Position numbers and translations under genes: made by a program | Notes under the pieces: generated by a model | Databases searched by the model: none | What the model saw: the letters and a program-made list of their open reading frames with translations, nothing else | Told to the model about the DNA's origin: nothing | DNA from: a virus | DNA length: 34,374 nt | Reading direction: 5' to 3' (one strand) | IMG/VR virus record: IMGVR_UViG_3300034073_000375 | Coordinates: 1-34,374 of that record | Part shown: piece by piece, positions 1 through 34,374 of the stretch | How positions within the stretch are numbered: the stretch's first letter is position 1 | Layout of the letters: each line of letters starts with the position of its first letter

Positions 1-2
1 AC

Positions 3-167
3 GTAGACAACCAAGTAAAGCCGAGCCCTTGCTCAAACCACGCTATTCAGCAGGACGAGGATGAGAAAGCTCAAGACCTTAGATGGAGGGCAATTATGCA
101 GAATGGCCCAGAGGGTACGCATTACCCAGAGTATAAGGACTATATGGACGACACGGAAGATGAGTAA
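3..167 (+). CDS. C-terminal part of an acidic hypothetical protein, cut by the window start
   Basis: An open frame enters from the left edge and ends at TAA 165-167. The visible part is about 54 residues, rich in Asp/Glu, and ends in YMDDTEDE. No family is recognised. It is accepted because its stop overlaps the next start in the ATGAGTAA arrangement used throughout this gene chain, so translation of the two is probably coupled. The true start lies outside the window. Confidence 0.55.
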   Translation, partial: VDNQVKPSPCSNHAIQQDEDEKAQDLRWRAIMQNGPEGTHYPEYKDYMDDTEDE

Positions 168-453
168 GTACACTAACCGATACGGAGATGAGTTCACGTT
201 TGAGAAAAACGAGAACGGCAACATTGACTGGAAGGGAAACTTCAAGTACACACGCTACGGGTGGAAGGATGACGACAGTATTATATTCGTAGACCCGAGC
301 GGTGGCCCATACATACCTGTCGGCACAAAGATGTCGCTGTACGGGCTAGACGGAATCGCATCAGGATTCGTTGAACACGAAGACTATTGGGAGATTCTAA
401 TTGAGGATAACGAGTCATTACGGGTAGCGGAATCCACGGTTTCGTGCCCCTAA
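160..453 (+). CDS. Hypothetical protein, 97 aa
   Basis: The start at 160 (MSKYTNRYGDEF) was chosen over an in-frame ATG at 61 because it overlaps the stop of the preceding frame by 8 nt, matching the tight coupling in this array, and because the residues before it look like out-of-frame sequence. The protein is aromatic and acidic, with no signal peptide or membrane segment. A short beta-rich body (GGPYIPVGTKMSLYGLDG) is visible. Function is unknown. It is the second member of the early small-gene chain. Confidence 0.6.
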   Translation: MSKYTNRYGDEFTFEKNENGNIDWKGNFKYTRYGWKDDDSIIFVDPSGGPYIPVGTKMSLYGLDGIASGFVEHEDYWEILIEDNESLRVAESTVSCP

Positions 454-615
454 ATGCTCGCTATGAAACAAGACGCCATCCACAAACGAGGTAAGCAATT
501 CTGCTTACACTGCCAAAAGGTAACTACACATACACCTAAACTTGGTCTCGTTATGGAAGGCAAGCGTCTGTGTGAAGAGTGTCATAGGTCTAACTATTTC
601 AACACTGAAGAATGA
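454..615 (+). CDS. Small zinc-ribbon protein, 53 aa
   Basis: A short frame begins immediately after the previous stop (TAAATG) and ends at TGA 613-615, overlapping the next ATG by 4 nt. The protein MLAMKQDAIHKRGKQF... carries two Cys pairs, C-x2-C near residues 17-20 and C-x2-C near 41-44, the layout of a small zinc ribbon. A second possible start is Met4. Its role is unknown; small zinc ribbons of this type are common in phage early regions and may bind nucleic acid or protein. Confidence 0.6.
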   Translation: MLAMKQDAIHKRGKQFCLHCQKVTTHTPKLGLVMEGKRLCEECHRSNYFNTEE

Positions 616-890
616 AACGACTAACCAGAGAACAAAAGAAAGAGAAGGCAGTGATTGACCTAATCAACCAGATGTTTGTAATCGCTGGTCATAACGTTAC
701 CTACGAAGACATTGCTGGCGTAGACAAGTGGTTCCAGAAGTACACTATGACTGTCGAGCAGGCTGAAGAGTTTACGAAGTGGGGTAAGCAATACCTTATG
801 AAAGAACTCAAGATGCGAGCGGCCTATGCCGAGAAGGAGATGCGCTGGTTCAATGTAATGTGGGGATTGACTTACTCAGATTGGAAATGA
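612..890 (+). CDS. Conserved-type hypothetical phage protein, 92 aa
   Basis: The start overlaps the preceding stop (ATGA). The protein is predicted helical and charged: a lysine-rich N-terminus (MKRLTREQKKEKAV), a central FVIAGHNVTYEDI segment, and an amphipathic C-terminal half ending in MWGLTYSDWK. It resembles small proteins I recall from flavobacterial phages (an INQMFVIAGHNVTYEDI-like core and a YAEKEM..MWGL end), but no function is known for them. It is translationally coupled to both neighbours. Confidence 0.7.
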   Translation: MKRLTREQKKEKAVIDLINQMFVIAGHNVTYEDIAGVDKWFQKYTMTVEQAEEFTKWGKQYLMKELKMRAAYAEKEMRWFNVMWGLTYSDWK

Positions 891-1051
891 AAATAGAACT
901 TCAACCATACTGGCACACCTGCGGAGATGGATGCTGTGATGAATACGGATACAACGTGCTTGTAGACGGCAAGATGATTGGCCCTATCGGGGAAGGTGCT
1001 CAAGAGTTAGCAGAACTATTAAATGAAACCTTTAAAACTAACGACAAATGA
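887..1051 (+). CDS. Hypothetical Cys-containing protein, 54 aa
   Basis: The start at 887 (MKIELQPYWHTCGDGCC) overlaps the preceding stop by 4 nt, so it is preferred over an upstream in-frame ATG at 860. The protein has a conserved-looking HTCGDGCCDEYG cluster that could bind a metal, and the C-terminal tail NETFKTNDK, which recurs in the next gene. Function unknown. The gene ends with ACGACAAATGA, overlapping the next start. Confidence 0.65.
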   Translation: MKIELQPYWHTCGDGCCDEYGYNVLVDGKMIGPIGEGAQELAELLNETFKTNDK

Positions 1052-1320
1052 AACAGACAGCAGTAGAGTGGCTATACCACGAATTAGATAACACCCTATC
1101 TGATATGTACCCATACGAGTGGGATGCGTTTAAAATCGCAATTCAGAAAGCCAAAGCAATGGAGAAGGAGCAAGTGCGTACCATTTTGTTAGCATATAAC
1201 GAGGAAAGAAACGACCGAACAGATGGCGCTCAAAACTACTGGGAACCATACGAGGTAGATGACTTCTTGGAAAAGTACAACGAAACCTTTAACATCAATG
1301 ACCGACATCACCAAATGTAG
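1048..1320 (+). CDS. Hypothetical protein, 90 aa
   Basis: Begins MKQTAVEWLYHELD and is mostly helical (FKIAIQKAKAMEKEQVRTILLAYNEER), with an acidic C-terminal part. A MKQTAVEWL-type start is typical of small proteins in Bacteroidota phages whose function is not established. The tail NETFNINDR resembles the tail of the preceding gene. The start overlaps the previous stop by 4 nt, and the 3' end overlaps the next gene by 23 nt. Confidence 0.7.
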   Translation: MKQTAVEWLYHELDNTLSDMYPYEWDAFKIAIQKAKAMEKEQVRTILLAYNEERNDRTDGAQNYWEPYEVDDFLEKYNETFNINDRHHQM

Positions 1321-1459
1321 TGGCGCAGATTGCGACCTCAAGTTGACGTGCTACCGATACACCGCCCCTACGGGAACGTGGCAATCCTATTTTATGAACG
1401 CACCTATCAAAGATGGAGAGTGCGAATACTATTGGAATACTAAAACCAACGAGAAATGA
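1298..1459 (+). CDS. Small Cys-rich protein, 53 aa
   Basis: Start chosen at 1298 (MTDITKCSGADCDLKLTCYR); an in-frame ATG at 1259 would only extend it into the previous gene. Three cysteines in C-x4-C-x5-C spacing are followed by YRYTAP and a C-terminal GECEYYW, a pattern I associate with small, uncharacterised Bacteroidota-phage proteins. It may bind zinc. The last codons and stop (ACCAACGAGAAATGA) recur exactly at the end of the HNH gene at 1562-2173. Confidence 0.7.
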   Translation: MTDITKCSGADCDLKLTCYRYTAPTGTWQSYFMNAPIKDGECEYYWNTKTNEK

Positions 1460-1460
1460 A
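1444..1460 (+). repeat. 17-nt direct repeat, left copy (AACCAACGAGAAATGAA)
   Basis: This 17-nt sequence is identical at 1444-1460 and 2158-2174, flanking the short gene at 1456 and the HNH gene. A shorter form (15 nt, AACAACGAGAAATGA) occurs at 2353-2367, and a variant (ACTAACGACAAATGAA) at 1037-1052. Each copy spans a stop/start overlap. Confidence 0.8.
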
Positions 1461-1554
1461 CTATCCAGACTTTGAAAAGTTCTCACTTTACGATGAAAGT
1501 ATTGTAACAATAGCAACAAATACTTCATCACCAATTGTAGAAACCTTTAATTAG
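1456..1554 (+). CDS. Very short protein, 32 aa, possibly altered by the adjacent HNH gene
   Basis: The start ATG overlaps the previous stop (ATGA), as elsewhere in the array. It encodes MNYPDFEKFSLYDES... and stops at TAG 1552-1554, 8 nt before the HNH start codon. Its last codons GAAACCTTTAA match the ends of the genes at 887 and 1048. The short length suggests that the 3' end was replaced or truncated when the HNH gene arrived, but it could also be a naturally short protein. Function unknown. Confidence 0.45.
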   Translation: MNYPDFEKFSLYDESIVTIATNTSSPIVETFN

Positions 1555-1561
1555 CGAAGAC

Positions 1562-2173
1562 GTGAAGAACTGTAATAAGTGTAAAGAAAGCAAGTCAATT
1601 GATTCCTTTAGCAAAGACAACAGGGCAAAAGACGGCCTTCAAGGAGTTTGCAAAAGCTGTTACAGAGAATGGCGCAATGAAAATTCCGAAACCATAAAGG
1701 CTTTAGCCAAAGAGTACAGAAAAAAAAATAGAGAGTCTCATAGCGAGTACGGAAAAGCTTGGAGGTTGAAGAACAAGGAATACGTTAGGAACTCTGACAA
1801 AGAGAGGCGAGCCATAAGAAAGAAGAAAGACCCAATGTTTAGAGCTATATGCAATCTTCGTTCAAGACTTTCTATTTTCTGTAGAGCGTCATCTATGGAC
1901 AAGAGATTTAAAACACTTGATTCTGTTGGGCTCTCACCTGAGGAGTTTAAGTCTTACATTGAGTCTTTGTTCTCTGACGGTATGAATTGGGACAACTATG
2001 GAATTGGAATTGGGAAATGGTCTATTGACCACACGAAACCATTATGTGTTGCCACAACGCTTGATGAGCTGTATGCATTGAATCATTATACAAACCTAAC
2101 GCCTATGTGGAATGAAGAAAACTTTTCAAAGGGCGGTAAGTGGATTGAAAACAATTTAACCAACGAGAAATGA
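1562..2173 (+). CDS. HNH endonuclease, probable free-standing homing endonuclease, 203 aa
   Basis: An N-terminal zinc ribbon (C4-x2-C7 and C30-x2-C33) is followed by a basic linker and a C-terminal HNH fold: D156-H157, N178 and N184/N187 in SIDHTKPL...NLTPMWNEENFSKG. Proteins of this type nick or cut DNA and spread as mobile endonuclease genes in phages. The start is GTG at 1562; no ATG is available close by. AT-rich codon use and AAG/AAA bias differ from its neighbours, which suits recent entry. Its last codons (TNEK-stop) are the same 15 nt that end the gene at 1298-1459. It overlaps the next ATG by 4 nt. Confidence 0.85.
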   Translation: MKNCNKCKESKSIDSFSKDNRAKDGLQGVCKSCYREWRNENSETIKALAKEYRKKNRESHSEYGKAWRLKNKEYVRNSDKERRAIRKKKDPMFRAICNLRSRLSIFCRASSMDKRFKTLDSVGLSPEEFKSYIESLFSDGMNWDNYGIGIGKWSIDHTKPLCVATTLDELYALNHYTNLTPMWNEENFSKGGKWIENNLTNEK

Positions 2174-2174
2174 A
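2158..2174 (+). repeat. 17-nt direct repeat, right copy
   Basis: Identical to 1444-1460. It forms the last codons and stop of the HNH gene and the start codon of the following zinc-ribbon gene. It may be the old 3' end of the target gene, left behind by the insertion. Confidence 0.8.
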
Positions 2175-2367
2175 AGGAGCTTTTATATGTCCATATTGTA
2201 AGACCCGAAACGCTTGTGATTGTAAATCTTGCAAAGAATACATTCAAGAAGGTGAGTTTGTAATAACTTTTTCAGAAGATGGAGAATATATGACGTGCGG
2301 CAAATGCAATAGACCATTTTCATTTGACCAAGCAACTGATGAAGAATACAAAAACAACGAGAAATGA
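2170..2367 (+). CDS. Zinc-ribbon protein, 65 aa
   Basis: The protein MKGAFICPYCKTRNACDCKSC... contains CPYC, CDCKSC and a C-terminal CGKC pair, enough for one or two structural zinc sites. It ends in KNNEK-stop, the recurrent tail of this array. Function unknown; a nucleic-acid- or protein-binding adaptor role is only a guess. Coupled to the genes on both sides by 4-nt overlaps. Confidence 0.7.
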   Translation: MKGAFICPYCKTRNACDCKSCKEYIQEGEFVITFSEDGEYMTCGKCNRPFSFDQATDEEYKNNEK

Positions 2368-2681
2368 GAATCAGCAAAGGAAAATACGTAGACCAGTTTG
2401 CCATAGGCGTAACGTGGCTACGATACCCAAACGTAACGTGGTCTATCATCTTTGACTTCGGTCTATGGTACGTAGAGGTGTCAAGCGACTTCAATGATAA
2501 TGCTGATTGGAATCCATACGGATTAGCCAACACACTCGTGTGCGATAGGTGTGGCTCACCGAATGACGTGTACCATCATCTCAACGAGGAGTTGAAATCT
2601 GAATTGGTATGTGCCGAATGCATTCGTTATGAAGACTATATGAATAGCCTAAGAAATGAAGAACCAGAAGCTAATACTTGA
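2364..2681 (+). CDS. Hypothetical protein with C-terminal zinc finger, 105 aa
   Basis: The N-terminal part is aromatic and beta-rich (WLRYPNVTWSIIFDFGLWYVEV). The C-terminal half has C-x2-C pairs, CDRCG and CAEC, about 20 residues apart, as in a treble-clef or ribbon zinc site. The start overlaps the previous stop (ATGA), and the end overlaps the next small gene by 26 nt. No recognised family. Confidence 0.65.
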   Translation: MRISKGKYVDQFAIGVTWLRYPNVTWSIIFDFGLWYVEVSSDFNDNADWNPYGLANTLVCDRCGSPNDVYHHLNEELKSELVCAECIRYEDYMNSLRNEEPEANT

Positions 2682-2814
2682 GCAGTACAAGAAGGCTCAA
2701 TACAATCGCAACGTATGTTTGTACAGCCGTAGAGACACCGAAGCCAAGTATTGGGAAGGATACGTTAACGCACTTAGTTTAATTTTAGAATTAGAAGAAT
2801 GGACTCAATCATAG
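2656..2814 (+). CDS. Hypothetical protein, 52 aa
   Basis: A short frame, MKNQKLILEQYKKAQYNRN..., ending LILELEEWTQS, predicted helical. It overlaps the preceding gene by 26 nt and the MazG-like gene by 16 nt. Similar short KYWEGYVNAL-type proteins are known to me from Bacteroidota phages, without known function. Confidence rests on context and natural codon use rather than a family match. Confidence 0.6.
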   Translation: MKNQKLILEQYKKAQYNRNVCLYSRRDTEAKYWEGYVNALSLILELEEWTQS

Positions 2815-3101
2815 ATTTAGAAATGAAAGTAGTAGACTGGGCTATTGAGCGCGGTCTGCTCGAAAGAGAGAATGCAAACAAGCAGATGCTCAAAGTAATG
2901 GAAGAGGTTGGTGAACTTGCCTCAGCCATTGCCAAACAGAAAGAAGAAGAAACCATTGATGCTGTTGGTGACGTTCTCGTAACGCTCATCATTCTATGCG
3001 CTCAACTCGAACTCAACCCCTGGGATTGCTTAGAGACAGCATATAACGAAATCAAAGGACGCAAGGGTAAACTCGTCAACGGAGTGTTTATCAAAGAGTA
3101 A
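2799..3101 (+). CDS. MazG-like nucleotide pyrophosphohydrolase, 100 aa
   Basis: An all-helical single-domain protein with the MazG metal-binding signature: E35-E36-x-x-E39 (MEEVGEL) followed by D54 and D58 (IDAVGDVLV). The family hydrolyses (d)NTPs to monophosphate and pyrophosphate. In phages it may adjust nucleotide pools or (p)ppGpp signalling; the exact substrate here is unknown. About 100 aa is normal for the phage form. It is the last gene of the first early operon: a hairpin terminator begins at its stop codon. Confidence 0.85.
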   Translation: MDSIIDLEMKVVDWAIERGLLERENANKQMLKVMEEVGELASAIAKQKEEETIDAVGDVLVTLIILCAQLELNPWDCLETAYNEIKGRKGKLVNGVFIKE

Positions 3102-3132
3102 GAGGGAAGAACGCAAGGCGCTCCCTCTTTTT
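3101..3132 (+). terminator. Rho-independent terminator after the MazG-like gene
   Basis: Stem AGAGGGA (3101-3107) pairs with TCCCTCT (3122-3128) across a 14-nt loop and runs into a T tract (3128-3132). It closes the small-gene operon just before a new promoter. Confidence 0.8.
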
Positions 3133-3141
3133 ACAAAGTGT

Positions 3142-3180
3142 TTTGCAATTAACAACTTTATTAACTACATTTGTTTAAAA
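3142..3180 (+). promoter_or_regulatory. Bacteroidota-type promoter for the SSB-like gene
   Basis: TTTG at 3142-3145 (-33 element), a 20-nt spacer, then TACATTTG at 3166-3173, which fits the TAnnTTTG -7 consensus of Bacteroidota sigma factor. Transcription should start near 3180, about 10 nt before the ATG at 3190. It follows directly after a terminator. Confidence 0.75.
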
Positions 3181-3189
3181 TCTAATACA

Positions 3190-3507
3190 ATGGAAAATAA
3201 AACAGAGAAAATCTTTTGTGGCTACGTTAAGTCAGCAAAAGTATGGGATGACGCTTCGCGCTCTTTTGTAGAACCCAATGGCGGCGTATCTGTACGCTTC
3301 AGCCTTTCAGTTGCCGAGATGAATGACCTCCAGCGTTACGCTACCAAGGGAGAGAAGCCGTTCGTTTCGTTTGACCTTAAGCGCAGCTCTAAAGGTAACT
3401 ACTACTTGGAAGTGTCTGACCCCGCCACGTGGGGCTCTAAGCCACAACAGGCAACATCAGCTCCTCAAGGTCGTGTAGCCCCAAGCAATGACGACTTGCC
3501 CTTCTGA
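3190..3507 (+). CDS. SSB-like single-stranded DNA-binding protein, 105 aa
   Basis: Small beta-rich protein that ends in the acidic tip SNDDLPF. This tip is the hallmark of bacterial SSB tails, which recruit replication and repair partners. The body (about residues 1-80, e.g. FVSFDLKRSSKGNYYLEVSD) could be a compact OB fold, followed by a Gln/Ala/Pro-rich linker (about 81-98). It is shorter than cellular SSB (about 150-180 aa), and the OB fold is inferred, not shown. It has its own promoter, expected for a highly expressed replication protein, and lies upstream of primase-helicase and resolvase genes. Confidence 0.65.
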   Translation: MENKTEKIFCGYVKSAKVWDDASRSFVEPNGGVSVRFSLSVAEMNDLQRYATKGEKPFVSFDLKRSSKGNYYLEVSDPATWGSKPQQATSAPQGRVAPSNDDLPF

Positions 3508-3889
3508 GCTACTTGAATCATCACTAGCCTACCTAGTGGGACTAGAATGGGGGATAGACATATTGAAGGTTGACTCCCCCTTCTTTTTTGGTTCAACTCC
3601 AACGAAGAAGACTGCGTGGTTTGAGGTTGTAAAGGCGCACTCAGATAAGGGCGTTGTCCACTTAGAGAAGCTGTCCGACAAAGAGTTCACGGTAATCCAC
3701 TTCCCTAAGAAGCGAGGAGACAACGTAATACTTGTTAGAACAGATAGCCTTCCGTCGACCCAGTTAGATGGACAGACTCTTGCAACACTTATTCTGCGCA
3801 GGGCGGAGATTCACGTGGAAGAGATAATCAACCAAGGAATCTGGAAGGAGCTCGAGGCTAAGAAAAACAAAGCCTCAGAGGCGATTTGA
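3488..3889 (+). CDS. Hypothetical protein, 133 aa
   Basis: The ATG at 3488 overlaps the end of the SSB-like gene by 20 nt; a GTG at 3536 (residue 17) is an alternative start and lies inside a small hairpin (3522-3538). The protein is mixed alpha/beta with segments WFEVVKAHSDKGVVHLEKLSDKEFTVIHF and a helical, lysine-rich C-terminus. No known family is recognised. Position between SSB-like protein and replication genes suggests a role in DNA metabolism, which is inference only. Confidence 0.6.
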   Translation: MTTCPSELLESSLAYLVGLEWGIDILKVDSPFFFGSTPTKKTAWFEVVKAHSDKGVVHLEKLSDKEFTVIHFPKKRGDNVILVRTDSLPSTQLDGQTLATLILRRAEIHVEEIINQGIWKELEAKKNKASEAI

Positions 3890-3922
3890 TTCTAACAAGA
3901 AACTTCTTATATTTGTGGTATT
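3885..3922 (+). promoter_or_regulatory. Bacteroidota-type promoter for tRNA-Arg
   Basis: TTTG at 3885-3888, 19-nt spacer, TATATTTG at 3908-3915: a full match to the -33/-7 consensus. The predicted start near 3922 is about 5 nt before the tRNA at 3927. The -33 element overlaps the stop codon of the preceding gene. Confidence 0.75.
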
Positions 3923-3926
3923 AATA

Positions 3927-4000
3927 GCCCTCGTCGCCTAATGGATATGGCACACGCCTTCTAAGCGTGACAAATCCCAGTTCGAGTCTGGGCGGGGGCG
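3927..4000 (+). tRNA. trnR(ucu): tRNA-Arg, anticodon UCU
   Basis: All arms fold by hand. Acceptor GCCCTCG (3927-3933) pairs with CGGGGGC (3993-3999) with one U-G wobble. The D arm has GCC/GGC and GG in its loop. The anticodon stem is CACGC/GCGTG with loop CTTCTAA, so anticodon TCT at 3960-3962. The T arm is CCCAG-TTCGAGT-CTGGG. Discriminator is G4000; CCA is not encoded. It would read AGA codons, which this phage uses often. A promoter lies just upstream. A second, different T arm plus acceptor strand lies beyond the adjoining HNH gene (4567-4591). Confidence 0.93.
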
Positions 4001-4014
4001 CAAATCATAAACAT

Positions 4015-4560
4015 ATGAAATATCCAAATCCATCTAGCTACGATAAGCATATAAAAACAAGAGTAGACAAGACTCTTGGTTATGTATACTTTCTAGATTC
4101 AGAGCATCCATTATCAAGCCGAGGAGGTAAGGTTTATTACCATAGACACGTAATGTCTGTCAAGATGGGGAAGTGGATTGATAAAAGCTATCAGGTGCAC
4201 CACATAGATGAAAATAGATGTAATAATGACCCAAGCAATCTAGAGGCACTTTCTCCAACTATGCACGGAAGGAAACATAGTAATTCAATTAAATCAGTAA
4301 AGAGATGTAAAAACTGCACAAAAAAGTTTATAACTGTGGATTATAATTTTTGCAGCGTATCCTGCGCTTCGGCATTTAGGCAGGTTGGAGGAGTTCACAA
4401 CAAAATAACCCCTGAAGAATTAAGCATTCTTGTTTGGGAAATTCCAGCAACTAAAATTGCCAAAAAGATAGGATGCTCTGACGTTATGGTTTCAAAACTT
4501 TGCAAGAGGTGGGGCATATCAAAACCTGGCAGAGGATACTGGATGAAAAATAAAAATTAA
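4015..4560 (+). CDS. HNH endonuclease with zinc finger and HTH, probable homing endonuclease, 181 aa
   Basis: The start is ATG 4015 (MKYPNPSSYD); a longer frame runs upstream through the tRNA and is rejected. An N-terminal region leads to the HNH core (HRHVMSV near 43, H62-H63-x-D65-x-N67, N71/N75, H84 and H88), then a Cys4 zinc finger (C98, C101, C113, C117) and a C-terminal helix-turn-helix (about 147-168, KIAKKIGCSDVMVSKLCKRW) probably used for target recognition. This is a standard phage mobile HNH layout. It starts 14 nt after the tRNA and is followed at once by a tRNA 3' fragment, so the insertion site was almost certainly a tRNA gene. AT-rich composition contrasts with its neighbours. 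Confidence 0.88.
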   Translation: MKYPNPSSYDKHIKTRVDKTLGYVYFLDSEHPLSSRGGKVYYHRHVMSVKMGKWIDKSYQVHHIDENRCNNDPSNLEALSPTMHGRKHSNSIKSVKRCKNCTKKFITVDYNFCSVSCASAFRQVGGVHNKITPEELSILVWEIPATKIAKKIGCSDVMVSKLCKRWGISKPGRGYWMKNKN

Positions 4561-4591
4561 AAAACTGCGCGTTCGAGCCGCGCCGAGGGTA
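4561..4591 (+). pseudogene. Orphan tRNA 3' half (T arm, acceptor strand, discriminator)
   Basis: GCGCG-TTCGAGC-CGCGC (4567-4583) is a perfect 5-bp T arm with the canonical GTTCGAGCC motif, followed by CGAGGGT (4584-4590) and A4591. CGAGGGT pairs over all seven positions with the 5' acceptor strand GCCCTCG of the tRNA at 3927-3933 (one G-U). No D arm or anticodon arm precedes it. It reads as the old 3' end of the tRNA gene, displaced by the HNH element, though a decayed second tRNA is possible. Confidence 0.8.
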
Positions 4592-4609
4592 CTAAATAAA
4601 TTATTTAAA

Positions 4610-5092
4610 ATGAAAGACATAGGATACTCAGAAAGAGATGTCAATGGTTTTGTAGATGTTGCTTGCGAATATTTTAAGATGAACTTGCTTAGCAAAACCA
4701 GACTGCAAAGCGTTGTATCTGTTCGTCAAGCATTGTTCTACGCACTACGCACGAGAGGCATTCCGTACTCTGTAATCGCTAGAGCATTCGATAAGAATCA
4801 CGCTAGCGTAATACACGGACACAAAAAGGTATTCGACTATTTAAACATTAAAGACAAGGCTACAATTGTTCTCCAAAAGCAAGTAGAAGACTTTGCAAAG
4901 GAGTACTTTAATGAGGTGAGTAACGCTGTTAAGTTCTCACCAGAGATGCGCCTAAACATCTACCGAAACAGATTCATTGACTTTATGAATGAGGCCGAGT
5001 TCCTTTTGCCTTACGACACAAAAGAAGAGCGATTGATTGCATCACAGACAATTATTAAAGAAGTATTTAGCTATGCAGAAGAGACTGAATGA
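4610..5092 (+). CDS. DnaA domain-IV-like DNA-binding protein, 160 aa
   Basis: Residues about 38-78 (VRQALFYALRTRG...AFDKNHASVIHGHKKV) resemble the C-terminal double-stranded-DNA-binding domain of the initiator DnaA. There a helix precedes a GRDHTTVLHA-like signature; here it reads DKNHASVIHG. The AAA+ ATPase part of DnaA is absent, and the C-terminal 80 residues are helical with no recognised domain. It sits directly before the primase-helicase, so it may recognise the phage origin or recruit replication proteins, or else act as a regulator. Start ATG 4610 follows the tRNA fragment by 18 nt. Confidence 0.7.
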   Translation: MKDIGYSERDVNGFVDVACEYFKMNLLSKTRLQSVVSVRQALFYALRTRGIPYSVIARAFDKNHASVIHGHKKVFDYLNIKDKATIVLQKQVEDFAKEYFNEVSNAVKFSPEMRLNIYRNRFIDFMNEAEFLLPYDTKEERLIASQTIIKEVFSYAEETE

Positions 5093-5231
5093 ATCTGTTA
5101 AAGCTCTTTCTATGGTAAAGATGCACGGAAAAGAAGATGCCATCAAACACGCAACGCAGTGTATGTATATGGCCAACGAGAAAGGCTACGATTACTGGAA
5201 GAAAGTAATATCTATAATCGAAGGGATATGA
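5073..5231 (+). CDS. Hypothetical protein, 52 aa
   Basis: Start chosen at 5073 (MQKRLNESVKALSMVK), overlapping the DnaA-like gene by 20 nt; an in-frame ATG at 5037 would overlap more. The protein is short, basic and helical, ending YDYWKKVISIIEGI. The stop overlaps the primase-helicase ATG (ATGA), so the two are probably coupled. Function unknown. Confidence 0.55.
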   Translation: MQKRLNESVKALSMVKMHGKEDAIKHATQCMYMANEKGYDYWKKVISIIEGI

Positions 5232-7075
5232 GTATACTTGATAAGAATGTAACCATATTCAGGAGTGTCTTTGAGAAAGATGCACCCAACTACATCACCG
5301 TATTGCAAGCCCTTGAGCGAATCAGAGAGGGCAAGCAGAGTGAGCGAGTAACCCTAATCAGAGAAGGAGAGAAAGAACTCAAGACCAAGCTACCTGTAGT
5401 CTTATGGAGTGGGGAGTTCGAGTCAAGAAATGATGATGCCCTAACCGAACATAGCGGGCTAATAGTCATAGACATCGACCACGTAACTAAGTTCTCTACG
5501 GTAGAGGAGGTTAAAAACGCTCTGTGTTTAGACAAACATATCATTGCGGTATGGGTGAGTCCCTCTGGAGATGGCATCAAAGCATTGGTGCAGATTCTAT
5601 ACCCAGAGCGACACAGAGACCATTTCCGAGCACTTGAGCACTACTTCGATAACAAGTATGGCATCGTTATAGATACGTCGGGAAAGAACGAATCTCGTGC
5701 TTGCTTTGAGTCATACGACCCAGACATCTGTGTGAAGAATGCTGTCCCATTTCCTAACCTGATATCAGAGGAATACGAACAGCGAAAGACACAAGAGATT
5801 AAGGTAGAGAAGGCAACAGACTACCAGCGACTCAACATCGCGGCTACAATGATACGCAGAGCTCCCGATGGGGAGAAGCACAGCACATTGCTACGAGCAG
5901 CAGTTCTGTGTGGTGGATACATTGCCGCAGGCAAGATGGAAGAGGATGAGGTGTTCCGAGTTCTCCTACGTGAGATTGAACGTAGAGATGTAGAGAGTCT
6001 AGACTCCGCCAAGAAGACCATTACCGACGGCATCGAAGAAGGGAAGCGTAGGCCTATACGTGAAATCATCACAGCCGAAGATACCGAAACACGAAAGCTA
6101 AAGCTTCAGGATGGAGATATGTCCTTCATATCTTCAGATGATGCCGATGAACAATGGATTGCAGACTTTGCAGAAGGCCGCATACAGCTTGGCCTGACCA
6201 CAGGGCACGCTGAGATAGATAGGTACTTTGTATACAAGAAGGACTTCACCATTATCAACGGACACAGCAACATCGGAAAGACCACGCTTGGACTTCATCT
6301 GATGGTTAACGCGGCAATACGCCACGATTGGCGATGGGTTGTGTACTCATCAGAGAGTAGGACAGCCTCTATTAAGATGCGCCTTATGCAGTACGCCTGC
6401 GACAAGGAGATTCGTGAGATGAATTATATGGTTCGCAAGAGGGCCTACGATTGGGTGAAAGAACACTTTATCTTCATCAACAACAACAAGGTCTTTTCTT
6501 ATATGGACATCCTCCTGTACTGCGAGAAGATACTCCAGTACAAGAAAGTAGATGGCATATTCATTGACCCATACAACTCACTACGTGTAGATATGTCACG
6601 CACCTCAGGGGTAGGCGTACACGAGTATCACTACGATGCGGCCTCTGAGTTCCTTACATTCTCCAATACCAATCAGGTAGCGCTGTGGCTAAACACCCAC
6701 GCCATTACCGAGTCGGCACGAAGGAGAGGAGAGGACGGCCTTCCTGTCGCTCCTGGCGCTGAAGACAGCGAACACGGGGGCAAGTGGGTGAACAGGTCGG
6801 ATAACTTCCTTACGTTTCACCGCAAGATTCAGCACTCTGTCCCACAGATGCGAAGGACAATGGAGTGGCACGTACGCAAGATTCGAGAGACGGAAACAGG
6901 CGGAGAGCCTACATCATTCGACTCGCCAATCCTTTTGGAGATGAACAACTCGCGCACCTCCCTACGTACTCAAAGAGGTGAATTGCTGTTCCCTCCATTA
7001 GGTAGTTACGTGGAACAGAAGGAAATACTTTTAGGGCACGACTATTTAAATGATGATTATAGCAAGATATTTTAA
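5228..7075 (+). CDS. Primase-helicase-like protein: BT4734/VirE_N-type N-terminus with RecA-like helicase, 615 aa
   Basis: Start ATG 5228 (MSILDKNVTIFRS) overlaps the previous stop; the longer frame from 5159 is not used. Residues about 1-170 resemble the BT4734-like/VirE N-terminal domain (LPVVLWSGEFESR...HSGLIVIDIDHV), linked to Bacteroidota mobile elements and primase-like proteins. A helical PriCT-like region follows (about 195-280). The C-terminal half is a RecA/DnaB-type ATPase with Walker A GHSNIGKTT (345-353) and Walker B ending in D447 (VDGIFIDPYN). It likely unwinds, and perhaps primes, phage DNA. Its neighbours (SSB-like, DnaA-like, RusA-like) support a replication role. Whether the N-terminal domain is a catalytic primase cannot be judged from sequence alone. 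Confidence 0.85.
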   Translation: MSILDKNVTIFRSVFEKDAPNYITVLQALERIREGKQSERVTLIREGEKELKTKLPVVLWSGEFESRNDDALTEHSGLIVIDIDHVTKFSTVEEVKNALCLDKHIIAVWVSPSGDGIKALVQILYPERHRDHFRALEHYFDNKYGIVIDTSGKNESRACFESYDPDICVKNAVPFPNLISEEYEQRKTQEIKVEKATDYQRLNIAATMIRRAPDGEKHSTLLRAAVLCGGYIAAGKMEEDEVFRVLLREIERRDVESLDSAKKTITDGIEEGKRRPIREIITAEDTETRKLKLQDGDMSFISSDDADEQWIADFAEGRIQLGLTTGHAEIDRYFVYKKDFTIINGHSNIGKTTLGLHLMVNAAIRHDWRWVVYSSESRTASIKMRLMQYACDKEIREMNYMVRKRAYDWVKEHFIFINNNKVFSYMDILLYCEKILQYKKVDGIFIDPYNSLRVDMSRTSGVGVHEYHYDAASEFLTFSNTNQVALWLNTHAITESARRRGEDGLPVAPGAEDSEHGGKWVNRSDNFLTFHRKIQHSVPQMRRTMEWHVRKIRETETGGEPTSFDSPILLEMNNSRTSLRTQRGELLFPPLGSYVEQKEILLGHDYLNDDYSKIF

Positions 7076-7087
7076 TAAATTTGTTTA

Positions 7088-7648
7088 ATGCCCGATGATT
7101 ACAGAGAGATTACAATACCTGTTCCGAAGCCACCTAGCCTTAACGCGCTATATTCTGGTAAACACTGGAGCAATCGTTTCGGCGAGAAATCTTCCTTTGG
7201 AAAAGAAATTAAGCAAACACTTCACGGTTTCGACAGGTTCACTGCTAGCAAGATTAGCATACACCTTAGGTACAATTGTAGGTTTGATGTCGACAATACT
7301 ATCGTTGCTATTAAGTTTCTTGCTGATTATCTTAAGTCTCACGGATACATTGTTGACGATACCCCGAAATATTTTACTGCTATTAGCTCAGAGTATGATA
7401 ATTCCCTCGGAAAAAACGAATTCTTAGCCACTATAAAATGCTGGGGGTACGAAATTGTAGAAGATGACCAAGAGCCAACTATCAAGACAGTATCACCTAG
7501 CCGCAGAAGGCGTACACAAAGCGATGACGGAGCTGTACGAACAACTGCACGACCACCAAGGAAACCCGTTGGTAGAAAAAGAGTTAGTAGAAAAAAAACT
7601 ACAAAGGTTCCAAGCGTGCCTAAGGGAAGAGCTCAACGGGATTCGTGA
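7088..7648 (+). CDS. rusA: RusA-like Holliday junction resolvase with unusual basic tail, 186 aa
   Basis: Residues 1-125 match the RusA fold: a N-terminal PxPKPPSLNALY strand, then D67-x-D69-N70 with K76 and D80, and the D90-D91 pair (GYIVDDTPKYF). These acidic residues bind Mg2+ and cut Holliday junctions or branched replication intermediates. A typical RusA is about 120-130 aa. The extra 60 residues are Arg/Ser/Pro-rich and lie wholly over another gene read in a different frame (7464-7676), so this tail may be a by-product of the overlap. It lies 12 nt after the primase-helicase. Confidence 0.85.
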   Translation: MPDDYREITIPVPKPPSLNALYSGKHWSNRFGEKSSFGKEIKQTLHGFDRFTASKISIHLRYNCRFDVDNTIVAIKFLADYLKSHGYIVDDTPKYFTAISSEYDNSLGKNEFLATIKCWGYEIVEDDQEPTIKTVSPSRRRRTQSDDGAVRTTARPPRKPVGRKRVSRKKTTKVPSVPKGRAQRDS

Positions 7649-7676
7649 GTCTCTAAAAGAATACTATAAAGAATGA
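7464..7676 (+). CDS. Helical coiled-coil-like hypothetical protein, 70 aa
   Basis: Starts MTKSQLSRQYHLAAEG and is almost entirely helical, with heptad-like charged segments (VEKELVEKKLQRFQACLREELNGIRESLKEYY). Codon choice looks natural for this phage, more so than the overlapping basic tail of the RusA-like gene, which shares 185 nt with it in another frame. The stop overlaps the glycosyltransferase ATG (ATGA). Function unknown; a small dimerising partner protein is possible. Confidence 0.7.
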   Translation: MTKSQLSRQYHLAAEGVHKAMTELYEQLHDHQGNPLVEKELVEKKLQRFQACLREELNGIRESLKEYYKE

Positions 7677-8635
7677 TTACAATTGTCCACATTGATGGGC
7701 TTGGTGGCGTTAACTACCACCGCCTTATCGTACCATTGCGCAGACTCCAGTCACAAGGTGTAAACCTACACTGGATTCAGTCGCTCAACGAGCTGAAAGA
7801 CATCAACTTAGACTTGGTTGACAACCTAATCGTATCGCGTAAGGTATCTGTCAATAACCACAAGGAGTTCAGCCGTATGCTCAAGAAGCACGGAGTGAAG
7901 CTCATCCTTGACAACGACGACTACTGGGTGCTTAACCCAGAGAACCCAGCGCGTCAGATGTACGAGGTTTACTATGGGCCAGACATCAAGAAGACCATCA
8001 AAATTGCTGATGTCATTTGGACTCCATCTACGTATCTCGCTAAGATGATGGCTGACGTAAACCCTAAAGCAATCATTGAATTCGTAAACAATGCAATCGA
8101 CACCACTGAACAGCAATGGACCGAACAAACCAAGTCACGAAATTCTGTGGTTAGGTTTGGCTACGTTGGCGCTCTGGCTCATATTAATGACATTAAGACC
8201 ATAGGATACGACTTCTCTAAAGTCTACACCTTTGGAGTAGAGGGTATGGAGTACGACGACATATTCAAGTACAACAAAACACTACCCCCTGCCGACATCT
8301 GGAACTACGCCAAGTTCTATAAGCACTTCGATGTTAGCCTTGTACCCTTAGTGGCGAACAGATTCAACTGGAGCAAGAGCGACCTGAAGATAACCGAAGC
8401 CGCCGTGACTAAGACGGCAGTTATCGCCGCCAACACGAAGCCATACAGCAAGACCATCATCCACGGAGAGACAGGACTTCTTGCTTCCGACCAAAAGGAA
8501 TGGGCCGAGGCCATCGAGATGATGGACAAAAATCTAGCAAAGAAGTTAGGACGAAACCTGTTTGAACACCTAAAGGATTCTCCAGACCACAACCTTGACT
8601 TGGTAAACCAAAAAAGACTTAAATACATTTCATAA
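7673..8635 (+). CDS. GT-B-type glycosyltransferase, 320 aa
   Basis: N-terminal half MITIVHIDGLGGVNYHRL begins with a Rossmann-like strand and Gly-rich turn. The C-terminal half carries the GT4/GT1-like donor-binding signature: residues near 237-268 read NRFNWSKSDLKITEAA, then a strand and HGETGLLA, where the acidic residue of the E-x7-E region normally contacts the sugar nucleotide. It would transfer a sugar from an NDP donor to an unknown acceptor. It is the first gene of a three-gene sugar module with a DUF3431 protein and UDP-galactopyranose mutase, so galactofuranose is a plausible substrate. Confidence 0.75.
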   Translation: MITIVHIDGLGGVNYHRLIVPLRRLQSQGVNLHWIQSLNELKDINLDLVDNLIVSRKVSVNNHKEFSRMLKKHGVKLILDNDDYWVLNPENPARQMYEVYYGPDIKKTIKIADVIWTPSTYLAKMMADVNPKAIIEFVNNAIDTTEQQWTEQTKSRNSVVRFGYVGALAHINDIKTIGYDFSKVYTFGVEGMEYDDIFKYNKTLPPADIWNYAKFYKHFDVSLVPLVANRFNWSKSDLKITEAAVTKTAVIAANTKPYSKTIIHGETGLLASDQKEWAEAIEMMDKNLAKKLGRNLFEHLKDSPDHNLDLVNQKRLKYIS

Positions 8636-9198
8636 TGGACGTAGTTATTGCATCCTACAAAGAAGACTTGTCGTACGTGAAGCGTATAAGCGCCAACACA
8701 ATCGTATACGACAAGGGCGATAGGGGTATTGGTATTCAATTGCCAAACGTAGGGAGAGAGGCGCAAACCTATGCATATCATATTGTAAAGAATTACAAGT
8801 CGTTGCCAGAATGGACAGCATTTATTCAGGGCAACCCATTTGACCACGCCCCACACGTTCTGTCTCTGATTAACGACTTCGACAGAATCTCCGAATCAAG
8901 CAAGAATGAGAAGTTCTACTTTGTGGGCAACTCTATTGTTCGGTGCGACATCAATGGACTCCCTCATCACGCAGGACTTGACTTAGCTGGATTCCAAATT
9001 GCGCTGTTTGGCACCATCGTGCAGATGGATATGATGTTTGTTGCTGGCGCTCAGTTCATCGTGCACCGCGACCTTATCAAGAATAAGAAGCTGTCCTTCT
9101 GGAAGAGTGTATTGCGGGTGCTTGAAAGCGACAAGTATCCCGATGGACCGTGGTGCGCAGAGCGTATGTGGACATACATCTTCAACTACCACAAGTAA
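8635..9198 (+). CDS. DUF3431-like protein, 187 aa
   Basis: The segment NVGREAQTYAYHIVKNYKSLP followed by WTAFIQGNPFDH matches what I recall of the DUF3431 family (NVGREAHTYL...LPD...FLQGNPFDH), found in eukaryotes, bacteria and viruses and often near glycosyltransferases. The N-terminus MDVVIASYKEDLSYV and the mid-region resemble a nucleotide-sugar-transferase scaffold, but activity is not established. The gene overlaps both neighbours by 1 nt, so it works with the glycosyltransferase before it and the mutase after it. Confidence 0.7.
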   Translation: MDVVIASYKEDLSYVKRISANTIVYDKGDRGIGIQLPNVGREAQTYAYHIVKNYKSLPEWTAFIQGNPFDHAPHVLSLINDFDRISESSKNEKFYFVGNSIVRCDINGLPHHAGLDLAGFQIALFGTIVQMDMMFVAGAQFIVHRDLIKNKKLSFWKSVLRVLESDKYPDGPWCAERMWTYIFNYHK

Positions 9199-10277
9199 TG
9201 TACGATTTTCTGATTGTTGGCGCAGGTCTCTACGGAAGCATCTGCGCTAGAGAGTTGACCGACAAGGGCTACAAATGTCTTGTCATCGACAAGCGACCGC
9301 ACATCGGAGGGAACTGTTACACCTCCAAGCAGAAGGGCATAGATGTACACGTATATGGGCCACATATCTTTCACACATCAAACGAGGAGGTATGGAACTA
9401 CATCAACAGATTCGCTACATTTCATCAGTATAAGTTCAGCCCCGTAGCCAACTACTTGGGAAACATATACTCGCTCCCCTTCAACCTTTGGACGTTCCAG
9501 CAGATATACGGAGTAAGCAGTCCATACGAGGTAGAAGAAAAACTCAAGGAGATGAAGAAGTTTGATGAGCCGCAGAACCTTGAGGAGGTAGCCATCAACT
9601 CCATCGGGTGGCTGATGTACCAAAAGTTGGTATACGGATACACCAAGAAGCAATGGATGCGTGAGCCCAGCGAACTGCCTGCTGAAATTATCAAGCGTCT
9701 TCCTGTTCGCCTAACCTTTGACAACAACTACTTCAACGATAAGTATCAAGGCATTCCTGTTGGTGGATACACTGGGATATTCGAACAGCTTTTAGATGGA
9801 GTCGAGGTGCAACTTGGTGTTGAATTCAATGATTTGTCTGGCGACATATTCGCCAAGAACATCATATACACTGGTAAGATTGATGAGCTGTTCAACTACG
9901 TCTATGGAGACCTAGAATACCGTAGTCTTAGGTTCGAACAGAAGACCCACAAGAAGGAGAACTACCAAGGGACGGCAGTGATAAACTTCACCGATGACGT
10001 GACCAAGTTTACACGCTCAATAGAGCACCGTCACTTTGACCGAGACGTAGAGTCTGAGTACACCATAGTAACCAAGGAGTATCCATCTGAATACTTCCGT
10101 GGAGCTGAGCCATACTATCCTATTGAAACGAAGACCAACAGAATCAAATACATCCAGTACAAAGCACTGGCTGATGCGTGGAAAGGTCTACACTTGGGGG
10201 GTAGACTTGCTGAATACAAGTACTACGATATGCATCAAGTGATAGAAAAGGCGCTTAACTTCTGTAAGGGCTTTTAG
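9198..10277 (+). CDS. glf: UDP-galactopyranose mutase, 359 aa
   Basis: Start ATG 9198 (MYDFLIVGAGLYGS), sharing one base with the previous stop; a longer frame from 9150 is rejected. G8-x-G10-x-x-G13 is the FAD-binding Rossmann loop. RPHIGGNCYTSK, HVYGPHIFHT and the C-terminal GRLAEYKYYDMHQVI are family signatures. The flavoenzyme interconverts UDP-galactopyranose and UDP-galactofuranose. Length is normal (about 360-390 aa). It supplies galactofuranose for the preceding transferase(s). It is the last plus-strand gene, overlaps the 3' end of the convergent minus gene by 4 nt, and is followed by a terminator. Confidence 0.93.
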   Translation: MYDFLIVGAGLYGSICARELTDKGYKCLVIDKRPHIGGNCYTSKQKGIDVHVYGPHIFHTSNEEVWNYINRFATFHQYKFSPVANYLGNIYSLPFNLWTFQQIYGVSSPYEVEEKLKEMKKFDEPQNLEEVAINSIGWLMYQKLVYGYTKKQWMREPSELPAEIIKRLPVRLTFDNNYFNDKYQGIPVGGYTGIFEQLLDGVEVQLGVEFNDLSGDIFAKNIIYTGKIDELFNYVYGDLEYRSLRFEQKTHKKENYQGTAVINFTDDVTKFTRSIEHRHFDRDVESEYTIVTKEYPSEYFRGAEPYYPIETKTNRIKYIQYKALADAWKGLHLGGRLAEYKYYDMHQVIEKALNFCKGF

Positions 10278-10411
10278 CCTTGCCCTACGCTTAGTTTAGC
10301 GTAGTTTTTGCTGTTCTTACTCTTAGAGTATTTTGTCTTAGCGTGAACTCCTGGACGCTTGCGACGTGCCTTGCGTTGAAACGTAGACTTTACTTCTTTT
10401 ACCTTAGCCAT
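10274..10411 (-). CDS. Small highly basic protein, 45 aa
   Basis: Start at 10411 gives MAKVKEVKSTFQRKARRKRP..., ending KNYAKLSVGQG. About a third of residues are Lys/Arg. I recall near-identical short proteins in other Bacteroidota phages, so it is accepted despite its size; an upstream in-frame start (10495) would overlap the lipoprotein gene extensively and is rejected. It may bind DNA or act in the virion, but the role is unknown. It overlaps the lipoprotein gene by 13 nt and the convergent glf gene by 4 nt. Confidence 0.7.
   Translation of the reverse strand: MAKVKEVKSTFQRKARRKRPGVHAKTKYSKSKNSKNYAKLSVGQG
10285..10309 (+). terminator. Rho-independent terminator of the plus-strand operon
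   Basis: CTACGCT (10285-10291) pairs with AGCGTAG (10298-10304) around a 6-nt loop, followed by TTTTT (10305-10309). It lies inside the 3' coding part of the convergent 45-aa minus-strand gene. Confidence 0.85.
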
Positions 10412-10848
10412 CTTGTTGCGAATCTTGTAGCCAAGATAAATAATAAAATCACAATAAGAGACAATAGCAAGACATTTTTCGCCTTGTCTACCCAAGTCTT
10501 TGGGGTCGGAAGATACTCAACCACAGGCACTTTCACCTCAACATCTCTTACGATGTTATAGGGCTTCACCTTAGTCTTTACAATTATTCTGTCCTCGTAC
10601 TTGATAAGTGTTGTAACAACTGTATCGTTGCTCACCACTACGCTGTCAACTCCAGAAAAAGAAACTGTATCCGCATACACAATCTCTTTGGTTACAACAG
10701 TATCCGTTTTTACTATCACTCTTTCTTTTAGCAATGATGGATTCAATCGCGTTGCGCGGTTGAGATGCCACGTCGCCCGCTTGTTGGCTGAGCAGCCCGA
10801 TAAAAGGATGCTCATCAATAATGCCAGTGCAACAAATTTCTTCATCAT
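10399..10848 (-). CDS. Lipoprotein with C-terminal membrane segment, spanin-like, 149 aa
   Basis: MMKKFVALALLMSILLSGC is a clear lipoprotein signal with lipobox L16-S-G-C19, so Cys19 would be lipidated. The middle (about 45-115) is Val/Thr/Asp-rich and beta-prone. Residues about 126-143 (VLLLSLIVILLFILATRF) form a membrane helix with a basic end. An outer-membrane lipid anchor plus an inner-membrane C-terminal helix is the architecture of a unimolecular spanin (T1 gp11 type), which fuses the two membranes at lysis. Start could be either Met1 or Met2. It overlaps the stop of the giant gene (ATGA). No endolysin or holin neighbour is visible to confirm. Confidence 0.6.
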   Translation of the reverse strand: MMKKFVALALLMSILLSGCSANKRATWHLNRATRLNPSLLKERVIVKTDTVVTKEIVYADTVSFSGVDSVVVSNDTVVTTLIKYEDRIIVKTKVKPYNIVRDVEVKVPVVEYLPTPKTWVDKAKNVLLLSLIVILLFILATRFATRWLR

Positions 10849-13800
10849 TGTTTTTGTGTGTATAGTTTTCGGATGACAGCATAGAACTCTTCGTTAGGGC
10901 GGAATCCAGTCTCACGTAGGTCCTTCATTACGTCGTTAAACTCCTCAGGTTCAAGCTTTCCGAACTTATCGTAGAACACTCGTGCGGCTTCGCTCGGCGT
11001 GTCTGCAAATCTAATGCTCATCAGGCTCTTGTCCTTGTCGCTAGAGGCGATTGCGTAGAAGTATTTACGACCAATACGCTCTCTCTTTTCGGCTGGTAGA
11101 CCAGACAGAATCTTATTTAGCTCCTCCTGATATTGCTTGCCGTTCTTCTCAAAGCGACCCTGCTCCTTGTGCTTCTTAGCAAGAGCTTTAATCTTCTCGC
11201 TGGCAAGATAATCTTCAGTAGATTCCTCAAGTTTAATCTCCTGTTGTGAACCTGCACGCTTAACGTAGTCAGGCCAGTTAGGATTCACCGAGCGAACAAA
11301 CACCTTGGTGGCATTGCTCTTGATGTTCTTGAGCTCTCTCGTAGCGCGTCCCTCAACAGACTCCTGAAGCTGCTTGTCGGACAGGTCTACGTCTTCTACG
11401 TTGAGTGCATCAGTTGTTGCTCTGGCAGCCAAGTCAAGAACGCCATACGCTACGCCAACGAGGAAGTTGGTGGTCGGGCTGGTGATGATTGATTCTACGC
11501 CAGCCTTCAAGCGAGGAGCTGAAATATCTGGGATAAACTCAGACTCAGAAGCCTTAGCAAGCGCCTTGTAGAAGTACTCTACACGGTCACTACTGCGCCC
11601 CTCTGCGTACGGCTCTACCTGTCCGAAGATATATTCTGGAACAATGGTAGCATTGCGGAATGAGTCGTAGTTAAAGAACGACTTGGCAATCACAGACATC
11701 ACTGGGACTCTGTTCATAAGGTCGTAGGCCTTGTCAACCCCAGGAACAAAGAAAGGAACACCATCAGCAGCATTTTCCCAAGCGAGCTTAATCTCCTCGT
11801 CTGAGAACTTCTTAGGCTTGCCGTTTATCGTAGAGGCCCAAGACTGAGCCAGCATTTCGATGGGCACAGTAAGCGGTAGAAGCTGTTGTGGTTTCTTCAA
11901 GCGGATGTATTGACGCTTTCCGTCCTCGTCCTTTGTGGGAAGGAGGATGATGTGGTAGCGGTAGCGCATATACGGGTCTACATCCTCGTAGTCATCGTCT
12001 CCGTAGGTTAGGATGTTATAGAACACAAGCCCCATAAGGCCAGCGGCATATTGGAAGAACTTCTCAGCAAATGCTTTCGGGTTGTCCTTGATTCCATTAA
12101 ACGTAGCCGCAGTAGCTTGGAACGCTACGTTTAGGTAAGGAGCGATAGCATCAAGGTCTTTGGTAAGCGTACCACCCTTACTGAAGTCTACGATGGAACG
12201 AGCCTCAGCAGCAGCCATAAACTTAATCTTCTCAAGCCCATCTTTGGTCTTAGCCAAGTCAGGATACTGCTGCTTGAGATTAGAAATCATACGACTGTAA
12301 ACAGCTAGGCGGATACCAATCTCAAAGGTTTCACCCGTGAAGGCAATTCCCTTAGCAACCTTATCCCAGCGCTTAGCAAGAGCGTACTCGAGGCTGTTCT
12401 TGTACTTCTCCTTGAAGCGGTACTCTGGGCGGAACTCCTGACTCATAAATGACATACCTCCTCCGTGGGCAAAGTAGTCACGAACAAGTTCTTGGTCTGT
12501 AGCTTTGGAATAGATACCGACAGCATAGTCCTTAGCCATCTTCAAGATTGCAACAGGAAGGAAGCTGTCCTTCCCATACACCTTGTTTCTAGCCATAACG
12601 ATAGCCAGAGATTCAGGAACTACCAGACCAAACCCGAAGAATACGTTGTATCCAGTTGCGAAGGCACGAAGAACAGGGGCTCCAGAAAGAGCCGACAGAA
12701 TCTTCTTAGCGCGGCCACCGACACCAAAGAAGCTTCGGTTAGCGTCCTGCCACTGAACATACATATCATTGCGTAGCTGGAATGCACGAAGCTTTCCGTT
12801 CTCTTTGTAGAATACGTTGGTGAATCCTTTATCAGCAGGGTCAACTTTGTTGTTGCCGTATTGGTCGGTAGCAATGCTTCCGTCAAACAACGTAGCGTAG
12901 TTAGCCTTGCGAAGGAAGTCAGCGCTATCTGGAGAAATCTCTTTAGCGAGCTCCCTGTTGGCGATGTTCTCAAAGCGCTTAGCCTCTTGAGACTTATAGG
13001 CAAGAGACAACAGCATACGAGAGTCCATAAGAAGGTTGCCTTCGCTACCCTCTTCGATAGACTTGAGTACGTCTTGCTTAAGACCCATACCAGAACGCTC
13101 AAACACCTCATCGTCAAGAGCCTCAAAGATTTTCTCTACGAACTTGCGAGGCTCGTAGTCGTCCTTAACGAATCTGTCAAACGTCTGCTTGTCGATAAGG
13201 CCATTCTGCTCGTAGGTTCTCAAGATGTTTCTGAACTCATTGAAGTAAGCATCAGCACGCATATTGAGCTTTCCAAACATCGTAGCTCCAAGCTTTCGCT
13301 CCATTGCGGTAATGGCTTGGATAGCCTCTTCAGCGTTGAGACCTTTCGGGTGCTGGGGGCGAACAGCATAATCATCAGCGTACTCCTTGAGCTTTTCACG
13401 CTGCTGACGGATGTTCATCTTGTCGTTCTCAAGCTCACTAATAAACTTATTGTCAGGCTTGGACTTGGCCTTTTCTGACTTGATGAGCTCATCAATGGCC
13501 TTGATGTCAACGACCATCTTCGCATCGAAGTTGTTGAGATTCTGTTCCGCCAATGCTTTGCGCTCATCCCAATTGGAATCAATCTGGATGACGCGACGCA
13601 TAAAGATGATTTGGTCAAGAGCCTCAATATCACCACGAGAAAGGTCTCTATAGATTTGCTTCTCTGCTCGGTTGAACAAGTCTGTTGCGTTCGCCTGAGC
13701 ACCAGCACGAAGCGTCATAAGATTCTCGGCATAGTCCATTCCGCCATCAATCATAGCCTCGCGGATGTCTGCCTGACGGTCGAGCCACGCCTTCTTTGAG

Positions 13801-16800
13801 AAGATACTAGTCTTCTTCTCGTTGAACAACTTCATACGCTCCGCATACTCCTTGTCCGAATCGTAGGAAGCCTTAGCCACCTTATCCAGTGCAGCATCTT
13901 CTGCGTTTTCCTCGATAGGAGACAGCTTGATGCGCTTAGAGAACTGAACAGCCGAGCGGGTAAACTGCGTAGGCGCGTTCAGGTTCATAAAGATTTTTGG
14001 AATGGGTATGATTTCTCCATTCATACTATGAGCTTGGAACAACTTAGCGTACTGCTCTACGTAATCAATAGGGTCAAGATTAAGGCGCTTTGAGTTTTTG
14101 CGAATCTGTGCTTCGTCAAGAATGACTCTAGCGTTTAATCTTTCTAATGTTTCTTGAAGAAGATTGACCTTCTCCGTCTCTGATAGGTTGTCAAATCCTG
14201 CTTGAGAAAGAGAATTCATAAGCTGGTCATACTTTTCAGACGGAAAAGCATACAGTACTCCAAGCTTATCAACGTATTCAAAATCACTAAGAAGAACTTC
14301 GTTATCCTTATTGACCTTAAGAGAGAATAGCTGTCCAACCTTGCGGATGTAGGCTTGGTTATTTAGTTGAATACGGCGGTAATTGCTTACCTCTTTATCG
14401 TGCTTGTGCTCCTTAGCCAAAAGGTCATTAGCTTCTTTAGCAACCTTTTCGTCTTTAGACTTTGACAGCTTAGTTAACTTGTCGATGTATTCCTTGTATA
14501 GACCGATGTTATCATCCTTACTGTCGGAAACCGCAGTGAAATCAACCCCAGCATACTCAATATCTGGGAACATCGTAGGAATAGTGTTTACGATTCTGCT
14601 GAATATCTCAGATGTTCCAGACGACAGGAATGGAGGTATGTTGTTGTATCCAAATACTTTAGAGTCATAGGCTACCCCAATGATTCTAGTATTAGGATTG
14701 TAGGTGAGATTTATAGTGTACTTATCCTGAAGCTCCTTACCCTTGTAGTCTTTTTTGATTACGTCAAGACCACGATAAAGCGTGGGTACTTTCCAAGTAT
14801 AGTCAAATGACGACGTTCTAGTATACAGGTCTCTAGAGGCTATGCCCTGACCCATAGTAGAAATAGCTAAGCGAAGGTCATCAATGGATACAACTCCTTC
14901 TTTGTCAATCTTGTCGTATATGCTTTTTACACTTCTGTCTTTATCTGAGGCCTTTTCGTTGTATTGGATTAGGCTGTTTAAAGTATCCTTGATGTAGGAC
15001 CTTAACTCAGGCCCAGGCTCTGAAAACTCAGAAAGCATAATTCTGTATCCAGCCTCTCCACTAGTTGAAACCGCAGGCTTATACAAGTAAGCTGTAAATG
15101 AAACTCCAATGTCAGAAATAGCTGCCTGCATATCAGCCTTTAACTCTGGGAACACAACATATCCAAAGTCGTTGGATACATAGTTTGGATTTACAAACGT
15201 CTTAAATGCAACCTTTGATACGTTGAGTTTAGCTATAGCAATAGCGTTGCCAAGGGAAACAAGCTGTTCTTGACTTGCGGCCTCATTTGTAGATGCATCT
15301 ACAATACCACGTTTAGTGAATTTAAGTCTGTGGTAGTTGTCAGATGAACCAGCTCCAACCTTACGAACGTGGACAATGCCATCTTTAGCATCAGCCATAA
15401 CAGCATCTACGTTTGAAGGCATCGCCTTTGAAAGGCTGACATCTTGGTGTACGATATATGCGTTTAGCTCAAAGCTCCTACTGGATGGAGCCATAGCAAG
15501 CATAAGAGCAATTCCTGGTCCATCCTCTCCCATCAGAGCCTTTTGAATAGATTCCGACGTATCAGCGTCAATATCCTCATCAACGTATGGGATAAGCTCC
15601 TCAATAGGAGTATCTAACCCTGAGTCAGTAATGAACGAATCTAGTCTTAGAGAAGCCAGATTAGAGCGAGATAACGATGAAGTCAGCTTGTCAACAATCT
15701 TAGCTCGTTGAACTTGATACTCATCAAGCAACGCTTGGAACGAAGCAGAGCTGTCGTCATACCCCATAGGGTTTAGTGGAGATGTGAACGCTTGGTATAG
15801 CAACTCGACATTGCCAGTTGCCATATGGACTTCGCTCATATAGCCGCGGATATACAGCTTCGATAGCTCGCTCATCGGAGCGTCACCAGTCTTGTAAACC
15901 ACGTCCTCTCTGGTCATACGCTCAACCATAGCGTCAGCATCCGCAGCAAACTCTTTAGCTTTAACCTTGCTAAATAGAGAGGCCATAATGCGCTCCTTAG
16001 CTTCCTCTAGCGTCTTGGTCTTGTACTGGCTAAACGAAGGAACCTCAGTGGCAGACGCTAACAGATTTGCAAAGTCATCAAGACGAGATGTAGAGTTGAA
16101 CTCAGCAATAGACATCGGGGTTGGGCGAAGCTGTTCGTCAAGCTCAACTTTTGCTGCATCTACTACATTATTGGCAAATGAACTTTGTGCGGCAGCCTCA
16201 GCAGAAGTATTGCGGATGTAATCTTGGAACGCATCAGAAAGAGCGGTATATGCAAGAGCTTCACGAATCTCTTTGTTGTTTAGTTCAATGCTCTCGTATA
16301 CCTTATTGCCCTTTATTTTGTTATATAGGCCCTCGCTCATAGCGATGTCGTTAAGCTCTTCGTAGCTGTCAACCGCTTGATTAACAATAGGGTCTGCTCC
16401 TTTTTTACTAGATAGAACTGAAGTCATCACCGAGCTAAATGCGCTAGGATTCTGTTCCTTCAGCATCTCAATAAACACAGCGCTGTAGCCGTAGATTGCT
16501 TGGTCTACGTTCTTAGCTGCTGCGTTGATGACGATGAACTTATCGGCCTTGATGTCTTTCGGGATATTGTATCCCTTCTTACGGAAGGAGTCAACAGCAT
16601 CTACGGGCATCATCTGCTCGACAACTGTTCCTGTTCTGAGGTCGGGGAAATTGAAGAATCCAACCTTTGATGCGTAGTCAAACTTCTTATCGTTGACAAC
16701 CACAAAGGGGAGCTTCATTTTAGTGGACAACTTTTCAATAAGCGGAAGCACCGTTGACAGGGCGGGGTTCAGGTTCTGAATTTCCTCAGCAGGAACAATG

Positions 16801-19800
16801 TCGGATTCAATGTCGATACGCACCTCTGAATCTTCAGCAAGGAAGCGACGAACGATAGTCTGTTTCTCTTGACGAGTGGAGAACTGGTATTTGTTCAGCG
16901 CACTACGTACGACAGTGCCATCCTTAATACGTACGGCCTTACCAGCAGCAAAGCTGTTGCGCATCTCGGTCAAGAAGTCAAGAAGCTCTTTCTTGTTTTG
17001 GATTCGCTTCTTGATTCCAAGGAAATTCAATAGCTTGTTAATCAGCGCCTTAACCTTATCAAAGAAAGTCGGGTGCTGGTCAAGCTGGTCAAAAAGCTCA
17101 GGCTCAGAGAACTGCGCCAAGAACTCTGTAAGGGTCTCCTTCGGGTTTCCTTCCTTGAGAACAACGCGCATACGGCGCATAGCCGTAGTGCGGGCAAGCT
17201 CCTCAGGAGCCGTCTCTACAATGCTGCGAATCTCGTTCGTGAGACGATTAGCAAAGAACGAATCCTTAGACACAAGAGCATCTACAATGGGGTGAATGAT
17301 TTCGTGGCGGATTACGCGGAACTCATTCTTGCTGATTTCTCTGTCTGAAGTGGGGGTTACTACTACGTGGATTTCTCCATTCTTATCGTCGTAGTATCCT
17401 TCTACATCGCCAGTGCGCTGGTTTTCTGGAAGAGTGCTATCAAGTGACTCCTGCGTGTAGTGCACGACCATCTTAACGTCGGGCATCACATTGTATAGAA
17501 CGCTCAAGTAGCGGTCAATGACAGCAGAAGTCTTCTTAGAAAGGCGAGAAACGGGCACCCCAATCTTAGCTACCTCAAGGTCGCTAATGGCATCACGCTC
17601 ATTCTGCGTCATAACCATAGAAGGCTTAGCAGCAGGGCGAGGCTTGGCCTTTACTTTTTTCTTGGTCTCTACGCGGCGAGTAACGGTTTCGTACGCCTGT
17701 TCAAAATCATACTGCGGGATGTCTCCAAGCTGTTCAATCTGTCCTTGGATAGCAATATCAAGGGCAAGGTTAGCGTCCTCTGCGGACTCACGAGCCTTAG
17801 ACAGCTTAGCTGCTTCTTCGGTTCGGTTGAGGATGACAAACGTCTGAGGAGATACGTCCTGACCAAGCGGAGTGCGCTTGCGGACACGAGCACCCATAAT
17901 GCGTCCGTCGTTATCGAAGATTGACTCTACGTATTCGATGTCTGTGATGCGCGGGAAGGCATCTACAATACGGCGGCTCTCAATGCGCTGAACGCCATCG
18001 GCCCACGTATCGCCAAGTCCTTTCTTGATTTCTTCTTCAGCAGCACGTCTATATGTTACAACATCTACGTTGCCATCAGGCTGTTCCTCAAGAATAGAGA
18101 CAGCGCCGTAGCGCTCATCGCCTACTCTTACTGGGGCATTACGGAGTCGCTCTGCGAGGGGGAGCTTTCCGACCTTTTCTGCTTTAGGGCGCTCAACTCT
18201 TTTAGGAGCTCCAACTGGGACTCTTTCGGTAACGTCTTGAGCAGTAATCTCTGTTTTGTTGTCATAGTAGTCAATTTCATCAAAAAGTTCTGTAAGAAGT
18301 TCTGTCGCCGCTTCTTTCTCGGCGCTCTCTGGCATAGCAGCAACATTGCTGATAGCTGAGAGAATCTGTTCCTGTGCAGCATTAGCATCGTTGATGTCGA
18401 CCTCTTGTCCATCCTGCATAGCTTGGAAGATGGGGAGAGAAGCAACAGCCTCAACTTCTGCCTCAAACTGCGGTAGGATTACTTCTTCTTGCTCAGATAC
18501 TTGAAGAACTCCACCTGCTTCAGGCGCTTCTTGGCCTGCTCCAGCGACAGGTTGGGCTTCGACAACGGTTTCCCCTTCGACGACAGCACTTGGTACTTGT
18601 CCTTCTTGCGAACTATCATATTGTTGTTCTATTTTTTTCTTTTCAGACATCAACTCCTCAACTCTAGACCGAATTTCGGTTTTAGCGCTTTTGGTTTTAG
18701 CTGCTGAAAATTGTTGCGTTAATCCCTCGATTCTAGCATCAATGAATCCAAGCATAAGCATATCCTGAATGGACATATTCTGACGCTCTTCCATTGAGGC
18801 ATTTTGCAAATCCTTAATAGAACTATCAACTCTAGCTAAAGAATCTTCAAGAATACCTTTTTCCTCAGTCGAAAGTTCTTCGTTCTCTAGGTCTTTTATT
18901 ATTTGATTCTTGTTCTTCTTAAGGTTATACAGGTCTCCTATCTTCCCAGTATTTGGCAATGTATATGGTAGCGCTCCAAATGCATAATCGGCTACAGTGG
19001 GGGCATATTGTCCAGTCAGTGCGGCACCTGGAGCTAATGCTCCGATAGCCATAGCCTCCCAACCTGAGCGAGCCGTCGGCAGCTTGTCTCCAGATAAATA
19101 TTTCCAAATAAGGTCAGCAGACCAGCTAAGCCCCTCTTCTGTTCCTTCTTCTCCTCCCGCGACTACAAAGTCCTTTCCGAATTGTTTTAAAGTATTGCCA
19201 AATGACTCTTTAGCTATTTCACGTTGAGCATCGTTTAAGCTAGAATTCCAAAGTTTAAAATCACCAATGAAACCAGCCTCAACCATCATCTCCTTTAATC
19301 CAGAGAATGTAGCGTATGCAACCTTTTCAGTGATAGACTTCTTTGGGTCGTCTTTTATTTCTCTCCACCCGCCATTGGCTCCAGCATATCCCGTCAGCCC
19401 AAAAGTAAATGGATTTTTGCTTATGTTGCTGGCAACAGTCTGTCTAGCTGCGTTCGCAGCCGCAGATATTCCTCCGCGAGCTGCAGCGGTAGACACACCG
19501 AATTCAGCCGCAGGAAGTGCCTCAAGCGCAGCAGCACCGCCAACTCCACCAAGTCCCATAAGTCCAGCCGCAGCAGCACTTAATCCAAGGGTGTTGGCCA
19601 CATCAACCCCAAGCTTCTTTGCTCCGCTAACAAAATCTTTTTGCTCAGTAAAGCCCTTGTCGGCATCTTTAGCGTCAACGCCAATACTCTCCAAATATGC
19701 TTGGTTCATATTATTGGCGTATTGATATACTCGCTCAGAGCCAGGCGCTACAGAGGGATATAACGTATTCAAAAAGAACTGAGCTCCAGCATTTGCCCAC

Positions 19801-20321
19801 AGTCCAACGCCCTCCATATTAGAATACGTATTCTTCATACGCTCTATTTCAAGCCTGTTAGCTTCAGCAGGAGTTAGCTGTTGGCCTTCTTGGAATACTT
19901 GTCCAGCGGCAATACGAGCATCAGCAACAGCCTTTGCTTGCGGCGACAGCATTGGAGCTATTGATTTTTCCGCTTCTCTTCTTGAAACTTGAGGGATTGG
20001 CAATAACTCATCTTTGCGCTGCGTAGGCTGCGCTCTTAATGCACCAAAATCACTCTTTGGCTCTTCCCTTTTTAAAGGCTGCGGTGAAGGTGTAGCTGTC
20101 TTTGCCGATGTAGACGGTGCAGGAACCTCCATAGATTCCTCCCTGCCCTGTAAACCATCGAAAAGCGATTGTTCTTTTTTTTTTACGCTACCGTACTTCT
20201 TCTTGAAGTCTCCTACAACGAACTGAATATTATCATCTGACTCACCATTAGCAACCATCTTGCTGACGATGCCGTCAAGCTTACTTCTGTCTTTTTCGGA
20301 TAAAATCAGTTCGTCTTCCAT
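10845..20321 (-). CDS. Giant polyvalent/internal virion (ejection) protein with metallopeptidase motif, 3158 aa
   Basis: One uninterrupted frame of 9.5 kb. The N-terminus is charged, then about residues 230-300 are Ala/Gly-rich and could enter membranes. A Pro/Glu-rich linker follows (about 560-640). A zinc metallopeptidase motif HEIIH lies at 1006-1010 (E1007 catalytic; H1006 and H1010 ligands). The C-terminal third has helical stretches and hydrophobic segments (about 2540-2610 and near 2767, GLMGLVFYNILTYGDDDYED) that recall LPD38-type regions of large polyvalent proteins. Such proteins are packaged and injected with phage DNA. I see no T7-like RNA polymerase motifs. It follows two other internal-type proteins in the late operon. 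Confidence 0.7.
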   Translation of the reverse strand: MEDELILSEKDRSKLDGIVSKMVANGESDDNIQFVVGDFKKKYGSVKKKEQSLFDGLQGREESMEVPAPSTSAKTATPSPQPLKREEPKSDFGALRAQPTQRKDELLPIPQVSRREAEKSIAPMLSPQAKAVADARIAAGQVFQEGQQLTPAEANRLEIERMKNTYSNMEGVGLWANAGAQFFLNTLYPSVAPGSERVYQYANNMNQAYLESIGVDAKDADKGFTEQKDFVSGAKKLGVDVANTLGLSAAAAGLMGLGGVGGAAALEALPAAEFGVSTAAARGGISAAANAARQTVASNISKNPFTFGLTGYAGANGGWREIKDDPKKSITEKVAYATFSGLKEMMVEAGFIGDFKLWNSSLNDAQREIAKESFGNTLKQFGKDFVVAGGEEGTEEGLSWSADLIWKYLSGDKLPTARSGWEAMAIGALAPGAALTGQYAPTVADYAFGALPYTLPNTGKIGDLYNLKKNKNQIIKDLENEELSTEEKGILEDSLARVDSSIKDLQNASMEERQNMSIQDMLMLGFIDARIEGLTQQFSAAKTKSAKTEIRSRVEELMSEKKKIEQQYDSSQEGQVPSAVVEGETVVEAQPVAGAGQEAPEAGGVLQVSEQEEVILPQFEAEVEAVASLPIFQAMQDGQEVDINDANAAQEQILSAISNVAAMPESAEKEAATELLTELFDEIDYYDNKTEITAQDVTERVPVGAPKRVERPKAEKVGKLPLAERLRNAPVRVGDERYGAVSILEEQPDGNVDVVTYRRAAEEEIKKGLGDTWADGVQRIESRRIVDAFPRITDIEYVESIFDNDGRIMGARVRKRTPLGQDVSPQTFVILNRTEEAAKLSKARESAEDANLALDIAIQGQIEQLGDIPQYDFEQAYETVTRRVETKKKVKAKPRPAAKPSMVMTQNERDAISDLEVAKIGVPVSRLSKKTSAVIDRYLSVLYNVMPDVKMVVHYTQESLDSTLPENQRTGDVEGYYDDKNGEIHVVVTPTSDREISKNEFRVIRHEIIHPIVDALVSKDSFFANRLTNEIRSIVETAPEELARTTAMRRMRVVLKEGNPKETLTEFLAQFSEPELFDQLDQHPTFFDKVKALINKLLNFLGIKKRIQNKKELLDFLTEMRNSFAAGKAVRIKDGTVVRSALNKYQFSTRQEKQTIVRRFLAEDSEVRIDIESDIVPAEEIQNLNPALSTVLPLIEKLSTKMKLPFVVVNDKKFDYASKVGFFNFPDLRTGTVVEQMMPVDAVDSFRKKGYNIPKDIKADKFIVINAAAKNVDQAIYGYSAVFIEMLKEQNPSAFSSVMTSVLSSKKGADPIVNQAVDSYEELNDIAMSEGLYNKIKGNKVYESIELNNKEIREALAYTALSDAFQDYIRNTSAEAAAQSSFANNVVDAAKVELDEQLRPTPMSIAEFNSTSRLDDFANLLASATEVPSFSQYKTKTLEEAKERIMASLFSKVKAKEFAADADAMVERMTREDVVYKTGDAPMSELSKLYIRGYMSEVHMATGNVELLYQAFTSPLNPMGYDDSSASFQALLDEYQVQRAKIVDKLTSSLSRSNLASLRLDSFITDSGLDTPIEELIPYVDEDIDADTSESIQKALMGEDGPGIALMLAMAPSSRSFELNAYIVHQDVSLSKAMPSNVDAVMADAKDGIVHVRKVGAGSSDNYHRLKFTKRGIVDASTNEAASQEQLVSLGNAIAIAKLNVSKVAFKTFVNPNYVSNDFGYVVFPELKADMQAAISDIGVSFTAYLYKPAVSTSGEAGYRIMLSEFSEPGPELRSYIKDTLNSLIQYNEKASDKDRSVKSIYDKIDKEGVVSIDDLRLAISTMGQGIASRDLYTRTSSFDYTWKVPTLYRGLDVIKKDYKGKELQDKYTINLTYNPNTRIIGVAYDSKVFGYNNIPPFLSSGTSEIFSRIVNTIPTMFPDIEYAGVDFTAVSDSKDDNIGLYKEYIDKLTKLSKSKDEKVAKEANDLLAKEHKHDKEVSNYRRIQLNNQAYIRKVGQLFSLKVNKDNEVLLSDFEYVDKLGVLYAFPSEKYDQLMNSLSQAGFDNLSETEKVNLLQETLERLNARVILDEAQIRKNSKRLNLDPIDYVEQYAKLFQAHSMNGEIIPIPKIFMNLNAPTQFTRSAVQFSKRIKLSPIEENAEDAALDKVAKASYDSDKEYAERMKLFNEKKTSIFSKKAWLDRQADIREAMIDGGMDYAENLMTLRAGAQANATDLFNRAEKQIYRDLSRGDIEALDQIIFMRRVIQIDSNWDERKALAEQNLNNFDAKMVVDIKAIDELIKSEKAKSKPDNKFISELENDKMNIRQQREKLKEYADDYAVRPQHPKGLNAEEAIQAITAMERKLGATMFGKLNMRADAYFNEFRNILRTYEQNGLIDKQTFDRFVKDDYEPRKFVEKIFEALDDEVFERSGMGLKQDVLKSIEEGSEGNLLMDSRMLLSLAYKSQEAKRFENIANRELAKEISPDSADFLRKANYATLFDGSIATDQYGNNKVDPADKGFTNVFYKENGKLRAFQLRNDMYVQWQDANRSFFGVGGRAKKILSALSGAPVLRAFATGYNVFFGFGLVVPESLAIVMARNKVYGKDSFLPVAILKMAKDYAVGIYSKATDQELVRDYFAHGGGMSFMSQEFRPEYRFKEKYKNSLEYALAKRWDKVAKGIAFTGETFEIGIRLAVYSRMISNLKQQYPDLAKTKDGLEKIKFMAAAEARSIVDFSKGGTLTKDLDAIAPYLNVAFQATAATFNGIKDNPKAFAEKFFQYAAGLMGLVFYNILTYGDDDYEDVDPYMRYRYHIILLPTKDEDGKRQYIRLKKPQQLLPLTVPIEMLAQSWASTINGKPKKFSDEEIKLAWENAADGVPFFVPGVDKAYDLMNRVPVMSVIAKSFFNYDSFRNATIVPEYIFGQVEPYAEGRSSDRVEYFYKALAKASESEFIPDISAPRLKAGVESIITSPTTNFLVGVAYGVLDLAARATTDALNVEDVDLSDKQLQESVEGRATRELKNIKSNATKVFVRSVNPNWPDYVKRAGSQQEIKLEESTEDYLASEKIKALAKKHKEQGRFEKNGKQYQEELNKILSGLPAEKRERIGRKYFYAIASSDKDKSLMSIRFADTPSEAARVFYDKFGKLEPEEFNDVMKDLRETGFRPNEEFYAVIRKLYTQKQ

Positions 20322-21643
20322 CAGTAGTCGTATTTCGCCCTAAGGTCCGCAGCGCTAGTCGCTTTGGGAGCCTCTGAAGCACGACTCGAAGATACGTCAT
20401 TTCCGAATAAGAAATTGTAAGTAGGGGCATCCTTCTTACGGATAAGATACTGTTGCAATGAAGCAATATCTTGAGGTGTAGCCTCCACCATTTCAGACTC
20501 TTGCGAGCCTCCGAAGACGTTAGCAGCATCACTTTCTCCGCCACCCTTGTAGGAAACGTAGACGCTTCCGTTAGGGAGCTTTCCAAACTCTACAATCTGA
20601 CGAGAGCCAGAATATATGCCGTCTTGAGCTTGGAACCCTGTAGCGGGCTCGCTTGGCACAGGAGGAACGATATTCGTACCTATAACACCCATTTCAACTT
20701 TAGAGCCTTCGCCTGACACAGGGCGCTCAAATGGACTGTGAAGAGTAGCCCCCTTAGGTGCGGCACCAAATCCAAATCCAAACGACGAGCCAGGCTGACG
20801 GTCGAGCTGGTCTTGCCGAACCTGATAAGGGTTGATGGAAGACTCAGGCACAAGAAGGTCGGTGTACTTGTAAACCTCGTCTGCATATTTGCCAATCCAG
20901 TTATTATACTGAGGATTCTGGTCGATATTCTCTATCTGAGTGTAGTCTGTTACCTGACCGCCCTCGCCAATCTGACGAAGGTTAACGCCAGACCAGATGG
21001 CTGCGTTCTTTTGGAACTCAGGGGACAGCATACGGGAAGACACGGTTTCTTGAATCCATTTCTCTCTATCGGCTGGATTAAACTTACCAGTCTTAGGGTC
21101 AATGTAGCTAAACTTGGCAGACTCATCCCAGTCCTTACGCACATCACGGGCGAGTTGGTATGGGTCCATCATCTTATACTCGAACTTTCTGTCAAGCACA
21201 AACGGCTGAGAGGCTCTAGATAAAATAGCGTTTCTGTCCAGCATCTCCGTGTTAACGCTGGAATACAGGTCTTTAGGAGACATACCGCGAAGATTGAACT
21301 TCTCTGGCTCCATCATAGCTGAAGTAGTCTCCTTAAGAACAGACTGAGTGTAGGCCATACCAGCACCAGCGAGTTCTGCATAATCTTGGTAGGCACGGTT
21401 CAGTGCAGCACGATTAGATGGGCTGTCATTCATCTCTACTTCCGTAGACAATGATTGAACCTCATCCCAAGCCTTCTGTACCTCTGGGCGAACTCCGTCA
21501 AGAAGCTGTCCCTTCTCCTTGGTGAACTTACTTAAATACTCCGTAAGCTGATTTTGCTTCGCCTCTTTCTGGGCCTTGAGCTGCTGGGCGTAGCCAACAA
21601 GGTCTGGAACATTTAATACTACGGGCGGTGGTGCTATTGCCAT
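20321..21643 (-). CDS. Probable internal virion/cargo protein, 440 aa
   Basis: The N-terminal half is helical and charged (VGYAQQLKAQKEAKQNQL; KAWDEVQSLSTEVEM), like phage inner-core or cargo proteins. The C-terminal half is Gly/Ser/Pro-rich and looser (FGFGFGAAPKGA, GGGESDAANVFGG). No enzyme motif is seen. It shares one base with the giant gene downstream and one with the 321-aa gene upstream, so these three are expressed together and probably assemble or are ejected together. Function is inferred from position only. Confidence 0.6.
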   Translation of the reverse strand: MAIAPPPVVLNVPDLVGYAQQLKAQKEAKQNQLTEYLSKFTKEKGQLLDGVRPEVQKAWDEVQSLSTEVEMNDSPSNRAALNRAYQDYAELAGAGMAYTQSVLKETTSAMMEPEKFNLRGMSPKDLYSSVNTEMLDRNAILSRASQPFVLDRKFEYKMMDPYQLARDVRKDWDESAKFSYIDPKTGKFNPADREKWIQETVSSRMLSPEFQKNAAIWSGVNLRQIGEGGQVTDYTQIENIDQNPQYNNWIGKYADEVYKYTDLLVPESSINPYQVRQDQLDRQPGSSFGFGFGAAPKGATLHSPFERPVSGEGSKVEMGVIGTNIVPPVPSEPATGFQAQDGIYSGSRQIVEFGKLPNGSVYVSYKGGGESDAANVFGGSQESEMVEATPQDIASLQQYLIRKKDAPTYNFLFGNDVSSSRASEAPKATSAADLRAKYDY

Positions 21644-22608
21644 TACTTCTGCTTATTGAATTTCTTTAACAACTGACGGAAGTATGCGCTTTCCTTGCTG
21701 AGCTTTTTCTGCTGTGAAGGATTCAAGATTACCTCTCCGCCAGTCATCTCTCCAATCTTCTCACCTTTTTGAATAATATCAATTGGGTTTGTTTTGTGGC
21801 TAAACTTACCTCCAGTAACCATACCTCCATCCTCTAGGAATGACGTTCTAGTTTTACCCAAAAGCTCCTCCTCGAGCTCAGTTATCTTAAATGGCGGAAG
21901 TGTTCTCATAATGTTTCCAGGCCCTGGCTTTTTAATGCCCAAATCTGGAAGCGCTACTGGCTCACCCGACAATCTAACCTTTCCTGCCGATGGAGATTCT
22001 GGCAATACACTAGATAAAGACCTTGGCTTCACCGAAGTAGCTTCAGCAGTAGGAACTTCAAACTTAGAATCTGGCTTCTCAAGGGCAAGGAGACCTTTAG
22101 CTGTTGAGCCTACCGCGCCAAATACATTTTGTAGTCCAGCAGCACGTGCGGCTTGGGCCTCCCCAAAGCGGGTTTCGTATACATCGCGAGCACGCCCTTG
22201 AGCACGCTCATCAGCAAGAGCAAGAGCCTCAGCAGCCTTCATCTCACGAAGCATCTGTGCATTCAGAACATCCTGCGTTTGGGTGGCTTGCTGCCTAGAA
22301 ATTCCAGAGATGCCAGCAGCAACAGACTGAGGGCCGCCAGCTTGAAGTGCCTGAAGGTAAGTGGCTGCGGCGCGGTTAATCTCATCGAGGTTTTGCTGTA
22401 CAAGCTGTTGATTCTGAGCGCTTTGGTAAAGCTCTCTAAAAGAGCTTGGCGTAGCCGTAGATGGAGCCTTTAGCTTTTGTGCTTGAGCTGTTCCGCCAAG
22501 ATACTGAGCGCCGCCAATAAGAGACTGGAGTGCACCAAGTCCAACTTGGGCAGCGATAGCGCCTCCTACGCTGTACTTTTTTACTTGTTTTCCTTTTTTA
22601 ACCTTCAT
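21643..22608 (-). CDS. Probable internal virion protein, 321 aa
   Basis: Starts MKVKKGKQVKKYSVGGAI with a Gly/Ala-rich, possibly membrane-active N-terminus (about 14-45), then a long Ala/Gln/Arg-rich helical region (about 60-165), a Pro/Ser-rich linker and the C-terminal element IGEMTGGEVILNPSQQ. The last motif I associate with internal proteins of Bacteroidota podovirus-like phages. It would form part of the inner core or ejectosome. The gene lies 16 nt after the nozzle-like gene and overlaps the 440-aa gene. Confidence 0.55.
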   Translation of the reverse strand: MKVKKGKQVKKYSVGGAIAAQVGLGALQSLIGGAQYLGGTAQAQKLKAPSTATPSSFRELYQSAQNQQLVQQNLDEINRAAATYLQALQAGGPQSVAAGISGISRQQATQTQDVLNAQMLREMKAAEALALADERAQGRARDVYETRFGEAQAARAAGLQNVFGAVGSTAKGLLALEKPDSKFEVPTAEATSVKPRSLSSVLPESPSAGKVRLSGEPVALPDLGIKKPGPGNIMRTLPPFKITELEEELLGKTRTSFLEDGGMVTGGKFSHKTNPIDIIQKGEKIGEMTGGEVILNPSQQKKLSKESAYFRQLLKKFNKQK

Positions 22609-22624
22609 ATTACAAAGATATTAT

Positions 22625-25600
22625 TTATTGTTGTCCAAGCTCGTTATGCAACTTACTCGGAGAGAAGACAGCATTGACTGCGTACAACTCGATTTCGTTT
22701 GTGTTGCTATTGGTGAGTCTTAGTTTTAGATAGTAGTCACGCATCTGGTCTCCTTCAATTGCAGCGTTGGCGATGGCAACCACAATATCGCCAGCCACTA
22801 CGCCAGTCACTGAAGCAGAACAGCTTATTGTATTTGTTCCAGTTACCCCCGTTACGGTAAGCGACAAAGACACTAAGTTTCCAGCGCTAACCTTATATAG
22901 AGCAGCCCCCAAGGGGAATCCAATGTCTGCCACAGGAGCGGCAAACGTGATGTTAGAACCGCTGATGCCTCCAGTTGCAATCTCACCAAGCGAGAAGACC
23001 TCAGAAGTGCCACTCAATGCTGTAATCGTAGCACCACCAGTATTTGCGCTCGTGTCTCTAGGAACAGCAGCATAGTAGTAACGCTCTTTCTTCTCGTAGT
23101 CTCCGTAAGGATAGAAGATGCTGTCCACCGTCACTGGCGTGTTAGAGATTGACGTAGACTGGTCGGTATTGCTAAGCGCACCAGCCCAAGCATCATCACC
23201 CTCTAGAGAAACAGCCTCGTAGCACTTGACCATTGAGTTGTTTTGACTAGAGATTACCTCAACAACAGAACCAGCGGCGGCGCCATAGTATGTGGCTCTG
23301 TTGTAAGCGTCAGAGTGTAGATACATTGTCCCAGCCTTGAACGTGTACAATGCGTCATCAACAGATGAAATTGCTTCGGGTCGGTAAGAATAAAGCGTAT
23401 TCCAAACATTGTCCTCGACATCGTATGCTGCCGTAAAGTCGTTTAGCTGCGAGGTGGGTGTCCCAATAGCCCCAGTGTGTGTTCCGCAATCATTGGTGAA
23501 GTAAAACTCGCCAGTAGCCAAGTCTAGAAGAATGGGGATAAAGAAGCCATAAGATGTGTTTGTTGCAACGCCATAGATGGTTCCTGATTGACCAATAAAC
23601 TCTTCACCAACGTAAGCTGGTTGCCCATCAACTAACTTATCCAAGAACACAATAGCGTTCAGGCTGTCATCGAACTCATCGCACAACAATTTGAAATCAC
23701 GAATCTCAGTGTCGAACGTAAACAAGTCATCATCGTCAAATTCAATTTCGGCAATGACTCTCGTTCCAGCAGCATTTACTTGAGCCTTATAGGTATTCGT
23801 TGGAACACCTGAATTGCTTACGGTAACCGTAGCGTTGTAGAGTATGTTGACAGATACGATATACTCGTCTGCCTCTACGTCTACTCCTCCAATGACTTTC
23901 TGACTGGCAGATAGCGTGGTGATGAGTCTAAAGTTTTCCTTGAAGAAAGCATCCATCTTTGCCTCGCTGATGAGTGTAATGCCGTCACGAGAGATGCGTA
24001 CAATCTTACCAGCTCTAATGTCGGCAAAGTAGATTCTTCCTCTGTCCGTAGCCAGCGACTCTGGATTATTATTGATTCCGTAGTCTCCTAGGTAATAGTT
24101 CGCAACGCTAAATACAGCATTAGATACCGTCAATGACTCAGAGCCCTCCGAGGTTTGAATAACGTTTCTTCCAACGGAAACCCAGCCAGCCTTGCGCTCT
24201 TGGATGAGGTACATACGGTCATCATCCCCAACAAGCTGTTTAATAGAGCCATATCGGTAATCGAAATCCTTGAAGTTAATCAGCGCTGGATTAAACGAGG
24301 AAAGACCGAGACGTTGATTTCCAACCAAATACGGCTCAGAGTATACTACCGATGATTGGTAGAATGTGGTTTCTGCCTCTGGGATGACTGCGTGTGGGCG
24401 GCCAATAGAGACAGAGTTGGACGGGAACATATCACTAACAGAGTAGTCCTCGATAAATGAGAACGTGAAGTTGTTAGCGTAAGCCTTCTCGCCTACCTTC
24501 AAAAGGCGTGGCTTGTAGTAACTGTCCCCTTGAGCAAACTGAACAACGGCATCTAAACTGTTCTGAAGGTTTAGCGTATAGGTCGTAGCGGTAAAAGAAC
24601 CAGACGTTGTAGAGGCGTAGAACACGTAGTTGTATGGACCGTTAACCTTTGGGTATACGTTCTCAACAGTCATAACATTTCCAGAGCCGTCACTCAAGAT
24701 GTCGCCCTTGTAGGCAATGATGTTAGAGTGAACCTCAAGGTTGTTTCTATCGGAATCGTCAACGACTTCTACGCTGAACGGGCTTATGGAAGTTCGCTGT
24801 CCTTGGTGAACTCCATTAACCACATCAAATGATTCTCCAATCTCGTAGAAAATCTGTTCGCTGGTAGGGCGATTCTGACGATATACCTCAACAATACACT
24901 CGTTGCGCCAGTTGTCTACGCCAGTAATGATGCTGTAGGTATCCCATCCCAAGAAGTCAACGGCTCTAACTGCCAAGAATCGTCCCGTAGTGTTAAACGT
25001 GTCCTCATCGCTGGTGAGGTCGATAACTGGGTTGGTATCAATATCATCCGTGAAGTCAAAGTAGCCCAAAACCTCTACGTCAATCGAAGAGCGCTGAAGG
25101 AACCCGTACTGAATGATTCTTAGTCTGTCCCCCTCTTGGAACTTGTAATCCAAGTTTGCCCCGAACATCTCCTTGTAGGAGTCACTCTTGCCCTCGAGTG
25201 AGCGCAGAGACAGATAGATTACTTCCTCAAAAGACGCTACGCCAGCGAAAGGCTTAGCCTGAAGGTTTGTCGCGGTAAACGCTCTGATGATTGAGTACTG
25301 GAACTTATTTGTTACACTATTTAGCTTGGCATATACAGGAGCCCACTTTACCGCCCACGATGGAGCCTGATGCTTTACTCGAAAAAGGGTCTCTACACGA
25401 CCATAAAGACTGTTCTCAACGAATCGGTTGTCGTACCAATTCACGTACATATCAGGGACAGCCTGTACGCCACCATTGCGATTGAACAAGTCGTAGTATA
25501 CGATTCCAAATGAATGGGTAGCCCCAGCCTTAAACGTCTGGTATCCATTAATGTCTCCTCGGGTGAGAATATTAGCCTGAAAAGAGATGGCGTCGTCTAC

Positions 25601-27553
25601 GTCGTCTGTATTGTCTAAGAAGAACGTTTTTCCCTTGGTGACAAGTGGAGTGGTGGATGTTCCAAACTTTGGCACAAACTCGTTTCCAGACTCTGTTACC
25701 TTATTGAATTCATTGTAGTCTTGTCCGTCTCCTTGATATGTTACTGATGGAGCGTCAACAAACTCAATCTGATTAAATAGCACATTGGTAGCTGGAAAAG
25801 CCTCCCCTAATGATTTACCTCTAGTAAACAGCGACTTAAGCATCGCAACAGGAGGGAAAATATTTGTCACAGTATTAATGGTACTGGCCACATTAAAGTT
25901 GTATCCAACTTTAGCAACCAGCGCAGCGCTTTCGACCTCCATTTGAAAGGTAAGTAAAGAAGCTGTTTCGTTGTCTAGTGAGACATTAATCTGACCAGAG
26001 CCATTAAAGAACATCCACTTATTACTGTTGGTGGTTCCTTGAAGGTCGTCTACTTCTACAATTCGACTTGCATATTCGAAATCCGTTACGTCAGAATCAA
26101 GTACTACGTTATACGTATCGGTTATAGAGTCCTTAATTAAATCAACAATCTGAGTTTTTGTATATCCAGCTGGAATGTTGATGTATTTAGAGATAGAGAA
26201 TGGAGATGCTTTTACATTAAGGCCGCCACCATTAGGCTGAGCTCTACTCGAAATAAGACCAGCGTAGTCGTGCTCATTTTGAGTGGCTTTATCTTTTTGT
26301 ACCCATTGAATATACATACCGCCAATCTCAAAAGAAATACATCCAAGATTCAATGAGAATGCTAGATTCAAAACAGAGTCCTCAGATGTAATGGCGGGAA
26401 TATTACTGATGTCAATATCAAATGCCTTCCTCTTTAGTTCGGTAGTTGGAGGATAAACAGATGGATATGCCACATCAATATCATAGCTGAGCGGCTGCGG
26501 GAAGTAATTCGGAATAACGTCTACGTCGGTACGCAAATTCTCACGACCAGCAGTATAGCCGCCAAATACCAATCTGTTCCCTACAATAGTGATAGACTCA
26601 GCAGTAAACGGTACGTTGTCGTAAATCTTGTTAATCTCGTCGGCCGAGATAGGAGTGTACAGCTTGCTGTTGTCAAACGTAATGTTCTGCGTAGGATTGG
26701 TCGGACTGTTGACCAGCGTGCCAATCTCGTAGAAGGTGCCAACGTTTCCGTTGCGAGCCAATACCACAATCTCTTTTACGTCGGCAACACTTGTTGGAAC
26801 AGTTATCGTCAGCGTATTATTCTTAAGCTTCTCCTCTTCCGAAAGAATGCCATCAAAGAACTGAGACGCAGAAACAGCTAACTCCGAGTACGGAGAAATA
26901 GCAGAACGCTCCCCGTCTTGGTAGACATACTGAGCAGCAAACTGAAACGTAGCCTCATACAGGTTGTTCTGCTTTAACGCAGGGTTCGTAGAGAAAGCAA
27001 ACGTAGGGGGAGAAAGAGGCGGCTGCTTGGCTACCGCAGTACAGATGAGCTTTTGAGAATCTGTTCCAGAGGTGAATGCCGCAGGATAAAGCCCCAAAAG
27101 AGCGCGTGTTGCGTTTATCTTCTTGGGTTCGTTGATTCCATCAGTGAAGTACAGCAAAGTCTCGTCAGAGAGGTTCTTTACAACCGTGGCTCTAACAGTA
27201 GAATAGCGCGTGAACTTTAAAATGGAAGAACGATAGACTAACTGCGCCTCATTAGAAGACGAAGAGAAGCGATATACCGAGTGATTGTTTCCAGAGTTCC
27301 AAACGAAGAAGTAAATCTCCCCGTCTTGAAGGTTGGAGACAGTGCCAATAACCTCATTGGTGCCAGCGGGAAGGCTGTCCCCCGACTTGAAGGGGATAGC
27401 TCCGTTACCATAAGCATTTTTGATTACACCGCCATCACCGTCAGCATCAGCAGAAATGCGGACGTTTAAAGCGTCCGTCATCTCTGTTGTCTTAACTAAG
27501 CGAGCGTCATCATCTTTGTTGAGGTACCTCGGTATAAGCTTGTCAATTGCCAT
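22625..27553 (-). CDS. Very large tail tube/nozzle-like protein, 1642 aa
   Basis: Begins MAIDKLIPRYLNKDDDARL then EMTDALNVRISADADGDGG, the kind of N-terminus seen in nozzle proteins (T7 gp12-like), where DNA exits the short tail. The rest is Ser/Thr/Asn/Tyr-rich and beta-rich throughout, without membrane segments. T7 gp12 is about 800 aa, so this copy is twice as long and could include muzzle or host-contact domains. It directly follows two connector-like genes and precedes internal proteins, as expected for a podovirus tail. The assignment rests on context and composition. Confidence 0.5.
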   Translation of the reverse strand: MAIDKLIPRYLNKDDDARLVKTTEMTDALNVRISADADGDGGVIKNAYGNGAIPFKSGDSLPAGTNEVIGTVSNLQDGEIYFFVWNSGNNHSVYRFSSSSNEAQLVYRSSILKFTRYSTVRATVVKNLSDETLLYFTDGINEPKKINATRALLGLYPAAFTSGTDSQKLICTAVAKQPPLSPPTFAFSTNPALKQNNLYEATFQFAAQYVYQDGERSAISPYSELAVSASQFFDGILSEEEKLKNNTLTITVPTSVADVKEIVVLARNGNVGTFYEIGTLVNSPTNPTQNITFDNSKLYTPISADEINKIYDNVPFTAESITIVGNRLVFGGYTAGRENLRTDVDVIPNYFPQPLSYDIDVAYPSVYPPTTELKRKAFDIDISNIPAITSEDSVLNLAFSLNLGCISFEIGGMYIQWVQKDKATQNEHDYAGLISSRAQPNGGGLNVKASPFSISKYINIPAGYTKTQIVDLIKDSITDTYNVVLDSDVTDFEYASRIVEVDDLQGTTNSNKWMFFNGSGQINVSLDNETASLLTFQMEVESAALVAKVGYNFNVASTINTVTNIFPPVAMLKSLFTRGKSLGEAFPATNVLFNQIEFVDAPSVTYQGDGQDYNEFNKVTESGNEFVPKFGTSTTPLVTKGKTFFLDNTDDVDDAISFQANILTRGDINGYQTFKAGATHSFGIVYYDLFNRNGGVQAVPDMYVNWYDNRFVENSLYGRVETLFRVKHQAPSWAVKWAPVYAKLNSVTNKFQYSIIRAFTATNLQAKPFAGVASFEEVIYLSLRSLEGKSDSYKEMFGANLDYKFQEGDRLRIIQYGFLQRSSIDVEVLGYFDFTDDIDTNPVIDLTSDEDTFNTTGRFLAVRAVDFLGWDTYSIITGVDNWRNECIVEVYRQNRPTSEQIFYEIGESFDVVNGVHQGQRTSISPFSVEVVDDSDRNNLEVHSNIIAYKGDILSDGSGNVMTVENVYPKVNGPYNYVFYASTTSGSFTATTYTLNLQNSLDAVVQFAQGDSYYKPRLLKVGEKAYANNFTFSFIEDYSVSDMFPSNSVSIGRPHAVIPEAETTFYQSSVVYSEPYLVGNQRLGLSSFNPALINFKDFDYRYGSIKQLVGDDDRMYLIQERKAGWVSVGRNVIQTSEGSESLTVSNAVFSVANYYLGDYGINNNPESLATDRGRIYFADIRAGKIVRISRDGITLISEAKMDAFFKENFRLITTLSASQKVIGGVDVEADEYIVSVNILYNATVTVSNSGVPTNTYKAQVNAAGTRVIAEIEFDDDDLFTFDTEIRDFKLLCDEFDDSLNAIVFLDKLVDGQPAYVGEEFIGQSGTIYGVATNTSYGFFIPILLDLATGEFYFTNDCGTHTGAIGTPTSQLNDFTAAYDVEDNVWNTLYSYRPEAISSVDDALYTFKAGTMYLHSDAYNRATYYGAAAGSVVEVISSQNNSMVKCYEAVSLEGDDAWAGALSNTDQSTSISNTPVTVDSIFYPYGDYEKKERYYYAAVPRDTSANTGGATITALSGTSEVFSLGEIATGGISGSNITFAAPVADIGFPLGAALYKVSAGNLVSLSLTVTGVTGTNTISCSASVTGVVAGDIVVAIANAAIEGDQMRDYYLKLRLTNSNTNEIELYAVNAVFSPSKLHNELGQQ

Positions 27554-27555
27554 AA

Positions 27556-28293
27556 TTAAGCCTTCACAGATTGCTTAAAGTTCTTTCTAATCGTCTTGAG
27601 TGCCTCTTCCTTAGAGAATGCCTTCATTCTGCTGTTGGCCAGTCTGCGCTCGTTGTAGTACTCGGCACGTGCTCTGGCCTTTTCTCCAAGAGGAACGCTA
27701 GAACGACGCTCGACCAAGTGGTAATAGATATAGGCACGCAAAGCCTGCTCAGCGTATACGTGGATAGTTGGCGTTGCAGCGCGAGCCTCATCAGCGATGT
27801 ACTCCAAGTAAACCTGCGATGCGTTAACGTCTGAAGACAGCTCAAATCTGTTGTTTGCTTGGTCTACTCGGTATTGCCCTGAGTAGTTACCACCGCCGAG
27901 TCCATACATACCGCCGTCCGTAGTAGCGTATACGTACTCACGGAAAACGTAGGAGTCATAGTTTTGGTTAAAGTCATCGTCAATAACGATAGGGGCTCCC
28001 GTAAGGTTAAAGTTCTTGTTCTCACCGAATACATAGATAAGTCCATCGCTTCCAATCTTTCCAATCTTCGTATAGTCAACATAGTCAATAGGGAAGTCAA
28101 CAGTATTGTTTGCGCTTACGTTGATGGTAACAGCCTTGATTCGCTTTAGAATGTCAAAGCCCATCTCACGGATTCCACGTAGAGCCAAGTTTTTGACAAC
28201 AACTTCAGATGCATTATTAGCAAAGTCGTCGTGGTCAACGGACAGCATAAAGTCAGTGATGACCTGCTCGAGAGATACTGCGTCTTGCGCCAT
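27556..28293 (-). CDS. Head-tail connector/tail tube-like protein, 245 aa
   Basis: The N-terminus (SLEQVITDFMLSVDHDDFAN) is helical and the centre beta-rich with Gly/Tyr (GGMYGLGGGNYSGQYRV). The C-terminus is a long helical stretch, ERRSSVPLGEKARARAEYYNE then AFSKEEALKTIRKNFKQ. This layout resembles T7 gp11-like adaptor/ring proteins and counterparts in crAss-like phages. It starts 1 nt inside the preceding gene's stop and ends 2 nt before the nozzle-like gene. Homology to a named ring protein is not proven. Confidence 0.55.
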   Translation of the reverse strand: MAQDAVSLEQVITDFMLSVDHDDFANNASEVVVKNLALRGIREMGFDILKRIKAVTINVSANNTVDFPIDYVDYTKIGKIGSDGLIYVFGENKNFNLTGAPIVIDDDFNQNYDSYVFREYVYATTDGGMYGLGGGNYSGQYRVDQANNRFELSSDVNASQVYLEYIADEARAATPTIHVYAEQALRAYIYYHLVERRSSVPLGEKARARAEYYNERRLANSRMKAFSKEEALKTIRKNFKQSVKA

Positions 28294-29009
28294 TAGATAC
28301 TAGATTTTTGTTCGCCTTGAGCGTAAGCATATACGTCTTGGTCACGAAGGTTCACACCAACGAGCTTAGCAATCTCCACCACCAAGTCAGCGAAGTAGTG
28401 CTCAGGAAGCTCAAAGTCAACGCTATTGGTTGAGCTGTAAACTTCCTTTCCCGCTGCCACCGTGTAGCCAAAGCGTGGTTGAGAGGCTGTCCTTGCTCCC
28501 GTAGAGGGGACCAATCCTTGCGGCTGCTTGTAGTAACGAAGCTTCACGCTGGCAATCGAAGTGGGAGCCACCTCAATCTGGTTGGTCAAAAGAGCAGCTG
28601 GATAGCTAGCCGTAGGTGCCGACAGCGTGCTTCTTAAAACGTTTTCCCAGTTCACCTCGTCGTAGACGATAGGAACAGACTTGGAAGGAGAGTCCGTTGT
28701 GTTTAGAGAAATAATTCTCGCCAAGTCAGAAGGCTTAGAGCCAATGCCAACAGTCAATGAAATCGTAGCGCTTTTAGAAAACGTAGCCAAATCTTCCTCA
28801 ATCTGTTTCATCCGCCCCTTATCCAGCTTTCCGTCAAGCGCAGAGTTACGTAAGCGCTTAGCTAAAGCTACGTCGTCAAATAGCTGGTTGAAGATGTTCA
28901 TCTGTGCGACACCAGCGAAGTTGTTGAAGATAGCAGGCGTAATGAACCCCCGTTGGTCCTTGTTGGCCAAGTCTTTAAGTGCTGTATATACGCGGTTTAC
29001 ACTTGCCAT
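28293..29009 (-). CDS. Head-tail connector/adaptor-like structural protein, 238 aa
   Basis: Start at 29009 (MASVNRVYTALKDLANKDQRG) is chosen because the longer frame to 29081 would run through a terminator hairpin. The N-terminal 90 residues are helical (RMKQIEEDLATFSKSATISL), the C-terminal part is beta-rich, with a final helix EHYFADLVVEIAKLVGVN. Such proteins attach beneath the portal or form tail rings. It is the first gene after a terminator and before the second connector-like gene. No enzyme motif seen. Confidence 0.6.
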   Translation of the reverse strand: MASVNRVYTALKDLANKDQRGFITPAIFNNFAGVAQMNIFNQLFDDVALAKRLRNSALDGKLDKGRMKQIEEDLATFSKSATISLTVGIGSKPSDLARIISLNTTDSPSKSVPIVYDEVNWENVLRSTLSAPTASYPAALLTNQIEVAPTSIASVKLRYYKQPQGLVPSTGARTASQPRFGYTVAAGKEVYSSTNSVDFELPEHYFADLVVEIAKLVGVNLRDQDVYAYAQGEQKSSI

Positions 29010-29039
29010 TATCTTACGCAGTTTAATGCAAATATACCA

Positions 29040-29066
29040 AATAAATAAGGGGGCCGAAGCCCCCTT
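29040..29066 (-). terminator. Hairpin terminator with UUCG loop downstream of the 280-aa gene
   Basis: On the minus strand AAGGGGGC-TTCG-GCCCCCTT forms an 8-bp stem (29047-29054 with 29059-29066) with a C(UUCG)G tetraloop, followed by TTATTTATTT. The T tract is interrupted, so termination may be partial and let the connector genes be read through. Confidence 0.7.
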
Positions 29067-29087
29067 ACCCATCCAAACCAATTCATC

Positions 29088-29930
29088 TTAGAGTCTGTCT
29101 AACTGACCCTTCAATTCGTTGTACAATATAGAACCTTTTTCGCTAAGACAAAAACGTGACATCACTTCAATTGTATCTTGTCCTGCGGGGGTGGAAAGAA
29201 TAAGGCGACCACTGTCAAACCAGTACATTCCGTCCTCCTTGGCGAGAAGAATCTGGAAGTCAATAGCCTTCTTCACTGCAGCACGAGACTGAACTACTGG
29301 GTTGTCAAAGAGCTGAATGAACTTGCTAGGGTTGGCCTTAGCCTCCAAGAGCAGCTCACGCTTAATCTCAGCGTTCTTCTGGTTGGTGTCAATGCCCAAG
29401 TAAATAGCAACAGGCAAAAGCTCGTCTACGCTCTTGTTGCGAACCAATCCAATAGCGTCGTGGAGGATGAATTCTGTATCAACATCAACCTGTGCTTTGA
29501 GTTCAGTGTTCACCTCTTCAAAGAGACCTCCCCCGTTAGCACGATTGCCAGGATGTAAGTCCAAGAACTTCATAAGGTTCGGCTTCTCGGCGGGAACGTA
29601 AAGAATACCGTTTTCAAAGATTACGTGCTGGCGAACAGCAAGATTGCTCTGCTCGTCTGCAAATACCGATGCCTCATTCGGACAGTAGCGAATCTGTCGG
29701 TTAGTATTGGTCTGTGCATCGTAAATGATAGCCTCCGACTTAATCTGGAAGATGATACCCCCGCCGCTAGGGACGGTATAAATCTTAGGCTTGCGCTCAA
29801 CCTTTGGAGGAGCAACAGCTTTCGGCTTTGATACGGGGGCGGGGGCAACTGTTGCAACTTCTGCAACGGTTTCTGTCATATCCAATTCGAAGGATTCAAC
29901 AGCTGGTTGGTTTACACGAGGGCGTGCCAT
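29088..29930 (-). CDS. Hypothetical structural-region protein, 280 aa
   Basis: The N-terminal 50 residues are Val/Ala/Pro-rich and probably disordered (TETVAEVATVAPAPVSKPKA). A beta-rich domain follows (about 50-115), then helices with IYLGIDTNQKNAEIKRELLL and a C-terminal winged-helix-like end (FDSGRLILSTPAGQDTIEVM). Proteins placed between capsid and connector genes in Bacteroidota phages are usually small structural or assembly factors, but this one is unassigned. It has its own upstream promoter-like element and is flanked by terminators on both sides, so its expression is set separately from the capsid gene. Confidence 0.65.
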   Translation of the reverse strand: MARPRVNQPAVESFELDMTETVAEVATVAPAPVSKPKAVAPPKVERKPKIYTVPSGGGIIFQIKSEAIIYDAQTNTNRQIRYCPNEASVFADEQSNLAVRQHVIFENGILYVPAEKPNLMKFLDLHPGNRANGGGLFEEVNTELKAQVDVDTEFILHDAIGLVRNKSVDELLPVAIYLGIDTNQKNAEIKRELLLEAKANPSKFIQLFDNPVVQSRAAVKKAIDFQILLAKEDGMYWFDSGRLILSTPAGQDTIEVMSRFCLSEKGSILYNELKGQLDRL

Positions 29931-29954
29931 AACTAATAGAATTTAATGTTATTA

Positions 29955-29969
29955 AACATTGCAAATTTA
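29955..29969 (-). promoter_or_regulatory. Possible -7 promoter element for the 280-aa gene
   Basis: TAAATTTG on the minus strand (29969 to 29962) fits TAnnTTTG and would start transcription near 29955, about 25 nt before the ATG. No convincing -33 TTTG lies 19-21 nt upstream; that place is occupied by the T tract of the terminator. Hence only a tentative call. Confidence 0.4.
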
Positions 29970-29986
29970 TGTGTTACAACAATATA

Positions 29987-30012
29987 ATAAAAAAGGGGCC
30001 CGAAGGCCCCTT
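29987..30012 (-). terminator. Hairpin terminator with UUCG loop downstream of the GIY-YIG gene
   Basis: On the minus strand AAGGGGCC-TTCG-GGCCCCTT (29993-30000 with 30005-30012) is followed by a run of T (29989-29994, then TATTATAT). The C(UUCG)G loop is very stable. It lies about 20 nt beyond the displaced capsid 3' end and was probably the original capsid terminator. Confidence 0.85.
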
Positions 30013-30017
30013 CACAT

Positions 30018-30058
30018 TACGTAACTCGTTGATTACGAGCGTAGTAAAACGTGCTGAT
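30018..30058 (-). pseudogene. Displaced copy of the capsid gene 3' end
   Basis: Immediately beyond the GIY-YIG stop, the minus strand reads in frame as QHVLLRS-stop, the exact C-terminus of the major capsid protein. Three of the seven codons differ synonymously (TTA for TTG, CGC for AGA, TCG for AGC). The similarity continues past the stop (TAATCAAnnnGTTAC). A 13-nt exact repeat (30046-30058 and 30771-30783, AAAACGTGCTGAT on the plus strand) marks the match. Confidence 0.85.
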
Positions 30059-30060
30059 AC

Positions 30061-30657
30061 TCATTCACCTTTAAAGTAGTAAAATGATGGGTGTCTGTCC
30101 GAACGGCACCTTTCAGATATTATTTGTATTGACCTGTTATAGTAGCGTGCCGCGTCGCCTAATGATTCATATAGCACTCCATCGCATATAACCTTCTTCT
30201 TCCTTGCATTGGATATTTTCTTTCTCCATTCGTCACCCCTGTTCTTCATCGCCGATTTCCAAGCCTCTCTTTCCTTACTTTTTTCTCCAATCTTCTTTTT
30301 TCTTTCTTCTGTAAAAACAACTCCTGTAGATGATTCTCTCATTTTTTGTTTTGTTTCTTCGGTACACTTATAATTAACTCTTCCATCACCTCCGTCTGTC
30401 ATATTACATAGTGTGCCCAAATCCCTGTCGGCACGTCCAAATAATGAAATATAATGAACCTCTAGTGCCTTTGCTTCGCTATGGCTTAAGCCAGTATGGG
30501 CAAATTCAATTGTAAATCCACCGTGCTTGGCAACTATTCTTTTCCAGAACTCAGACCTATTAGATATTCTATAAGCTCTTCGCCCAACTCCAATCCCAAC
30601 ATAGAAAACAATATTGTCGTCAGCTCTTCTGTGAAAGTATATGTAGTGTCTATTCAT
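30061..30657 (-). CDS. GIY-YIG homing endonuclease, 198 aa
   Basis: N-terminal GIY-YIG domain: Y5-I-Y7 and Y19-V-G21 form the signature pair, R27/R30 follow on the helix, and E61/E66 region supplies the metal-binding acid. TDGGDG (87-92) is a common element of phage Seg-like enzymes. Repeated helical NUMOD3-like segments (about 100-150) and a C-terminal IENR1/NUMOD1-like HTH (about 155-190, GVLYESLGDAARYYNRSIQI) bind the target. AT-rich and Lys-rich, unlike the capsid gene. It sits behind the capsid terminator and in front of the displaced capsid 3' end, so the capsid gene's 3' end is the probable cut site. Confidence 0.88.
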   Translation of the reverse strand: MNRHYIYFHRRADDNIVFYVGIGVGRRAYRISNRSEFWKRIVAKHGGFTIEFAHTGLSHSEAKALEVHYISLFGRADRDLGTLCNMTDGGDGRVNYKCTEETKQKMRESSTGVVFTEERKKKIGEKSKEREAWKSAMKNRGDEWRKKISNARKKKVICDGVLYESLGDAARYYNRSIQIISERCRSDRHPSFYYFKGE

Positions 30658-30705
30658 ATGTTAAATATAAAATAAATCAGCTTGTTCTAGTTAATGTTAT
30701 GAAAA

Positions 30706-30729
30706 TAAAAAAAGGGGGCATTGCCCCCT
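30706..30729 (-). terminator. Rho-independent terminator of the major capsid gene
   Basis: On the minus strand GGGGGC-AAT-GCCCCC (30714-30719 with 30723-30728, plus one A-T pair) is followed by T7 (30707-30713). It isolates the capsid gene from the GIY-YIG gene and may have arrived with it. Confidence 0.85.
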
Positions 30730-30757
30730 CCTGTTAAAGCAAGTAACCTATTGATTA

Positions 30758-32176
30758 TTAGCTTCTTAGCAAAACGTGCTGATTGGCTGCTCTTGTTACG
30801 AGAGCACACTCAGAACGGTAGTTGAACTGCAGAGCGTCCGTGTTGGTGTTGGTAACTCCAAGGATAGAACCCGTCATCCAGTGCTCCATTTCACGGCTGT
30901 AGCCGTTGGTAGCCTTGTAGTTGAGTTCCAGTGCAGGAGCCTTGTCACCCGTCTTCGGGTCAGCAACGCGAGTCAACGGAATCATTACGCCTTGGAAAGC
31001 GCTGCCAGCCAACAACGTGGGGTCGTTGAGGAGCTTCCAGCTGTGCTTGTGGAAGGTGTAAGAACCGCGAACGAACGAAGAGAAGCCAAGCTTCACCATA
31101 TCGTCAGCATTAGCGAACTGTCCGAACTGAGTGGTAACACCAGCAGTGATGTTAGCAGCAGTAGACGTACCGTTAGCAATCATATCGTCGATGGCGAGGT
31201 CTTGCAGACGGTTCAGGTACATAGCGTACTCGGGCATAGCGCCTTGCTTGTCGAGGGCAGTGATGATACCATCAAGCTCGTCAAGGGTAGCGATAGCGGC
31301 AGTCGTCGTAGCACCAGAGTTAACTACGATACCACGGTCAGCGATAGCAGAGAAGTAACCTTCAGAGCCAGCGATAGAACCGAGAGCAGTCAAACCAGTG
31401 TTGCTAACAGACTGTCCGAGCAACATCATCATCTCACGCTTATCGAGGAAGCGCTGACGAGTGTCGTTTTCAGACTTGATGAACCAGCGGTAGTCGCCGT
31501 TACCCAAGTTAACCCAGCCGATGTTGGTAGCCTGCGAACCAGTAACCTTGTATACTTCTTTGAGAATCATATACGGGTTGGTGCGCTTAACAACGTTAGA
31601 CTCGAGGTAGCCAGAGTTCTGGTCGGTTCCTTGAGCGAACATATTACCGATAATCGGGTAGTTAGCAGCAGCAGCGGCAGCAGAAGCGCTCATACCAGCA
31701 GAGGTCAGAGAAACAGCAGTTGCAGCAGCAGTAGCAGTCTGAGAGTACTCACCAGCAGAAACAGCCGTGATGATGAAGCGGTCTACACCACCAACCAAAA
31801 TCACGTCGTTAACGCGGAGGTACTTCTGAGCAGCAGCCTTAGTGGCACCAGTGGCGCTGGTAGCAGCAGAGGCAAGATTGATTACAAAAGAGGTAGCGCC
31901 AGCAGCAACAGTAGCTGAAGGAGTACCTACTTGAAGCTGGTGCAAGCGAGTCTCCTCCCAGTACTGAACCTCGTCAGCAACACCATTAGCCTTCACAGCT
32001 CCCGTCATTTGCAGGAAGCCAGTGATGCCTTGGTTGCCGTAGGTCTTCACAAGAAGGTCACGGTTGTCAGGCTTGTTTACCTCGTTGATGAAGTCACCAA
32101 GAGATACATATTTGGTCGGGTCTAACCGACGGAAGCTGTTGGGCGAAAAGTCCAACGGAGTGTTAGTCGTTGACAT
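30758..32176 (-). CDS. Major capsid protein, 472 aa
   Basis: Size, position directly after a scaffold-like gene, strong codon bias (GCT-rich Ala, few rare codons) and a following strong terminator all indicate the major capsid protein. The N-terminus MSTTNTPLDFSPNSFRRLDP and GDFINEVNKPDNRDLL leads to an Ala/Ser/Thr-rich insertion (about 82-178) that may be a surface loop. The C-terminal part (YKATNGYSREMEHWMTGSIL) fits a HK97-like P/A-domain strand pattern. It ends QHVLLRS. The family within HK97-type capsids cannot be fixed by eye; N4-gp56-like and crAss-like capsids are candidates. Confidence 0.8.
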   Translation of the reverse strand: MSTTNTPLDFSPNSFRRLDPTKYVSLGDFINEVNKPDNRDLLVKTYGNQGITGFLQMTGAVKANGVADEVQYWEETRLHQLQVGTPSATVAAGATSFVINLASAATSATGATKAAAQKYLRVNDVILVGGVDRFIITAVSAGEYSQTATAAATAVSLTSAGMSASAAAAAANYPIIGNMFAQGTDQNSGYLESNVVKRTNPYMILKEVYKVTGSQATNIGWVNLGNGDYRWFIKSENDTRQRFLDKREMMMLLGQSVSNTGLTALGSIAGSEGYFSAIADRGIVVNSGATTTAAIATLDELDGIITALDKQGAMPEYAMYLNRLQDLAIDDMIANGTSTAANITAGVTTQFGQFANADDMVKLGFSSFVRGSYTFHKHSWKLLNDPTLLAGSAFQGVMIPLTRVADPKTGDKAPALELNYKATNGYSREMEHWMTGSILGVTNTNTDALQFNYRSECALVTRAANQHVLLRS

Positions 32177-32191
32177 TGTTTTTGTCTAGAT

Positions 32192-33334
32192 TTAGATTTT
32201 TATACGAAGGCCGTTGTCTCCATACAGATGGTTGTAAATCTGTTGGGCAACATTATCAGTAGCCGACGCTGGAGCAACCTTCGGAGACGATACGTCTACG
32301 TTGGCAGCCTTCTCTACGAGTTTACGCTGTCCGTCACTAAGTCCCTGATTGTAGATAGACTTGACAATTTCGTCAATGTTGTCTACAAGGGCTCGGTGCA
32401 CATTCAGCATCTCGAAGTTCCAGTTTCCTCCTTCGTCCACATACTGGTCGAAGAACTGGTCGATGTTAGCATTCTTCTGCTTCAATTGATTCTTGTAATC
32501 ATCTTTGAGCGCGAAGTTGAACTCCTGACCCTGAAGGTCAAAGGAGATGGCTTCAAGCTCATCGACCTCACGAGACATAGTGGCAATCCACTGCTCATCA
32601 ATCGGGCTTTCGACGCTAGCATCGGGTCCTTCTGGCCTCACAGGTAGCTTGTAATTCTCGCGAATCTTCTCGATACCTTGTTTAGCCTTATCTGCGTCAA
32701 TCTTGAGTTGGAGAGAGGACAGCTTAACTTCGTCTTCGGAGTAGATGTCAGCGTCTAATTTATACTTAGAACGAACCAACAGGTCTACCTCCTCACTGGA
32801 CAGATTCGGGTATTCTACAGATAACTGCAGGCGTACCGCACTCAAGTCGTCCATTTCAGACGGATTGATAGACTGGTATGTAAACCAATCTTGCGGGTCT
32901 CTTCCCGTTTCTGCTACGAAATCAGCGATGGCCTTAACTCGCTCATCAATTTCAGCAGCTTGTCGAGCATTCAACATCTGATTAAGAGCATCAAGGCTGT
33001 CCACCGATACGCCAAGCCTTTCACTGACGTAGTTGGCGACTGCCGCTTCAAACTCTTCATCCGACATCTCGGGCTCGGGAGATTGTAAAGAACTTTGGTC
33101 AATAACCTGACCTTGGTTTGATTGAGGCTCTTGTGAGTCTGACACGGGCGGCTCAGGAGTGGGCTCCGCAGATGGCTCAGAAGAAGGCTGTTGCGTTAGG
33201 GGCGAGAAGTCAAGAACATCGGAACCTTGGGGTGGTTCAAACGATGGTGCGTCTAGAGATGTACCCTCGGGAACTTCTCCGCTGGTAACTTCAAATCCCA
33301 TTGCTCCAAGAGCGTCTTCAATTTCTTTTGACAT
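32192..33334 (-). CDS. Scaffold-like protein, 380 aa
   Basis: The N-terminal 90 residues are disordered, rich in Pro/Ser/Glu/Gln (TQQPSSEPSAEPTPEPPVSD), and the rest is acidic and helical with coiled-coil character (SLQLKIDADKAKQGIEKIRE). The C-terminus is basic-tipped (YGDNGLRIKI), as in scaffolds that contact the capsid protein. Its place 15 nt upstream of the capsid gene fits an assembly scaffold. No protease signature is seen, so how it would be removed is unclear. It probably heads the capsid operon, with a promoter-like element before it. Confidence 0.75.
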   Translation of the reverse strand: MSKEIEDALGAMGFEVTSGEVPEGTSLDAPSFEPPQGSDVLDFSPLTQQPSSEPSAEPTPEPPVSDSQEPQSNQGQVIDQSSLQSPEPEMSDEEFEAAVANYVSERLGVSVDSLDALNQMLNARQAAEIDERVKAIADFVAETGRDPQDWFTYQSINPSEMDDLSAVRLQLSVEYPNLSSEEVDLLVRSKYKLDADIYSEDEVKLSSLQLKIDADKAKQGIEKIRENYKLPVRPEGPDASVESPIDEQWIATMSREVDELEAISFDLQGQEFNFALKDDYKNQLKQKNANIDQFFDQYVDEGGNWNFEMLNVHRALVDNIDEIVKSIYNQGLSDGQRKLVEKAANVDVSSPKVAPASATDNVAQQIYNHLYGDNGLRIKI

Positions 33335-33352
33335 AATATTAAATTTTGATTA

Positions 33353-33367
33353 TACGTGACAAATTTA
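33353..33367 (-). promoter_or_regulatory. Possible -7 promoter element of the capsid operon
   Basis: TAAATTTG on the minus strand (33367 to 33360) fits TAnnTTTG, with a start expected near 33353, about 19 nt before the scaffold ATG. A TTG lies only 15 nt upstream within the terminator hairpin, shorter than the usual 19-20, so the -33 element is weak. Confidence 0.45.
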
Positions 33368-33370
33368 AAC

Positions 33371-33406
33371 AAAAAGATGTTACAACATCTCAACCCACTG
33401 AGTGGG
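33371..33406 (-). terminator. Two hairpins with T tract, terminator before the capsid operon
   Basis: Reading the minus strand after the DUF5872-like gene: a small hairpin CCCAC-TCA-GTGGG (33406-33394), then AGATGTT-GT-AACATCT (33390-33375) followed by TTTTTGTTT. The second has the form of a terminator, AT-rich but with a good T tract. The promoter-like TAAATTTG follows at once. Confidence 0.65.
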
Positions 33407-33408
33407 CG

Positions 33409-33786
33409 CTACTTGCGGTACTTCGCCACCTTCTTAGCTATGCCCTTGGGCTGCTTTACGAACTGCTTTCCTTGAGCCGTTCCTTCTCTTTTTGCACGTG
33501 TTGTTGCTGCGTATTCAGCTGGAGATAGGGACTTTATAGCCTTCTCTGGCAGGTAGCGTTCACCTGTTTCTGATGATGGCTTACCACTTTTTGTACGCCA
33601 GTTCTGACGGGTCCACTTTGAGAGAGAAGTCGAGCGCTTGGGTCCCTCGTAGGTACCTCCTGCTTTCTTGTATAACGAAACAGCTAATTGCATCGCCCGA
33701 GCAGAATGCTTCCCGCCCATCTTGGCTTTGGCTTGAGCCTTGGCTTTCTCCCACAACGCTGGATTCTTTTTCTTTGCTGTTGCCAT
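33409..33786 (-). CDS. DUF5872-like basic protein, 125 aa
   Basis: Strongly basic. Residues about 52-70 (STSLSKWTRQNWRTKSGKPS) and RYLPEKAIKSLSPAEYAATT match what I recall of DUF5872, a family shared by phages and large DNA viruses. The N-terminus (MATAKKKNPALWEKAKAQAK) adds a SPEG-like/Lys-rich helical part. The function of the family is not known; a DNA-binding or packaged virion role would suit the charge. The start overlaps the upstream gene's stop by 1 nt. Confidence 0.7.
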   Translation of the reverse strand: MATAKKKNPALWEKAKAQAKAKMGGKHSARAMQLAVSLYKKAGGTYEGPKRSTSLSKWTRQNWRTKSGKPSSETGERYLPEKAIKSLSPAEYAATTRAKREGTAQGKQFVKQPKGIAKKVAKYRK

Positions 33787-34109
33787 TATAGTCCACGTGT
33801 ATACTTCTGCGACTTAGGCGGCATCTTCTTGTCTGCGCTAGGACCGCCCCAGAACAAACGGTCTGCCCAAAACGCAGCACTCATCTTGCCTTTAGCTATA
33901 TTCTTTGCGTGGCGAGCCTTAAAACTTTTACGAGCTTCAGGGCTATAGTTGTGACCCATCTTCTGGTCTCCAAAGCGAATCAAGCGTACTTTGTCACCAA
34001 CCTTAGCTAGAACAATACCTTTCTTGGTCGGATGCGACGGAGTTTTCTTAGGCTTATTAACGCCAGATAGTCCGTGCTTCTTTAGTAGGTTTTTAATTCG
34101 ATTGTCCAT
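33786..34109 (-). CDS. Basic phage protein of unknown function, 107 aa
   Basis: Contains VGDKVRLIRFGDQKMGHNY followed by SPEARKSFKARHAKNIAKGK and SAAFWADRLFWGG. This RFG...NYSPEARKSFKARHAKNI block is, in my memory, widespread in small phage proteins near head genes and in some viruses, without established function. It is lysine/arginine-rich with a likely disordered N-terminal third. It lies 1 nt after a membrane-protein gene and overlaps the DUF5872-like gene, so the two basic proteins are co-translated. Confidence 0.7.
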   Translation of the reverse strand: MDNRIKNLLKKHGLSGVNKPKKTPSHPTKKGIVLAKVGDKVRLIRFGDQKMGHNYSPEARKSFKARHAKNIAKGKMSAAFWADRLFWGGPSADKKMPPKSQKYTRGL

Positions 34110-34110
34110 C

Positions 34111-34371
34111 TTACGGCAGGATTACTAGGAATGTACCAAACATTGAAATGACAACAGCCATCACAACATCTGTAGTTGTCATCGGTCGGAACGACGGCTT
34201 GACGAGGAGTTGTCGATTGAGTTCAGCAATGACTGAATCTTGGCGACCCAAGGCTTTAATTGCTTGACTATGCTGATGATATTTAAACTTGTAAGCTTCA
34301 TCGTATGCTTTGATTGTTGAGTCCATAGAAAGATAGCGATGGTTTATCGCCACCGCTTGAGCCTTGGTCAT
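34111..34371 (-). CDS. Small membrane protein, 86 aa or cut by the window end
   Basis: Helical, charged body (MTKAQAVAINHRYLSMD...SVIAELNRQLL) followed by one hydrophobic C-terminal segment of about 19 residues (DVVMAVVISMFGTFLVILP). ATG at 34371 is taken as start, but a GTG lies immediately before it at the window edge and the frame could extend further. A single C-terminal membrane helix occurs in some phage membrane and holin-like proteins; there is no further evidence for lysis. Confidence 0.55.
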   Translation of the reverse strand: MTKAQAVAINHRYLSMDSTIKAYDEAYKFKYHQHSQAIKALGRQDSVIAELNRQLLVKPSFRPMTTTDVVMAVVISMFGTFLVILP

Positions 34372-34374
34372 CAC

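Follow-up and report, generated by a model that had tools for sequence, protein, structure and literature searches.

In Torulaspora and Lachancea yeasts, the WHO elements at FBA1 place an endonuclease gene 3' of a host-gene end that the element itself brings (PMC7282813). Upon insertion, the 3' end of the host gene is replaced and the old end is pushed downstream as a fragment, which provides a second homology arm. The mobile unit consists of the endonuclease together with the upstream replacement 3' end, and the new ends proved to be cleavage-resistant in experiments (PMC7282813). Related mobile ORFs have been described in fungal mitochondria, at atp6, atp9, cox2 and nad3 of Glomus and at atp6 of Allomyces (PMC3630166). 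In phages, the T4-like seg-type GIY-YIG endonucleases are free-standing, intron-less and located beside an essential gene, and segD adjoins capsid gene 23; seg genes spread by break repair with co-conversion of the flanks (PMC2988022). We found no phage report of the end-replacing arrangement in the open-access literature, to which the search was mostly confined.

We analysed a 34,374-nt stretch of viral DNA (hereafter the window, meaning this whole stretch), in which a GIY-YIG endonuclease gene has been inserted behind a capsid gene; the insertion is known from one metagenomic contig. As in the WHO elements, a new capsid 3' end stands immediately upstream of the endonuclease gene, and the old end is kept downstream of the endonuclease, both in the window and at an endolysin gene in contigs L089 and L090. 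However, the WHO enzyme is a yeast-nuclear intein-zinc-finger protein, whereas the window carries a phage GIY-YIG enzyme at a capsid gene. Since the latter is not intein-derived like WHO/HO, the locus would work in a WHO-like manner outside the WHO family. Furthermore, the coding piece replaced in the window measures at most a few dozen nucleotides, and the resistance established experimentally for WHO is here a prediction. The fungal mobile ORFs likewise have the 3' end of the gene duplicated around the endonuclease ORF, with the native end downstream, and at Glomus atp9 the enzyme is also of the GIY-YIG type, with the native end directly after the ORF; unlike the window, they are mitochondrial, their replaced ends are usually longer and their enzymes are mostly LAGLIDADG (PMC3630166). 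The window shares with the seg genes a free-standing, intron-less endonuclease beside an essential phage gene, but the passages of the T4 review consulted mention no gene end left behind one of the seg genes (PMC2988022). The features of the locus are as follows.

30758-32176, minus strand: capsid (virion structural) gene, 472 aa, intact; phrog_13704, head and packaging, E 9e-114
30767-30783, minus strand: left copy (ATCAGCACGTTTTGCTA) of a 17-nt direct repeat, its first 13 nt identical to the right copy; repeat spacing 725
30758-30781, minus strand: copy 1, the active capsid end, QHVLLRS-stop, with the newcomer codons AGA AGC TAA
30710-30732, minus strand: terminator 1, 3' of the active capsid end, stem-loop plus T run
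30061-30657, minus strand: GIY-YIG homing endonuclease gene, 198 aa, frame intact; phrog_314, E 1.9e-21
30042-30058, minus strand: right copy (ATCAGCACGTTTTACTA) of the 17-nt direct repeat, of the same repeat family as the left copy
30033-30056, minus strand: copy 2, the stranded native capsid end, QHVLLRS-stop, starting 4 nt past the endonuclease stop
29992-30013, minus strand: terminator 2, the native capsid terminator, GGGGCCTTCGGGCCCC, identical in L001, L002, L005 and L006
29931-29991, minus strand: native spacer ahead of the next gene, with a TAAATTTG box, kept in 5/5 closest endonuclease-free relatives
29088-29930, minus strand: next gene, phrog_34748, the downstream homology arm, which adjoins the capsid gene in endonuclease-free relatives
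L004 5013-5606 and L011 5541-6134: orthologous endonuclease genes in two relatives, ending inside native spacer DNA

The capsid gene has homologues at about 32% identity in Flavobacterium and Cellulophaga phages. Its active 3' end reads AAT CAG CAC GTT TTG CTA AGA AGC TAA (the upstream-type end being AGA AGC TAA TAATCAATAGG), and copy 2 reads CAG CAC GTT TTA CTA CGC TCG TAA. Three of the seven codons thus differ, all of them synonymously (TTG/TTA, AGA/CGC and AGC/TCG), and the two serine codons have no position in common. The copies agree at 16 of their first 17 nt (ATCAGCACGTTTTRCTA), the sequences after the two stop codons can still be aligned, and a terminator stands behind each copy. The local alignment of the two ends scored 35, whereas none of 5000 dinucleotide shuffles scored above 31; with the terminators left out, it scored 32 against a shuffled maximum of 25. 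Within the capsid gene of the window, the AGA codon occurs in the last 12 codons only. A sequence-only reading of the window had pointed out a synonymous QHVLLRS-stop pair flanking the GIY-YIG gene; both copies are indeed present, at positions within 2-3 nt of those it gave.

To compare the two ends with those of related phages, 80 capsid relatives were fetched, 77 of them with both flanks, and 75 of these 77 have neither the endonuclease nor a second copy of the capsid end. In the five closest endonuclease-free relatives (four distinct: L001, L002, L005/L006 and L008), the capsid gene ends with CGC TCA TAATCAATGAGTTA, and the TAA is followed by TCAATGAGTTA and GGGGCCTTCGGGCCCC, the latter replaced by GGGGGCTTCGGCCCCC in L008; next come a spacer that contains ATAAATTTG and the beginning of the following gene. 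Copy 2 agrees with these relatives in the codons CGC TC- and in the post-stop sequence from TAATCAAYGAGTTA onwards. Furthermore, when the capsid body of the window is joined to copy 2, the resulting empty site aligns to the closest relatives without a scar. All RS-ending endonuclease-free relatives, including the distant L070 and L071, use CGC TCA, and none uses AGA AGC. Since the endonuclease-free relatives carry the codons, terminator and spacer of copy 2, this genome comparison shows the downstream copy to be the native end and the upstream copy to be a newcomer, which came with the endonuclease in a precise insertion.

This is what the sequence-only reading had proposed, namely that the mobile gene brought a new end for the capsid gene and left the old end stranded. 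Neither of the patterns that it had named as contrary turned up: no capsid end with the upstream-copy codons was found in any endonuclease-free relative fetched, nor did any of them hold a second copy without an endonuclease, a bare duplication of the capsid end being absent among the 75 endonuclease-free relatives. As to the codons TTA, CTA, CGC and TCG and the downstream terminator, which it had expected in relatives, CGC TC(A/G) and the terminator are there, while TTA and CTA are not fixed and vary freely.

The DNA on both sides of the insert was then placed among the relatives. In the tree of the gene upstream of the capsid gene, the window groups with L008 in a starred clade (97/97), and in that of the next gene it does so weakly (80/78, not starred). 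In addition, among the close relatives aligned, only the window and L008 have the codons ACA AGA just before the replaced end. Both flanks are therefore assigned to one lineage, that of L008, which makes the insert a foreign piece; the foreign block would begin somewhere in the final dozen codons of the capsid gene and end with the stop of the endonuclease. In identity plots, the capsid DNA is nearest to L001 (91%) and the flanks are nearer to L008. In the capsid tree, the grouping of the window with L008 is weak (77/78), and the alternative is not rejected (p-AU 0.22). A co-conversion of the whole capsid gene, with a long tract and an L001-like body, was considered and is not claimed, as the capsid tree gives no confirmation of it. 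A search of the IMG/VR viral contigs with two degenerate DNA patterns found no donor phage with the upstream end.

The endonuclease itself consists of a GIY-YIG domain, NUMOD3-like repeats and an I-TevI-type DNA-binding C-terminus, with a PF20987 match and a weak NUMOD3 match; the C-terminus matches the I-TevI DNA-binding domain 1i3j (E 3.9e-5). The catalytic-type residues Y7, Y19-VG, R27, E66 and N85 are invariant across three orthologues. The gene is free-standing, lying outside an intron or intein and leaving the capsid frame intact with its own stop, and an Rfam search detected neither a group I intron nor any other Rfam family within the window. Its occurrence at a conserved site is sporadic: the window, L004 and L011 carry it, L180 carries part of it, and 75 relatives lack it. 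By its domains, residues and distribution, we assign the protein to the free-standing GIY-YIG homing endonucleases, with site-specific cutting of alleles that lack the endonuclease and super-Mendelian inheritance as predicted properties.

The orthologues of L004 and L011 share 61-63% identity with the window enzyme and occupy the same place, behind the terminator and without a relic, so that stranding of the old end is not obligatory. Their 3' ends match the spacer of the endonuclease-free L014 at 17/17 nt; because these genes end in native spacer DNA, the host spacer supplies their last codons and stop. The values for this pair (dN 0.12, dS 0.74) are consistent with a protein that is maintained. 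In L180, the capsid-linked endonuclease breaks off after 41 residues (around position 381) into unrelated reversed sequence, and this contig looks like a strain-mixture chimera.

Other parts of the window hold further mobile-type genes and repeats. A tRNA-Arg with the anticodon TCT, which reads AGA codons, lies at 3927-4001, directly before an HNH homing-type gene at 4015-4560. The latter is 100% identical to a gene in contig L182, and no end relic was found at it in the window. Several small early genes share the ending AACGA(G/C)AAATGA, an ND/EK-stop that overlaps the next ATG (1040-1051, 1448-1459, 2162-2173 and 2356-2367), with four sites observed against 0.32 expected. An exact 17-nt copy is found before and at the end of an endonuclease-VII-like gene (1562-2173), and L169 has the same TNEK endings. 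The shared ending could serve as a signal for coupling or as a site of recombination.

We consider it highly probable that the capsid locus arose by an end-replacing homing insertion, through break repair, into an endonuclease-free phage of the L008/L001 subgroup. The mobile piece would comprise the GIY-YIG gene together with the capsid 3' end and terminator of a donor allele, and the enzyme would make a double-strand break in the endonuclease-free capsid 3' end, with the cut expected in or beside CGCTCR-TAATCAAYGAG. On the left side, repair from the donor would proceed via capsid homology, so that donor codons come to stand at the gene end while the protein remains intact. On the right side, the recipient's own capsid end would be joined again just after the stop codon of the endonuclease, and the native end with its terminator and spacer would persist as a relic. 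Phage T4 introns provide an established example of one-sided, illegitimate break repair (PMC2988022). The new end is predicted to resist the enzyme. The relic together with all the DNA downstream of it would already serve as the right homology arm, and the capsid body as the left one; with both arms in place, the block of new end, terminator and endonuclease could home again into endonuclease-free relatives.

A second case was found at an endolysin gene. In L089 and L090, which are separate assemblies with virtually identical records, the endolysin gene (PG_binding_1, Glyco_hydro_19) ends with QEFQKFYKLLF and is followed by a GIY-YIG gene, and KHFNEFYNLLK-stop begins at the last base of the endonuclease stop codon. 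All nine distinct endonuclease-free endolysin relatives have the relic-type end RIKHF.E(F/Y)..LL. The nearest of them, L188, matches the relic at 11/11 aa and 32/36 nt, versus 5/11 aa for the active end. On the comparison with these relatives, the locus is a second, independent end replacement, at an unrelated gene. At this locus the new end alters the protein sequence, and silent recoding is hence not essential to the process. The sequence-only reading had spoken of a recoded replacement end; a designed change is unneeded, since the recoding is most simply explained by a diverged donor allele and the L089 end alters amino acids.

At 101 usable GIY-YIG loci, many of them redundant, we scanned for further relics by matching the C-terminal residues of the preceding gene's product to stop-anchored peptides encoded 3' of the endonuclease. 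L089 scored 26, above the 99% point (20) and below the 99.9% point (35) of cross-paired loci; because of the latter, its case is founded on the relatives and not on the score. The highest score of the scan, 37, was obtained for L109, in which the end of an RNA-ligase gene (2425), KPKYSKPFSSDESI, is resembled by the C-terminus KIEYEKPFKKDENN of the GIY-YIG protein (2495-3292). The relic-type end sequence to compare is KIEYEKPFKKDE. Possibly the enzyme carries a relic end as an in-frame fusion; this is an unproven candidate for a third case, for which a search found no RNA-ligase relatives near enough to decide. Repeat pairs around the endonuclease in L125 and L144 turned out to be ordinary, owing to two terminators and to tail-fibre paralogy, respectively. 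Among named phages with related endonucleases, 21 loci showed no end relic. GIY-YIG genes also lie directly 3' of the major head/capsid gene in the crAss-like phages cr56_1 and cr125_1 and in Acinetobacter phage SH-Ab 15599 (L214, L215 and L219), with no detectable end relic at these loci.

The capsid locus could also have been left by a one-off illegitimate repair, combining one-sided homology with end joining, in which case the altered capsid end would be a mere passenger without a role in immunity or homing. We regard this as rather unlikely. Such one-sided repair does have its precedent in the T4 introns (PMC2988022), and most of the scanned GIY-YIG loci, the capsid-linked L004/L011 included, carry no relic; however, the endolysin locus of L089/L090 repeats the layout, with the relic again flush with the stop codon, and the fungal systems show it as well (PMC3630166, PMC7282813). 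It is considerably less probable that the downstream arm was swapped, that is, that an endonuclease-bearing phage with the upstream end recombined behind its endonuclease and thereby imported a partial capsid end and the next genes. Against this stand the gene upstream of the capsid gene, which is also L008-like in a starred clade, and the ACA AGA codons beside the end, which are common to the window and L008 only, even though the capsid DNA is nearest to L001 (91%) and the next gene to L008, as a swap would predict.

A false joining of two strains during assembly would have a parallel in the metagenomic contig L180, which breaks inside the same endonuclease gene into unrelated sequence. We nevertheless judge it very improbable for the window: any sequence shared at the junction is too short to create a false overlap, the DNA downstream continues in its proper place without interruption, and two separate, virtually identical assemblies contain the second case. 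Least credible is that the capsid end was duplicated locally in tandem and the copies were later parted by insertion of the endonuclease: the first 13-17 nt of the copies are nearly identical, as a duplication would leave them, but it is the non-functional copy that keeps the family codons and post-stop sequence, the functional copy is unlike that of every relative, and no relative has a bare duplication. As for how far the preferred reading, an end-replacing homing insertion, extends beyond this locus, we tentatively suggest, with slightly more doubt than conviction, that phage GIY-YIG endonucleases recurrently bring along cleavage-proof 3' ends for essential genes (those for capsid, endolysin and perhaps RNA ligase), repeatedly overwriting host-gene ends.

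On the evidence of these sequences, the end-replacing homing arrangement, so far associated with yeast nuclear genes and fungal mitochondria, also occurs in bacteriophages, where it has appeared twice independently, at essential genes. The locus offers a natural record of a free-standing homing endonuclease colonising a new site while staying compatible with the host gene, and it provides a searchable signature, in which the last codons of a gene are repeated right behind the endonuclease stop. If the new ends are cleavage-resistant, this would account for elements that can live next to essential genes and yet spare their own genome from cleavage, as well as for gene ends that evolve out of step with the gene bodies.
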